NCBI GenBank assembly: GCA_001872285.1
Contig: MNXU01000038.1
Location: forward strand, 1 to 64,000
Source: Betaproteobacteria bacterium CG2_30_68_42
Lineage (GTDB): Bacteria; Pseudomonadota; Gammaproteobacteria; Burkholderiales; Rhodocyclaceae
Direction: 5' to 3'
Length of the DNA stretch: 64,000 nt
Shown here: piece by piece, positions 1 through 64,000 of the stretch
How the letters are laid out: the number at the start of each line of letters is the position of its first letter
Numbering within the stretch: the stretch's first letter is position 1
Notes under the pieces: generated by a model
What the model was told of the DNA's origin: nothing
What the model saw: only the letters and a program-made list of their open reading frames with translations
The model's database searches: none
Position numbers and translations under genes: made by a program

Positions 1-144
1 ACGAGCGCAAGGAGGCGACGGCGTGAGCAGCGGAGGGGGCCCCGTGAGCGAAGCGAACGGGGGCGTAGCGCCCGCGAACGCCGTCCAGTCGCCGACCCCG
101 CCGAGGGTCGATGATCGACGAGCGCAAGGAGGCGACGGCGTGAG
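1..144. repeat. 27-bp direct repeat, two copies 117 bp apart
   Basis: Positions 1-27 and 118-144 are identical. Both copies read in the same frame as ERKEATA followed by TGA, so they resemble a repeated gene end. The segment between them has a stop in that frame and a small GGGCG-TAG-CGCCC hairpin at 61-73. An upstream gene, probably one ending at position 26 or 146, may have had its 3' end duplicated. The window edge cuts the first copy, so the full repeat unit cannot be measured. Confidence 0.7.
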
Positions 145-147
145 TTC

Positions 148-225
148 CAGGGGGCAGGGGGCAGAGGACAGACGGCGCTGGGATGCGACCGGCCCTGTCC
201 CCCGCTTACTGTCCCCTGATCCCTG
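148..225. repeat. G-rich/C-rich mini-repeat pair upstream of fmt
   Basis: A G-rich arm (148-173, GGGGGCAGGGGGCAGAGGACAG-like) is followed by a C-rich arm (193-225, CTGTCCCCC and CTGTCCCCTGATCCCTG). The arms are roughly complementary and could fold back on each other. The same GGGGACAG/GGGGGCAG signature recurs near 17364-17381, 19017-19036 and 28041-28070. The C-rich arm ends just before the fmt start codon at 228 and may affect its translation; this is inference. Confidence 0.55.
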
Positions 226-227
226 AC

Positions 228-1154
228 ATGCGTCTCGCATTCGCCGGAACCCCTCGGTTCGCGGCGAGCGCGCTCGCCGCGATCCACGAGGCGGGCCACC
301 AGATCGTGCTGGTGCTCACCCAGCCGGATCGTCCGGCGGGGCGTGGAATGGTCGTGCAGCCCTCCGCGGTCAAGAAGCTCGCACTCGCGCACGGGCTGGA
401 AGTCGATCAGCCGGCCTCGCTCAAGCCGCCGGAGGCCGCAGTGCGGTTGCGCGCGGCGAAACCCGATGTCATGGTGGTCGCGGCCTACGGGCTGATCCTG
501 CCGGCCGCGGTGCTGGCGATCCCGCGGCTGGGCTGCATCAACATCCATGCTTCCCTGCTGCCGCGCTGGCGCGGGGCGGCGCCGATCGAGCGCACGCTGC
601 TCGCCGGAGACCGCGTGACCGGCATCAGTCTGATGCAGATGGACGAGGGGCTGGACACCGGGCCGATCCTGGCGCAGACGCCGGTGGCGATCGACGAGCG
701 CGAGACCGCGGGCAGCCTGCACGACAAGCTGGCGGCGATCGGTGCGCGCGAAATCGTCACGCTCCTGGAGCGCCTGCCGGGAGGGGGCTTGCAGGCCACG
801 CCGCAGGCGCAGGAAGGGGCCTGCCATGCGGCGAAGATCCGGCGCGAGGAGACCTGGCTCGACTGGACCGCAGACGCCCTCGAACTCGACCGCGCGGTGC
901 GCGCATTCGATCCCGCGCCCGGCGCGCGCGCGCGGCTGAACGGAGCCGATCTGAAGATCCGGGCCGCGCATGTGACCGAGGGCAGCGGCGAGCCGGGCCG
1001 GGTGCTCGCCGCCGGCCCCGAGGGCATCGCGGTCGCCTGCGGGCGCGGGGCGCTGCACATCGAGGAACTCCAGCGCGCGGGCGCGAGACGCATGAGTGCG
1101 GCGGCCTTTCTCGCCGGTTTCCGCGTCCACCCGGGCGACCGGTTCGCGCTGTGA
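228..1154 (+). CDS. fmt: methionyl-tRNA formyltransferase
   Basis: Transfers the formyl group of 10-formyltetrahydrofolate to methionyl-tRNA(fMet) in the cytoplasm, making the initiator for translation. The 308-residue product starts MRLAFAGTPRFA. It carries the family's NIHASLLPRWRG segment, with catalytic Asn105 and His107, and MDEGLDTG with catalytic Asp143. The C-terminal part matches the OB-like tRNA-binding domain (ETWLDW near residue 218). An upstream in-frame ATG at 183 would add 15 unconserved residues encoded by the mini-repeat, so I chose 228. Length is normal for the family. htpX follows in the same direction after 70 bp. Confidence 0.96.
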   Translation: MRLAFAGTPRFAASALAAIHEAGHQIVLVLTQPDRPAGRGMVVQPSAVKKLALAHGLEVDQPASLKPPEAAVRLRAAKPDVMVVAAYGLILPAAVLAIPRLGCINIHASLLPRWRGAAPIERTLLAGDRVTGISLMQMDEGLDTGPILAQTPVAIDERETAGSLHDKLAAIGAREIVTLLERLPGGGLQATPQAQEGACHAAKIRREETWLDWTADALELDRAVRAFDPAPGARARLNGADLKIRAAHVTEGSGEPGRVLAAGPEGIAVACGRGALHIEELQRAGARRMSAAAFLAGFRVHPGDRFAL

Positions 1155-1224
1155 AATGCTTGAACCGCACGGCACCGCCACCATGTAAGGCGTTCGCAGC
1201 ATCCACTCGACGGAGAAAGAACAC

Positions 1225-2067
1225 ATGCTCGGCAACTGGCTCAAGACGACGATCCTGATGGCGGCGATCATGGCGCTGTTCGGCGTGATCGGCGCGATGA
1301 TCGGCGGGCAGCAGGGAATGATCCTCGCGCTCGCGTTCGGCGGGGCGATGAACTTCTTCTCCTACTGGTTCTCGGACAAGATGGTGCTGCGCATGTACAA
1401 CGCGCAGGAAGTCGACGAGACCAGCTCGCCCTACCTGTACGGCATCGTGCGCGAGCTGGCCGAGCGCGCCGGGCTGCCCATGCCGCGCGTCTACATCATC
1501 GACGAAGCGCAGCCGAACGCCTTCGCCACCGGCCGCAATCCGGAGCATGCGGCGGTGGCGGCGACCCGCGGCATCCTGCAGATGCTCTCGCAGCGCGAGC
1601 TGCGCGGCGTGATGGCGCACGAGCTCACCCACGTCAAGCATCGCGACATCCTGATCTCGACCATCTCGGCGACCATGGCCGGTGCGATCTCCGCGCTCGC
1701 CAATTTCGCCCTGTTCTTCGGCGGGCGCGATTCCGAGGGCCGCCGCTCCAATCCCATCCTGGGCCTGCTGGTCGCCCTGCTCGCCCCGCTGGCGGCGGCA
1801 CTCATCCAGATGGCGATCTCGCGTGCGCGCGAATTCGAGGCCGACCGTGGCGGCGCCGAAGTTTCGGGAGACCCGAACGCACTCGCCGATGCGCTCACCA
1901 AGATCGACGCCTATGCCCGCGGCATCCCGATGGCGAGCGCCGAGGCCCACCCCGAGACCGCCCAGATGATGATCATGAATCCGCTCTCCGGCAGCGGCAT
2001 CCAGAACCTGTTCAGCACCCACCCCTCGACCGAAGAGCGGGTCGCGCGGCTGCGCGCGATGGCCTGA
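1225..2067 (+). CDS. htpX: membrane zinc metalloprotease HtpX
   Basis: HtpX is an inner-membrane M48 protease that degrades misfolded membrane proteins. The 280-residue product has two hydrophobic N-terminal segments (about 8-26 and 30-48) and a third around 177-197. The zinc site HELTH lies at residues 132-136, with the third ligand expected at Glu205 in [10 protein letters not shown]. Length fits the family. GGAG in cggagaaagaacac upstream of ATG 1225 is a good ribosome binding site. The gene converges on the minus-strand acyl carrier protein gene with only 4 bases between stops, so no separate terminator fits there. Confidence 0.95.
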
Positions 2068-2071
2068 GGCG

Positions 2072-2314
2072 CTACGCCCGCGCCGCGAGGTAGGCGACGA
2101 CATCCTTCAGGGTGCCGAGCCTGCCGTAGTCGGCCTCCGGGATGTCGATGCCGAAGCGCTCGTGCAGGCCGAGGATGACGTTCAGCCAGTCCATCGAATC
2201 GAGGTCGACCTGATCGCGCAGCGGCGCGTCGGCCTCGATCGCCGCCTCCTCGATCTCCGGTGCGATCATTCTGAGCGTGGCGATGACGCCCGCACGAATC
2301 TCCCCCTCGTCCAT
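2072..2314 (-). CDS. stand-alone acyl carrier protein
   Basis: An 80-residue acidic protein with the phosphopantetheine attachment motif DLDSMDWL; Ser40 is the expected site. It has the usual ACP length and helix pattern, but the motif differs from fatty-acid AcpP (DSLD). It is therefore a specialised carrier. Its ATG directly abuts the E2 stop codon (TAG then ATG), making it the last gene of the acyl-CoA ligase/pyruvate dehydrogenase operon. Its substrate and partner are unknown. One idea is that it carries an acyl group made by, or passed to, the E2 or the ligase. That is inference from position only. Confidence 0.88.
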   Translation of the reverse strand: MDEGEIRAGVIATLRMIAPEIEEAAIEADAPLRDQVDLDSMDWLNVILGLHERFGIDIPEADYGRLGTLKDVVAYLAARA

Positions 2315-3472
2315 CTACAGGTCCTCCGGTCGCTGCAGCAGTTCGCGGATCGCGGCGAGGAACAGCGCGCCGCGGTGGCCGTCCGAGACGCGATGGTCGG
2401 CGGCGAGGCTCGCGGTCACCACGGGCATGACCGTCAGCGCGCCGTTCTCCGCCCACGGCTGCTCGCCGATGCGGCCGAAGCCCACCAGCGCCACCTGCGG
2501 CGGATAGATCACGCCGTAGACCGCCGCCACGCCCTGCTCGCCGAGGTTGGTGACGGTGAGGGTCGGATCGGACATCTCCGAGCTGCGCAGGCTGCCGGCA
2601 CGCGTCCGCCTCACGAGATCGGTGAGATCCCGCATGAGCTGCTCGAGCGACTTTTCGCCGACGTCGTGGATGGCCGGCGCGCTGAGCCCGCCCTGCCTGA
2701 GCGAGATGGCCACGCCGATGTGCGCGGCGGCGGCGGGCTCGAAAATGCCGTCGCGATACAAGCCGTTCATCTCCGCAACCTCGCGTGTCGCCAGCGCCAC
2801 GGCCTTGAGCAGCAGCACCGCCGGCAGCAGCCGTTCGGTGACCGGCCGTGCGGCGTTGGCCCGGGCGAGCCAGTCGAGCGCGCGGCGCATGGGGATGGGC
2901 TCGCTCAGGTAGTAGTGGGGGATCTCGCGCTTGGAGCGGCTCATGGCGGCCGCGATCGCGCGGCGCATTTCCGCCGACCTGTCGGGCGCGGCAACCGTCT
3001 TCGCGGCACCGGCCGCGGCGGCCTGCTCCACGTCTGCAAGCGTCACCGCGCCCTCCGGACCGGTGCCGGTGAGCGAGGCGATGTCGACGCCGAGTTCCTC
3101 GGCATGCTTGCGCGCGGCAGGCGAGATGCGCCGGCGGCCGCTCGTCACCGCCTCTCCGCCGGCGCGGGTGACAGGGCCGGGGCGAGGGGGCGCCGGTGTA
3201 GGCGCTGTGCGAGTCGCGGCGGTCTTCGGCGTTTCTCCCGCCTCGAGCAGCGTCGCCAGCACCGTGCCGACCGGAATGGTTTCGCCAGGCGCGACGAGCA
3301 GTTCGACCACCGTGCCCTCGCTCCAGATCTCGACGTCCACCGCCGCCTTGGAGGTGTCGACGATGGCCACCACCTGGCCCTTCTTCACCGCATCGCCGGG
3401 TGCGACCTTCCACTCGAGGAGCTTGCCCTCGTCCATGTCTGCGCCCAGCGACGGGAGTTTGAATTCGATCAT
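2315..3472 (-). CDS. pdhC: 2-oxoacid dehydrogenase E2 (dihydrolipoamide acyltransferase)
   Basis: The core acyltransferase of a 2-oxoacid dehydrogenase complex. It moves the acyl group from E1 to CoA through a lipoyl arm. The 385-residue product has one N-terminal lipoyl domain (1-75) with the lipoylated Lys42 in [11 protein letters not shown], and an Ala/Pro linker. A peripheral subunit-binding domain follows ([16 protein letters not shown], about 113-148), then the catalytic domain with active-site ADHRVSDG near the C-terminus. The start codon overlaps the E1 beta stop (ATGA). No E3 (lipoamide dehydrogenase) gene is in the cluster. Substrate could be pyruvate or another short 2-oxoacid; acetoin or branched-chain acids cannot be excluded. 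Confidence 0.9.
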
Positions 3473-4440
3473 TTTCCGAGTACCCCTCTTGCGGCGGCGA
3501 CGATCTTCGGCACCTGCGGCAGGGCGGCCTCCTCCAGGTGCTTCGCGTAGGGGATCGGCACCTCCTCGCTGCACACGCGCGCGACCGGCGCGTCGAGATC
3601 GAAGAAGCAGTTCTCCAGGATGCGGGCCATCACCTCGGCCGCCAGGCTGCCGCTCCTCCAGCCTTCGTCGACGATCACGGCGCGATGCGTCCTGCCCACC
3701 GTGGCGGCGATCGTGGCGGTATCCAGCGGCCGCAGCACGCGCAGGTCGACCACTTCCGCCGCGATGCCCTCCGCGGCGAGCCATTCGGCGGCCTCGAGCG
3801 TCTTCGGCAGCGAGCCGCCGTAGGTGATCAGGCTGATGTCGCCGCCCTCGCGCCGCACTGCCGCGCGGCAGATGTCGCAGCGCCAGTCCTCGGGCAGTTC
3901 TCCCTCCTGGTTGTAGAGCTGGGCATGCTCGAAGATCACCACCGGGTCGGGATCGGCCAGCGCCGGCGCGAGCATGCCGCGCGCATCGCTCACCGTCGCC
4001 GGCGCCAGCACCCGGATGCCGGGGACATGCGCGTACCAGTTCTCCAGGCTGTGCGAGTGCTGCGCGGCGAGCTGGCGCCCCGCGCCGGTGGCCATGCGCA
4101 CGACCAGCGGAACCGGGAACTGCCCGCCCGACATGTGGCGCAGAGCCGCGGCCGTGTTCACGATCGGATCGAGCGCGAGCAGGCTGAAGTTCACCGTCAT
4201 CACCTCGACGATGGGGCGCATTCCGCCCAGCGCGGCACCGATGCCTGCGCCCACGAAGCCGAGCTCGGAAAGCGGCGTATCGCGGATGCGCTCCGGCCCG
4301 AATTCGTCGAGCAAACCCTTGGAGCAGGCATAGGTGCCGCCATACCTGCCAACGTCCTCGCCCATGAGGAAGACGCGCGCATCGGCGGCGAGCGCTTCGC
4401 GCATGGCCTGGCGGATCGCCTCGCGGTAGCTCGTCTTCAT
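3469..4440 (-). CDS. pdhB: 2-oxoacid dehydrogenase E1 beta subunit
   Basis: Forms the alpha2beta2 thiamin-diphosphate enzyme that decarboxylates the 2-oxoacid and acylates E2. The 323-residue product starts [13 protein letters not shown], typical of the family. It carries [26 protein letters not shown] and the C-terminal transketolase domain with LRPLDTATI and [16 protein letters not shown]. An upstream in-frame start at 4485 would add 15 residues inside the E1 alpha gene and is unlikely. ATG at 4440 overlaps the E1 alpha stop (ATGA), and its own stop overlaps the E2 start, so the three subunits are translationally coupled. Confidence 0.93.
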
Positions 4441-5425
4441 GTCGGCGCCACCACATCCCTGAGCAGATCTTCCACCGGCTCCCATGCCGCGGCTTCGGCG
4501 AATTCAACCGCCGCCTGCACCTGCGCGTTCGCCCGCGCATCGAGGGCGAGGAACTCCCCTTCGGTGAGCTTTCCCTCCGCCTTCAGCCGCGCGGAGAAGG
4601 TATGGATGGGACCGCGCCGCTTCCATTGCTCGACCTCGGCCTTGTCGCGGTACAGCTCCGGGTCGAACATCGAGTGGGCGCGGAAGCGGTAGGTCTGCAA
4701 TTCGAGGAAGAACGGGCCGAGGCCCTCGCGCACCTGGTGTGCAGCAGCCTTCATCGCTTCATGCACCGCCACCACGTCCATGCCGTCGGCCTTTTGCGCC
4801 GGCACGCCGTAGCTGCCGGCCTTGGCGCACAGGTCGGTCTGCGACTCCGAGCGCCCGAGCGCCGTGCCCATGGCATACAGGTTGTTCTCGCAGCAGAACA
4901 GCACCGGCAGCCGCCACAGCGCGGCGAGATTCATCGATTCGTGGAAGGCACCCTCCGCCATCGCGCCCTCGCCGAAGACGCAGGCGGTCACGCGCTGCCT
5001 GCCCTGCATGCGGTCGGCCAGGGCGAGCCCGGCGGCCAGCGGCAGCCCGCCGCCGACGATGGCGTTGCCGCCGTAGAAGCGCGCGGCCGCGTCGAACAGG
5101 TGCATCGAACCGCCGCGCCCGCGCGAGCAGCCGGCGCTCTTTCCGAACATTTCCGCCATGATCGCGTTCATCGGCACGCCACGCACGAGCGCGTGGCCGT
5201 GCTCGCGGTAGGTGGCGACGATGGCGTCCTCGGGCGTCAGTGCATGCAGCGCACCGACCGCGCACGCCTCCTCGCCGATGTACAGGTGCAGGAAGCCGCG
5301 GATCTTCTGCGCGCCGTAGAGCTCGGCGCACTTCTCCTCCATGCGGCGGATTCGCAGCATGTCGAAGAGAAGCTCCTGCGCGAAGTGCTTGTCCCAGGGC
5401 ACCGGGCCTGAGGGGGGCGGCGCGA

Positions 5426-5429
<4 letters not shown>
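4437..5429 (-). CDS. pdhA: 2-oxoacid dehydrogenase E1 alpha subunit
   Basis: Binds thiamin diphosphate for oxidative decarboxylation of a 2-oxoacid. The 330-residue product has the family N-terminus ([18 protein letters not shown]), [29 protein letters not shown] and [18 protein letters not shown]. The diphosphate-binding stretch reads [17 protein letters not shown] and ends in ENN. The usual GDG is GEG here, a conservative change. Start overlaps the stop of the upstream acyl-CoA ligase. The sequence resembles pyruvate and acetoin dehydrogenase E1 alpha more than the long homodimeric pyruvate dehydrogenase E1. Confidence 0.92.
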
Positions 5430-7183
<1,754 letters not shown>

Positions 7184-7277
7184 CCCGTCCCGAGGAGCAA
7201 TCGGCGAGGATTATCCGGCGCGGCCGCGGATGTTCTTTGATCAAACGCAACTTCGTGCCGAATAGGCCGCAGCCGCG

Positions 7278-8696
7278 TCAGCTCACCCGGAAGTTCGTGA
7301 ACTGCCAGGGGTCGCCGGCATCGAGTTCTTCCGGGAACAGCCGCGCGCGCCCGGAAAGCGGCGTCCAGTCGGACCAGACCCCGACGACGCGGCCGAGGTA
7401 GGGCCGCGCGATTTCGAGGACGAGCTGCCAGTCGAGCTGCTCGGGCTCGACGACGCCCTCCTGCGGATTGCGCAGCGCCCACACGATGCCGGCCAGCACC
7501 GCGGCGGTGACCTGGAGGCTGGTCGCGCTGTTGTGCGGGGCCAGCCGCCGCGCTTCGTCCAACGACAGTCGGGAACCGTACCAGTAGGCGCCGCGCGCGT
7601 GACCCATCAGCAGCACGCCGAGCTCGTCCACCCCTTCGACGAGGTCATCCTTCAGCACCCTCCGGCGCTCCGGCGCCTCCCAGTTGCGAGCGGCCAGCTC
7701 GCCGACCGAGAGCACCGTGTCGTCGCACGGATGGTAGGCGTAGTGCACGGTGGGGCGATACTCGGGCGCCTCCGGCGCTCCGAGCGTCAGGTAGTCCGCG
7801 ATCGAGATCGACTCGCCGTGAGTGATCAGGGAAGCCTGCATGGGCCCGGAGAGCGGCGTCCAGCTTCGCACCAGGGTGGCGGCGCCGGGACGGTCGAGGT
7901 AGATCGCTGCGCGGCTGCCGGAGGCGTGCCGGTGGCCGTCGGGCGGAAAATGCCGCTCGCTCGTTCCCCAGCCCAGTTCGGCCGGCTGGCAGGCCTCGCC
8001 GACGAAGCCCTCGACCGACCAGGTGTTCACGAACTCCCCGGGGGCCTTGCGCGGGTGCGCCACCTGGGTGTCGCGCTCCGCGATGTGGATCGCCTTCACG
8101 CCCAGGTCACGGGCGAGCCGCGCCCAGGCTTCGCGCGTGGCGGGGACTGCGGGGCGCGCGCCGGTCGCGGCGGCGACATCGAGCAGCGCCTGCTTGACGA
8201 AGTGCGAGACCAGGCCGGGATTCGCCCCGTGGGTGAGGATCGCCGTGGGGCCGCGCCCGTTCCGGCGGCCGAGGGCGAGCGCAGCTTCGCGCAGCGCATA
8301 GTTGGTACGCTCGCGCGGGCTCGTGCTCGCATCCGTATAGCCGCCCGCCCAGGGCTCGATGCAGGTGTCGATGTACAGCGCGCCGCGATCGCGGCACACG
8401 GCGATCAGCGCCGCGCTCGAGACGTCGTTCGCGACATTGACCAGGAAATCGCCGGGCGCCAGCCGCGGGGCGAGCAGAGCGCGGTAGTTGTCCGGCAGCA
8501 GCGGCGTCGCGGCGAACTCGACCCCAAGCTCCGCCGCAACCGCACGCCCGTCCTCGTCACCGGCGAGGATCGAGATCTGCGCCGGCCGGATCTCCAGATG
8601 GCGGAGCAGCAGCGGCAGCACGCCCTGGCCGATCGAGCCGAAGCCGACCATCACCATGCTCCCGCGGAAGGATGCGTATTTCGGGAACCGTCTCAT
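7278..8696 (-). CDS. hss: homospermidine synthase
   Basis: Makes sym-homospermidine from putrescine (or putrescine plus spermidine) in an NAD-dependent reaction; homospermidine is a polyamine of many proteobacteria. The 472-residue product begins MRRFPKYASFRGSMVMVGFG with a Rossmann nucleotide-binding loop GFGSIGQG. It has NVANDVSSAALIAVCRDRGALYIDTC, LTHGANPGLVSHFVKQAL and NSATSLQVTA, all consistent with the family. Length matches (about 470-480). A further in-frame TTG at 8735 would add 13 residues and is less likely. The gene stands alone, with a 94-bp gap to the ligase operon on one side and about 490 bp without a clear gene on the other. Confidence 0.92.
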   Translation of the reverse strand: MRRFPKYASFRGSMVMVGFGSIGQGVLPLLLRHLEIRPAQISILAGDEDGRAVAAELGVEFAATPLLPDNYRALLAPRLAPGDFLVNVANDVSSAALIAVCRDRGALYIDTCIEPWAGGYTDASTSPRERTNYALREAALALGRRNGRGPTAILTHGANPGLVSHFVKQALLDVAAATGARPAVPATREAWARLARDLGVKAIHIAERDTQVAHPRKAPGEFVNTWSVEGFVGEACQPAELGWGTSERHFPPDGHRHASGSRAAIYLDRPGAATLVRSWTPLSGPMQASLITHGESISIADYLTLGAPEAPEYRPTVHYAYHPCDDTVLSVGELAARNWEAPERRRVLKDDLVEGVDELGVLLMGHARGAYWYGSRLSLDEARRLAPHNSATSLQVTAAVLAGIVWALRNPQEGVVEPEQLDWQLVLEIARPYLGRVVGVWSDWTPLSGRARLFPEELDAGDPWQFTNFRVS

Positions 8697-9184
8697 GGGC
8701 ACACATACGGGTCGGGCGTCGTTCGGATAGGGCAAGGATATGCGAGGCGCGCCGCGCGCACAAGCCCGCCGCGCAATGCCGTCGTCCCGGCGGTCCGGTT
8801 CGACGTCCCACCAAGGCGCGGCGTCCGGTCAGCCAGCCCCTCGGATGCAATCGGCGGAGCGCATTGCACCGGAACTGCAAGACGGTTTCGGATTGCGGGT
8901 TTCTGGATTCGGGTTCGTGGCGAAGCCCGAGACACCAAAGCCGGCCATCGGCGCGGTGCGTCGCCCTGCATCGACTCCGCCGCGCGCGCCGGGCCGACGG
9001 TCGCCGCCGGCCCGACCGAGGGCCTGGAGCGCAATTCTGGCAGCGGGTGAATGCGATCTGAGCTGCCGTTCCGACGGGGGCCACGACGCGCGAACCGCAG
9101 CAGCGAATGCGCAATGTCAAGACCTGACCCCTTTTTCCGGGAACCGACGAGGCCGATGTGCGCCGCTCGCCGCGCCCCGCCGCT
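8697..9184. other. 488-bp stretch without a supported gene
   Basis: No open frame here shows a recognisable protein or good codon structure on either strand. It holds an imperfect simple-sequence patch (8886-8918, GATTGCGGGTTTCTGGATTC-like) and a conserved short motif at 9112-9136, described separately. It lies upstream of the minus-strand homospermidine synthase and downstream of the minus-strand cation-efflux gene, so any hss promoter should be here. I see no convincing -35/-10 pair. Confidence 0.5.
9112..9136. repeat. orphan GGGGTCAGGTCTTGACATTG-type motif
   Basis: The plus strand reads CAATGTCAAGACCTGACCCC followed by TTTTT; the complement is GGGGTCAGGTCTTGACATTG. This motif is familiar from many proteobacterial intergenic regions, often beside Y1/REP-associated transposase genes (recalled knowledge). 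Here no partner arm and no transposase gene lie nearby. It shares GGGGTCAG with the paired elements at 32068-32143 and 46769-46834. It follows the cation-efflux gene end (minus strand). Confidence 0.55.
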
Positions 9185-10083
9185 TCAGCGCCGATCCAGC
9201 TCGACGTCGTGCCACGAGGCGGGATCCTCGCGCGGCTCGATGTGGGTGAACACGCTCGCGTGCGGGAGCGCCGAGCGCACGTCGGCCTCGATGCGCTCGC
9301 AGACTTCGTGCGCCTGCGCGACGCTCCAGGCGCCCGGCACCAGCACGTGCATCGTCACGAACGCGCGGCGCCCGGCGAGCCGGCTGCGCAGCGCATGGAA
9401 GACGATCCCCTGGGCGTGCCAGGACTGGAGCACGCCGGCGAGCGCGCGCTGGTCCGCCTCGGGCAGGCCGGCGTCCATCAGTCCCGACCCCGAACGGCGC
9501 AGCAGCTCGATGCCGGTGCGCACGATGTTCGCCGCGACCGCGAGCGCGATGATCGGGTCGAGCCGGTTCCAGCCGGTGACGGTCACCGCGCCCAGCGCCG
9601 CGAGCACCCCGGCCGAGGTCCATACGTCCGTCATCAGGTGGCGGGCATCGGCCTCGAGCGTGATCGAGCCGTAGCGCTGGCCGGCTGCGAGCAGCACGCG
9701 GGCCACCGCGAAGTTGATCGCCGATGCCGCGATCGAAACCGCGAGCCCCAAGCCGAAGCGCTCGATGGGGCGCGGATGCAGGAAGCGCTCGATCGCGGCG
9801 GCCCCGATCGCGACGGCCGCCGCGAGGATCATCAGCCCCTCGAACGCGCTCGCGAAGTATTCGGCCTTGGAATGCCCGAAGGCATGTTCCTCGTCCGCCG
9901 GGCGCTCGGCGATGGCGAGCATCGACAGCGCCATGATCGCCGCGGCGAGATTGACCAGGGATTCGAGCGCATCGGAGAGCATGCCCACCGACTGCGTGAG
10001 CTGCCAGGCGATGCCCTTCAGGGCGATGGTCGCCAGCGCCGCCGCGATCGACAGCCATGCGTATTTCTGCAGCGAATCCTCGT

Positions 10084-10087
<4 letters not shown>
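9185..10087 (-). CDS. cation diffusion facilitator (CDF) efflux transporter
   Basis: An inner-membrane proton-coupled divalent metal exporter. The 300-residue product has about six hydrophobic segments and the TM2 signature [23 protein letters not shown] and the TM5 metal motif HLMTDVWTS (HxxxD) follow. A cytoplasmic C-terminal domain ends near [18 protein letters not shown]. Metal specificity (Zn, Fe, Mn or Co) cannot be read from the sequence. The ATG overlaps the livF stop by 4 bases, so it is co-translated with a branched-chain-type ABC transporter, an unusual partner. Confidence 0.9.
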
Positions 10088-10828
<741 letters not shown>

Positions 10829-10836
<8 letters not shown>

Positions 10837-11581
10837 CGAGCCAGGCCTCGATGACGGCGGGGTCCTTGCGAACCGCCTGCGGCGGACCCTGCGCGATCAC
10901 GCGCCCGCGGTCGAGCGCGATTGCGCGATCGGCCAGGCGCGAGACCATGCCCATGTCGTGTTCGACCAGGAGCATGGCCGGCCCGCCCGTGGCGCGGATG
11001 CGCTCGATCGCGGTGGCCATGTCTGCGCGCTCTTCATCGCTCAACCCTGCCGAGGGCTCGTCGAGCAGCAGCAGCCGCGGCTCCGAGGCGAGCGCGCGAG
11101 CGAGCTCCACGCGCTTGCGCAGCCCCCAGGGCAGCTCCGCGACCATGCGTTCGGCCTGCGGGCCGAGACCGAGGGAATCGAGCGCTGCCCGCGCCCGATC
11201 GCGCTCGTCGCGCTCGGCGCGCTTCACCGCGGGCAGCCCCAGCAGGTCGGCCACCACGCCCGAGCGGCGGTGGCGATGGCGGCCGACCAGCACGTTCTCG
11301 ATCACGCTGGCATGGTCGAACAGCGCGATGTTCTGGAAGGTGCGGGCGAGCCCGAGCGCGGCGATGCGGTGCGCGGGAGTGCGCGTCAGGTCGCGGCCGG
11401 CGAAGAGCACCCGGCCCGCATCCGGGCGCACCAGCCCCGAGACCGCATTCAGGACCGTGCTCTTGCCCGCGCCGTTCGGGCCGATCAGCGCGCACAGCTC
11501 GCCCTCCCCAACCTCGAAACCGACATCCGCAACGGCGCGGATGCCGCCGAAGGCGATGCACAGCGACTCCACGGCGAGCAT
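10829..11581 (-). CDS. livG: branched-chain amino acid-type ABC transporter ATPase LivG
   Basis: Second ATPase of the importer. The 250-residue product starts MLAVESLCIAFGG and shows Walker A GPNGAGKST and the LivG-type loop RTFQNIALFDHASVIENVLVG. A divergent signature LPWGLRKRVELARAL (LivG usually has LPYG...RRLEIARAL), Walker B LLLLDEPSAGLS and LVEHDMGMV follow. It overlaps livF by 8 bases and lies 2 bases after livM. ATG at 11581 gives the expected family N-terminus. Confidence 0.93.
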
Positions 11582-11583
11582 GC

Positions 11584-12594
11584 TCACGGCGTGCGCTCCG
11601 ATTTCCGGTAGGCCCTGCGCCGGCCCGGCGCCGCGCCGCCGCGTCGCGCGCGCGAGCGCAGCCGCAGCCACAGTCCGTTGAGGCCCTCGGGTTCGAAGAG
11701 CACGGTGAGCACCAGCACCAGCCCGAACAGGGCCGGCTGCAGGCCGCTCTGGCGCGCGATCCCCTCGGGCAGCAGCTCGCGCGCGAGGATCAGGGCCTGG
11801 GGCACGGCGATCAGGAATGCGGCCCCGAAGACGACCCCGGCAGCCGAGCCCAGGCCGCCGACGAGGATCATCGTCAGCAGCTCGATCGAGAGCAGGATGT
11901 CGAACGCCTCCGGGCTGATGAAGCCGATCCGGTGCGCATAGAGCGCGCCGGCGATGCCGGTCGCGCCGGCCGACAGGGCGAAGGCGACGGTCTTGTAGTG
12001 GGCGGCGTCGATGCCCAGGCTGCGCGCCGGAATCTCCGCATCGCGGATCGCGGTGAGCGCGCGCCCGGTGGGCGAGCGCAGCAGGTTGGCCAGCGCGAAC
12101 ATCGCGCCAACCGCCACCGCCAGGCAAAGGTAGTAGAACTCCCACTCCTCGCCGAGGCGATGGCCGAAGAGCACGACCGGCGCGACCGCCATGCCGGCGT
12201 TGCCGCCGGTGAGCGCTTCCCAGCGTGCGAACACTTCCACCGCGATGAAGCCGAACGCGAGGGTGGCGATGGCGAGATAGATGCCCTTGAGGCGCAGCGC
12301 GGGCAGCCCGACGAGCGCGCCGCAGCCCGCGGCGAGCAGCCCGGAGGCGGCAGCCGAGACCGGGAACGGCAGCCCGCGCGCCTGCGCGATCGCCTCCGTG
12401 TAAGCGCCCACTCCCAGGAAGGCCGCATGTCCGAGCGAGATCTGGCCGGTGTATCCGACCAGCAGCATCAGCCCCGCACCGGCGACCACGTAGATGCAGA
12501 TGAAGCTCAACTGGGCGAGGGAATACTCCGCGAGCAGCAGCGGCGCGGCCAGCAACAGGGCTGCCGCAGCGACCGCGAGCGCGGTCCTCGCCAC
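11584..12594 (-). CDS. livM: branched-chain amino acid-type ABC permease LivM
   Basis: Transmembrane subunit of the LivHMGF-type importer. The 336-residue product has many hydrophobic helices and the LivM signature region GYTGQISLGHAAFLGVGAY near residues 48-66. The coupling region reads GRALTAIRDAEIPARSLGID, followed by SAGATGIAGALYAH. The C-terminus is a basic tail (RLRSRARRGGAAPGRRRAYRK), somewhat longer than usual. It is 3 bases downstream of livH. Confidence 0.92.
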   Translation of the reverse strand: MARTALAVAAAALLLAAPLLLAEYSLAQLSFICIYVVAGAGLMLLVGYTGQISLGHAAFLGVGAYTEAIAQARGLPFPVSAAASGLLAAGCGALVGLPALRLKGIYLAIATLAFGFIAVEVFARWEALTGGNAGMAVAPVVLFGHRLGEEWEFYYLCLAVAVGAMFALANLLRSPTGRALTAIRDAEIPARSLGIDAAHYKTVAFALSAGATGIAGALYAHRIGFISPEAFDILLSIELLTMILVGGLGSAAGVVFGAAFLIAVPQALILARELLPEGIARQSGLQPALFGLVLVLTVLFEPEGLNGLWLRLRSRARRGGAAPGRRRAYRKSERTP

Positions 12595-12597
12595 CGC

Positions 12598-13473
12598 TCA
12601 GACCCGACGCGGTGCGGCGTCGGCGAACATCCCCGCGGGCCGCAGCATCAGCACCAGCAGCACGACGACCCAGGCGGCGACGTCCTTCGCGCCTTCCGGA
12701 AGGTAGAAGCCGGCGGCCGACTCCACGACGCCCAGCACGATGCCGCCGGCGAGCGCGCCGGGCAGGCTGCCGAAGCCGCCGATCACCGCGGCCGGGAACG
12801 CCTTCAGCCCGATCAGGCCCATGTTGGTGTGGACGAAGGTGATCGGCGCGAGCAGCACGCCCGCGATCGCCGCGATCGCCGCCGAGAGCGCCCACACCGC
12901 CGAATGCAGCCGCGCGAGCGAAACGCCCATGTAGCAGGCGCCGAGCTGGTTCTGCGATGCCGCGCGCATCGCCAGCCCCAGCCGGGTGCCGTGGAAGAAC
13001 AGGGTGAGCGCCCCACAGAGCACCGCGGTGGTCGCGATCACCATGGCATGATCGGCGGAGAGCGTGAGCTCTCCCGCGTGCAGGCTCGCTCCCGCGAACG
13101 GGGTCTCCAGGCTGTGGGTCTGCGCGCCCCATTCCGGAACGGCTGCCACGAGCCCGCGCGCCATCAGACCGATGCCCAGGGTGAGCATGACGATGGCGAA
13201 CTGCGGCCGGCCGAGCACCGGGCGCAGCACCACCCGCTCCAGCGCCGCGCCGGCGAGGGCCATCAGCACGACCGCAGCGGCGAACGCAGCCCAGTAGGGC
13301 AGGCCGGCGGAGGTGAGGGCCACGGCGAGGAATGCGCCCAGCATCATCAGCTCGCCCTGGGCGAAATTGACCGTCTCGGTGGCCTTGTAGACCAGCACGA
13401 TACCGAGCGCGACGAGCGCATACACGCAGCCGACCGCCACCCCGCCGAGCACGAGCTGCACGAATTCGATCAA
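12598..13473 (-). CDS. livH: branched-chain amino acid-type ABC permease LivH
   Basis: First gene of the transporter operon. The 291-residue polytopic protein starts MIEFVQLVLGGVAVGCVYALVALG. It has FAQGELMMLGAFLA, the coupling loop GTRLGLAMRAASQNQLGACYMGV and GGFGSLPGALAGGIVLGVVE, all characteristic of LivH. Length is typical (about 290-300). The gene diverges from the AidB-like dehydrogenase across a 146-bp region. The operon order is livH-livM-livG-livF-CDF transporter, and it lacks livK/livJ. Confidence 0.92.
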   Translation of the reverse strand: MIEFVQLVLGGVAVGCVYALVALGIVLVYKATETVNFAQGELMMLGAFLAVALTSAGLPYWAAFAAAVVLMALAGAALERVVLRPVLGRPQFAIVMLTLGIGLMARGLVAAVPEWGAQTHSLETPFAGASLHAGELTLSADHAMVIATTAVLCGALTLFFHGTRLGLAMRAASQNQLGACYMGVSLARLHSAVWALSAAIAAIAGVLLAPITFVHTNMGLIGLKAFPAAVIGGFGSLPGALAGGIVLGVVESAAGFYLPEGAKDVAAWVVVLLVLMLRPAGMFADAAPRRV

Positions 13474-13619
13474 GCCTCGCCTTCCCTCCTCGCACCCTCG
13501 CGTGCGGCCGCCGGATTATCGGCCGCGGCCCCGGCCCCGGCAAGCGTTCCCGGCCGCGAACCGGCGGACTCCCGGCGCCGGCGGTAGACTCGCCCGTGCC
13601 ATCCTGCCGAGGAGCGATC

Positions 13620-15320
13620 ATGAACGAAGGCGACGAATCCCCATTGCACACCCACGAAGTGTTCAACCAGTCGCGCCCGCTGGAGGACTACAACCCGTTC
13701 ACCCGCGATGCCGCGCTGCGCGAGGGGCTCGCGCGCGAGGGTGCCGGCTGGGCCGATGGCTGGCTCGTCGAGCGCGGCGCCGAGCTCGGCAGCGCCGAGT
13801 GGATCGAGCGCGGCGCCATCGCCAACCGCGACGCGCCGGTGCCGCGGCTCTTCGATCCGCAGGGCAGGCGGCGCGACGAGATCGAGTTCCACCCGGCCTG
13901 GCACGAGTGCCTCGCCTACCTCAAGCGCCACGGCGTGGCGGCCGGACCGTGGGCCGATCCGCGCCCCGGCGCCCATGTCGCGCGCGCCGCGCTCTTCATG
14001 CTGTTCGCGGGCGTCGAGGACGGCAGCCTGTGTCCGGTGACCATGAGTTTCGGCGCGGTGCCGGTGATCGCGCGCGAGCCGGACATCGCACGCGACTGGC
14101 TCGCGTCCTTGCTCTCCACGGATTACGACCCGCGCTTCCTCCCGGTCTCGCGCAAGCGCGGCGTACTGATGGGCATGGGGCTCACCGAAAAGCAGGGCGG
14201 CTCGGACGTGCGCGCCAACACCACGCGCGCCGAGCCCGCAGCCGATGGCGCCTGGCGGCTGACCGGCCACAAGTGGTTTCTCTCGGCGCCGATGTGCGAT
14301 GCCTTCCTCGTCACCGCGCAGGCGCCGGGCGGGCTTTCCTGTTTCCTGCTGCCGCGCTGGACGCCCGACGGAAGGCCGAATGCCATGCGCATCCAGCGGC
14401 TCAAGGACAAGATGGGCGACCGCTCGAACGCGAGCGCCGAGGTCGAGTTCCACGGCGCGTGGGCGCGCCGCGTGGGCGAGCAGGGCCGCGGCATCCGCAC
14501 CGTGCTCGAGATGGGCAACTACACACGTCTGGACTGCGCGCTCGGCAGCGCCGGCCTCCTGCGCCGCTGCGTCTCGCAGGCGCTCCACCACGCAACCGAA
14601 CGCGCCGCCTTCGGGCGACGGCTGCGCGCGCAGCCGCTGATGGCGAACGTGCTGGCCGACCTGGCGATCGAATCCGAGGCCGCCACCGCGCTCGCGCTGC
14701 GGCTCGCGCGCGCCTTCGACGCCCAGCGCGACGAGGCGCAGACCGCCTTGCGGCGCCTGCTCACGCCGATGGCGAAGTTCTGGCTGTGCAAGCGCCTGCC
14801 GGCCGCGGCGGCCGAGGCGATGGAGGTGCTGGGCGGCAACGGCTACGTCGAGGAGAGCATCCTGCCGCGGCTGTTCCGGCAGAGCCCGCTCAACTCGATC
14901 TGGGAGGGTTCCGGGAACGTGATGTGCCTGGACGTGCTGCGCGCGATCGCAAGGCAGCCGCGCGCGCTCGAAGCCTTCGACGCGGAACTCGCGCCCGCGG
15001 ACGGCCGCAGCGCCGTCTTCGACCGCTTCGTGGCCTGGCTCAAGCAGGACTGGCAGGACTCGGCGGGCAGCGAAGGCCAGGCGCGGCGCTTCGTACAGGA
15101 CATGGCGCTGGCATTGCAGGGCGCGCTCCTGCTGCGCTTCTCCCCCGAGCCGCTCGCCCAGGCCTTCTGCGCCAGCCGGCTCGCCGGCGACTGGGGTTAC
15201 AGCTTCGGCACGCTGCCGGCGAACAGCGGTCTCGACGCGATCATCGAGCGCGCATGGCCGGAGGATGCCGCGGATGCGCTAGACTCCGTCGGCCCGGCAA
15301 ACAATGGAGAAAGCCAATGA
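13620..15320 (+). CDS. AidB-like acyl-CoA dehydrogenase
   Basis: A 566-residue FAD enzyme of the AidB branch of acyl-CoA dehydrogenases. AidB proteins start with THEVFNQ...PLEDYNPF as here (HTHEVFNQSRPLEDYNPFTRD). They also share MTEKQGGSDVRAN (here LTEKQGGSDVRANTT), GHKWFLSAPMCDAF and SPLNSIWEGSGNVMCLDVLRA. E. coli AidB is tied to alkylation damage, but many homologues have unknown substrates. The start at 13620 has a strong GAGGAG site 7 bases upstream. A TAGACT -10-like hexamer at 13585-13590 precedes it. The stop overlaps the next gene's start (ATGA). An upstream in-frame ATG at 13596 lacks these supports. Confidence 0.87.
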   Translation: MNEGDESPLHTHEVFNQSRPLEDYNPFTRDAALREGLAREGAGWADGWLVERGAELGSAEWIERGAIANRDAPVPRLFDPQGRRRDEIEFHPAWHECLAYLKRHGVAAGPWADPRPGAHVARAALFMLFAGVEDGSLCPVTMSFGAVPVIAREPDIARDWLASLLSTDYDPRFLPVSRKRGVLMGMGLTEKQGGSDVRANTTRAEPAADGAWRLTGHKWFLSAPMCDAFLVTAQAPGGLSCFLLPRWTPDGRPNAMRIQRLKDKMGDRSNASAEVEFHGAWARRVGEQGRGIRTVLEMGNYTRLDCALGSAGLLRRCVSQALHHATERAAFGRRLRAQPLMANVLADLAIESEAATALALRLARAFDAQRDEAQTALRRLLTPMAKFWLCKRLPAAAAEAMEVLGGNGYVEESILPRLFRQSPLNSIWEGSGNVMCLDVLRAIARQPRALEAFDAELAPADGRSAVFDRFVAWLKQDWQDSAGSEGQARRFVQDMALALQGALLLRFSPEPLAQAFCASRLAGDWGYSFGTLPANSGLDAIIERAWPEDAADALDSVGPANNGESQ

Positions 15321-16771
15321 AGCTCGATGACGCATCGCTCTTTCGGGACCTCTGCCTGATCGACGGCCAGTGGGTCGGCGCCGAAGGCGGGGCCAACTTC
15401 GCAGTCACCAACCCGGCCACCGGCGAGACGCTCGGCAGCGTTCCCGATCTGGGCGTCGCCCAGGTGCGGCAGGCCATCCGGGCGGCGGAGGGCGCCTGGC
15501 CGGCGTGGCGCGCGAAGACCGCGAGTGAACGCGCGCGGGTGCTGCGGCGCTGGTACGAACTCATCCTCGCCAACGCCGACGACCTCGCGCGGATCATGAC
15601 CGCGGAACAGGGCAAACCGCTCGCCGAGGCGAAGGGCGAGATCGCCTATGGCGCGAGCTTCGTCGAATGGTTCGCCGAAGAGGCGAAGCGCGCCTACGGC
15701 GACGTCATCCCGAGCCCGGTCGCGGACAAGCGGCTGATCGTCATCAAGCAGCCGGTCGGCGTGTGCGCCGCGATCACGCCGTGGAATTTCCCCTCGTCGA
15801 TGATCACGCGCAAGGTGGCCCCGGCCTTCGCCGCCGGCTGCACGGTGGTGGTCAAGCCGGCCGAGCAGACTCCATTCAGCGCGCTGGCGCTGGCGGAACT
15901 CGCCCAGCGCGCGGGCTTTCCGCCCGGCGTGTTCAACATCGTCACCGGCAATGCGGTGCGCATCGGCGCCGAGCTCACCTCGAACCCGGTCGTGCGCAAG
16001 CTTTCCTTCACCGGCTCGACCGAGGTGGGGCGGCTGCTGATGGCGCAGTGCGCGCCGACGCTCAAGAAGATCTCGCTGGAACTGGGCGGCAATGCGCCCT
16101 TTCTCGTGTTCGACGACGCCGATCTCGCTGCCGCCATCGAAGGCGCGATGTCCTCGAAGTATCGCAATACCGGCCAGACCTGCGTGTGCACCAACCGCTT
16201 TCTGGTGCAGGACGGCATCCACGACGCGTTCGCCGAAAAGCTGGCCGAGCGCGTGCGTGCGATGAAGGTGGGCGAAGGCACGCAACCCGGTGTGGTCCAG
16301 GGTCCGCTCATCGACGAGCAGGCGCTCGCCAAGGTCGAGGAGCACGTGGCGGATGCGCTCGCCAAGGGCGCGCGCGTCGTCACCGGCGGCAGGCGGCACG
16401 CGCTGGGCGGCACCTTCTACGAGCCGACCGTGCTCGCCGGCGTGACTTCCGCCATGCGCTGCGCGCGCGAGGAGACCTTCGGTCCGGTGGCGGCGCTCTA
16501 CCGCTTCCGCGACGAGGACGAGGCGACCCGCATGGCCAACGACACCGAGTACGGGCTGGCCGCCTATCTCTATTCGCGCGGCATCGCGCGCTGCTTCCGC
16601 GTGAGCGAGGCGCTCGAATACGGCATGGTCGGCGTCAATACCGGAATCTTCTCCAATGAGGTGGCACCGTTCGGAGGCGTGAAGAACTCGGGCATCGGGC
16701 GCGAGGGCTCCAAGTACGGGCTCGACGAGTTCCTCGAGATCAAGTACCTGTGCCTCGGGGGCATCCGGTAG
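15317..16771 (+). CDS. gabD: NAD(P)-dependent succinate-semialdehyde dehydrogenase-like aldehyde dehydrogenase
   Basis: Oxidises an aldehyde, probably succinate semialdehyde, to the acid. The 484-residue product follows the GabD pattern. It has TPWNFPSSMITRKVAPAFAAG, SFTGSTEVGRLLM, the catalytic Glu in LELGGNAPF, the catalytic Cys in NTGQTCVCTNRF, and EETFGPVAALYRF. It ends with GGVKNSGIGREGSKYGLDEF. The two-cysteine CVC and GREGSKYG motifs are typical of GabD. Its ATG overlaps the stop of the AidB-like gene, so the two are made together. Substrate remains inference: glutarate semialdehyde or other small aldehydes are possible. Confidence 0.88.
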   Translation: MKLDDASLFRDLCLIDGQWVGAEGGANFAVTNPATGETLGSVPDLGVAQVRQAIRAAEGAWPAWRAKTASERARVLRRWYELILANADDLARIMTAEQGKPLAEAKGEIAYGASFVEWFAEEAKRAYGDVIPSPVADKRLIVIKQPVGVCAAITPWNFPSSMITRKVAPAFAAGCTVVVKPAEQTPFSALALAELAQRAGFPPGVFNIVTGNAVRIGAELTSNPVVRKLSFTGSTEVGRLLMAQCAPTLKKISLELGGNAPFLVFDDADLAAAIEGAMSSKYRNTGQTCVCTNRFLVQDGIHDAFAEKLAERVRAMKVGEGTQPGVVQGPLIDEQALAKVEEHVADALAKGARVVTGGRRHALGGTFYEPTVLAGVTSAMRCAREETFGPVAALYRFRDEDEATRMANDTEYGLAAYLYSRGIARCFRVSEALEYGMVGVNTGIFSNEVAPFGGVKNSGIGREGSKYGLDEFLEIKYLCLGGIR

Positions 16772-16782
16772 TCGGAAATCCT

Positions 16783-16794
16783 GCGGGCGCCCGC
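16783..16794. terminator. GCGGGCGCCCGC palindrome between convergent genes
   Basis: A perfect 12-bp GC palindrome in the 30-bp gap between the converging gabD and mscL stops. It has no loop and no T-run, so it is at best a weak pause or bidirectional terminator. Confidence 0.2.
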
Positions 16795-16801
16795 CCGGCG
16801 C

Positions 16802-17233
16802 TCAGCCCTTCAGGCTGTCGCGGATCTCGCGCAGCAACACCACTTCCTCAGCCGGGGGCGGCGGTGCAGCGGGCGCGGGAGCGGCGGCTTCGCGCTTGAG
16901 CCGGTTGATCTGCTTCACCATCAGGAAGATCGCGAAGGCGAGGATCGCGAAGTTGAGCGCGATGGTGATGAAGTTGCCGTAGGCGAAGACCGGAACGCCG
17001 GTCTTCCTCACCGCCTCCAGCGTCATCGCCGTGCCGGGCGGAATTTCCTTGAGCGCGAAGAAATAGTTGGAGAAATCCAGCCCTCCGGTGAGACGCCCGA
17101 CCACCGGCATGACGAGATCATTGACGAAGGAATCCACGATCTTGCCGAAGGCTCCGCCGATGATGACCCCGACCGCCAGGTCGACGACGTTGCCCTTGAC
17201 CGCGAATTCCCGAAACTCGCTCCCGACGCTCAT
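16802..17233 (-). CDS. mscL: large-conductance mechanosensitive channel MscL
   Basis: An inner-membrane pentameric channel that opens on hypo-osmotic shock. The 143-residue product starts [30 protein letters not shown], the canonical N-terminal helix and TM1 with its glycine-rich face. TM2 is about residues 74-100 ([21 protein letters not shown]). The C-terminal helix ends [13 protein letters not shown], with an Ala/Pro-rich insert before it. Length and motifs are normal. Confidence 0.97.
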
Positions 17234-17363
17234 GACGCATCTCCCTCAAGGAAAGGACGGCTGCATGCCTGCAGCCGGTCGCGAATTCTATGTCGAGTCC
17301 TGCCGCGGCTGCGCAAGAGTGTCGCGGGCCGACATCCGGCGCAATGCGCTTCGTTCGTTGCGC

Positions 17364-17381
17364 CCGTCCTGTCCCCTGTCA
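17364..17381 (-). repeat. GGGGACAG mini-repeat at the end of the VanZ-like gene
   Basis: On the minus strand the VanZ-like stop codon TGA opens the sequence TGACAGGGGACAGGACG. This matches the purine-rich mini-repeat seen at 148-173, 19017-19036 and 28041-28070. As in those cases the purine-rich strand is the coding strand and the repeat lies at the gene's 3' end. Confidence 0.5.
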
Positions 17382-18419
17382 CCTGCGCCTTGCCGGCAGG
17401 GCGAGCAGATAGGCGGCGGCGAGGAAGGGCCACAGCGACGAGGCGATCCGGGTCAGGCCGTTGAAGTTGAGGAAATGGCCCTGCCCGGCCCAGGCGAGAT
17501 AGGGATTGCCCGGCGCGAGGTTGGTGAGCGCGGTCATGGCGAGCAGGGCGAGCACCGCGAGTGACACCTGGGCCGGCCTCGGCAGCCACAGCGCGAGCGC
17601 GAGCCCCGCCGCGCCCAGTGCGAGCCCGGGCCGGGCTCCCGGCGTGAGCCAGGCGAGCCAGGCCGAAGGCTCGACCAGCACCGCCCAGGCGAGCGCCTTG
17701 GCCGCGGCGGCTGCGATGAACGCCGCGACGAGCAGCAGCACCGAGGGCTCGCGCAGGCTCATCCATGCTGTGAGCCCCGCACCCATCACGCCGGTCGCGG
17801 CGATCAGCAGCTCGAGTGCGAAGAATAGCTCGCCGTCATAAGCGAGCGGCGCGGACAGGCCGAGCAGGCGGAGGAGGCTCCCGTTGCCGAGCGCCGGGTT
17901 CTCCGGATTGAGCTGAGTGAGCAGCCACACCGCGATGAGCAGCAGGCCGAGCTCGCCGAGGCGCCCGTCCGGGAAGCGCCGCGCGCGCCAGCGCGCGATC
18001 GCGCCGCCTTCGGCGAGCACGTTCCGGTAGCGCAGCCCGAGCGCACAGCCGCCCAGGGCGCCGAGCAGATTGCAGCCGAAATCCACGTTGGAGGATACCC
18101 GGCTCGGCAGAAAATTCTGTGCGCTCTCCATGCCGAAGCTGAGCAGACTCGCGCACGCCCATGCGAGCGCCGCTGCTGCCCCCGGCCGCAGCCGCCGGCC
18201 GATCGCGGCCACCGCCAGCCAGCCCAACGGCACGTAGGCGGCGACATTCGTCGCGAGATCGAACCCGGTCGGGTAGCGCGGCCAGCCCGCGGTGAGCCAC
18301 GCGAGGATCGGCGCCCCGCCGTCCCTCCATCCGGCAAACGGATACAGGCTCGCATAGACCACGACCGCCGCATAGGCAGCCGCGAGGTGGCGTGCGAGGC
18401 TGTCTGCGCGCGCTCTCAT
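17379..18419 (-). CDS. VanZ-like multispanning membrane protein
   Basis: A 346-residue hydrophobic protein with about nine predicted membrane segments. The N-terminal third resembles the VanZ family: YASLYPFAGWRD, DLATNVAAYVPLGWLAVA and FGMESAQNFLPSRVSSNVDFGCNLLGALGG. VanZ-family proteins are membrane proteins of mostly unknown function; the founding member is linked to teicoplanin resistance. There is no resistance cluster here, so no such role is claimed. A second block of helices follows (about 140-340). It is 15 bases downstream of ubiT on the same strand. Confidence 0.72.
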   Translation of the reverse strand: MRARADSLARHLAAAYAAVVVYASLYPFAGWRDGGAPILAWLTAGWPRYPTGFDLATNVAAYVPLGWLAVAAIGRRLRPGAAAALAWACASLLSFGMESAQNFLPSRVSSNVDFGCNLLGALGGCALGLRYRNVLAEGGAIARWRARRFPDGRLGELGLLLIAVWLLTQLNPENPALGNGSLLRLLGLSAPLAYDGELFFALELLIAATGVMGAGLTAWMSLREPSVLLLVAAFIAAAAAKALAWAVLVEPSAWLAWLTPGARPGLALGAAGLALALWLPRPAQVSLAVLALLAMTALTNLAPGNPYLAWAGQGHFLNFNGLTRIASSLWPFLAAAYLLALPARRR

Positions 18420-18434
18420 CGCGGCCGGGGCGGG

Positions 18435-18902
18435 TCAGCGCAGCCGCATCAGGCGCTCGATCAGGCCGATCGGTGAGAAGTCGCCCGCATCGATGCGCGG
18501 AAGCTCGATCGCATCGAGCGTGTTCTTGACCAGCAGCCCCAGCTCGGTGTCGCCTTCCATCAGCAGGCGGCGGCTGAAGAACAGCGTGTCGGGGTCTTCC
18601 TCGCGCAGCGCGAGGGCGAGGAAGTCGCGCGCGGCGGCGCTGATGCGCAGGTCCGGCTCTCCCGCGGCGAGTCCGGCGTGGAAGCCGGTCGGGCCGAGGT
18701 AGAAACGCAGGTTCAGACCGGCGTCGGTGACCACCAGCGCGATGCGCTTGCCCAGCAGCGGCTCCAGGGGCTCGCGCGGGATGACGCGCCCGAGCGCGAG
18801 GTTGAGCGCCGCCACGAGAGCGAGCGCGGGCGGAAACTGCGGCAGCCGCGAGACGATCGCGCCGACCGGGGCGGGGAGGGTGAAGGCGGGCAGGCGGATC
18901 AT
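18435..18902 (-). CDS. ubiT: ubiquinone biosynthesis accessory factor UbiT (SCP2 domain)
   Basis: A 155-residue SCP2 lipid-binding-domain protein. E. coli UbiT (YhbT) binds ubiquinone intermediates and is required for anaerobic ubiquinone synthesis with UbiU and UbiV. Here the SCP2 core spans about 40-130 (GKRIALVVTDAGLNLRFYL through LLMEGDTELGLLVKNTLDAIE). The N-terminal hydrophobic stretch FPPALALVAALNLALG also fits. Its place directly after ubiV and ubiU on the same strand makes the assignment much firmer than sequence alone. A 102-bp gap with simple repeats separates it from ubiV. Confidence 0.88.
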   Translation of the reverse strand: MIRLPAFTLPAPVGAIVSRLPQFPPALALVAALNLALGRVIPREPLEPLLGKRIALVVTDAGLNLRFYLGPTGFHAGLAAGEPDLRISAAARDFLALALREEDPDTLFFSRRLLMEGDTELGLLVKNTLDAIELPRIDAGDFSPIGLIERLMRLR

Positions 18903-18942
18903 GACCGATCGGCCCGGAAACCGAATTCGACGGCGTTCAAGT

Positions 18943-19000
18943 CCCAGGTTCCGAGATTCAGGTTTCAGGCTCCAGGTTCCAGGTTCCAGGTTCCAGGTTT
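18943..19000. repeat. period-7 tandem repeat (CCAGGTT units)
   Basis: About eight imperfect 6-8 base units related to CCAGGTT (four of them near-perfect in a row at 18972-18999) fill most of the ubiV-ubiT gap. Seen directly. It may be a hypervariable spacer; no protein or RNA role is evident. Confidence 0.8.
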
Positions 19001-19004
19001 CACA

Positions 19005-19916
19005 TCACGGGCTTTTCTGCCCCCTGTCCCCCACCCGCTCGAAGCCGGGCCGCCCGTGCCAGAAACCGTTGCAGGGATCGGCCGGCATGTGGGGACGCGC
19101 GCGCGCGTCGGCCTCCCCCGGCGTGAGGCTGCCTTCGATCGCGGCGCGGAACAGGCGCGCGATCTCCGCGGTGCCGCTCGACTGCGGCCCGATGCGGGCG
19201 ATGTCCACCCCCGCCTCGCGCAGCGCGGCAGAATCGGGCAGCAGGTCGTGGACCTTGTGGGACTGGGTCTGGATGCCGTTGAGCACGAGGAAATCCTCCG
19301 CGTCGCGGGTCTTCACTTCCAGCCCATCGGGGAACTCGATGCAGCGGAATTCGCAGGTGTCCTTCTGCAGGTTGAAGTGCCGCGCGGTGAAGCAGCGCGC
19401 CGACCAGGCGAGCGGCAGGCGCCCCCAGGCGAAGACCTCGCACTCGACGCCGGCGGGCGCGCCGCAGCGCAGCGCCTCGAGCATGGCGCGATTCATCTCG
19501 TGGGGCGCGACCCAGCGCATGGCGCCCAGACGTGCGAGCAGCGCGAGCGTGCGCTCGTTGTAGACGTTGAGGCTCGCTCCGGCGACGAACGGCACGCGGC
19601 GCTCGGCGAGCAGCCGCACCGCGCCCATCTCGTTCGCCTCGACCCGGAAGCCGTCGTTTTCGACCAGACGGCGCACCACCTTCAGATCGGACTCGGACTC
19701 GATCAACGCCTGGGTCGAGAGCACCGCCTCCTTGCCGGCCGCGGCGATCGCCCGAGCGATGTCGATCCAGTCGGCGGCGCGCAGCTCATGGCGCCGCGAG
19801 CAGACCGTCTCGCCGAGGTAGACGATGTCGACCGGCATCGACTCGACCTCGCGGTAGAACGCGAGCGTTCGGCTGCGCGGCCAGTAGTAGGGCAGGGGTG
19901 CGAGCGAAAGTTTCAT
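19005..19916 (-). CDS. ubiV: oxygen-independent ubiquinone biosynthesis protein UbiV (U32 peptidase-like)
   Basis: With UbiU it forms a 4Fe-4S heterodimer that hydroxylates ubiquinone precursors without oxygen. The 303-residue product begins MKLSLAPLPYYWPRSRTLAFY, matching E. coli UbiV. It has Cys39 in YLGETVCSRR and the cluster cysteines in SARCFTARHFNLQKDTCEFRC. LNGIQTQSHKVHDL and PCNGFWHGRPGFE follow. ATG at 19916 overlaps the ubiU stop by 4 bases and aligns with the family; an ATG two codons earlier (19922) is possible. The last residues GDRGQKSP come from a GGGGGACAGGGGGCAG mini-repeat, an odd tail. Confidence 0.94.
   Translation of the reverse strand: MKLSLAPLPYYWPRSRTLAFYREVESMPVDIVYLGETVCSRRHELRAADWIDIARAIAAAGKEAVLSTQALIESESDLKVVRRLVENDGFRVEANEMGAVRLLAERRVPFVAGASLNVYNERTLALLARLGAMRWVAPHEMNRAMLEALRCGAPAGVECEVFAWGRLPLAWSARCFTARHFNLQKDTCEFRCIEFPDGLEVKTRDAEDFLVLNGIQTQSHKVHDLLPDSAALREAGVDIARIGPQSSGTAEIARLFRAAIEGSLTPGEADARARPHMPADPCNGFWHGRPGFERVGDRGQKSP
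19017..19036 (-). repeat. GGGGGACAGGGGGCAG mini-repeat inside the ubiV 3' end
   Basis: On the coding (minus) strand, GTGGGGGACAGGGGGCAG lies in frame and encodes VGDRGQ just before the UbiV stop. It belongs with the mini-repeats at 148-173, 17364-17381 and 28041-28070. Confidence 0.6.
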
Positions 19917-20941
19917 TTCCATGGGCGCGAGTAGGCGCCGAGGGTATGCGTCTGTCCTTCCGACACCTTGTTCAGCTCGGCGATCCAGGCCGGCGCGGGC
20001 GCGAACGCGGCGGGATCGCGCAGGCAGCGGTCGATCGCCTCGCGCCAGATGCGGGTGACTTGCGCCACATAGGCCGGAGAACGCTGGCGGCCCTCGATCT
20101 TGATCGCCCGGATGCCGGCGCGCGCGAGCTCCGGCAGCAGCTCGAGCGTGTTGAGGCTCGCGGGCTCCTCGATCGCGTAATAGGTCTGTCCGCCGACCTG
20201 GTAGCGGCCCTTGCACAGCGTCGGGTAGGCGCTGCGCTCGCCGGGCGCGTAGCGATCCACCAGCACGCCGTTCAGCCGCGTCTCCACGCCCTCCGCGGTC
20301 TGCTCCCAGCGCACCGCCTTGCCCGGCGAGCAGGCACCGGTGCAGTTCGGGCCGTCCCCGGTGACGTAGGCCGAGAGCGCGCAGCGGCCCTCCACCATGA
20401 CGCACAGCCCGCCGAAGCCGAACACCTCGATCTCCACCGGCGTATGGGCGACGACGTTCTCGACCTGGGCAGCCGAGAGCACGCGCGGCAGCACCGCACG
20501 CCGGATCCCGAAGTGGCGATGGTAGAAGTTGATCGCCTCGTAGCTGGTCGCCGAGGCCTGCACCGACAGATGCAGGCGCAGTTCCGGATGCGCGCGGTGC
20601 GCGTATTCCATCAGCCCGGCATCGGCCAGGATGACGGCATCGGCGCCCAGATCGGCGGCGCGATCCACCGCGCGCTCCCAGCGCGGGAAGCTGGCGCTGG
20701 TCGGATAGGTGTTGAGCGCGAGCAGCACCTTCACGCCGTGGGCGTGGGCATGGCGGATGCCCTCGCGCAGGCCGGCTTGGTCGAAGTTCAGCCCGGTGAA
20801 GTTGCGCGCGTTGGTCTCGTCCTTGAACCCGGCATAGACGCAGTCCGCGCCGTGCTCGACCGCCGCCTTCAGCGCCGGCAGGCCTCCGGCAGGGCAGACG
20901 AGCTCGATGCGCGCGGGGGCGGGGGCAGCGGCCTGGTTCAT
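19913..20941 (-). CDS. ubiU: oxygen-independent ubiquinone biosynthesis protein UbiU (U32 peptidase family)
   Basis: Partner of UbiV in anaerobic ubiquinone hydroxylation. The 342-residue product starts near IELVCPAGGLPALKAAVEHGADCVYAGF and has NARNFTGLNF. The conserved cysteine region reads GFGGLCVMVEGRCALSAY, then NCTGACSPGKAVRWE, TLCKGRYQV and IKIEGRQRSPAYVAQVTRIWR. All are typical of UbiU (YhbU). The ATG at 20941 is chosen; another in-frame ATG lies four codons upstream (20953). Neither has a strong ribosome site. The pair with UbiV and UbiT suggests growth with and without oxygen, using ubiquinone in both. Confidence 0.94.
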   Translation of the reverse strand: MNQAAAPAPARIELVCPAGGLPALKAAVEHGADCVYAGFKDETNARNFTGLNFDQAGLREGIRHAHAHGVKVLLALNTYPTSASFPRWERAVDRAADLGADAVILADAGLMEYAHRAHPELRLHLSVQASATSYEAINFYHRHFGIRRAVLPRVLSAAQVENVVAHTPVEIEVFGFGGLCVMVEGRCALSAYVTGDGPNCTGACSPGKAVRWEQTAEGVETRLNGVLVDRYAPGERSAYPTLCKGRYQVGGQTYYAIEEPASLNTLELLPELARAGIRAIKIEGRQRSPAYVAQVTRIWREAIDRCLRDPAAFAPAPAWIAELNKVSEGQTHTLGAYSRPWK

Positions 20942-21038
20942 GGATGCGGGCATGCGAGATGCGGGTGGACGAGCCGCGATTCTACGCGGCCGCCGCCGCG
21001 GCCGCGCTTGAGCACGGTCAAGTTGCCCCTGCGCACGC

Positions 21039-22514
21039 TCAGGTCGGCGGCACGTGCTGGCCGGCCGGATGCAGGTGATGGCGAAGATGCGGCTCGGGGA
21101 GGTCGCGGCGTCCGATGCGCTGGGGAAGGAGCGATCCGGCCGCCATCCCGGCGATGGCCGCGAGCAGTCCGGCGAGCTGCGGCGGCCAGATCCCGCCGAT
21201 GCCGAAGATCTCCAGCGAAAGCCACACCGAGAGCCCGGCGAACGCGGAGACGAACGCACCCTGGGTGGTCGCCCGCCGCCAGTACAGGCCGGCCACGAGC
21301 GGGACGAAGGCGGCGACCAGGGTGACCTTGTAGGCGTTGCCGACCATCTCGTAGATGCTCGAGTCCGAGTCGAGCGCGAAGGCGGTGACGAGCACGGTGA
21401 AGACGGCGACCACGCCGCGCAGCGTCCACAGGAACTGGCGGTCGCTGAGGCTGCGGCGCAGCAGGCCCTTGAGGATGTTCTCGGTGAAGGTCACCGAGGG
21501 CGCGAGCAGCGTGCCGCTCGCGGTGCTCATGATGGCCGCGAGCAGGGCGCCGAAGAACACGATCTGCGCGACGAGCGGCGCGCGCGTCATCACCAGGGTG
21601 GGCAGGATGTGCTGCGGATCGTTCTCGATGAGCCGCGAGACCATCGCCGGGTCGATGATGGAAGCGGAATAGGCGAGGAACAGCGGTGCGAAGGCGAACA
21701 CGAAATACAGCCCCGCGCCCGCGAGCGTGCCCGTGACCGCGATGCGCTCGTTGCGCGCCGAGGTCACGCGCTGGAACACGTCCTGCTGCGGGATCGAGCC
21801 GAACATCATCGTGACCCACGCCGCGACGAAGGCGAGGATGTCCTTCGCCTCGGGCGCGGGCCAGAACTCGAACTTTCCTGCCTGCTGCGCGTGCGCCACC
21901 ACCGCCGCGAAGCCTCCGGCCTCGCCTGCGATCAGCCAGGTCAGGTACATGAGGCCGCAGACGATCAGCATCATCTGGAAGAAGTCGGTCCAGGCCACCG
22001 AGAACATGCCGCCGAAGAAGGTGTAGAGCAGCACGATGGAGGCGCCCAGCACGATGCCCTGGGCCGGCGTCATGCCGCCGTCGCCCAGCAGGCTGAACAC
22101 CAGCCCGAGCGCCACGATCTGCGCCGAGACCCAGCCGAGGTAGGACGCGATGATCGCGAGGCTGGAGACGACTTCGACGCTGCGGTTGTAGCGGTTGCGG
22201 TAGAAGTCCCCGATGGTGAGCAGATTCATCCGGTAGAGCTTCGCCGCGAAGAACAGCCCCACCAGCACGAGGCACATCGAGGAACCGAACGGATCCTCGA
22301 TGATTCCGCCGAGGCCTTCCTTGACGAAGCGCGCGGAGATGCCGAGCACGGTCTCGGAGCCGAACCAGGTCGCGAACACGGTGGCGGTGACCACGTACAG
22401 CGGCAGTGAGCGCCCGGCGACGACATAGTCCCTGGTGCGATGCACGCGGGTGGCCGCCCACAGGCCGATGCCGACGAACAGAATCAGGTAGAGCAGCACG
22501 AAGGCGATCAGCAT
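21039..22514 (-). CDS. sodium:solute symporter (SSS family)
   Basis: A 491-residue inner-membrane transporter with about 13 hydrophobic helices. It has family landmarks RTRDYVVAGRSLPLYVVTAT, GDFYRNRYNRSVEV, YTFFGGMFSVAWTDFFQ and QQDVFQRVTSARN. The sodium site region reads GALLAAIMSTASGTLLAPS. The FGGMxSVxxTDxxQ motif is typical of the SSS family. The solute is unknown (proline, pantothenate and other organic acids are carried by relatives). It lies between ubiU and ubiB on the same strand, with 97 and 32 bp gaps. The C-terminus is His/Pro-rich. Confidence 0.87.
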   Translation of the reverse strand: MLIAFVLLYLILFVGIGLWAATRVHRTRDYVVAGRSLPLYVVTATVFATWFGSETVLGISARFVKEGLGGIIEDPFGSSMCLVLVGLFFAAKLYRMNLLTIGDFYRNRYNRSVEVVSSLAIIASYLGWVSAQIVALGLVFSLLGDGGMTPAQGIVLGASIVLLYTFFGGMFSVAWTDFFQMMLIVCGLMYLTWLIAGEAGGFAAVVAHAQQAGKFEFWPAPEAKDILAFVAAWVTMMFGSIPQQDVFQRVTSARNERIAVTGTLAGAGLYFVFAFAPLFLAYSASIIDPAMVSRLIENDPQHILPTLVMTRAPLVAQIVFFGALLAAIMSTASGTLLAPSVTFTENILKGLLRRSLSDRQFLWTLRGVVAVFTVLVTAFALDSDSSIYEMVGNAYKVTLVAAFVPLVAGLYWRRATTQGAFVSAFAGLSVWLSLEIFGIGGIWPPQLAGLLAAIAGMAAGSLLPQRIGRRDLPEPHLRHHLHPAGQHVPPT

Positions 22515-22546
22515 GGCCGGTGTCCGCGCAACGAAACGGCGCGATT

Positions 22547-24076
22547 CTAGAACGGCGGCAGGAGCCGGAAAAGCTCCAGGCCCAGCAGGGCGAGCAGCAC
22601 CGCGAGCACGCCGGCGAGCAGGCGGTTCTGCCGCCGCTGGGAAGCCGCGATTCCCGCGAGCGCCTCGCCGCGAAGCTGCGCGCGCGGCTGGGCCAGCGCG
22701 TCGTGGAGCAGGCGCGGGATCTGCGGCAGGCTCGCTGCCCAGCTCGGCGCTTCGGCCTCGAGATTCCTGATGAGGCCGGGCAGGCCGACGCGATCCTGCA
22801 TCCAGCGCTCGAGGAACGGCTTGGCGGTCTTCCACAGGTCGAGGTCGGGATCGAGCTGGCGCCCCAGTCCCTCGATGTTGAGCAGCGTCTTCTGCAGCAT
22901 CACGAGCTGCGGCTGGATCTCGACGTTGAAGCGGCGCGAAGTCTGGAACAGGCGAAGCAGGGTGCGCCCGAACTCGATCTCGCGCAGCGGCTTGTCGAAG
23001 ATCGGCTCACACACCGCCCGGATCGCGCCCTCGAATTCGTCGGGGCGGGTGTCGCGCGGCGCCCAGCCGGCCTCGATGTGCGCCTGCGCGACCCGCTTGT
23101 AGTCGCGCTGGAAGAAGGCGAGGAAGTTCTGGGCGAGGAAGGCCGTGTCGCGCGCGGTGAGCGTACCCATGATGCCGAAGTCGAGCGCGACGTACTGTCC
23201 GGTCGAGGTGACGAAGATGTTGCCCGGATGCATGTCGGCGTGGAAGAAACCGTCCCGGAACACCTGCGTGAAGAAGATCTCGACCCCGGCCTGGGCGAGC
23301 TTCTTGATATCCACGCCCTGAGCGCGCAGCCGGTCGACCTGGCTGATGGGAGTGCCGTACATGCGCTGCATGACCATCACCGCGTGCGTGCAGTAGTCCC
23401 AGTAGACCTCGGGCACCGCGAGCAGCGGAGAGTTGAGGAAGTTGCGCCGCAGTTGCGAGCAGCTCGCCGCCTCGCGCATCAGGTCGAGCTCGTCGTCGAG
23501 ATGCCGGGCGAATTCGGCCACCACCTGGCGCGGCTTGAGCCGCCTGCCGTCGGGCCACAGGTGCTCGACCAGCCATGCGGCGCTGTCCTGGAGTGCGACA
23601 TCGTTGGCGATCACCGACCGGATCCCCGGCCGCAGGATCTTCACCGCCACCTCGGTGCCGTCCGGCAGCAGCGCGAAGTGCACCTGGGCGACCGAGGCGC
23701 TCGCCACCGGTTCCGGGTCGAAGCGCTTGAACACCTCGCCCACCGGCCTGCGGTACTCGCGCTCGAGCACGGCGAGCGCCTGTTGCGACGAAAACGGCGG
23801 AACGCGGTCCTGCAGCTTCGCCAGCTCGTCGGCGATGTCGGCAGGCAACAGGTCGCGCCGCGTCGAGAGCACCTGGCCGAACTTGACGAAGATCGGCCCG
23901 AGCGCCTCCAGCGCCTTGCGCAGCCGCACCGCGGGCGGATCGTCGAGCCGGCGCCAGAACAGCACGATGCGCGAGGCGCGCAGCAGCAGCCCGGTCGGCT
24001 CGTGCTCGGTGACGAGCTCGTCGAGCCCGAAGCGCAGGCTGACCGCGATGATCCTGAGCAGGCGAAAGAAACGCAC
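22547..24076 (-). CDS. ubiB: ubiquinone biosynthesis kinase-like protein UbiB
   Basis: An atypical ADCK/ABC1-family ATPase needed for ubiquinone synthesis, bound at the inner membrane. The 509-residue product has the family KxGQ motif ([16 protein letters not shown]), the Ala-rich loop ASASVAQVH, and VAVKILRPG with the kinase lysine. [12 protein letters not shown] and ALDFGIMG carry the catalytic Asp and DFG equivalents. A hydrophobic C-terminal helix reads [19 protein letters not shown]. Length is near the usual 540. It diverges from argS. Its presence close to ubiUVT concentrates ubiquinone genes here. Confidence 0.95.
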
Positions 24077-24170
24077 CGTGTGACCGCGGCAAAGGGCGAA
24101 AGCGCGAATTTACCCACATTGCGGGCGTGCGGGAAGCGCCGCGCGGGAAAGGCCAGTGCTCCCGCTTCGG

Positions 24171-24176
24171 TATAAT
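24171..24176 (+). promoter_or_regulatory. consensus -10 box (TATAAT) upstream of argS
   Basis: The sequence CTTCGGTATAATGCGCC holds a perfect TATAAT 28 bases before the argS ATG, striking in GC-rich DNA. No good -35 is visible at 16-18 bases upstream (AAAGGC/GGCCAG region), so strength is uncertain. Confidence 0.55.
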
Positions 24177-24203
24177 GCGCCTCCTCCCGTGCGAAGACCC
24201 GCG

Positions 24204-25967
24204 ATGGCTGTCGATCTGAAGGGCGAGCTCACCGAACTGCTGCGCAGCGCGCTCGCGAGCGTGGCGCCGGAGTGCGCCGATTCTGCCATCGGGCTCGAAC
24301 GCCCGCGCCAGGCGGCGCACGGCGACTATGCGACCAACCTGCCGCTTCAGCTCGCGCGCAGCCTGCGCAAGAGCCCGCGCGAGATCGCCGCGATGCTCGC
24401 CGCGGAACTCCCGGCCTCCCCGCTCATCGAGCGGGTCGAGGCCGCCGGTGCCGGCTTCCTCAATCTGTTCCTGAGCCGCGCGGCCAAGCGTGAGGTCGTT
24501 CGCCGCATCCTGGAGGCCGGCGACGATTACGGGCGCCTCCCGCTGGGCGGCGGCGCGACGGTGCTGCTGGAATTCGTCTCCGCCAACCCGACCGGGCCGC
24601 TGCATGTCGGCCACGGGCGCGGCGCCGCCTGCGGGGCGAGCCTCGCGAACGTGCTCGAATTCGCCGGCCACCGGGTCACCCGCGAGTTCTACGTCAATGA
24701 CGCGGGCAGGCAGATGGACATCCTCACGACCTCGACCTGGCTGCGTTACCTCGAGCTGCGCGGGGTCAGGATCGCGTTTCCTCCCAACGCCTACCGCGGC
24801 GAATATGTACGCGACATGGCGGCGCGGATCGAAGAGGCGCATGGCAGCCGGTTCGTGCGCGACGCCGAGGAGGTGATCGCCGGCACGCCGGGCCTGCCCG
24901 AAGCCGAACGCGACGATGACGAGGCCGATGCGCAGCGCGAGGCACATCTCGACGCGCTGATCGCCAACGCCAGGCGGCTGCTCGCCGACGACTACGCCTA
25001 CTTCCACCAGTTCGCGCTCACCGAGCAGCTCGCAGATGCGCGCGAGGATCTGGGCGGGTTCGGCGTGCACTTCGATCGCTGGTTTTCCGAGCGCTCCCTG
25101 TTCGAGACCGGCATGGTCGAGCGCGTGGTGGCGGCGCTGGAGAAGGCGGGCCACGTCTACCTGCAGGACGGGGCGAGGTGGTTCCGGGCCGCCGCGTTCG
25201 GCGACGAGAAGGACCGCGTGGTGCAGCGGGAGAACGGGCAATACACCTACTTCGCCTCCGACATCGCCTATCACGCGAACAAGTTCGAGCGCGGCTTCGC
25301 GCGCATCATCGACGTATGGGGCGCGGATCATCACGGCTACATCCCGCGCGTGAAGGCGGCGCTCGCCGCGCTCGGCCTCGATTGCGACCGGCTCGAGGTC
25401 GTGCTGGTGCAGTTCGCCGTGCTCTACCGCAACGGCCAGAAGACCTCGATGAGCACGCGCGCGGGAGAATTCGTCACCCTGCGCGAACTGCGCGAGGAAG
25501 TCGGCAACGACGCCGCGCGCTTCTTCTACGTGCTGCGCAAGTCCGACCAGCACCTGGACTTCGACCTCGACCTCGCCAAGAGCGAAAGCAGCGACAATCC
25601 GGTCTATTACGTCCAGTACGCCCATGCACGCGTGTGCTCCGTGCTCGCCCAGTGGGGCGGCGATGCGGCGCTCATCCGCGGGTTCGATCCCGGGCCGCTC
25701 GCCTCCGCCCGCGAGCTCGCCCTGTGCCGGCGGCTCGCCGAGTTTCCCGAGGCGGTCGAGGAAGCGGCGCGCGAATTCGCGCCGCACGTCATCGCGTTCT
25801 ACCTGCGCGAGCTGGCGACCGAGTTCCACGGCTGGTACAACGCCGAGCGCATCCTGGTCGAGGACCCGGCGCTGCGCGATGCGCGGCTCGCGCTCTGCGT
25901 CGCGGTGCGCACCGTGCTCGCGAACGGCCTGCGCCTGCTCGGCGTGAGCGCGCCGGCTTCGATGTAG
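24204..25967 (+). CDS. argS: arginyl-tRNA synthetase
   Basis: Class I enzyme that charges tRNA(Arg). The 587-residue product starts [17 protein letters not shown] and has the N-terminal Add1 domain ([13 protein letters not shown]). The HIGH-type motif is in [14 protein letters not shown], followed by [29 protein letters not shown] and [12 protein letters not shown] degenerate KMSKS loop (GQKTSMSTR) and the anticodon-binding domain complete it. The in-frame ATG at 24156 lies before the TATAAT and is rejected. A SPOR-domain gene follows after 9 bp in the same direction, a common neighbour. Confidence 0.97.
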
Positions 25968-25976
25968 GACGAGCGA

Positions 25977-26570
25977 ATGCCCTTCCCGCAAGCGTCGCGA
26001 ACGAGTCCGCGCGAGGAACGCGGGGGCACGCTGGCGGGCGTGCTGATCGGGCTCGTGGTGGGCGCGCTCGTCGCGGTCGGCATCGCCTGGTACATCAACC
26101 GGACGCCGGTGCCGTTCCAGGACCGGCTGTTCAAGCCCGAGTCCGCGAAGCCGGGCGACGCGGCGGGCACGCCGCGCGCGCGCCCCGCGCCCCAGGAGCC
26201 GCTCGCGCTGCCGGGCAAGCCGGGCGACAAGCCGATCGAGAAGCCGCGCTTCGACTTCTACAAGATCCTGCCCCGCGGCGAGGAAGCCGCGCCTGCGCCC
26301 TCCGCCGAGCCCAGGCCGGCGCCGGTGGCGCCTCAGCTCTACCTTCAGCTCGGCACCTTCCAGGATCCCGCAGACGCCGACAACCTGAAGGCGCGTCTCG
26401 CGTTGACGGGAATCGAGGCGAGCGTCCAGCAGGTGATCCTGCCCGACCGGGGCACCGTGCACCGGGTGCGCCTCGGCCCCTTCGCCACGCCGGAGGAAAT
26501 GAACCGGATGCGCGCCCAGCTCGCCGCCGCAGGAATCGGCGCGAACGTCGCCAAGGGCGGCGGAAACTGA
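25977..26570 (+). CDS. SPOR-domain cell envelope protein
   Basis: A 197-residue single-pass inner-membrane protein. A cytoplasmic basic N-terminus is followed by one membrane helix (about 19-39, LAGVLIGLVVGALVAVGIAWY). A Pro/Ala-rich periplasmic linker leads to a C-terminal SPOR domain (about 122-193, YLQLGTFQDPADADNLKARL to PFATPEEMNRMRAQL). SPOR domains bind denuded septal peptidoglycan, so a role in division or wall remodelling is likely (FtsN-like architecture). It lies between argS and the DsbA-type gene. Confidence 0.88.
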   Translation: MPFPQASRTSPREERGGTLAGVLIGLVVGALVAVGIAWYINRTPVPFQDRLFKPESAKPGDAAGTPRARPAPQEPLALPGKPGDKPIEKPRFDFYKILPRGEEAAPAPSAEPRPAPVAPQLYLQLGTFQDPADADNLKARLALTGIEASVQQVILPDRGTVHRVRLGPFATPEEMNRMRAQLAAAGIGANVAKGGGN

Positions 26571-26610
26571 ATTCCACCCGCCGGGGCGGTCCCGGCCATT
26601 CGCGAGGAGC

Positions 26611-27249
26611 ATGACGATGGCAACGAGGAGACGTTTTCTTGCGGCGGGCGCTGCGCTTGCCCTCGCTTGCGCGACGGCGCGCGCGGCCCTGCTCGCCGGG
26701 CGCGACTATGTGCGCCTCGGGCAGCCGCTCGCCACCGAGTCCGGATCGAAGATCGAGGTGCTGGAGTTCTTCTGGTACGGCTGCCCGCACTGCTTCGATC
26801 TCGAGCCGGTGATCGAGCGCTGGAGCGCGAAGATGCCCGCCGACGCCGCACTGCGGCGCGTGCCTGCGATCTTCCGTGCCAACTGGGAGCCGGGCGCGAA
26901 GCTCTTCTACACGCTGGAAGCGCTCGGGCAGACCGCGCGGCTGCACCGTCCGGTGTTCGACGCCATCCACAAGGAACGCATCCCGGTGCACACCGGCGAA
27001 AAGGTGATGGCCGACTGGCTCGAGAAGCATGGCATCGACCGGAAGAAATTCCAGGACACCTGGGCATCCTTCGCGGTGCGCGGCAAGGTCGAGCGCGCCA
27101 AGCAGCTCACCCGCGCCTCCCGCATCGAGGGCGTGCCGGCGCTGATCGTCGAGGGCCGCTATCTCGCCCAGGCGAACAGCCACGAAGGGATGATGGCGGT
27201 GGTCGACCAGCTCGTCGCGCAGGTACGCACGGAGCGCGGCCGGAAATAG
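26611..27249 (+). CDS. dsbA: periplasmic thiol:disulfide oxidoreductase (DsbA type)
   Basis: Introduces disulfides into exported proteins. The 212-residue product has a signal peptide with consecutive arginines (TRRRFLAAGAALALACATARA), which may use the Tat or Sec route. The thioredoxin-fold active site is Cys58-Pro-His-Cys61 in EFFWYGCPHCFDLEP. A helical insert and the cis-proline region (GVPALIVEGRY) complete the fold. Length fits DsbA. ATG 26611 is preceded by GAGGAG; a second ATG two codons in is also possible. The gene sits after the SPOR gene and 23 bp before a short-chain dehydrogenase. Confidence 0.93.
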   Translation: MTMATRRRFLAAGAALALACATARAALLAGRDYVRLGQPLATESGSKIEVLEFFWYGCPHCFDLEPVIERWSAKMPADAALRRVPAIFRANWEPGAKLFYTLEALGQTARLHRPVFDAIHKERIPVHTGEKVMADWLEKHGIDRKKFQDTWASFAVRGKVERAKQLTRASRIEGVPALIVEGRYLAQANSHEGMMAVVDQLVAQVRTERGRK

Positions 27250-27272
27250 ACGTCCAGCCGCCCGCCGGCACG

Positions 27273-28073
27273 ATGGCGCAGAGCGTATTCCTGACCGGCG
27301 CATCGGGCGGGCTCGGAGCCGCGCTGGCGGCGCGCTACGCGGCGCGCGGCGCGAGCCTCGGACTGCTCGCGCGCAGGGCGGAGCCGCTGCGCGCCCTGCA
27401 GGCAAGGCTGCCCGGCACGCATCGCATCTATCCCGCGGACGTCGGGGATGCGGACGCGGTGGCTGCGGCCGCGGCGGACTTCATCGCGCACGCGGGCCTG
27501 CCCGCCATCGTGATCGCAAACGCAGGCATCTCTGCCGGCACCCTGACCGAGGAGGCCGGAGATGCCGCGGTGTTCGAGCGGCTGCTTCGCACCAACGTGC
27601 TGGGCGTCGTGCATACTTTCCAGCCGTTCGTGCGGCCGATGCGCGAGGCGGGGCGCGGCACGCTCGCCGGCATCGCCTCCGTCGCGGGCATCCGCGGGCT
27701 GCCCGGAGCGGGCGCTTACTGCGCGTCAAAGTCCGCGCTCATCACCTGTCTCGAAAGCCTGCGGGTCGAGCTGCGCCGAAGCGGGGTTAGGGTCGTCACC
27801 CTGTGTCCCGGCTACATCGCCACAGCGATGACCGCGGTCAACCCCTACCCCATGCCCTTCCTGCTGCCCGCGGACGCCGCGGCGCGCAGGATCCTGCGGC
27901 TCATCGACCAGGGGCGCAGCTACGCCGTGGCCCCCTGGCAGATGGCGGTCGCGGCGAAGCTGATGCGCGCTCTTCCGAACTTCCTCTTCGACCGTCTCTT
28001 CGAGCGCGCCGGGCGCAAGCCGCGCGGGCTGCCGCTGCCGGGGGACGGGGGACGGAGGACAGAGGACAGATGA
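27273..28073 (+). CDS. short-chain dehydrogenase/reductase
   Basis: A 266-residue NAD(P)-dependent SDR of unknown substrate. It has the Rossmann motif TGASGGLGAALAARYAARG, NAGIS, a catalytic Ser in SVAGIRGLPGAGAYCASKSAL and the YxxxK pair (Tyr-Cys-Ala-Ser-Lys). CPGYIATAM also fits. ATG 27273 gives the family N-terminus MAQSVFLTGASGG. The last ten residues, GDGGRRTEDR, are encoded entirely by a GGGGAC/GGAGGACAG mini-repeat and are probably not part of the ancestral protein. It follows dsbA closely and may be co-transcribed. Confidence 0.88.
   Translation: MAQSVFLTGASGGLGAALAARYAARGASLGLLARRAEPLRALQARLPGTHRIYPADVGDADAVAAAAADFIAHAGLPAIVIANAGISAGTLTEEAGDAAVFERLLRTNVLGVVHTFQPFVRPMREAGRGTLAGIASVAGIRGLPGAGAYCASKSALITCLESLRVELRRSGVRVVTLCPGYIATAMTAVNPYPMPFLLPADAAARRILRLIDQGRSYAVAPWQMAVAAKLMRALPNFLFDRLFERAGRKPRGLPLPGDGGRRTEDR
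28041..28070 (+). repeat. G-rich mini-repeat encoding the end of the short-chain dehydrogenase
   Basis: GGGGACGGGGGACGGAGGAC followed by AGAGGACAGA lies in frame up to the TGA at 28071. It is the clearest copy of the purine-rich family also seen at 148-173, 17364-17381 and 19017-19036. Confidence 0.65.
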
Positions 28074-28184
28074 GGTTCTTCGGACATTTCCGTGGCGCAT
28101 CCTCCGTCTGTCTTCCGGTGGCACATCCCGGTGTCTGCCTCGAAACCGCCGCCATTGCGAGGAGGCCGCAGGCGGAACACATTC

Positions 28185-28210
28185 GGCGGATCACGCTGCG
28201 CTGAACCGCC
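28185..28210. repeat. REP-like hairpin (GGCGGATCA...TGAACCGCC)
   Basis: GGCGGATCACGCTGCGCTGA followed by ACCGCC folds into a stem: GGCGG with CCGCC, an A/A mismatch, TCA with TGA, then GC with GC, around a short loop. The flanks (ATTC before, CTACGAAG after) match a very common proteobacterial intergenic repeat, recalled as TTCGGCGGATCACGCTGCGC. It sits between the short-chain dehydrogenase and the metal-receptor gene and may end transcription or protect the transcript; no T-run follows. Confidence 0.6.
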
Positions 28211-28281
28211 CTACGAAGTCCGTTTGCGCATCCTGGCGCTCGATTACTTTGGCAACGAACCGGATAGGCAAGGTTTCCGGG

Positions 28282-29112
28282 ATGACCGCGCGCGACACCG
28301 CGCTGGTCGATGCCGTTGGCACGCTGCACCGGCCCGCAGACGCCGAGCCGCGCATCGTCAGCCTGGTGCCCAGCCTCACCGAACTGGTGTGCGAGCTGGG
28401 GCTCGCCGCCCGGCTGGTCGGCCGCACCGGCTTCTGCATCCACCCGAAAGAGACGTTGCGGCACATCCCCAAGGTGGGCGGAACCAAGGACGTGAAGATC
28501 GACCGGGTGCGCGCGCTCGCTCCCACCCATGTCATCGTCAACATCGACGAGAACCGGCGCGAGGACGTGGAGGCGATCGCCGCGTTCGTGCCCCACGTCA
28601 TCGTCACCCACCCGCTCGCGCCCGAGGATAATGTGGCTCTCTACGCGCTGCTGGGCGGCATCTTCGGCTGCGGGCGCGAGGCCGCGCGGCTCACGCAGCG
28701 GTTCCGTGCCGCCCGCGAGAGGCTCGCGCGCGCCACCGCCGGGCTTCCCCGCGAGAAGGTGCTCTATCTGATCTGGCGCGCACCCTGGATGAGCATCGGC
28801 CGGCGGACCTACATCTCGGCCATGCTGGAAGCGGCCGGCTGGGACAGTCTGCCGGATTCAGGCGAGGCGCGCTATCCGGTGCTGGAACTCACCGAGCCCT
28901 GGCTCGCGCCCGTGCAGCGCGTTCTGTTGCCGGGCGAGCCGTACCCGTTCCGCGCCCGCCACGCGCGGGAGCTCGCCACCCTGCCCGCCCTGGCCGGCAA
29001 GCCGGTGCTGCGCATCGACGGGGAAATGACGTCGTGGTATGGCAGCCGCGCGGTCGCCGGCATGGATTACCTCGCCCGGCTGCGCCTGCAGCAGGATCCG
29101 GGCCTCGGGTAG
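28282..29112 (+). CDS. BtuF-like helical backbone metal receptor without a signal peptide
   Basis: A 276-residue protein related to periplasmic cobalamin/ferric-siderophore binding proteins. It has RIVSLVPSLTELVCELGL, LVGRTGFCIHP, HIPKVGGTKDVKIDRVRAL and PTHVIVNIDENRREDVEAI. The C-terminal lobe has YLIWRAPWMSIGRRTYISAMLEAAGW. BtuF proteins carry a signal peptide, but none is visible here. Neither the chosen ATG 28282 nor an in-frame TTG at 28249 yields a hydrophobic leader. So it may act in the cytoplasm or bind something else. No permease or ATPase and no cobalamin riboswitch-like box is nearby. Confidence 0.78.
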   Translation: MTARDTALVDAVGTLHRPADAEPRIVSLVPSLTELVCELGLAARLVGRTGFCIHPKETLRHIPKVGGTKDVKIDRVRALAPTHVIVNIDENRREDVEAIAAFVPHVIVTHPLAPEDNVALYALLGGIFGCGREAARLTQRFRAARERLARATAGLPREKVLYLIWRAPWMSIGRRTYISAMLEAAGWDSLPDSGEARYPVLELTEPWLAPVQRVLLPGEPYPFRARHARELATLPALAGKPVLRIDGEMTSWYGSRAVAGMDYLARLRLQQDPGLG

Positions 29113-29169
29113 CGCTCTCGCGCGCATCGCCCGCCGCGGTAGTATTGCGTCGAATCACCGCATACGGCC

Positions 29170-29820
29170 ATGTACCTTCCCGCACATTTTGAAGAGACGA
29201 GGCTCGATGTCCTCCACGCGCTCATGCGTGCGCGTCCGCTCGCGACCCTCGTCACGCTGTCGCCGGGCGGCCTGAACGCGGACCACATTCCGATGCATCT
29301 TTCCGGAGAGCCCGCACCGCTCGGCACGTTGCGCGGCCATGTCGCCCGCGCGAACCCGATGTGGAAAGAGTTCGACCGGGAGGTCGAAGCCCTGGCGGTC
29401 TTCCACGGCCCTGAAGCCTACATCACACCCTCCTGGTACCCGGCGAAAGTGGAAAGCGGACGCGTGGTGCCGACCTGGAACTACGCGGTCGTTCATGCCC
29501 GCGGCATGGTGCGCGTGGTCGACGATGCTGCGTGGCTGCGCGCCCACCTCGAAGCGCTCACGGCACAGAACGAGGCATCACTCTCCGCGCCGTGGCAGGT
29601 GTCGGACGCGCCGCGCGAGTTCACGGACAAACTCATCGCCGCGGTCGTCGGCATCGAAATCGTGATTCAGCGGCTCTCCGGTAAATGGAAGGTCAGCCAG
29701 AACCAGCCGGCGCGCAATCGAGCCGGGGTCGTCCGGGGTCTGCGCGAAACGGGATCCGAGGGGTCTGCGGAGATCGCCGAACTGGTCGCCGAGGCTGCGC
29801 GCCCGTCGGACGGCGAGTGA
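29170..29820 (+). CDS. FMN-binding negative transcriptional regulator-like protein (PaiB family)
   Basis: A 216-residue PaiB/split-barrel flavin-type protein. Markers are MYLPAHFEE at the start, GLNADHIPMHL, LRGHVARANPMW, VFHGPEAYITPSWYP, VPTWNYAVVHARG and the C-terminal LSGKWKVSQNQPARNRAGVV. The latter is highly typical of PaiB. In Bacillus, PaiB lowers expression of sporulation and degradative-enzyme genes, but the activity of proteobacterial members is unclear. It lies 57 bp after the metal-receptor gene and 4 bp before ggt, so it may be co-transcribed with ggt. Confidence 0.87.
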   Translation: MYLPAHFEETRLDVLHALMRARPLATLVTLSPGGLNADHIPMHLSGEPAPLGTLRGHVARANPMWKEFDREVEALAVFHGPEAYITPSWYPAKVESGRVVPTWNYAVVHARGMVRVVDDAAWLRAHLEALTAQNEASLSAPWQVSDAPREFTDKLIAAVVGIEIVIQRLSGKWKVSQNQPARNRAGVVRGLRETGSEGSAEIAELVAEAARPSDGE

Positions 29821-29824
29821 GGAC

Positions 29825-31552
29825 ATGAGGGCCCGTTTCGGCGCGGTCCTCCTCGTCCTTTCGCTGCATGTCGCGGCCTGGGGCCAAGCGCCCGCGGAAC
29901 CGGAAGCGGCGAGCGGGTTCGCTCCCCGCCCGGAAGCGCGCGGCCGTCTGTTCATGGCGGCCACCGCCAGCCGCCACGCGACCGATGCCGCGGTGGAGAT
30001 CCTGCAGGCGGGCGGCAGCGCGGCCGATGCGGCCATCGCCGCGCAACTCGTGCTCGCCGTCGTCGAGCCGCAGTCCTCCGGCCTGGGCGGCGGGGGCTTC
30101 ATGCTCTATCACGACGCGCGGCAAGCGAAGCTGCACGCCTACGACGGCCGCGAGACTGCGCCCGCGGCCGCCCGGCCTGAAAGGTTCATCGGACCCGATG
30201 GCAAGCCGCTGGCGTTTTTCGATGCCGCCATCGGCGCTCGCTCGGTGGGCGTTCCGGGATTGCCGGCGCTGATCGGGCTCGTCCATCGCAATCATGGCCG
30301 GATGCCCTGGCCGCGGCTCTTCGCGCCGGCCATCCGTCTGGCAGCCGATGGCTTCCCGATGTCGGCTCGCCTGCACAAGCTGCTCGCGGAGGACCGGTTC
30401 CTGCGCGACGATCCAGGGGCACGCGCCCTGTACTACGAACTGGACGGACGTGCCCGGCCGGTGGGGACGAAGATCGTCAATCGCGAACTCGCCGCCACGC
30501 TGCGGCTTCTCGCGCGCGAGGGCAGCAGGCCGTTCTATGAAGGCGAGATCGCGCGCGACATCGTGGCTGCCGTGCATGGGCACCCGCGCAACCCCGGTGA
30601 CATCGAGCGAGGCGATCTCGCCGCCTATCGCGCCGTGGAACGCGCGCCGGTGTGCGGCCTGCGCCTTTCCGGGCTGCGCGTGTGCGGCATGCCGCCTCCG
30701 AGTTCCGGCGGCGTGGCCGTGCTGCAGATCCTCGCCTATTTCGAGGCCGGGGAAGCGGGCTCGCCGCTCTCGGCGCAGGCGGTGCACCGCTTCGCCGAGG
30801 CGGGCCGGCTCGCCTATGCCGACCGCGGCCGCCATCTCGCGGATCCGGATTTCGTGCGCGTGCCGGTCGCGGAACTGCTCGATCCGACCTACATTGCCCG
30901 CCGAGCGCGGCTCATCCGCGAGGATGCGAGCATGGGCCGCGCACAGGCGGGCGAGTTCGCCTCCACGCCCTCCTCCGGCGTCGACGAGGCGCCGGAATTG
31001 AGCGCGACGACGCATCTTTCCATCGTCGATGCCGAGGGAAATGCCGCGGCGCTCACCAGCTCGATCGAGGCGGCATTCGGCAGCCGCATCCAGGTGCGCG
31101 GTTTCCTGCTCAACAATCAGCTCACCGATTTTTCGTTCCGCGCCGAGGACAACGGCAAGCCGATCGCGAACCGCGTCGAGCCGCGCAAGCGTCCGCTGTC
31201 CTCGATGGCGCCGACCCTGGTGTTCGATCGCGACGGACGCGTCGCGGCAATCGTGGGCTCTCCCGGAGGCAGCCGCATCATCAACTACGTGGCGAAGACG
31301 CTGATCGCCCTGTTCGCCTGGCAGTTGCCGCCGGCCGAGGCGCTCGCGGCTCCGCACTTCGGCAGCCGCAACGGGCCGACCGAGCTCGAGCGCGGCACCC
31401 CGGTCGAGGCGCTGGCGCCGGCGCTGGAGAAGCTCGGCCACAAGGTCGTTTCGGAGGAGATGACGAGCGGCCTGCATGTCGTCGTGCGCCGCGGGGATGC
31501 ATGGATCGGCGCAGCGGATCCGCGCCGGGAGGGCAGCGCGCGGGGCGAATAG
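29825..31552 (+). CDS. ggt: gamma-glutamyltranspeptidase
   Basis: A periplasmic Ntn hydrolase that cleaves glutathione and other gamma-glutamyl compounds. The 575-residue precursor has a signal peptide (ARFGAVLLVLSLHVAAWGQA). The autoprocessing site is LSATTHLSIVDAEGNAAALT, where the second Thr of TTH becomes the N-terminal nucleophile of the small subunit. SSMAPTLVF and SPGGSRIINYVAKT, the substrate-binding loop, follow. Length is usual for the family. It starts 4 bases after the PaiB-like gene. Confidence 0.95.
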   Translation: MRARFGAVLLVLSLHVAAWGQAPAEPEAASGFAPRPEARGRLFMAATASRHATDAAVEILQAGGSAADAAIAAQLVLAVVEPQSSGLGGGGFMLYHDARQAKLHAYDGRETAPAAARPERFIGPDGKPLAFFDAAIGARSVGVPGLPALIGLVHRNHGRMPWPRLFAPAIRLAADGFPMSARLHKLLAEDRFLRDDPGARALYYELDGRARPVGTKIVNRELAATLRLLAREGSRPFYEGEIARDIVAAVHGHPRNPGDIERGDLAAYRAVERAPVCGLRLSGLRVCGMPPPSSGGVAVLQILAYFEAGEAGSPLSAQAVHRFAEAGRLAYADRGRHLADPDFVRVPVAELLDPTYIARRARLIREDASMGRAQAGEFASTPSSGVDEAPELSATTHLSIVDAEGNAAALTSSIEAAFGSRIQVRGFLLNNQLTDFSFRAEDNGKPIANRVEPRKRPLSSMAPTLVFDRDGRVAAIVGSPGGSRIINYVAKTLIALFAWQLPPAEALAAPHFGSRNGPTELERGTPVEALAPALEKLGHKVVSEEMTSGLHVVVRRGDAWIGAADPRREGSARGE

Positions 31553-31645
31553 CGCCGCGGGGTCGCAGCCGCGCACGGGCGTACGGTTCTCGGGTATGCT
31601 TTCGCCGACGCGCCGGCGTCCTCGCACATCGGATCGCAGACAGCC

Positions 31646-32053
31646 ATGACGGAACACTACCGCACCCTCCGCGTTCTCGCGATCGCGTTTCTCGCCTCCG
31701 GTCTCGCAGGCGTTCATGCCCGGGCGGCCGACGTCGCGGGGCCGAAGTACCCCGACGTCATCGCCGCGAAGGTGCAGCCAGCAGGCGCAGGCAGCTTCGA
31801 TTTCGACGTGACGGTTTCGTCGCCCTACGACACGCCCGAGCGATACGCGGACGCATTCCGCGTGGCGGGCAGAGAGGGCCGCGTCTATGGCGAGCGGAAG
31901 CTGCTCCACGACCATGCCGGCGAGCAGCCCTTCACCCGCGAGCTGTACGGCGTGAAGGTGCCGCCCGGCGTCCGGACGGTCACGGTCCAGGCACGCGACC
32001 GGAAGTTCGGCTACGGCGGCAAGTCGATCGAGGTCGGCCTGCCGGGCCGCTGA
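31646..32053 (+). CDS. small exported protein of unknown function
   Basis: A 135-residue protein with an N-terminal signal peptide (VLAIAFLASGLAGVHARA). The mature part is mostly beta, with FDFDVTVSSPYDTPERYADAF, LLHDHAGEQPFTRELYGVKVP and TVTVQARDRKFGYGGKSIEVGLPG. I do not recognise a named family, but the conserved-looking HDHAGEQPFTR and GYGGK segments suggest a real, possibly metal-binding, periplasmic protein. A TATGCT -10-like hexamer is at 31595-31600. It ends 15 bp before a paired palindromic element. Confidence 0.72.
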   Translation: MTEHYRTLRVLAIAFLASGLAGVHARAADVAGPKYPDVIAAKVQPAGAGSFDFDVTVSSPYDTPERYADAFRVAGREGRVYGERKLLHDHAGEQPFTRELYGVKVPPGVRTVTVQARDRKFGYGGKSIEVGLPGR

Positions 32054-32067
32054 GCGGCCGAGGCAGG

Positions 32068-32143
32068 ATAATGGGGTCAGACACGATTATTGAAGCTGCC
32101 GCGCGTTCATAATGGCGTTCATAATGGTGTCTGACCCCATTAT
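32068..32143. repeat. paired 17-bp inverted element (ATAATGGGGTCAGACAC)
   Basis: Left arm 32068-32084 (ATAATGGGGTCAGACAC) and right arm 32127-32143 (GTGTCTGACCCCATTAT) are perfectly complementary. The 42-base interior contains a tandem 12-bp repeat, GCGTTCATAATG at 32103-32114 and 32115-32126. It lies between two converging genes and can form a strong hairpin in either transcript, so it may end transcription in both. The same arm core occurs at 46769-46834. Confidence 0.9.
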
Positions 32144-32155
32144 TGCCATGATCCC

Positions 32156-33022
32156 TTATCCTCGGAAGACGACCGTCTTCCTGCCATTGGCCATCACGCG
32201 GTGCTCGCTGTGCCACTTGACGGCGCGCGCGAGGACCATGCATTCGACATCGCGGCCGAGCGCCGCGAGGTCCTCCGGGCGCATGGTGTGATCCACACGA
32301 GCGGTGTCCTGCTCGATGATCGGACCTTCGTCGAGGTTCGGGGTGACGAAGTGCGCGGTCGCCCCGATGAGCTTCACGCCGCGCTCGTGCGCCTGGTGGT
32401 AGGGCCGGGCGCCCTTGAAGCTGGGCAGGAACGAGTGGTGGATGTTGATCGCGCGGCCCTGCAGCGCCTCGCACAGTTGCGGCGAGAGGACCTGCATGTA
32501 GCGCGCGAGCACCACCAGATCCACCCGCTGCTCGCGCACCAGTTCCATCAGTTTCTCCTCCTGCCGCGCCCGGGTGCGCGCATCGACCGGGAGATGGAAG
32601 AAGGGGATGTCGTAGGAGGCCGCGAGCTGGTAGAAGTCCCGGTGGTTGGAGACGATGGCGGGGATCTCCACGCGCAGCCAGCCGGTGCGGTAGCGGTAGA
32701 GCAGGTCGTTCAGGCAATGGCCGTGCTGCGAAACCAGGATGAGGACCCTCGGCGGGATTGCGGGATCGTGAATGCGCCAGTTCATCGAGAAGCGCACACC
32801 GAGCTCGCCGAATTCGCGCACGAGCCGCGCATGGTCGAACTCGCCGCGCCCGATCGAGAACACCACGCGCATGAAGAACAGCCCGGTCTCGGTGTCGGAA
32901 AACTGGTCGGCTTCCAGGATGTTGCCGCCGCGATCGAGCAGGAAGCCGGAGACGTGGAACACGATCCCCGGCCGGTCCGGGCAGGAGAGCGTGAGCACGT
33001 AGCCGGGCGGCGCGTCGCTCAT
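32156..33022 (-). CDS. purU: formyltetrahydrofolate deformylase
   Basis: Hydrolyses 10-formyltetrahydrofolate to formate and tetrahydrofolate, feeding formate to PurT and balancing one-carbon units. The 288-residue product has an N-terminal ACT domain (YVLTLSCPDRPGIVFHVSGFL). A formyltransferase domain follows with LVSQHGHCLNDLLYR, ARYMQVLS and the catalytic NIHHSFLPSFKGARPY. GATAHFVTPNLDEGPIIEQD is also characteristic. ATG 33022 begins MSDAPPGYVL; an upstream in-frame GTG is less likely. phaC lies upstream on the same strand, 46 bp away. Confidence 0.95.
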   Translation of the reverse strand: MSDAPPGYVLTLSCPDRPGIVFHVSGFLLDRGGNILEADQFSDTETGLFFMRVVFSIGRGEFDHARLVREFGELGVRFSMNWRIHDPAIPPRVLILVSQHGHCLNDLLYRYRTGWLRVEIPAIVSNHRDFYQLAASYDIPFFHLPVDARTRARQEEKLMELVREQRVDLVVLARYMQVLSPQLCEALQGRAINIHHSFLPSFKGARPYHQAHERGVKLIGATAHFVTPNLDEGPIIEQDTARVDHTMRPEDLAALGRDVECMVLARAVKWHSEHRVMANGRKTVVFRG

Positions 33023-33068
33023 CGCATCCCGCTCGTCATTCACTCGGCCGGCGGTGATGACGCGTGCA

Positions 33069-34895
33069 TCACGCCTTTCCCGCCGTGTCGAGGCGGAACC
33101 TGGCGTAGGAACCGGGCGCGTCCTCGATCGCCTCGAGCCTGCCGCGCGCGGGGTCGCGCGCCGGAACCTTCTCGGCACCGCCCTGTGCGACGATCCACTG
33201 CTGCCAGTCCGTCCACCACGAACCCGGCTGCTGGGCGGCGCCTTCGAACCACGCGTCCGGCGTCTCCGGGAGCCTCGCCGCCGGATTGACCCAGTAGCCG
33301 TACTTGTTGGCCGCGGGCGGATTGACGATGCCGGCGATGTGCCCCGAGCCGCCGAGCACGAAGCGCACCGGGCCATTGAGCCGCGTTGCACCGAGATAGG
33401 TGCTCTTCCACGGGGCGATGTGGTCCTCGATGGTGGAGATGAAATAGGCGGGCACGGTGATCCTGCCGATGTCGATGGGCACCCCGGCCAGCGTGATCCC
33501 GCCCGGCTCCCGAAGCAGGTTCTTCAGATACATGTTGCGCAGGTAGAAGCTGTGCATGCGGTAGGGCATGCGCGTGGAGTCGGCATTCCAGTACAGCAGG
33601 TCAAACGGGAACGGCTCCTTGCCCATCAGGTAGTTGTTCACCACGAACGACCAGATCAGGTCGTTGGCGCGCAGCATGTTGAAGGTCGAGGCCATCTCCG
33701 CGCCTTCGAGGTAGCCGCGCTCCCGCATCTTCTTCTCCAGGTTGGCGACCTGCTGTTCGTCGATGAACACGCCCAGCTCGCCGGGGATGGAGAAGTCGAG
33801 CAGCGAGACGAAGAAGGTCGCCGTGGCGATGCGCTTGTCCTTTTTCGCGGCGTTCCAGGCGAGCGTGGCGCCGAGCAGGGTTCCCCCCAGGCAGTAGCCG
33901 ATGAGGTTCGCCTCCTTCTCTCCGGTCTGCCGGCACACCGCGTCCAGCGCGGCAGCCGCGCCCTCGGTGAGGTAGTCCTCGAAGCCCTTGTCGGCGAGCC
34001 GCGCGTCCGGATTCACCCAGGAGATCACGAATACACTGTGGCCCTGGTCGGTGGCCCACTTGATGAAGGAATTGCTCTGGCGCAGGTCGAGGATGTAGTA
34101 CTTGTTGATCCACGGCGGGATGATGAGCAGCGGCCGCCTGAACACCTCTTTGGTCGTCGGCGCGAACTGGAGCAGCTCGATGAGTTCGTTGCGCAGCACC
34201 ACCTTGCCCGGCGTCGCCGCGACGTTGCGGCCGAGATCGAATGCGGACGGCTCGGTCATCTTCACCCGCAGCCGCCCATTGCCCTCCTCGATGTCGCGCA
34301 GGAGGTTGTTGAAACCCTTGAGCAGGTTCTGGCCGTGGGTCTTCACCGTCTCCCGGAAGACCTCCGGATTGGTGAGGACGAAATTGGTCGGAGAGAGCGC
34401 GTCCACATACTGCCGGGTGAAGAAGTTCACCTTCTGCTGCGTGCTGTCGTCGAGGCCCTCCACGTTGCCCACCACGTTGTGGAAATGCCGCGCGGTGATG
34501 AGGTAGGACTGCTTGATGAAGTCGAACAGGAAATGCTCCTCCCACTGCTCGTCGCGGAAGCGCGCATCGCCCTTGCGCGGCTCCGCAACCGGGCTCGTGT
34601 GCATCCCCATGAACCGCAGCGTCGAGTGCTGCCAGAGCGAGAAGTAGTCCCACACCAGGTTCATTTGCGCCTGCGCCAGCCGGTACGGATTGGCCAGCAG
34701 CTTCGCCATCATGTCCATGAAGGCCTGCGCGATGCCGAGCTCGTCGGCCGGCGGGGTCACGCCCCTGCTCACCTGGCGCTGCATGTGTTCAGCGAGCAGC
34801 CGCGAGGCGCGCTGCGCGACTTCCGCGTAGGTCGCGGCGATCTCGTTCGGGTCGGGCAGCCGGGCTGCGGCGGGTTCGGGAGCGGGTGAGGCCAT
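33069..34895 (-). CDS. phaC: class I poly(3-hydroxyalkanoate) synthase
   Basis: Polymerises 3-hydroxyacyl-CoA into storage granules. The 608-residue product matches class I PhaC. It has an N-terminal helical domain (NPYRLAQAQMNLVWDYFSLWQ) and FIKQSYLITARHFHNVV. FFTRQYVDALSPTNFVLTNP and the lipase-box variant GYCLGGT with catalytic Cys follow. The catalytic Asp region is FISTIEDHIAPWKSTY and the catalytic His is in GGSGHIAGIVNPP. ATG 34895 begins MASPAPEPAAA; an upstream in-frame start at 34925 adds ten weakly plausible residues. No phaA, phaB or phasin gene is in the window; the thiolase at 39300 could supply acetoacetyl-CoA, but this is inference. Confidence 0.95.
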   Translation of the reverse strand: MASPAPEPAAARLPDPNEIAATYAEVAQRASRLLAEHMQRQVSRGVTPPADELGIAQAFMDMMAKLLANPYRLAQAQMNLVWDYFSLWQHSTLRFMGMHTSPVAEPRKGDARFRDEQWEEHFLFDFIKQSYLITARHFHNVVGNVEGLDDSTQQKVNFFTRQYVDALSPTNFVLTNPEVFRETVKTHGQNLLKGFNNLLRDIEEGNGRLRVKMTEPSAFDLGRNVAATPGKVVLRNELIELLQFAPTTKEVFRRPLLIIPPWINKYYILDLRQSNSFIKWATDQGHSVFVISWVNPDARLADKGFEDYLTEGAAAALDAVCRQTGEKEANLIGYCLGGTLLGATLAWNAAKKDKRIATATFFVSLLDFSIPGELGVFIDEQQVANLEKKMRERGYLEGAEMASTFNMLRANDLIWSFVVNNYLMGKEPFPFDLLYWNADSTRMPYRMHSFYLRNMYLKNLLREPGGITLAGVPIDIGRITVPAYFISTIEDHIAPWKSTYLGATRLNGPVRFVLGGSGHIAGIVNPPAANKYGYWVNPAARLPETPDAWFEGAAQQPGSWWTDWQQWIVAQGGAEKVPARDPARGRLEAIEDAPGSYARFRLDTAGKA

Positions 34896-35010
34896 GGATG
34901 CGTGACTCCTGCGTGGTAACGTCAAAGGTTAGCGTAAACACCGGGCCGCGATGCGCGATCCAATTCTCGAACGGGCGCGGCATCCGCCGGCGCCGGGTCG
35001 CGCCCGCGCC

Positions 35011-36081
35011 TCATCGCCCGAGGAAGCGCTCGACGCCGTCCGCGCCGATCCGGCGCGACAGCGCTCCGGCGCGCTCCAGGTGGTTCAGGTGGGCGATGGA
35101 CTCCCCCATGGCGAACATGACCTGGTGCGGATCGAGTTCCCGCGAGAACAGCGTCGGCAGACAATCGGCGGCGCTCGAAGGTTTCGCGCAGGCCGCGCGA
35201 AGCGCGTCGAGGCGCTCTGCGTGATGGGAGCGCAACTGCGCGATGCGCGCGTGCAGGCCGCGGAACGGCCGGCCGTGGGAGGGCAGCACCAGCGTGTCCC
35301 GGTCCATCGGCGCGAATCGCCGCAGCGAATCGAGGTAGCGCCCGAGCGGATCGTCCTCGGGCGTCGAGGCCAGGACGCTGACGTTGGTGGTGATCCGCGG
35401 CAGCACCATGTCGCCCGCGATCAGCACGCCGAGCTCGGCGCAATGCAGGCAGGCGTGCTCGGGCGAATGCCCATAGCCGGTGACCACCCGCCATTCGCGC
35501 CCGCCGATGGCGAGCGCATCGCCGTCGAGGAGGCGCCGGGTCTCGCGCGGAAGCGACGGCACCCGGCGGCGATAGCTCGGCCCGCGGCTGGCGAGCGCAT
35601 CGAGACGCGCGGCATCCAGCCCGTGGCGCCGGAACAGGGCGATCATCGCCTCGACGTCGTGGCCGGGCAGCTGATTCCACCACGCCTCGGCGGTGAGCAT
35701 CTCGCCCTGGGTGATCTCGACCGGCACCCCGGTGCGGTCGCTCAGCCAGCGGGCCAGCCCGAGGTGATCCGGATGGCAATGGGTGACGAGGATGCGCCCG
35801 ATCGGCCGGTCGAGCCGCGCGAGCAGGACTTCCCAGATGGCCTGCACCTCCGGCATGCCGATGCCGGTGTCGACCAGCGCCCACGCGTCGCCGTCCTCGA
35901 TCAGCCACAGGTTGATGTGGTCGAGCACGAAGGGAAGCGGCATGTGCAGCCAGCGCACGCCGGGCGCGATCTCGATCGCCTCGCCGGCCGGCGGGGACGA
36001 TGCGACCGCGTAGGCGATTGCCTTCGCAGTGCGCCGGCGCTGCGCGGCGGGGGAGGCGCTCACGTTGATTTGTCCCTTCAA
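35011..36081 (-). CDS. metallo-beta-lactamase-fold hydrolase
   Basis: A 356-residue cytoplasmic hydrolase with the metal-binding motif THCHPDHLGLA (HxHxDH). Further ligands lie in TGYGHSPEHACLH, AGDMVLPRITTNVSV and LPSHGRPFRGLHARI. A C-terminal helical region resembles that of LACTB2-like and related thioesterase-type members. It diverges from liuR across 116 bp, so it may belong to the same acyl-CoA-linked regulon. An inverted GTAAA-N8-TTTAC pair lies between them at 36134-36151. Substrate unknown; a thioester or lactone is plausible but unproven. Confidence 0.85.
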   Translation of the reverse strand: MKGQINVSASPAAQRRRTAKAIAYAVASSPPAGEAIEIAPGVRWLHMPLPFVLDHINLWLIEDGDAWALVDTGIGMPEVQAIWEVLLARLDRPIGRILVTHCHPDHLGLARWLSDRTGVPVEITQGEMLTAEAWWNQLPGHDVEAMIALFRRHGLDAARLDALASRGPSYRRRVPSLPRETRRLLDGDALAIGGREWRVVTGYGHSPEHACLHCAELGVLIAGDMVLPRITTNVSVLASTPEDDPLGRYLDSLRRFAPMDRDTLVLPSHGRPFRGLHARIAQLRSHHAERLDALRAACAKPSSAADCLPTLFSRELDPHQVMFAMGESIAHLNHLERAGALSRRIGADGVERFLGR

Positions 36082-36133
36082 ATCTGTTTAACTGCGGGGC
36101 GCTCAGGGGCATCCACGCGCCGCGATCGAAACC

Positions 36134-36151
36134 GTAAAGTTCTGATTTTAC
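36134..36151. promoter_or_regulatory. GTAAA-N8-TTTAC inverted repeat in the liuR divergent region
   Basis: A short dyad in the 116-bp gap between liuR and the divergent hydrolase gene. One arm contains CGTAAA, a half of the LiuR-type palindrome seen at 36652-36667. It may be a degenerate LiuR site for autoregulation. Confidence 0.3.
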
Positions 36152-36197
36152 CGCAACTGCTGCGCCGCACCACCCAACCGACCCCGACCCCGGCATC

Positions 36198-36635
36198 GTG
36201 GCCACCGAACCGACCTATTCGATCTCCGAACTGGCGCGCGAATTCTCGATCACCCCGCGCACCATACGCCATTACGAAGACCAGGGACTGCTCGCCCCGC
36301 AGCGCGCCGGCCAGGTCCGCGTGTATTCCAAGCGCGATCGCACCCGTCTCAAGCTGACCCTGCGCGGCAGGCGGCTCGGCCTGTCGCTCGCCGAGATCCG
36401 CGAGATGATCGAGTTGTACGACAACGCACCCGACGAGACCACCCAGCTCTATAAGTTCCTCCAGGCCCTGTCGCGGCGCAGAGCCCAGCTCGAGCAGCAG
36501 AGCGAGGACATCCGGGCGATCCTCGGCGAGGTCACCGCCTTCGAGAACCAGTGCCGCGAGCTGCTGGAGAAACGCGGCCGGCGCGCGCAGGCGAAGCCCG
36601 CCCGGCGTCGTACCGGCGAGCGCAGCGCCGCCTGA
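36198..36635 (+). CDS. liuR: MerR-family regulator of leucine/isovalerate catabolism (LiuR)
   Basis: A 145-residue MerR-family protein. The N-terminal winged helix is YSISELAREFSITPRTIRHYEDQGLL (7-32) with RVYSKRDRTRLKLTLRGRRLGLSLAEI after it. A coiled-coil dimerisation helix (about 80-120) and a basic tail follow. This matches LiuR, a regulator of leucine-degradation genes in proteobacteria (named family knowledge). The cluster that follows (liuA, liuB, liuC, liuD, liuE) makes the call strong. The start is GTG (36198). A perfect 16-bp palindrome 16 bp after the stop is its probable operator. Confidence 0.92.
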   Translation: MATEPTYSISELAREFSITPRTIRHYEDQGLLAPQRAGQVRVYSKRDRTRLKLTLRGRRLGLSLAEIREMIELYDNAPDETTQLYKFLQALSRRRAQLEQQSEDIRAILGEVTAFENQCRELLEKRGRRAQAKPARRRTGERSAA

Positions 36636-36651
36636 ACGGGTGCCGCGGGTC

Positions 36652-36667
36652 TTGACGTTAACGTCAA
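36652..36667. promoter_or_regulatory. putative LiuR operator (TTGACGTTAACGTCAA)
   Basis: A perfect 16-bp palindrome between liuR and the first catabolic gene, followed by one more half-site (ACGTCAA at 36667-36673 region). It resembles the LiuR consensus (TT-ACGT-AACGT-AA type, recalled from comparative genomics). It sits 69 bp before the thioesterase start, suitable for controlling the liu operon. A weaker related sequence is upstream of phaC near 34918-34939. Confidence 0.7.
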
Positions 36668-36735
36668 CGTCAACCACAATTCCACCCGTGCGCCTTCCGT
36701 CCGCGGCGACACGAGACCCGGAACCGTGCCCTGCC

Positions 36736-37239
36736 ATGACTCCAGCCACCCCCCGATCGCCGGGAGGCTTCCAGCCCTCCGACCCGGATTACGCCGAGCG
36801 CGTGCGGGCGAGCTTCGGCCGCCAGAAGGTCATGGCCTTCCTGGGTGCCGAGCTCACCGGCATCGGGCCGGGCTGGTGCGAAATCCGGCTGCCCTACCGC
36901 GAGGAGCTCACCCAGCAGCACGGCTACTTCCAGGCCGGAATCGTCGGTGCGATCGTCGACAATGCCGGCGGCTATGCGGGCTATAGCCTGATGCCGGCGG
37001 ACGCCTCGGTGCTCACGGTCGAGTACAAGCTCAACCTGCTCGCGCCCGCGGACGGCGAACTGCTGCTCGCCCGCGGCGAGGTCATCAAGCCCGGCCGCAC
37101 ACTGGTCATCACCCGCGGCGAGGTCCATGTGTTCCGGGACGGCCGCATGATCCATTGCGCGAGCATGCAGCAGACGCTGATGACCCTGCACGGCAGACCC
37201 GACCGTCCCGCGGCCGGTCGAAAGGAGAAAGGCTCATGA
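36736..37239 (+). CDS. PaaI-family hotdog acyl-CoA thioesterase
   Basis: A 167-residue hotdog-fold thioesterase, first structural gene after the LiuR operator. It has [48 protein letters not shown], in which the HGYFQAG...DNAGG region is the PaaI/4HBT core. [14 protein letters not shown] and a C-terminal [19 protein letters not shown] follow. ATG at 36736 is chosen over the longer frame from 36640, which would cross the operator region. Its stop overlaps the liuA start (ATGA). Substrate is probably a branched or short acyl-CoA, releasing CoA when intermediates build up (inference). Confidence 0.85.
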
Positions 37240-38408
37240 TCTATCCCACCCTGGACTTCGATCTCGGCGAGACGGTGGACATGCTGCGCAGCAGCGTGCG
37301 CGACTTCGCGGCGGCGGAAATCGCCCCGCGCGCAGCACAGATCGACCGCGACAACCAGTTCCCGATGGACCTGTGGCACAAGCTCGGCGCCCTCGGGCTG
37401 CTCGGCCTCTCGGTCGAAGACACCTGGGGCGGCGCGGGCATGGGCTATCTCGCGCATGTGGTGGCGATGGAGGAGATCTCGCGCGCCTCGGCCTCGGTCG
37501 GGCTGTCCTATGGCGCGCATTCCAACCTGTGCGTGAACCAGATCCGGCGCAACGGCAGCGAGGCGCAGAAGGCGAAATATCTGCCGAGATTGATCAGCGG
37601 CGAGCATGTGGGCGCGCTGGCGATGTCCGAGCCCGGCGCGGGCTCCGACGTGGTTTCGATGCGGCTGCGCGCCGAGCGCAAGGGCGACCGCTACGTCCTG
37701 AACGGCAGCAAGATGTGGATCACCAACGGCCCGGACGCCGACACGCTGGTGGTCTATGCCAAGACCGACCCGCAGGCAGGCGCGCGCGGCATCACCGCCT
37801 TCCTCGTCGAGAAGGGCTTCCGCGGCTTCTCGACCGCGCAGAAGCTGGACAAGCTGGGCATGCGCGGCTCCAATACCTGCGAGCTGGTGTTCCAGGACTG
37901 CGAGGTGCCGGACGAAAACGTGCTGGGGCGCGCGGGCGAGGGCGTGCGGGTGCTGATGAGCGGGCTCGACTACGAGCGTACCGTGCTCGCCGGCGGGCCG
38001 CTCGGCATCATGGCGGCCTGCCTCGACGTCGTGATCCCCTATGTGCACGAGCGCAGGCAGTTCGGCCAGCCGATCGGCGAGTTCCAGCTCATGCAGGGCA
38101 AGCTCGCCGACCTGTACACGACCTTCAACGCCTGCCGCGCCTATGTCTATGCGGTGGGGCGCGCCTGCGACCGCCGGGAGCACGCGCGCAGCCTGCGCAA
38201 GGACGCCGCCGGCGCGATCCTCTATGCCGCCGAGAAGGCGACCTGGATGGCGGGCGAGGCGATCCAGGCGCTGGGCGGCAACGGCTACATCAACGAATAT
38301 CCCACCGGGCGCCTGTGGCGCGACGCGAAGCTCTACGAGATCGGCGCCGGCACTTCCGAGATCCGCAGGATGCTGATCGGCCGCGAGCTGTTCGCGGAGA
38401 CGCTGTGA
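37236..38408 (+). CDS. liuA: isovaleryl-CoA dehydrogenase
   Basis: First committed step of leucine degradation after isovaleryl-CoA: FAD-dependent oxidation to 3-methylcrotonyl-CoA. The 390-residue product has family signatures [61 protein letters not shown] and [48 protein letters not shown] follows. [12 protein letters not shown] carries the Glu base used by isovaleryl-CoA dehydrogenases, whereas most acyl-CoA dehydrogenases have it nearer the C-terminus. A strong AAGGAG site lies 8 bases before ATG 37236. The stop overlaps the next gene by 1 base (TGATG). Confidence 0.95.
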
Positions 38409-38824
38409 TGGTCGAGACCGCGCGCGGCACGGTGCATGAGTGGCAGCGCGACCACATGGGCCACATCAACGTGCGCGCCTACATGGAGTTCTTCGAGGAG
38501 GCATGCTGGCAGCTCTATTCCATGCTCGGGCTCACCGCCTCGAAACTGCGCGCCGGCGCGGTGCATCTGGCGGCCGTGCAGCAGAACATCCGCTATTCCA
38601 AGGAGCTCTATCCCGGAGACACGGTGGCGGTGCGCAGCCTGGTGCTGGAGCTGCGCGACAAGGTGCTGCGCTTCCGCCACGAGCTCGTCAACACCGAGAC
38701 CGGGGATGTTTGCGCCGACTGCGAATTCACCGTGGTATGCCTGGATCCCGAGGCGCGCAAGTCGCGCCCGTTCCCGCCCGAAACGGCCGAGCGCGCGCGC
38801 GTGCTGATGGAGAGCCCGTCGTGA
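38408..38824 (+). CDS. hotdog thioesterase (4-hydroxybenzoyl-CoA thioesterase type) 1
   Basis: A 138-residue protein with the 4HBT signature WQRDHMGHINVRAYMEFFEEACWQLY, where Asp of RDHMGHIN is the expected catalytic residue. YSKELYPGDTVAVRSLVLELRDKVLRFRHEL also fits. It starts with ATG sharing a base with the liuA stop, and its stop overlaps the next thioesterase (GTGA). The two adjacent paralogues suggest either a heteromer or distinct acyl specificities within the liu operon. Confidence 0.85.
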   Translation: MVETARGTVHEWQRDHMGHINVRAYMEFFEEACWQLYSMLGLTASKLRAGAVHLAAVQQNIRYSKELYPGDTVAVRSLVLELRDKVLRFRHELVNTETGDVCADCEFTVVCLDPEARKSRPFPPETAERARVLMESPS

Positions 38825-39285
38825 CGGCGGAGCTGGTGGAGACCTACCGCGGTGCCGTCTATCCGTGGCACTGCGACCACATGGATCACATGAACGTCAT
38901 GTGGTACGTGGGCAAGTTCGACGAGGCGACCTGGAACTTCTTCTGCATGTTCGGCCTGACGCCGGGGTTCCTGCGCAGCCAGTCCCGCGGCATGGCGGCG
39001 GTCGAGCAGCGCATCGCCTACCGGCGCGAACTGCGCGCCGGCGACACGGTGGCGGTGCGCAGCGGCGCGATCGAGGTGCGCGACAAGGCGATCCGCTTCG
39101 TGCACGAGATGCGCAACGCCGAGACGCGGGAGGTCTCGGCGGTGACGCTTCTCACCGGCGTGTTCATCGACACGGCGGCGCGCAAGGCCTGCGCGCTGCC
39201 CGAGCGCGTCGCGGACAGGGCGCGCGGTTTCTTGGTAGCCTGCGACCTGCCCTGGCAGGACCAGGCCTCTTCTGTGAACGTTTGA
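38821..39285 (+). CDS. hotdog thioesterase (4-hydroxybenzoyl-CoA thioesterase type) 2
   Basis: A 154-residue paralogue of the preceding protein: HCDHMDHMNVMWYVGKFDEATWNFF and YRRELRAGDTVAVRSGAIEVRDKAIRFVHEM align with it. It starts at GTG 38821, overlapping the upstream stop by 4 bases. The catalytic Asp is conserved (CDHMDHMN). The local pair arose by duplication, judging by the shared GDTVAVRS and RDKxxRFxHE segments. Thiolase follows 14 bases later. Confidence 0.85.
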   Translation: MTAELVETYRGAVYPWHCDHMDHMNVMWYVGKFDEATWNFFCMFGLTPGFLRSQSRGMAAVEQRIAYRRELRAGDTVAVRSGAIEVRDKAIRFVHEMRNAETREVSAVTLLTGVFIDTAARKACALPERVADRARGFLVACDLPWQDQASSVNV

Positions 39286-39299
39286 AACGGAGCCCCCTC

Positions 39300-40484
39300 A
39301 TGAGCAACGATCCCGTCGTCATCGTATCCGCCGCCCGCACGCCGCTGGCCGGCTTCCAGGGCGACTTCAGCGCGCTCTCCGCGCCGCAGCTCGGTTCGGT
39401 CGCCATCAAGGCGGCAGTCGAGCGCGCGGGGATCGCTCCGGCGCAGGTGCAGGAAGTGCTCATGGGCTGCGTGCTGCCCGCGGGCGCGGGCCAGGCGCCG
39501 GCCCGGCAGGCGAGCCTCGGCGCAGGGCTTCCGCTGTCGGTCGGTGCGACGACGGTGAACAAGGTGTGCGGCTCGGCGATGAAGGCGACCATGCTCGCCC
39601 ACGACATCCTGCTCGCGGGAAGCGCGGAGGTGATCGTCGCCGGCGGCATGGAGTCGATGACCAACGCCCCTTACCTGCTGACGAAGGCGCGCGCCGGCCT
39701 GCGGCTGGGTCACGGCCAGGTGCTCGATCACATGTTCTTCGACGGGCTCGAGGATGCCTATGACAAGGGCAAGCTGATGGGCGTTTTCGCGGAGCAGTGC
39801 GCGGCGAAATACACATTCGCGCGCGAGGCGATCGACGCGTTCGCCATCGCCTCGACCGAGCGCGCGCAGAAGGCGAACACGGACGGCACCTTCGACTGGG
39901 AGATCGCGCCGGTGACCGTCGCCGGCCGCAAGGGCGAGGTCGTCATCCGCAACGACGAGCAGCCCGCCAAGGCGAAGCTCGACAAGGTGGCCTCGCTCAA
40001 GCCGGCGTTCAGGAAGGACGGGGTCATCACCGCCGCCAACTCCTCGTCCATCTCCGACGGCGCCGCGGCGCTCGTGCTGATGCGCGCATCGACCGCAGCG
40101 AAGCTCGGCTGCAAGCCGCTCGCCCGCATCGTGGCGCACGCGACCCACTCCCAGGAGCCGGAGTGGTTCACGACGGCACCGGTCGGCGCGCTGAAGAAGG
40201 TCCTGGCCAAGGCCGACTGGCAGGCCGGGGACGTCGATTTCTACGAGATCAACGAAGCGTTCGCCGTGGTGACGATGGCGGCGATGAGCGAACTGAACCT
40301 CCCGCATGCGAAGGTCAATGTGCACGGCGGCGCCTGCGCGATGGGCCATCCGCTCGGAGCCTCGGGGGCGCGCATCATCGTCACCCTGCTCGGGGCATTG
40401 CGCAAGCACGGCGGCAGGCGCGGTGTGGCCGCACTGTGCATCGGCGGCGGCGAGGCGACCGCCATGGCGATTGAAGTGGTCTGA
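39300..40484 (+). CDS. acetyl-CoA acetyltransferase (thiolase)
   Basis: Condenses or cleaves acyl-CoA units. The 394-residue product has the thiolase signatures [18 protein letters not shown], the nucleophile Cys in [37 protein letters not shown] and the C-terminal Cys in [12 protein letters not shown]. Most similar in pattern to acetoacetyl-CoA thiolases (AtoB/PhaA). In the liu setting it would split acetoacetyl-CoA made from the acetoacetate released by LiuE, but no CoA-transferase is in the window. It could also feed PHA synthesis. ATG 39300 follows a GGAG site. Confidence 0.92.
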
Positions 40485-40491
40485 AATGCAA

Positions 40492-40567
40492 ACCACCAAA
40501 GGCGCCAAGACAACCAGGTCACACCAGAAATTCTTTGTGCCTCGTGGTGCCTTGGTGCCTTGGTGGT
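40492..40567. repeat. imperfect inverted repeat (ACCACCAAAGGCGCCAAG / CTTGGTGCCTTGGTGGT)
   Basis: Left arm 40492-40509 and right arm 40551-40567 pair with one bulge and one mismatch. The right side contains a period-8 repeat (GGTGCCTT twice). It fills the 89-bp gap between thiolase and the second acyl-CoA dehydrogenase and ends 6 bases before the latter's ATG. Similar ACCACCAAGGCACCAAG strings are widespread intergenic repeats (recalled). Confidence 0.75.
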
Positions 40568-40573
40568 GAAAAC

Positions 40574-41713
40574 ATGCTCTTGACCCAGGAACAGGAGCTC
40601 GTGCGCGACACGATGCGCGAGTTCGCGCGCGAGCGCCTGGCGCCGTTCGCCGCGCAATGGGACCGCGAGGCGCGCTTTCCGGTCGAAGCGTTGCGGGAAC
40701 TCGCGGCGCTGGGCGCCTTCGGCATGCTGGTGCCCGAGCGCTGGGGTGGAGCCGGGATGGACTACGTGTCGCTCGCACTCGCGCTCGAGGAGATCGCCGC
40801 GGGCGACGGCGCCACCTCCACCATCGTCAGCGTCAACAATTCGGTGGTCTGTGGGCCGCTGCTCGCCTACGGCAGCGATGCCCAGAGGGAGCGCTTCCTG
40901 AAACCCCTGGCATCGGGCGAGAAGCTCGGCTGCTTCTGCCTCACCGAGCCGCAGGCGGGCTCGGACGCGGCAGCGATCCGCACCGGTGCCGTGCGCGAAG
41001 GCGACGGCTGGGTACTCAACGGCGTCAAGCAGTTCATCACCTCGGGCAAGAACGCCGACCTCGCCATCGTCTTCGCGGTCACCGACCGCGCGCTCGGGAA
41101 GAAGGGCATCTCGTGCTTCATCGTGCCCACCGACACGCCCGGCTATGTCGTCGCGCGCATCGAGGACAAGATGGGCCAGCACGCCTCCGATACCGCGCAG
41201 ATCCTGTTCGAGGACTGCCGCGTCGGTGGGGATCATCTGCTCGGCGCGCAAGGCGAGGGCTATCGCATCGCGCTCTCGAACCTGGAAGCCGGTCGCATCG
41301 GCATCGCCGCCCAGTCGGTCGGGATGGCGCGCGCCGCCCTCGAGGCGGCGCTGCGCTATGCGCGCGAGCGCGAAGCCTTCGGCAAGCCGATCATCGAGCA
41401 CCAGGCGGTGAATTTCCGCCTGGCCGACATGGCCACCGGCATCGAGGCCGCGCGACAGCTCGTGCTCCACGCCGCCGCACTGCGCGACGCCGGCCGAGCC
41501 TGCCTGAAGGAAGCCTCGATGGCGAAGCTGTTCGCCTCGGAGACGGCCGAGCGCGTGTGCTCCGACGCGATCCAGATCCACGGCGGCTATGGCTACGTGT
41601 CCGACTTCCCGGTGGAGCGCATCTACCGCGACGTGCGCGTGACCCAGATCTACGAGGGCGCGAGCGACATCCAGCGGCTGGTCATCGGACGTGCGCTGGA
41701 GGATGAGCGATGA
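40574..41713 (+). CDS. short-chain acyl-CoA dehydrogenase
   Basis: A second FAD-dependent acyl-CoA dehydrogenase of 379 residues. It has [46 protein letters not shown] and [48 protein letters not shown] and the C-terminal [35 protein letters not shown] carry the catalytic Glu in YEGAS. This placement is typical of butyryl/short-chain enzymes rather than isovaleryl-CoA dehydrogenase. It may act on isobutyryl- or 2-methylbutyryl-CoA (inference). ATG 40574 is chosen. Stop overlaps the next gene (ATGA). Confidence 0.92.
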
Positions 41714-42312
41714 GCGAGCCGATCGAGTTCCATTTCGACTTCTCCTCGCCCTACAGCTATCTCGCCAGCGAGAGGATCGATGCGCTGGCGGCGAAGTACG
41801 GCCGCAAGGTGAGATGGCTGCCGGTGCTGCTCGGCCCGGCGTTCCTGAAAACCGGCCAGAAGCCGCTGCTCAGCATCCCGATCAAGGGCGAGTACGCGCG
41901 CCGCGACATCGCGCGCTCGGCCCGTTACTACGGCGTGACGTTCGCGTTTCCGAAGACGTTCCCGCTGCCGACCCAGGCCGCGGCGCGGGCCTACTACTTC
42001 CTCCACGATCGCGACTGTCCGAAGGCGCGGGCGTTCGCCCACGCGGTATTCCGCGCCTACTGGGTGCAGGGGCGCGATATCTCGGATGCGAACCTCGTGT
42101 GCGGCATCGCGGCCTCATCCGGCATCGGCGCGGCCGAGATCGCCGAAGCGATCGCGAGCCCGGCGCTCAAGGACCGCCTGCGCGCCGAGACCGACGGGGC
42201 GATCGAGCGCGGCATGTTCGGCGCGCCCTGGTTCCTCGTGGATGGCGAACCGTTCTGGGGCGCCGACCGCCTGCCGCAGATCGAGAAGTGGCTCGCCACG
42301 GGCGGATTCTGA
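41710..42312 (+). CDS. DsbA-fold 2-hydroxychromene-2-carboxylate isomerase-like protein
   Basis: A 200-residue kappa-GST/HCCA isomerase-type protein with [18 protein letters not shown], where the Ser of FSSPYS replaces the thioredoxin cysteine. [18 protein letters not shown] and [21 protein letters not shown] are also typical. HCCA isomerases act in naphthalene-type ring degradation with glutathione, but no aromatic ring genes are present. Its 4-base overlap with the acyl-CoA dehydrogenase and closeness to liuB suggest an accessory role in acyl-CoA metabolism. Unknown substrate. Confidence 0.87.
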
Positions 42313-42321
42313 AATGAAGGC

Positions 42322-43929
42322 ATGAGCCTCATCCAGTCGCGACTCGACACCCGCTCGCAGGAATACCGCGCCAACGCGGCCGCCATGCGGCGCCTGGTCG
42401 AGGACCTGCGCGAGAAGACCGCGCGGGTCGCCCTGGGCGGAAGCGAGGCGGCGCGAAAGAAGCACGTCGCGCGTGGCAAGCTGCTCGCGCGCGGCCGCAT
42501 CGACGCGCTGCTCGATCCGGGCGCGGCCTTCCTCGAGCTGTCGCCGCTCGCGGCCTGGGGCATGTACGGCAACGAGGTGCCTTGCGCCGGGGTGATCACC
42601 GGCATCGGCCGCGTCGAAGGCACGGAGTGCGTGATCGTCGCCAACGACGCGACGGTCAAGGGCGGAAGCTACTTCCCGCTGACGGTCAAGAAGCACCTGC
42701 GCGCGCAGGAGATCGCGGCGCAGAACGGCCTGCCGTGCATCTACCTCGTCGATTCCGGCGGCGCCAATCTCCCGACCCAGGACGAGGTGTTCCCCGACCG
42801 CGACCATTTCGGCCGCATCTTCTACAACCAGGCGAATCTCTCGGCGGCGGGCATCCCGCAGATCGCCGTCGTGATGGGCTCGTGCACCGCGGGCGGCGCC
42901 TACGTGCCGGCGATGTCCGACGAGGCGGTGATCGTGCGCGGGGAGGGCACCATCTTTCTCGGCGGACCGCCGCTGGTGAAGGCTGCCACCGGAGAGGTGG
43001 TGAGCGCCGAGGAGCTGGGCGGCGCCGACGTGCACACCCGCATCTCGGGCGTTGCCGACCATTTCGCGGAGAGCGACCTGCATGCGCTCTCCCTGTGCAG
43101 GCGCATCGTGGCCGGGCTGAACCGGCGCAAGCAGGTCACGCTCGACGTGGCCACGCCGCAGGAGCCGAAGTACGACCCCGGCGAACTCTACGGGGTGATC
43201 CCGTCGGATACGCGCAAGCCCTACGACGTGCGCGAGGTCATCGCGCGCATCGTCGACGGCAGCCGTCTCGCCGAATTCAAGTCGCGCTACGGCACCACCC
43301 TGGTGACCGGCTTCGCGCGCCTGTACGGCTATCCCGTCGGCATCGTCGCGAACAACGGCATCCTGTTCTCCGAATCTGCGCAGAAGGGCGCGCACTTCGT
43401 CGAGCTGTGCGCCCAGCGCGGCATCCCGCTGGTGTTCCTCCAGAACATCACCGGCTTCATGGTCGGGCGCAAGTACGAGAACCAGGGCATCGCGAAGGAC
43501 GGCGCCAAGATGGTCACCGCGGTCGCCTGCGCGCGCGTGCCCCGCCTCACCCTGATCGTGGGCGGATCCTACGGCGCCGGCAACTACGGCATGTGCGGGC
43601 GCGCGTATTCGCCGCGCTTCCTCTGGATGTGGCCGAACGCGCGCATCTCGGTGATGGGCGGGGAGCAGGCCGCGAACGTGCTCGCGCAGGTGCGGCGCGA
43701 CGCGCTGGAGGCTGCGGGCAGGGCCTGGACGCGGGAAGAGGAAGATGCTTTCAAGGCGCCGATCCGCGATCAGTACGAGACCCAGGGCCATCCCGACTAC
43801 GCGACGGCGCGGCTGTGGGACGACGGCATCATCGATCCCGCGCAGACTCGGCGCACGCTGGCGCTGGGCCTGTCGGCCGCTCTGAACGCGCCCATCGAGC
43901 CGACGTCCTTCGGCGTGTTCCGCATGTAG
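42322..43929 (+). CDS. liuB: 3-methylcrotonyl-CoA carboxylase beta subunit (carboxyltransferase)
   Basis: Transfers the carboxyl from biotin on LiuD to 3-methylcrotonyl-CoA, giving 3-methylglutaconyl-CoA. The 535-residue product has family signatures [73 protein letters not shown] and [66 protein letters not shown] follows. These match methylcrotonoyl-CoA carboxylase beta chains. Length is normal. It starts with ATG 42322, 9 bases after the isomerase gene. Confidence 0.96.
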
Positions 43930-43940
43930 GAGATCCCGAG

Positions 43941-44732
43941 ATGAGCGATGGCATCCTGACCGAGATCGACGCCGGCGTCGGCCTCGTCACGCTGGACCGG
44001 CCGGATCGCCACAACGCCTTCGATGATGCGCTGATCCGCAGCCTCACCGCGGCGTTCTCGGCGATGGAGCGCGATTCCTCGGTCCGGGTCGTGGTGCTCG
44101 GCAGCCGGGGCGGGAGCTTCTGCGCCGGAGCCGACCTCAACTGGATGAAGCGCGCCGCAGGCTACGGGCCGGAAGAGACCCGCCGCGACACCCTCGATCT
44201 GGCCGCGATGCTGCGCGCAGCCTGCGAGATGAGCAAACCGGTGGTGGCGCGCGTGCAGGGGCCGGCCTACGGCGGCGGGGTCGGACTGATCGCCGCCTGC
44301 GACATCGCCATCGCGACCTACGACGCCCAGTTCGCGCTGAGCGAGGTGAAGCTGGGCATCATCCCGGCCGTCATCAGCCCGTACGTCATCGGCGCGATCG
44401 GAGCGCGCCGCGCGCGCCGCTACATGCTCACCGCCGAGCGCTTCTCGGCGGCCGAAGCCTATCGCATCGGTCTCGTGCACGAGATCGTGCCCGGCGAGGC
44501 CGAGCTCGACGAAGCCCTCGGCGAGATCGTCGATGCCCTGCTCGGCAACGGGCCCGCCGCGCTCGGGGAATGCAAGGCACTGATCCGCGCCGTCGAGAAT
44601 CGCCCGGTCGGCGACGAACTCGTCGAGGAGACCGCGGAGCGCATCGGGCGGGTGCGCGCCAGCGCCGAGGCGCGCGAGGGCATGGCGGCCTTCCTCGAGA
44701 AGCGCAAGCCGTCCTGGCTGCGCGGGCAGTGA
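43941..44732 (+). CDS. liuC: 3-methylglutaconyl-CoA hydratase
   Basis: Hydrates 3-methylglutaconyl-CoA to HMG-CoA. The 263-residue crotonase-family product has LVTLDRPDRHNAFDDALI, an oxyanion loop in SFCAGADLNWMKRAAGY and GPAYGGGVGLIAACDIAIA. EVKLGIIPAVISPYVIGAIG carries the catalytic Glu. The family pattern plus its position between liuB and liuD support LiuC rather than a general enoyl-CoA hydratase. ATG 43941 follows AGGAG (43928-43932). Confidence 0.94.
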   Translation: MSDGILTEIDAGVGLVTLDRPDRHNAFDDALIRSLTAAFSAMERDSSVRVVVLGSRGGSFCAGADLNWMKRAAGYGPEETRRDTLDLAAMLRAACEMSKPVVARVQGPAYGGGVGLIAACDIAIATYDAQFALSEVKLGIIPAVISPYVIGAIGARRARRYMLTAERFSAAEAYRIGLVHEIVPGEAELDEALGEIVDALLGNGPAALGECKALIRAVENRPVGDELVEETAERIGRVRASAEAREGMAAFLEKRKPSWLRGQ

Positions 44733-44753
44733 GCACGCGCTGAGGCCGGCCGG

Positions 44754-46768
<2,015 letters not shown>

Positions 46769-46769
<1 letters not shown>

Positions 46770-46834
46770 AAATGGGGTCAGACACCATTTTGACCATTTT
46801 CAGATATCGGAGATATCGTGTCTGACCCCATTTC
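46769..46834. repeat. paired 17-bp inverted element (GAAATGGGGTCAGACAC) spanning the liuD-liuE junction
   Basis: Left arm 46769-46785 (GAAATGGGGTCAGACAC) and right arm 46818-46834 (GTGTCTGACCCCATTTC) are perfectly complementary. The 32-base interior includes GATATCGGAGATATC, itself a palindrome. The right arm contains the proposed liuE GTG start and the interior a GGAG 5 bases upstream of it. This element shares its core with that at 32068-32143. Confidence 0.9.
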
Positions 46835-47732
46835 TGCGGTGAAGATCGTCGAGGTCGGTCCGCGTGACGGCCTGCAGAACGAGGCGCGCGCGGTGCCGGC
46901 CGCGGTGAAGATCGAGCTGATCGATCGTCTCGCCGCGGCCGGGCTGCGCGTGATCGAGGCCACCGCCTTCGTCTCGCCCAAGTGGGTGCCGCAGATGGCC
47001 GACGCGGCACAGGTGATGGCCGGCATCCGGTCGCGGCCCGGCGTGCGCTATCCAGTGCTGGTGCCGAACCTGAAGGGCTTCGAGCTGGCGCTCGCTGCCG
47101 GCGCGCGCGAGATCGCGGTGTTCGGCGCGGCCTCGGAAGCCTTCTCGCGCCGGAACATCAACTGCTCGATCGCGGAATCGCTCGCGCGCTTCCGCCCCGT
47201 GATCGAGGCCGCCAGGGGCAACGGCATGCGCTGCCGCGGCTACGTGTCGTGCGTGCTCGGCTGTCCCTACCAGGGCGAGGTCGCCCCCGAAGCGGTGGCG
47301 GAGGTCACGGCCGCCCTCCACGACATGGGCTGCTACGAGGTCTCGCTCGGTGACACCATCGGCGTGGGCACGCCGGCCGCCACGCGCCGCATGCTGGAGG
47401 CGGTGCTGCGGCGCGTCCCGGTGGAAGCCGTGGCGGGCCATTTCCACGACACCTACGGGCAGGCGGTCGCCAACATCTACGCCGCGCTGGAGATGGGAGT
47501 GGCCGCCTTCGATGCCTCGGTGGCCGGGCTGGGCGGCTGCCCCTATGCGGCCGGCGCTTCCGGAAACGTCGCCACCGAGGACGTGGTCTATCTGCTCGAA
47601 GGCCTGGGCATCGCGACCGGCATCGACCTCGAACGTCTCGCGCAGGCGGGCAACTGGATCTGCGCCCAGCTCGGGCGCGAGAGCGGATCGAAGGTCGCGC
47701 GCGCACTCTCCGCCAGGCAATGCGCTCAATAG
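46818..47732 (+). CDS. liuE: hydroxymethylglutaryl-CoA lyase
   Basis: Cleaves HMG-CoA to acetyl-CoA and acetoacetate, the last step of leucine degradation. The 304-residue product has [35 protein letters not shown], and [37 protein letters not shown] and the conserved loop [24 protein letters not shown] follow; its Cys and metal ligands are typical. GTG 46818 with GGAG five bases upstream is the best start, but both lie within the inverted element. A second GTG at 46839 would begin at VKIVEVG and lacks a ribosome site. Confidence 0.94.
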
Positions 47733-47929
47733 CCGCACCCGCGACTGCCGCGGCGCTCGGGGTGGCTTCCCCCTGCGTCGACGTCTGCCGGATGGACGCG
47801 GCGAGCGGCCTGTGCGAAGGTTGCCTGCGCACGATCGAGGAGATCGCGGAATGGTCTTCGGCAGGCGAGGCGCGCAGGCGCGCCATCCTCGAAGCCGTCG
47901 CGATGCGCCGGGCGGCGCGCGCGGCATGA
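47720..47929 (+). CDS. DUF1289 cysteine-rich small protein
   Basis: A 69-residue protein with the DUF1289 pattern [41 protein letters not shown], four cysteines spaced CxxxC and CxxC that suggest metal binding. Its function is unknown. It overlaps the end of liuE by 13 bases and the start of the next gene by 4, so it is translated with the liu operon. Such proteins often sit near metabolic operons. Confidence 0.85.
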
Positions 47930-48843
47930 GGCCGCAGCTTCCGCCGCAGATCCGCGTCCTGGAGCGCGGCTGGTTGTCTTCGAACAACATCGTCTTTCTC
48001 GAAGGCGAGGGCGCGACGCTGGTCGATTCGGGCTACGTCACCCACGCGCCGCAGACGCTCGCCCTGCTCGCCTCCGCGCTCGGCGGCCGCCGCCTCGATC
48101 GCCTGATCAACACCCATTCGCACTCCGACCACATCGGCGGCAACGCCGCGGTGCGCCGCGCCCATGGCTGCCGGATCTCCGTGCCCGAGGGCATCGCGCC
48201 GGCCCTCGCCGAATGGGACGAGGACGCGCTGCTGCTCACCGCGGCACGCCAGCAGGCGGAGCCGTTCAAGTTCGACGAGACGATCGCCGCGGGCGACGAG
48301 ATCGAGATGGGCGGGCTTGCCTGGCGCGCGATCGCCGCCCCCGGCCACGACATGCACGCGCTGGTGTTCTTCTCGCCGGTCGCCGGCCTGCTGATCTCGG
48401 GCGACGCCCTGTGGGAGAACGGCTTTGGCGTGATGTTCGCCGCGCTCGCGGGCGATCCCGACGGGCTGCCCGCGACCCGGCGCACGCTGGAGGCGCTCGG
48501 CACGCTGGAGGTGCGCGCCGTCCTCCCCGGGCACGGCGCACCGTTTGGCGGCTTTGCCGCGGCGATCGAGCGCGCCTTCCGGCGCCTGGCCGCATTCGAG
48601 GAGAGCCCCGAGCGCATGGCGCGCAGCGCGCTGAAGGCACTCTTCACCTTCACCCTGCTCGAGCGGCGCCGGATGTCACGCGCAGGGATCGCCGCGCATT
48701 TCGCGCAGGTACGGATCTTCCGCGACGTGTCGGCGCGCTACTTCGCGCGCGAACCGGAATCCGTCGCCGCGCAGATCATCGCGGAACTGCTGAGCGCGGG
48801 CGTGCTCCTCGATCAGGACGGCGACATCGTGGCCCGGAGCTGA
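47926..48843 (+). CDS. metallo-beta-lactamase-fold hydrolase
   Basis: A 305-residue MBL-fold protein. It has INTHSHSDHIGGNAAVRRA (HxHxDH), the ligand His in AAPGHDMHALVF, ISGDALWENGFGVMFA and VLPGHGAPFGGF. A C-terminal winged-helix-like region follows (RSALKALFTFTLLERRRMSRAGIAAHF). This resembles other acyl-CoA-operon MBL hydrolases. It starts at ATG 47926 overlapping the DUF1289 stop and is the last gene of the liu operon. Substrate unknown. It is not close to the MBL protein encoded at 35011-36081; they share only the fold. Confidence 0.87.
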   Translation: MRPQLPPQIRVLERGWLSSNNIVFLEGEGATLVDSGYVTHAPQTLALLASALGGRRLDRLINTHSHSDHIGGNAAVRRAHGCRISVPEGIAPALAEWDEDALLLTAARQQAEPFKFDETIAAGDEIEMGGLAWRAIAAPGHDMHALVFFSPVAGLLISGDALWENGFGVMFAALAGDPDGLPATRRTLEALGTLEVRAVLPGHGAPFGGFAAAIERAFRRLAAFEESPERMARSALKALFTFTLLERRRMSRAGIAAHFAQVRIFRDVSARYFAREPESVAAQIIAELLSAGVLLDQDGDIVARS

Positions 48844-48862
48844 ACGCCGGGCGAAGCGCCGC

Positions 48863-50212
48863 TCAGGGCGAATAGGTGGCGGTGCCCGAGGCGCTGCGGG
48901 TGACGATGAAGTTGGCCGAGCTCGTCCCGCTGCCCAGCGCCGGAATGTCGTAGGTGCGGCCGGTCACACCGTTGTCTCCGGTCACGATCAGCACCGGCGC
49001 GGTCGTCGGACCGCTGAAGTTTCTCGCGAAGAACTTGTAGTCTCCAGCCGGAACGGCGCTGCCGGTCACCTGGATGTTCTCCACCGCATGGGTCGTCCCC
49101 CGGAAAGTGGTGATTGCGGTCGGATGCGAGATCCCCGAGGTGTTGTCGATGTCCAGGGTCGCGGTGGCGGTCGGCATGCCTGACGGGAAGTTCACGACGG
49201 TGTTTGCGAAATACGTTTCCTGCCCGTCGGGCGTGAACATGTGCAGATCCATGTCCGCGGTGGTCGCCCACAGCATTTGGCCGCGCACGATTCCGGTGCC
49301 GCCGATCGCGACGAACCCGGCGCTCGAGATCGGCGGCAGGGCGGCCGGCGTCCCGCCCGGCCCCAGATTCTGGGCGAATTCCACGCTGTGGAAGTTGCTC
49401 GTCACCGCGGCTACCTGCTGCAGCGGTCCCGGCAGTGCGTTCGGACGGCCGTCCGAGGCAATGCCGCCGCCGAGCCGGTTGCCAACCGCGTCCCCTCCGC
49501 CCTGCGCCGCCCCGCCCGGGCCCAGCGCCAGCTCGGCCGGCCGGTTGGCCTTGCCGGCGCCGGCCAGTGCGTCGATCAGATGCGGCGGCGGCTCCAGCAG
49601 CAGCGCCGGCGCGCCGGTGTCGCTCGCGAGGTGGAAGATCGCGCCCTGTCCGAGCACGAACGGATCGGGCGCCTTGTTCTTGAGCGTGATCTCGTTGGTG
49701 CCGCTCGAAGGCCCGATCACCATTCCATAGAGGCCATCGGGTGCAAGGCTGCCGTCGGGATTGAAGCAGTCCTTCTTGCACATCGCGGCGGCGTACATCG
49801 TGCCGCGGATGCCGATGGTGGCCACCGGCGTGACCACGCCGTAGCGGGAATGGTCGGAGCGGCCGACCAGCCCGGTCACCGTGCGGAAGGCGCCCTTGAC
49901 CAGGCGGAAGAAGGCCGACTCGGTCGCACCCCGCCTGCCGGAGTACTTGAACTCGTCGATCTGCAGCCGCGTGCCCGCGCGAAGCGACATGATGCTCTCG
50001 TCGCGGAAGCGGACCTGGAGGTTGCTGCGCGCGCCGGTCTGCAGCACGTCCCGATCTTCGATCGCGGCGCCGTAGCGTAGCGGAACGCTCTTGCCCGCGC
50101 GCAGCGCGCTCGCATCGCCCGCCGCCATCAGCACGCGTCCGACGACCTCGGCAGCGGGCACCGGAGCAGCAGCGGCGCACACCAATGCAGCAAAAAGGAT
50201 TCTGGTTTTCAT
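48863..50212 (-). CDS. exported FecR-domain protein with a C-terminal beta domain
   Basis: A 449-residue protein with a signal peptide (TRILFAALVCAAAAPVPAAE). The FecR domain (about 22-150) has VLMAAGDASALRAGKSVPLRYGAAI, LQVRFRDESIMSLRAGTRLQIDEF and GVVTPVATIGIRGTMY. A short Cys pair (CKKDC) follows. A low-complexity Gly/Ala-rich region leads to a C-terminal beta-rich domain with WATTADMDLHMFTPDGQETYF and LDIDNTSG, resembling DUF2135/YfaP-like modules. Unlike FecR of iron signalling, there is no sigma factor or TonB receptor. It is 10 bases downstream of the TPR/barrel gene. Confidence 0.8.
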   Translation of the reverse strand: MKTRILFAALVCAAAAPVPAAEVVGRVLMAAGDASALRAGKSVPLRYGAAIEDRDVLQTGARSNLQVRFRDESIMSLRAGTRLQIDEFKYSGRRGATESAFFRLVKGAFRTVTGLVGRSDHSRYGVVTPVATIGIRGTMYAAAMCKKDCFNPDGSLAPDGLYGMVIGPSSGTNEITLKNKAPDPFVLGQGAIFHLASDTGAPALLLEPPPHLIDALAGAGKANRPAELALGPGGAAQGGGDAVGNRLGGGIASDGRPNALPGPLQQVAAVTSNFHSVEFAQNLGPGGTPAALPPISSAGFVAIGGTGIVRGQMLWATTADMDLHMFTPDGQETYFANTVVNFPSGMPTATATLDIDNTSGISHPTAITTFRGTTHAVENIQVTGSAVPAGDYKFFARNFSGPTTAPVLIVTGDNGVTGRTYDIPALGSGTSSANFIVTRSASGTATYSP

Positions 50213-50222
50213 GGCTGACCTC

Positions 50223-51551
50223 CTACTTGAATTCGTACCGCAGCTTGACGCCGAGCACCTCCCTCCGGTACGCCGAGAGCGGCTCGTTGGAAGTGTTGTG
50301 GGAAAGCACGAGATCCCCCTTGAGGGTGAGATTCCTGCGCAGCGCATACGACAGCGAGAAGTCGAGCGCGCCATAGGCATCGTAACGCGTCGGCGCCACC
50401 GTGGGCGGAGGAAGGAGGGGCGCGCCGCCGTCGTAGCGGCTTTCCTGGTACGAGAGCCCCGCCGTCAGGCTCCATTTGGGCGCCGGGGTGACCGACGCCG
50501 AGACGCGCACGCCGGCGAGATCCCGCGACAGGTCGGAGCGCTGCGAGTTGCGCACGTCTTCCCGGCCCACGTAGAGGCTCGCGGAGAGCAGCGGCTGCAT
50601 GGGCGAGATCAACGCCTGGCGCCAGCCGACGCCGATCGTGGCCAGACCCGAGTCACGCAGCGAGTTGGCCCCGGCATAGTCGAAATCGCCGTACTGCCCG
50701 AACAGGCTGAAACTGCGCAGCTCGTCGATCTGCCGGTGCCATTCTCCGCTCAGCGACCACAGGTCCCGGTAGCGGTCGCCCTCGACGCGCAGCGTGGAGA
50801 AGCCGGCGCCGAGCCGCCACAGGTTCTTCTGGCGGATCCAGGTCAGGCCCGCATCGGCGCGCAGGCCTTCCTGGTCCAGGCGGGATTCGGGATGATGGTA
50901 CTTGCCGTCGTAGGCGGCGCCGGCGGCGAGGTACAGTCCCGGTTTCAGCGGGCGGCTCCAGTTGAACCCGGCTCCCAGCGTATGGAAGACCTGCGATTCC
51001 TTGACCCCGATCGGATCGACCGTGACCGTGAGGCCGATCAGGGTGACGGCGCTTCCACTCACGCCGGCGTTGGCATTGCTGTCGCCGCCTACGCCCGCCT
51101 CCGCGTAGAAGCCGGCGGTCGGACGATACAGGAATTCGCGCGCACGGATCGCATCCAGGAAGCGCTGGACGTTCGCCTGCACCTCGGGTGGCGGATTCGA
51201 CGCCAGCACATGCTGGAATTCCTCGCGCGCGCGGCCATCCTCGCCGAGCACGAAGTAGCCGCGGGCGAGCTCCAGCCGGCCGTTGAGGTTGTCCGGCGCA
51301 TTGACCACGAAGCGCTCCAGCGCCAGCACGCCTTCTCCGGCATGCCCGGCCGCGATCGCCGCGACGCCGAAGTAGAAGTCGAACGCGGGATCGCCGAGGC
51401 TGTCCGGATGCTGGCGCGCAGCCTCGTAGGCCTGCTGTGCCTGTCCCTTCTCGATCAGCCCGCGCACCTCGTCCGCCGGCGCGGCCAGTACTGCGGCCGT
51501 CGCGAACAGCGCGAGTGCGAACCCGGTGGCGAAGCGTGTCGTCTTCCTCAT
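50223..51551 (-). CDS. outer-membrane TPR/beta-barrel protein (DUF560-like)
   Basis: A 442-residue protein with a signal peptide (TRFATGFALALFATAAVLAAP). The N-terminal TPR-like helical region (about 27-125) includes VRGLIEKGQAQQAYEAARQHP and LNGRLELARGYFVLGEDGRA. A C-terminal region of alternating strands ends in KLRYEFK, an outer-membrane barrel-type terminus. The architecture (TPR plus 14-ish strand barrel) resembles Slam/DUF560 proteins that move surface lipoproteins, but sequence alone cannot prove this. It is followed by the FecR-domain protein, which might be its partner or cargo. Confidence 0.75.
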   Translation of the reverse strand: MRKTTRFATGFALALFATAAVLAAPADEVRGLIEKGQAQQAYEAARQHPDSLGDPAFDFYFGVAAIAAGHAGEGVLALERFVVNAPDNLNGRLELARGYFVLGEDGRAREEFQHVLASNPPPEVQANVQRFLDAIRAREFLYRPTAGFYAEAGVGGDSNANAGVSGSAVTLIGLTVTVDPIGVKESQVFHTLGAGFNWSRPLKPGLYLAAGAAYDGKYHHPESRLDQEGLRADAGLTWIRQKNLWRLGAGFSTLRVEGDRYRDLWSLSGEWHRQIDELRSFSLFGQYGDFDYAGANSLRDSGLATIGVGWRQALISPMQPLLSASLYVGREDVRNSQRSDLSRDLAGVRVSASVTPAPKWSLTAGLSYQESRYDGGAPLLPPPTVAPTRYDAYGALDFSLSYALRRNLTLKGDLVLSHNTSNEPLSAYRREVLGVKLRYEFK

Positions 51552-51586
51552 TCGGCCCCCTTGGGATATTCCCGTATTTTCAGGCG

Positions 51587-51615
51587 ATTATGCCCAGACG
51601 AATGAATGCACGCAA
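51587..51615 (-). promoter_or_regulatory. putative sigma-70 promoter for the TPR/FecR pair
   Basis: Minus strand reads TTGCGT (51615-51610), a 17-base spacer, then CATAAT (51592-51587), about 36 bases upstream of the barrel gene start. The region is AT-richer than its neighbourhood. Confidence 0.35.
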
Positions 51616-51694
51616 GTGAAAAATTGTGCTCCCACGCCATGAATTGCGGCATGTGCGCAAATACCACATCGAGTTCCCACCATCGTCGCGCGGC

Positions 51695-51717
51695 CGGTTT
51701 CCGGGCGCGCGGAACCG
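51695..51717 (-). terminator. possible stem-loop after miaA
   Basis: CGGTTTCCGGGCGCGCGGAA followed by CCG can fold with a 7-bp stem and one bulge 7 bases after the miaA stop. No T-run follows, so intrinsic termination is doubtful. Confidence 0.25.
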
Positions 51718-51723
51718 AAAGCC

Positions 51724-52656
51724 CTACCGGCCGAGCCGTGCCTCCAGGTGCTCCAGCACCCGAGCTTCGAGATCGGGCGCGAGGCAGTCGAAGGCCGGCA
51801 CGTCCGGCATCGCGCGCAGCCAGGTGAGCTGGCGCTTGGCGAGCTGGCGGGTGGCGGCGACCGCGCCCTCGCGCATCGCGCCGTGATCCAGCCTGCCTTC
51901 GAGGTGCTCCCACACCTGCCGGTAGCCGACGCAGCGCATCGCCGGCAAGCCGGCGTGCAGGCGGTATCTCGCACGCAGCGCGATCAGTTCCTCGACCAGG
52001 CCATCCCGCAGCATCGCATCGAAGCGCCGCGCGATGCGCTCGTGCAGGAGGCTGCGGGAACCCGGCAGCAGCGCCACCGGCACGAAGCGCACCTGCGCAG
52101 CCGAAGGACGACGTGCGAAGTTCCGCGCCAGGGTCTCGCCGGTCAGGCGCACCAGTTCGAGCGCGCGCTGGATGCGCTGGGCGTCGTTCGGCGCGAGCCG
52201 CGCGGCGGTCTCGGCGTCGAGCCTCGCGAGTTCCGCGTGCAGCACCGGCCAGCCGCTGCGCGCCGCCTCGGCGTCGATCTCGGCCCTGAGCGCCGCATTC
52301 GCGCCGGGCAGATCGGAGAGCCCCTCGCGCAGCGCCTTGAAGTAGAGCATGGTGCCGCCCGCGACCACCGGCACCCGTCCGCGGGCGGCGATCTCGCCCA
52401 TCAGCCGGAGCGCGTCGCGCCGGAACGCCCCGGCGGAATAGCTTTCCTGCGGCGAGAGGATGTCGATCAGGTGGTGGGGCACCGCGGCGCGCGTGGGGGC
52501 ATCGGGCTTGGCGGTGCCGATGTCCATCCCGCGGAAGACCTGCGCCGAATCCGCGGAGATGATCTCTACCGGAAACCGGCGGGCGAGTGCGAGCGCGAGC
52601 GCGCTCTTGCCGCTCGCGGTCGGGCCCATCAGCAGGACGGTGATCGGCGGTTTCAT
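51724..52656 (-). CDS. miaA: tRNA dimethylallyltransferase MiaA
   Basis: Adds the dimethylallyl group to A37 of UNN-reading tRNAs. The 310-residue product has the P-loop [61 protein letters not shown] and [32 protein letters not shown] and [15 protein letters not shown] follow. All are canonical. Length is normal. ATG overlaps the uvrA stop by 4 bases. Unusually it is not beside mutL or hfq but at the end of the gatCAB-uvrA operon. Confidence 0.96.
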
Positions 52657-55600
52657 CGGGACCGGACCGCACCCTGCGCGCGTTCCCCGAGAAACCCGGC
52701 GAGGATGCGGCCGGTATGGCTCTCAGGGCTCGCCGCAATCGCCTCCGGCGGCCCCGCGGCGACCAGCCTGCCGCCGGCTTCCCCACCCTCCGGGCCGAGA
52801 TCGACGACCCAGTCGGCCTCGGCGATGACATCCAGATTGTGCTCGATGACCACCACGCTGTTGCCCGCATCGACCAGCCGGTGCAGCACCCGGACGAGCT
52901 TCTCCACATCGGCCATGTGCAGCCCGACCGTGGGTTCGTCCAGCATGTAGAGGGTGCCGCGCCCGCCCTCGGGAGCATCCGCGCGCACCCGCGCCAGCTC
53001 GCTCACCAGCTTGATGCGCTGCGCCTCGCCGCCCGAGAGCGTGGGGCTCGCCTGGCCGAGGGCGAGGTAGCCGAGCCCGACGTCCTGGAGCAGCCGCAGC
53101 GCGCGATGGGTGGCCCGCTGGGCGGCGAAGAACTCCGCCGCCTCGTCCACGCTCATCGCCAGCACCTCGCCGATCGAGCGCTCCCGCCAGCGCACCGCCA
53201 GGGTCTGCGGGTTGAAGCGCGCGCCGCCGCAGGCATCGCACCCGACCTTCACGTCGGGCAGGAAGCTCATCGCGAGCCTCTGCAAGCCTTGGCCGGCACA
53301 GGCCTCGCAGCGCCCGCCGGCGTTATTGAAGGAGAAACGGCTCGCCGAATACCCGTTCATGCGCGCCTGGGTCGTCTCTGCGAACAGGCGCCGGATGCCG
53401 TCCCAGAATCCGACATAGGTCGCAGGACAGGAACGCGGCGTGCGCCCGATCGGCGTCTGGTCGACCTCGACCACGCGGGCGATCGCCTCCCAGCCCAGGA
53501 TCTCTCGGCATCCCGCGAACGGGCCGTGCGCCGCCGGAGCGCCGAGCAGCCGCGCCAGGTTCGCGCGCAGCACCTCGTGCGCAAGGCTGGACTTGCCCGA
53601 TCCCGAGACGCCGGTGAGCACGGTGAGGCGGGCGAGCGGGATGCGCACGTCGATCGCGCGCAGGTTATGCACCGCGGCTTCGCGGATCGAAAGCGAGGCG
53701 GTGCCCGCCTCGACCGGCCTGCGCGGCGCGAAGGGGTGGCGCAGCGGATCGGCGAGGAAGCGTCCGGTCACCGAAGCCGGCTCGCGCATGATCTCCTGCG
53801 CGGTGCCCGCCGCCACCACCCTCCCGCCGCGGATGCCCGCGCCGGGGCCCAGATCGATGATGCGATCCGCGCGCCGGATGGTCTCCTCGTCGTGCTCGAC
53901 CACGACCAGCGTGTTGCCCTTGGCCCGCAGGCGCTCCAGCACGTCGAGAAGCATGCGGTTGTCGCGCGGATGCAGGCCGATCGTGGGCTCGTCCAGGATG
54001 TAGCACACGCCCTGCAGATTGGAGCCGAGCTGGGCGGCGAGCCGGATGCGCTGCGCCTCCCCGCCGGAGAGCGTTGGCGCGGCGCGATCCAGCGCGAGAT
54101 AGCCGAGGCCCATCTGCTCGAGGAAGGCGAGCCGGGAGCGGATCTCGGCGACGCAGTCGCGGCCGATCTCGGCTTCGCGCCCTTCGAGCCGCAGGGCCTC
54201 GAAGACGCGCTGCGCCTGCGTGACCGGCATCGCCGCGAGTTCGGCGATGCTGCGCCCGTGCAGCCGCACCGCGAGCGCGGTCGCGTTCAGCCGCGCGCCG
54301 CCGCACTCCGGGCAGGGCGGCGGCTCGGCCTCGAACCACTCGTTCCACGAGGCTTCCTCGCCGCTCTGCTCGGCGTCGAATCCGGGCAGCTTCACCCCGG
54401 TGCCGAAACAGCTTCCGCACCAGCCGTGGCGGGAGTTGTACGAGAACAACCGCGGGTCGGGCTCGGGAAAGCTCGTGCCGCAGGTGGGACAGGCGCGCCG
54501 GGTGGAGAACACCTCGCGCTCGAGGGCCGCCGACGCTCCGCGGGCGATCGCCCGTTCCAGCGCCTCCAGCGGCCAGACGAGGCTCACCGTGCCCTTGCCG
54601 AGTTCGAGCGCGGCGGCGAGCGCCGCGCGCAGCTCGCCTTCCCGCTCCGGCGTCACGAGGACATCGGCCACCGGGAACTCGATGGTGTGGAGCTTGAAGC
54701 GCTCGAGCCGCGGCCATTTCGCGGTGGGCAGGAATTCGCCATCCACGCGCAGATGGGTGGCGCCCTTCGCCCTCGCCCGGCGCGCGAGCTCGGTGTAGTA
54801 GCCCTTGCGCGCATTCACCAGAGGCGCGAGCACGCCCACCCGCTCGCCGCGCCGGCTCTTGAGGATGCGAGCGATGATGCGCTCTGCGCTCTGCGGCTCG
54901 ATCGCATCCCCGCACTGCGGGCAGTGCTGCACGCCGAGCTTGACGTAGAGCAGCCGCAGGAAGTGGTAGATCTCGGTTGCCGTGCCCACCGTGCTCTTGC
55001 GCCCGCCGCGGCTCGCGCGGCTCTCGATCGCCACCGTGGGCGGGATGCCGCGCACCGCCTCCACATCCGCGCGCGCCGCGGGCTGGACGAACTGGCGCGC
55101 ATAGGCGTTGAGCGATTCGAGATAGCGCCGCTGCCCCTCGGCGAACAGGATGTCGAAGGCGAGTGTCGACTTGCCCGAACCGGACACCCCGGTGACGACA
55201 GTGAAGGCATCGCGCGGGATCTCCACCACCACGTCCTTGAGATTGTGCTCGTTGGCGTGCAACACCCGGATCGTTTCCGGCTCGCGCACGGCCGCGCGCG
55301 CGGGCGCCGGCGGGGCGCTCGCCGGGGACGACCAGCGCCTGAACTGCTGCTCGTACTCGCGCAGCGCGCGCCCGGTCGCCGAATCCGGCGAGGCGGCGAG
55401 CGTATCCGGCGTGCCCTCGCAGACGATCCGTCCCCCGGCATCGCCTGCCTCGGGGCCGAGATCGATGATCCAGTCGGCGGCGCGGATCACGTCGAGGTTG
55501 TGCTCGATCACCACCAGCGAGTGCCCCGCGGCCAGCAGCCGTGAGAACGCGCCGAGCAGCTTGCGGATGTCGTCGAAGTGCAGCCCGGTGGTCGGCTCGT

Positions 55601-58247
55601 CGAACAGGAACAGGGCCGGCCGCGTCCGCCCCGCCGCCGGCTGCGCCAGATGGCCGGCGAGCTTGAGCCGCTGCGCCTCGCCGCCGGAGAGCGTGGGCAC
55701 GCTCTGGCCCAGGCGCAGGTAGTCGAGTCCAACCTCGGCGAGCGGCCTCAGCCGCGCCACCACCTGCGGGCAGTCGGCGAAGAATTCGAGCGCCTCGGCG
55801 ACCGTGAGGTCGAGCACCCGCGCGATCGATCTCCCGCGCCACTCGATCTCGAGCACTTCCGGCCGGTAGCGGCTGCCGCCGCAGTCCGGACAGCGCAGGA
55901 AGACGTCGGCGAGGAACTGCATCTCGACCCGCTCGAAGCCGTTGCCGCCGCAGCCGGGACAGCGGCCGCGGCCGGCGTTGAAGCTGAAGGTGCCCGCGCT
56001 GTAGCCGCGCCGCTTCGCCTCCGGCACGCGGGCGAACAACGCCCGTATGGGATCGAACGCTCCCACGTGGCTCGCCGCGTTCGAGCGCGTCGTCTTGCCG
56101 ATCGGCGACTGGTCGACCATCACCACCTCGGCGAGCCGCTCGTGGCCGCGCAGCTCGCGCAGCCGCGCCCGCGTCTCGACCGGCCGACCTTTCGCCTTGA
56201 GCAGCGCCGCATGGAGCACGTCCTCGACCAGGCTGGACTTCCCCGAGCCGGACACTCCGGTCACGCACACCAGCCGTTCGAGCGGGATCGAGACGTCGAT
56301 ATCCTTGAGGTTGTGCGCGGCCGCGCCGAGGATCTCCAGCCGCGGGCCGCTGGGGTCGGGCGCTCGCGGGGCCACTGCGGCATCGGAGCGCCTGCGCCCG
56401 CACAGGTAGTCCGCGGTGAGGGAGCCGGACGCCCCTGGGAGCGCATCCGGCGTGCCGAAGAAGACCACGCGCCCGCCCGCCGCTCCCGGCCCCGGTCCCA
56501 GGTCGAGGATGCGGTCGGCGGCGGCCATGATCTGCGGGTCGTGTTCAACCACCACCATCGAGTTTCCTGCATCGCACAGGCCGCGCATCACCCCGATCAC
56601 GCGCCCCATGTCGCGCGGATGCAGGCCGATCGAGGGCTCGTCGAGCACGAACAGGGTGTTCACCAGCGAGGTGCCGAGCGCGGTGGTGAGGTTGATGCGC
56701 TGGACCTCGCCGCCGGAGAGCGTGCGCGAGGCTCGGTCGAGCGTGAGGTAGCCGAGGCCCACCTCGCACAGGTAGCCGAGCCGCCTGCGGATCTCCGCGG
56801 TGAGCGCGGCGCACGCCTCCTCGAGCGGCGCAGGCAGACGCAGCGCATCGAAGAACCGCTGCACGCGCTCGATCGGCAACAACATCAGATCGTGGATCGA
56901 AAGGCCGGGCACCCGCGTGAGGGCGTCGTCGCTCCATTCCACGCCAGCGGGCCGGAAGCGGCTGCGCCCCTCCAGCACGACCTCGGCCTCCGCGTGTGTC
57001 CCCACCCGCCACGCGAGCGCCGCCGGCTTGAGCCGCGCGCCCCCGCAGGCCGGGCACGGCGTGTAGGCGCGGTAGCGCGACAGCAACACGCGGATGTGCA
57101 TCTTGTAGCTCTTGGTCTCGAGCCACTCGAAGAAACGGCGCACCCCGTACCAGGTGCCGGGCCAGGACTTGCGCCAGCCCTTCCAGCCGGGTTCTCCTTC
57201 GAGCACCCAGGCGCGCTCCTCGGGGGCGAGCTCGCGCCAGGGGCGGTCAACGGGAATACCGCGCCGCTTCGCATACTCCATCAGGTCGTCCTGCGCTTCG
57301 CGGTAGCTTTCGCTCTGCCAGGGGCGCACCGCACCCTCGGCGAGGCTCTTCGATTCGTCGGGGACCACCAGCCCGTAGTCGATGCCGATGATGCGGCCGA
57401 AGCCGCGGCAGGTCTCGCAGGCGCCGATCGGCGAGTTGAACGAGAACAGGCCCGGATCCGGATCCGCGTACTGGAGGTCACAGTCCGGGCAATGCAGCCC
57501 GCTGCTGAACCGCCAAGCGGGGCCGGCTCCGCCCTCGCCGTCGATGGGGTACACATTCACCCGCCCCTGCCCAAGCCGCAGCGCGGCCTCGATCGCGTCG
57601 AGCGCGCGCTCGGAACCGGCCTCGGCGAGCCGCAGCCGGTCCTGCACGACCTCGACGAGACCGGGGCCGCGCGCGTGGATGCGCGTGTAGCCCTGGCCGG
57701 CGAGCAGCCGCATCACCTCGTCCTCGGAGAAACCGTGGGCGAGCGCCACCGGGAAGGTGATCGCGAGCCGGGGCTCGCCTGCCGCATGCGCGCGCTCCGC
57801 GAGCGCGGCGAGGATGGTGCCCGGCGTGTCGCGGCGCACCGCTCGGGCGCAGCCGCTGCACACGAGGGTGGCGGCGCGCGCGAACAAGAGCTTGAGGTGA
57901 TCGGCCAGCTCGCTCATCGTCCCGACGGTGGAGCGCGAGCTGCGCACCGGGTTGGTCTGGTCGATCGCCACCGCGGGGGCGATGCCTTCGATCGAATCGA
58001 CCTGGGGCCGGTCCTGGCGGTCGAGGAACTGGCGCGCATAGGCGCTGAAGGTCTCGACGTAGCGCCGCTGGCCTTCGGCGTACAGGGTGTCGAACACGAG
58101 CGAGGACTTGCCCGAACCGGACACGCCGGTGACCACGATCAGCTCGCGGGTGGGCAGATCGAGGTCGAGATCGCGCAGGTTGTTCTGGCGCGCGCCGCGG
58201 ATGCGGATCACGCCCTTGTCATGCGGCGCGGACAAGCGGCCTCTCAA
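52653..58247 (-). CDS. uvrA: double-length UvrA (two UvrA units in one protein)
   Basis: A 1864-residue nucleotide-excision-repair ATPase, about twice the usual 940. The chain carries four Walker A motifs GVSGSGKS (the first at residues 41-48; the others begin the second, third and fourth ATPase units) and four LSGGE signatures ([50 protein letters not shown]). Each half has its own zinc CxxC pairs, e.g. [14 protein letters not shown] and [14 protein letters not shown]. UvrA is normally a dimer, so this could be an intramolecular pseudo-dimer. The start is TTG at 58247 overlapping the gatB stop (TTGA); TTG at 58235 and GTG at 58211 are alternatives. It is part of a gatCAB-uvrA-miaA operon. 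Confidence 0.95.
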
Positions 58248-59689
58248 CCCGCGAGCCGTGCGCGCAGAAGCTCCGCGACCTGCTGCGGGTTGGCCTTGCC
58301 TCCCGAGACCTTCATGACCCGGCCGACCAGGGCGTTGAGCGCCTTCTGCCTGCCTGCGCGGAATTCGGCGACCGATTCCGGATCGGCGGCGATCACCTCG
58401 TCGACGAACCTTCCGATCGCCCCGGAATCGCTGATCTGCCGCAGCCCCTTCGCTTCGATGCAGGCATCGGCGTCCGCGGCCTCTCCATTCCAGAGCGCAT
58501 CGAACACTTCCTTGGCGATCTTGCCGGAGATCGTGCCGTCGGCGATACGCCGCACGAGCCCCGCCAGTTGCTCAGGCGAGACCGGCGCCGCGCCGATGTC
58601 GAGGTTCTCCCGGTTGAGCCGCGCCGCCAGCTCGCCTGCGATCCAGTTCGCGCAGACCCGCGCGGCCGCCGGATCCCCGACGGCGCCCACCGCGGCCTCG
58701 AAGTAGCGCGCGGTCTCGCGGGTCGCGGTGAGCGCGGCAGCCTCGGCGGGCGCAGCCGAATACTGCCGCGTGAAGCGCTCCCGCATCGCGCCGGGCAGCT
58801 CGGGCATCTCGCCGCGCACCCGCTCGATCCACTCCTCGGAAATCGCGAGCGGCAGCAGGTCGGGGTCGGGGAAGTAGCGGTAGTCGTGCGCCTCTTCCTT
58901 GCTGCGCATCGGGCGCGTCTCGTCCTTCTGCGCGTCGTAGAGCCGGGTCTCCTGCACGATGCGCCCGCCGTCCTCCAGCACCTCGATCTGGCGGCGCGCC
59001 TCGAACTCGATGGCGCGTTCCATGAAACGGAACGAGTTGAGGTTCTTGATCTCGCAGCGCGTGCCGAGCGCGGCCGAGCCGGCCGGGCGCACGGAGACGT
59101 TGGCGTCGCAGCGGAACGACCCTTCCTGCATGTTCCCGTCGCAGATGTCGATCCAGCGCACCAGCGCGTGCAGCGCCTTCGCATAGGCGACCGCCTCTTG
59201 CGCCGAGCGCAGGTCCGGCTCCGTGACGATCTCCAGCAGCGGCGTGCCGGCACGGTTGAGGTCGATGCCCGATTTGCCGTGGAAGTCCTCGTGCAGCGAC
59301 TTGCCGGCATCCTCCTCCAGATGAGCGCGGGTGAGCCGCACCGTGATCTCCCGCTCGCCGACAGCGACGGCGAGGCTTCCGCCGGAGATGACCGGAGCCT
59401 CGTACTGGCTGATCTGGTAGCCCTTGGGAAGGTCGGGATAGAAATAGTTCTTGCGCGCGAACACCGACCGCGACGCGATGTTTCCGCCCACCGCAAGGCC
59501 GAAGCGGATGGCGCGCTCGACCGCGCCGCGGTTGAGCACCGGCAGCACGCCCGGCAGCGCGATGTCCACGGCGCAGGCCTGCGAATTCGGCTCCGCCCCG
59601 AACGCGGTTGCGGCGGCCGAGAAGATCTTGGAGCGCGTGTTGAGCTGGGCGTGCGTCTCCAGCCCGATAACGGTTTCCCACTGGGTCAT
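58244..59689 (-). CDS. gatB: aspartyl/glutamyl-tRNA amidotransferase subunit B
   Basis: GatB phosphorylates Glu-tRNA(Gln) or Asp-tRNA(Asn) and passes it to GatA's ammonia. The 481-residue product has [72 protein letters not shown] and [25 protein letters not shown], the [16 protein letters not shown] motif and a C-terminal YqeY-like domain follow ([24 protein letters not shown]). ATG 59689 overlaps the gatA stop. Its stop overlaps the uvrA start. Confidence 0.97.
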
Positions 59690-61154
59690 TGCGCGCCTCC
59701 CGGCAGGCGGGTGTGCCAGTCGGTGGCCTGCTGGTAGCGGTGCGCCACGTTGAGGATGCGCGCCTCGCCGAAATAGTCGCCGATGATGTGCAGGCCGACC
59801 GGGCATCCGTTCGCGCCGAGGCCGCAGGGGATCGACATCGCGGGCAGGCCGGCCAGATTCACCGCGATCGTGTAGATGTCGGACAGGTACATCTGCACCG
59901 GGTCGCCGGCGCGGTCGCCGAGCGCGAAGGCGGTGGTCGGGCTGGTCGGCCCCATGAGCACGTCGCAGTTCGCCAACGCCGCCGCGAAGTCGGCCGCAAT
60001 CAGGCGCCGGATGCGCTGGGCCTGGAGATAGTAGGCGTCGTAGTAGCCGTGCGAGAGCACGTAGGTTCCGATCAGAATGCGGCGCCTGACCTCGGCGCCG
60101 AAGCCCTGGGCGCGGCTCTTGCCGTAGAGCTCGGCGAGATCCGCGTAGTGCGGCGCGCGGTAGCCGTAGCGCACGCCGTCGAAGCGCGAGAGGTTGCTCG
60201 AGGCCTCGGCCGGGGCGATGACGTAATAGGCCGGCACCGACAGCGCCATGTTCGGCAGGCTCACCTCCACGGTGGAGGCGCCCAGCCGGCGAATCTCGCC
60301 GAGCGCCGCCTCCACCGCGCGCGCGACGTCGCCATCGAGGCCCTCTGCGAAAAACTCGCGCGGCAGGCCGACCCTCAGGCCCGCGAGCGGTTTGTCGAGA
60401 TCGCGCGCGTAATCCTCGGGCGGACGATCGAGGCTGGTGGAGTCACGCGCATCGTGGCCCGCCATCGCATTGAGCAGCCATGCGCAATCGGCGGCAAGCC
60501 GCGCCATCGGCCCGCCCTGGTCGAGGCTGGAGGCGAAGGCGATCATGCCGTAGCGTGAGACCACGCCGTAGGTCGGCTTCAGTCCGCTCACCCCGCACAG
60601 CGCCGCGGGCTGGCGGATCGAGCCGCCGGTGTCGGTGCCGGTGGCCGCAGGGGCGAGCCCGGCCGCCACCGCGGCGGCCGAGCCTCCCGAGGATCCGCCC
60701 GGCACGCGTCCCGTATCCCAGGGGTTGCGCACCGGCCCGAAGAACGAGGTCTCGCTGGAGGAGCCCATGGCGAACTCGTCCATGTTGGTCTTGCCGAGGA
60801 TGACGCAGCCGGCGGCGTCGAAGCGCTCGATGACGTGCGCATCATAGGGGCTGACGAAGTTCGCGAGCATGCGCGAGCCGCAGGTGGTCGGCCAGCCGCG
60901 GGTGCAGAAGATGTCCTTGTGGGCGACCGGAATCCCGGTCAGCACGCCGCCCTCGCCGCGCGCGATCCGCTCGTCGGCCGCACGCGCCTGCGCGAGCGAC
61001 CTGTCCGGATCGACCGTGATGAAGGCGTTGAGCCGCGGGTTCTCGCGCTCGATGCGACCGAGGTAGGCCGCCGTGAGCTCGACGCTCGAGATCCTGCGCG
61101 ACGCGAGCGCCGCCGAGAGCGCCGCCAGCCCGCCATCGAGCAGCGCGTCGCGGC

Positions 61155-61158
<4 letters not shown>
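59686..61158 (-). CDS. gatA: aspartyl/glutamyl-tRNA amidotransferase subunit A
   Basis: Amidase subunit that supplies ammonia from glutamine. The 490-residue product has the Ser-cisSer-Lys catalytic set: Lys in [13 protein letters not shown], Ser in [16 protein letters not shown] and nucleophile Ser in [38 protein letters not shown] follows. Start is GTG at 61158 ([14 protein letters not shown]), overlapping the gatC stop (GTGA); an ATG is absent there. Its stop overlaps gatB. Presence of gatCAB suggests indirect Gln- or Asn-tRNA formation. Confidence 0.97.
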
Positions 61159-62605
<1,447 letters not shown>

Positions 62606-62673
62606 GCGCGCGGGCCGGCGGCGGCCTCGCGGCTGCGCCTCCGCACCCCCGGCGCCCAGCGTTGCGCTGATCC

Positions 62674-63603
62674 ATGTCCGCCGTAGGCCGCCAGCCGCCA
62701 CCCTTCTTCAGGCGCGGGGCGGCGCCGTTCGCGCGGCTCGCCTTGTTCGTGATCCTGTCGCTCACCCTGATCGGCGTCGATTCCCGCACCGGCATGCTGG
62801 AGCACGTGCGGCAGAGCCTCACCATGCTCGGCTATCCGCTGCGCACCGCGGCGCTCGCCCCGGCGCAGGCGCTTCACGAGGTCGGGGCGGTTCTCTCCGC
62901 CCAGGCCGACCTGCGCGGGGAAAACGCGAAGCTGAACGAGCAGGCGGTACGCGCGGCCGCGATCATCCTCCGGCAACGCCAGCTCGAGGAGGAGAATCGC
63001 CAGCTTCGCGCGCTGCTCGCGATGCGCGACCGCCAGCCGGCGTCCGGTACCGTGGCCGAGATCCTGTACGCCGTGCGCGATCCCTACTCGCGCAAGGTCA
63101 TCATCGACAAGGGAACGCGCCATGGAATCGAGGCCGGCGCGGCGGTCGTCGATGACATCGGCGTGATCGGGCAGGTGACCCGGGTGTTTCCCCTGAGCGC
63201 CGAAGTGACGCTGATCACCGACCGCGATCAGGCGGTGCCGATCGAGGTTGAGCGCAACCAGGTGCGCGCCGTGCTGTTCGGGGCGGGAGGCGGAGCGCTC
63301 GAGGTGCGTTATCTCGCTGCGGGCGCCGACGTGCGCGAAGGCGACATCCTGGTGACCTCCGGCCTGGATGGCATCTACCTCCCGGGACTGCCGGTCGGCC
63401 GCATCACGCGCATCGTTCAGGACGGCGCCAACGCGTTCGCGCGCATTCTCGCGACTCCGGCCGCGGCTGCGGAGCGCAGCAAGCTGGTGCTGGTGCTGGG
63501 CAGGCGCGCGGCGGCGGCGGCCGCCGAGGGTGAGGCCGCGGTCAAGCAGCGTCCGAAAAAGGGGCGCGCAGGGAAGGGCGCGCCGCGCGGGCAGCAGCGA
63601 TGA
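62674..63603 (+). CDS. mreC: rod-shape determining protein MreC
   Basis: Bitopic inner-membrane protein of the elongation complex. The 309-residue product has one N-terminal membrane helix (about 22-36, LALFVILSLTLIGV), a coiled coil (about 72-112, LRGENAKLNEQAVRAAAII...ENRQLRALLAM) and a periplasmic beta domain. GVVD-like GAAVVDDIGVIGQVTRVFPLSAEVTLITDRD matches MreC. The C-terminal tail is Lys/Arg-rich. Its stop overlaps the mreD start (ATGA). Confidence 0.95.
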   Translation: MSAVGRQPPPFFRRGAAPFARLALFVILSLTLIGVDSRTGMLEHVRQSLTMLGYPLRTAALAPAQALHEVGAVLSAQADLRGENAKLNEQAVRAAAIILRQRQLEEENRQLRALLAMRDRQPASGTVAEILYAVRDPYSRKVIIDKGTRHGIEAGAAVVDDIGVIGQVTRVFPLSAEVTLITDRDQAVPIEVERNQVRAVLFGAGGGALEVRYLAAGADVREGDILVTSGLDGIYLPGLPVGRITRIVQDGANAFARILATPAAAAERSKLVLVLGRRAAAAAAEGEAAVKQRPKKGRAGKGAPRGQQR

Positions 63604-64000
63604 AGCCGACGCACGACTCCACGCGCATCCTGCTGGCGGTCCGGAACTGGTTCATCTTCCTGAGCTTCGGCATCGCGCTGCTGCTCGACCTGATGCCGGC
63701 GCCGCCGGGATGGCCGGACTGGGTCGCGTTGGTGCTCACCTTCTGGTGCGTGCGCGAGCCGCTCAAGGTGGGGATGGCTACGGGCTTCGCGCTCGGCATC
63801 GCGGTGGATGTCGCCGATGCGGCTGTCATGGGAGAGCACGCGCTCGGCTATGTGCTGCTCGCCTATGCCGCGGGCGCGCTGTCGCGGCGCATCCTCTGGT
63901 TCCCGCTCTCGCTCCAGGCCCTGCATGTCCTGCCGCTGCTGCTGGCGATGCAGGTCGTGACGCTCGCCGCGCGCATGCTGGGCGGGGCCGCATTCCCCGG
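63600..64000 (+). CDS. mreD: rod-shape determining protein MreD (truncated by window end)
   Basis: The frame opens ATG AAG CCG ACG CAC and runs 133 codons without a stop to the window edge. It gives MKPTHDSTRILLAVRNWFIF with membrane helices (about 17-31 and 41-50), VREPLKVGMATGFALGIAVD, and MGEHALGYVLLAYAAGALS, the conserved MreD segment. MreD is an inner-membrane partner of MreC. About 160 residues are usual, so the last 30 or so are missing. Confidence 0.92.
   Translation, partial: MKPTHDSTRILLAVRNWFIFLSFGIALLLDLMPAPPGWPDWVALVLTFWCVREPLKVGMATGFALGIAVDVADAAVMGEHALGYVLLAYAAGALSRRILWFPLSLQALHVLPLLLAMQVVTLAARMLGGAAFP

Follow-up and report, generated by a model that had tools for sequence, protein, structure and literature searches.

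A dispersed TIR-type palindrome at the liuD–liuE junction that may supply the liuE start codon and tie LiuE to LiuD synthesis

The window, by which we mean the whole stretch of 64,000 nucleotides that was analysed, carries the adjacent genes liuD and liuE with a palindromic element lodged between them. The best profile match of the liuD product is NF006367 (587.4 bits, slightly below the cut-off of 597), and the open reading frame downstream matches hydroxymethylglutaryl-CoA lyase (NF004283, 478.3 bits, cut-off 246). The features on which the analysis turns are as follows.

44754–46769, + strand: liuD, a biotin carboxylase plus biotinyl domain protein of 671 aa, with its TAG stop codon at 46767–46769
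46768–46835: the whole TIR-type palindromic element at the liuD–liuE junction, longer arms included, as delimited by repeat search, genome-wide cores and cluster comparison
46769–46785, + strand: left arm, 17 nt and perfect, sharing its first base with the end of the liuD stop codon
46772–46825, + strand: candidate relay ORF of 17 codons (speculative), with its ATG in the left arm and its TGA (46823–46825) inside the start of liuE
46809–46812, + strand: GGAG, Shine-Dalgarno-like, five bases 5' of GTG 46818 and within the element
46818–46834, + strand: right arm, 17 nt and perfect, opening with the proposed GTG of liuE
46818–47732, + strand: liuE, hydroxymethylglutaryl-CoA lyase, 304 aa if read from GTG 46818
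46839–46841, + strand: alternative GTG start of liuE (the V of VKIVEVG), lacking a Shine-Dalgarno sequence
32068–32143: another copy of the element within the window, flanked by convergent ORFs (+ strand, ending at 32053; − strand, ending at 32156)

The left arm is the exact reverse complement of the right arm, and the longer arms (46768–46788 and 46815–46835, 21 nt each) are complementary at 20 of 21 positions (95%) across a gap of 26 nt. Translated in the liuE frame, the right arm codes for M(V)SDPI plus two bases of the following codon. A preliminary description of this DNA had placed a palindrome with perfect 17-bp arms here, sharing the last base of the liuD TAG, with the GTG as first codon of its right arm and the GGAG five bases upstream inside it, and these coordinates are confirmed.

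Perfect 17-nt inverted pairs that do not overlap and lie no more than 300 nt apart occur three times in the window, all within the two element copies, compared with one in total over 50 first-order Markov resamples of the window. The 12-nt core of the arms, GTGTCTGACCCC, has four matches in the window at one mismatch or fewer against a shuffle mean of 0.28, and is found 60 times in the 3.1-Mb genome, where the reversed pattern is found 0 times. Taken together, the resamples, the shuffle counts and the genome-wide core count make it very unlikely that the junction palindrome arose by chance. When one mismatch is tolerated, the 60 cores group into 31 clusters, which by eye comprise 21 with a left arm followed by a right arm, 7 single cores and 3 pairs in the same orientation. 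The bases outside the core vary among clusters and often agree between both arms of one cluster (AGAAAT/ATTTCT, GATAAAT/ATTTATC, GGAAAT/ATTTCC). The junction element is thus a dispersed, mobile-type repeat, as the preliminary description had supposed, and its paired unit spans at least 36 nt. A GGAG, GAGG or AGGA precedes the GTG in only 10 of the 60 arms, so the element does not as a rule bring a ribosome site with it.

Beyond its own genome the repeat is scarce. The core is present in 6 of the 61 genomes of the relatives search, own genome included, and the other five hold one copy each, which is the level of the reversed control (7 single matches). Of 274 genomes sampled from the class, a single one, its own, has the exact paired element, which occurs in 0 viral contigs. 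A text search of the literature for the 12-mer core returned matches only in papers on TMED2/SMO and human GJB2, which are non-bacterial by title.

The arms start with GGGGTCAG, which fits the GGGGWSAS motif that passages of Di Nocera et al. 2013 (PMC3733652) report in terminal inverted repeats beside tyrosine transposases (TIRYT); an extract of PMC6006769 places 20 of 26 TIRYTs in one HuH subclass. The occurrence of single, paired and grouped copies is likewise as expected of TIR/TIRYT elements. The genome contains six Y1_Tnp matches, and two of these Y1 ORFs reach 87.8 and 79.6 bits with the NCBIfam model REP_Tyr_transpos (cut-off 80). At three Y1 transposase loci (L182, L184, L185) GGGGTCAG repeats flank both sides with different inner bases (GGGGTCAGGTCTAG, GGGGTCAGGTCTTGA and GGGGTCAGTTCTTTAC), which suggests that several TIRYT families share one genome. 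The weakest Y1 match is a 63-aa start fragment at the end of contig C62 (L162; REP_Tyr_transpos 5.4e-5, 23.1 bits, far below the cut-off of 80), preceded by GGGGTCAGACACGATTATTTTGTGC, the same repeat as at the liuD–liuE junction; contig C90 (L170) shares that start. Contigs C19 (L177) and C86 (L168) carry an ORF end (...GVGRPRKGENRV) that matches no family and runs into a junction-type repeat. From this arrangement we infer that the C62/C90 starts and the C19/C86 ends are two ends of one transposase gene, split by contig breaks. All four contigs end in transposase-like fragments adjoining the repeat, as if a multi-copy transposon had broken the assembly. An identity as GTAG-type REP was considered and rejected: the terminal GTAG tag is absent, GTAG falling within 12 nt outside the arm in 3 of 60 arms, at differing distances.

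We compared the junction with liuE loci of relatives, mostly beta- and gammaproteobacterial by record title and all from genera other than that of the host. The set comprises 109 loci with own locus excluded (29 from one search and 80 from another) and 107 distinct junctions; two pairs have identical junctions, and start counts are given per locus. An ATG or GTG stands exactly 18 nt 5' of the V of VKIVEVG in 92 of 109 loci, and an ATG lies 9–30 nt 5' of it in 103. The LiuD stop is within 300 nt upstream in 68 loci and within 60 nt in 58. In the host TCT occupies −18, and GTG 46818 at −21, in the right arm, is the sole upstream in-frame start. The LiuD tail ELVDFDPEAQ resembles ELVDFEPAK of genome G010, and liuD therefore seems intact. 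The element stands at the liuE start in 0 of the 109 related loci, on which ground an ancestral junction feature, looked for in these relatives, was rejected; because no same-genus genome was among those compared, an empty liuD–liuE site was not seen. One core-like match (one mismatch or fewer, 250 nt upstream searched) was obtained in L101, from an uncultured Halomonas sp., about 142 nt upstream of the VKIVEVG codon and not at the start; there the liuD–liuE junction of L101 holds two GGTCTGACCC-type motifs, which may be a different repeat occupying this junction.

That the usual liuE start has been displaced into the right arm of the element is a well-supported reading of these alignments, and GTG 46818 is the likely start of LiuE. 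The earlier proposal that a mobile-type repeat replaced the start of liuE is thus borne out by the related junctions and by the displaced position, whereas use of GTG 46818 in the cell is the part we infer.

Folding of the junction RNA (46740–46860) in silico gave z = −6.79, with 0 of 200 shuffles as stable, and the hairpin by itself is predicted at −36.7 kcal/mol. GTG 46818 has a predicted unpaired probability of 0.003, below that of all 108 relatives folded (median 0.58; L141, which has no usable start, was left out). In total fold energy the junction does not stand alone, 5 of the 108 being equally low or lower. In a simple model in which a ribosome shields the nucleotides after the liuD stop, the GTG is unpaired at 0.026 with 9 nt shielded, 0.35 with 10 nt and 0.41 from 12 nt on, while the GGAG becomes more paired, its unpaired probability falling from 0.68 to 0.24–0.31. 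A model variant that lets upstream RNA pair across the masked footprint frees the GTG only from 0.003 to 0.038. In silico, then, the hairpin would hide the liuE start, and occupancy of the liuD stop by a ribosome could make the GTG accessible; coupling is plausible at most, because the simple model gives release and the upstream-pairing variant only 0.038. The hiding put forward in the preliminary description is thus supported in silico, and the coupling finds backing in the first model, but hardly any in the second. A hairpin this strong might simply lower LiuE, and it is a speculation that the 17-codon ORF from ATG 46772 could bring ribosomes through it.

The explanation that we favour, with some reserve, is that a TIRYT-type element at the junction overwrote the liuE start, that GTG 46818 is now used and that the hairpin couples LiuE to LiuD. 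In outline, a non-autonomous terminal-inverted-repeat element of TIRYT type, a miniature kin of a Y1 'REP' transposase transposon, would have arrived at the liuD–liuE junction in this lineage, its insertion presumably driven by a transposase. The native liuE start and first few codons would have been lost or overwritten, and initiation would now take place at GTG 46818; since this start lies in the right arm, the N-terminus of LiuE would be the element-encoded (M)SDPI. Once transcribed, the element would fold into a hairpin (about −37 kcal/mol) in which the start codon is paired with the left arm, and free ribosomes would be expected to initiate poorly at GTG 46818. The hairpin directly adjoins the liuD stop, and a ribosome that terminates there may keep the left arm open and free the GTG; this release would tie LiuE to LiuD synthesis.

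Three other explanations were weighed. LiuE might begin at GTG 46839, just past the end of the element, which would then be a neutral intergenic insertion that removed about six codons and whose own GTG is unused. This second GTG is the more accessible in the fold (0.34 unpaired), a few relatives are also short at the N-terminus (ATG at −9 in L124 and at −6 in L147), and a passage of PMC3733652 cautions that REPs seen at the N-termini of ORFs may in many cases lie outside the gene. Against this, GTG 46839 has no Shine-Dalgarno sequence, its duplex with the anti-Shine-Dalgarno being +0.7 kcal/mol compared with −6.6 for GTG 46818; a protein from GTG 46839 would open right at VKIVEVG, shorter than every start in the 109 relatives' loci, whereas reading from 46818 meets no stop and yields an N-terminus close to the usual length. 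We therefore regard a start at 46839 as rather unlikely.

LiuE could also start at GTG 46818 with no coupling, the hairpin just lowering output or stabilising the mRNA as other REP-like hairpins may. The strong pairing of GTG 46818 fits such an arrangement, as does the model with upstream pairing, which gives no release; the tight contact between stop and arm speaks for coupling instead, as do the 10 nt of shielding that suffice in the simpler model and the membership of LiuD and LiuE in one pathway, their genes lying side by side in 68 of the 109 related loci (LiuD stop no more than 300 nt away, a count uncorrected for contig ends). An uncoupled start is in our judgement unlikely. It is far less credible that the hairpin is an intrinsic terminator or another conserved operon hairpin and not a mobile repeat: a strong hairpin does sit between two genes, but no T-run follows the right arm, the core has 60 copies dispersed in the genome and the junction hairpin element is absent from the relatives (0 of 109 loci), and on these three grounds a terminator was rejected.

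That several further genes contain the same element in frame, or have it at their start, was beyond what the preliminary description could see. Read as GTG TCT GAC CCC ATT (VSDPI), the core is in frame with, or at the start of, an HMM-supported gene in 9 of the 31 clusters, namely those of recB (two), murE, ftsW, sufS, tadA, an HPP-family gene, a FecCD permease/ABC ATPase and liuE. Five of these loci are listed here.

L158:1301–4963, contig C47: recB with two in-frame copies, 1221-aa ORF (TIGR00609, 741.2 bits), peptides NGVRHDIFIVSDPIS and NGVRHDKNIVSDPIY
L179:5993–7558, contig C40: murE with an in-frame copy in which one unit is repeated (TIGR01085, 467.6 bits)
L179:835–2013, contig C40: ftsW with an in-frame copy in the N-terminal tail (TIGR02614, 406.4 bits)
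L164:761–2008, contig C64: cysteine desulfurase of the sufS type, with a frame that, like that of liuE, opens in the right arm (TIGR01979, 479.8 bits)
L173:1247–3196, contig C8: FecCD permease and ABC ATPase bridged in a 650-aa open frame (PF01032, 270.5 bits; PF00005, 98.7 bits)

For recB, 4 of the 9 relatives' loci obtained were aligned; the first insert is absent in 4 of 4, at a point where own sequence is in addition short of about 20 residues present in the relatives, and the second is absent in 3 of the 4, the partial L225 being blank there. The NGVRHD peptide of murE is missing in 11 of 11 aligned relatives (12 loci returned, one of them own), at a place of variable length. For ftsW, starts were obtained in 10 of 11 relatives (not L205) and the element peptide is in none. 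Two cell-wall and division genes on contig C40 thus each have an in-frame copy. For sufS, the three closest of 11 relatives fetched begin near the residue where own sequence exits the element; the start is ambiguous because another GTG directly after the arm could be the native one. The element lies seven codons 5' of an ATG in tadA (NF008113, 189.5 bits) and five codons 5' of an ATG in the HPP-family gene (PF04982, 125.3 bits), and its role as a start is ambiguous in both. The FecCD/ABC bridge holds three element cores in one continuous frame, from which one or two proteins may be made. By a rough codon score, a guide only that missed ftsW, the remaining clusters lie between or upstream of genes, so coding use is a minority outcome.

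A broader and more tentative reading takes the lineage-specific TIR miniature element for a portable translation module: junction copies would have re-founded starts in hairpins tied to the upstream gene (liuE, perhaps sufS), and the recB, murE and ftsW copies would be tolerated as peptide inserts. One arm starts ATG GGG TCA GAC and the other GTG TCT GAC CCC, with an open peptide NGVRHD..VSDPI; because the arms carry starts and the peptide is open, junction copies could re-found operon starts. If so, several proteins of one genome would share an element-encoded segment, a tiny mobile palindrome could take over the point at which a metabolic gene begins to be translated while sparing the gene itself, and the symmetry of the palindrome itself would install a hairpin linking the gene's output to its upstream neighbour. 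The copies at liuE, sufS and tadA, together with the in-frame recB, murE and ftsW copies, would be natural tests of selfish repeats turning coding or regulatory.

The closest known relatives of the element are the TIR repeats of TIRtrons/TIRYT, which, in the sections of PMC3733652 that treat them, have the same GGGGWSAS at the arm ends and the same single, paired and grouped dispersed copies. TIRYTs are linked to a Y1/REP-type tyrosine transposase, whose paired gene appears here only as fragments at contig ends; unlike them, one copy here apparently provides an operon gene with its start codon. GTAG REPs and REPINs with RAYT are likewise short dispersed palindromes moved by the same kind of transposase, whereas the present element has no GTAG tag. 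Parts of PMC3733652 also describe REP copies that supply a stop codon, and others that lie within ORFs, recB among them, or at N-termini. Rickettsia palindromic elements (RPE) are read in frame within unrelated proteins, according to an excerpt of the review PMC10969869, and the element described here is also in frame in unrelated proteins (recB twice, murE, ftsW); RPE are about 150 bp and rickettsial, whereas this is a paired GGGGTCAG element of 36 nt or longer in a host that, by its best liuE matches, is probably a betaproteobacterium. In regulation of the mgtC–mgtB type, as outlined in a portion of PMC8092293, a start region buried in a hairpin is opened by upstream or intergenic translation, and the liuD–liuE junction could likewise hold a short intergenic ORF; in contrast, the present hairpin derives from a mobile repeat and its opening is an in silico prediction. 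No earlier account in which a palindromic element provides a start codon or brings about coupling stood among the literature matches listed, although one may exist. What is new as far as those matches go is the combination, a TIR-type element that appears to supply the start of an operon gene inside a hairpin abutting the upstream stop, within a kind of system that was already known.
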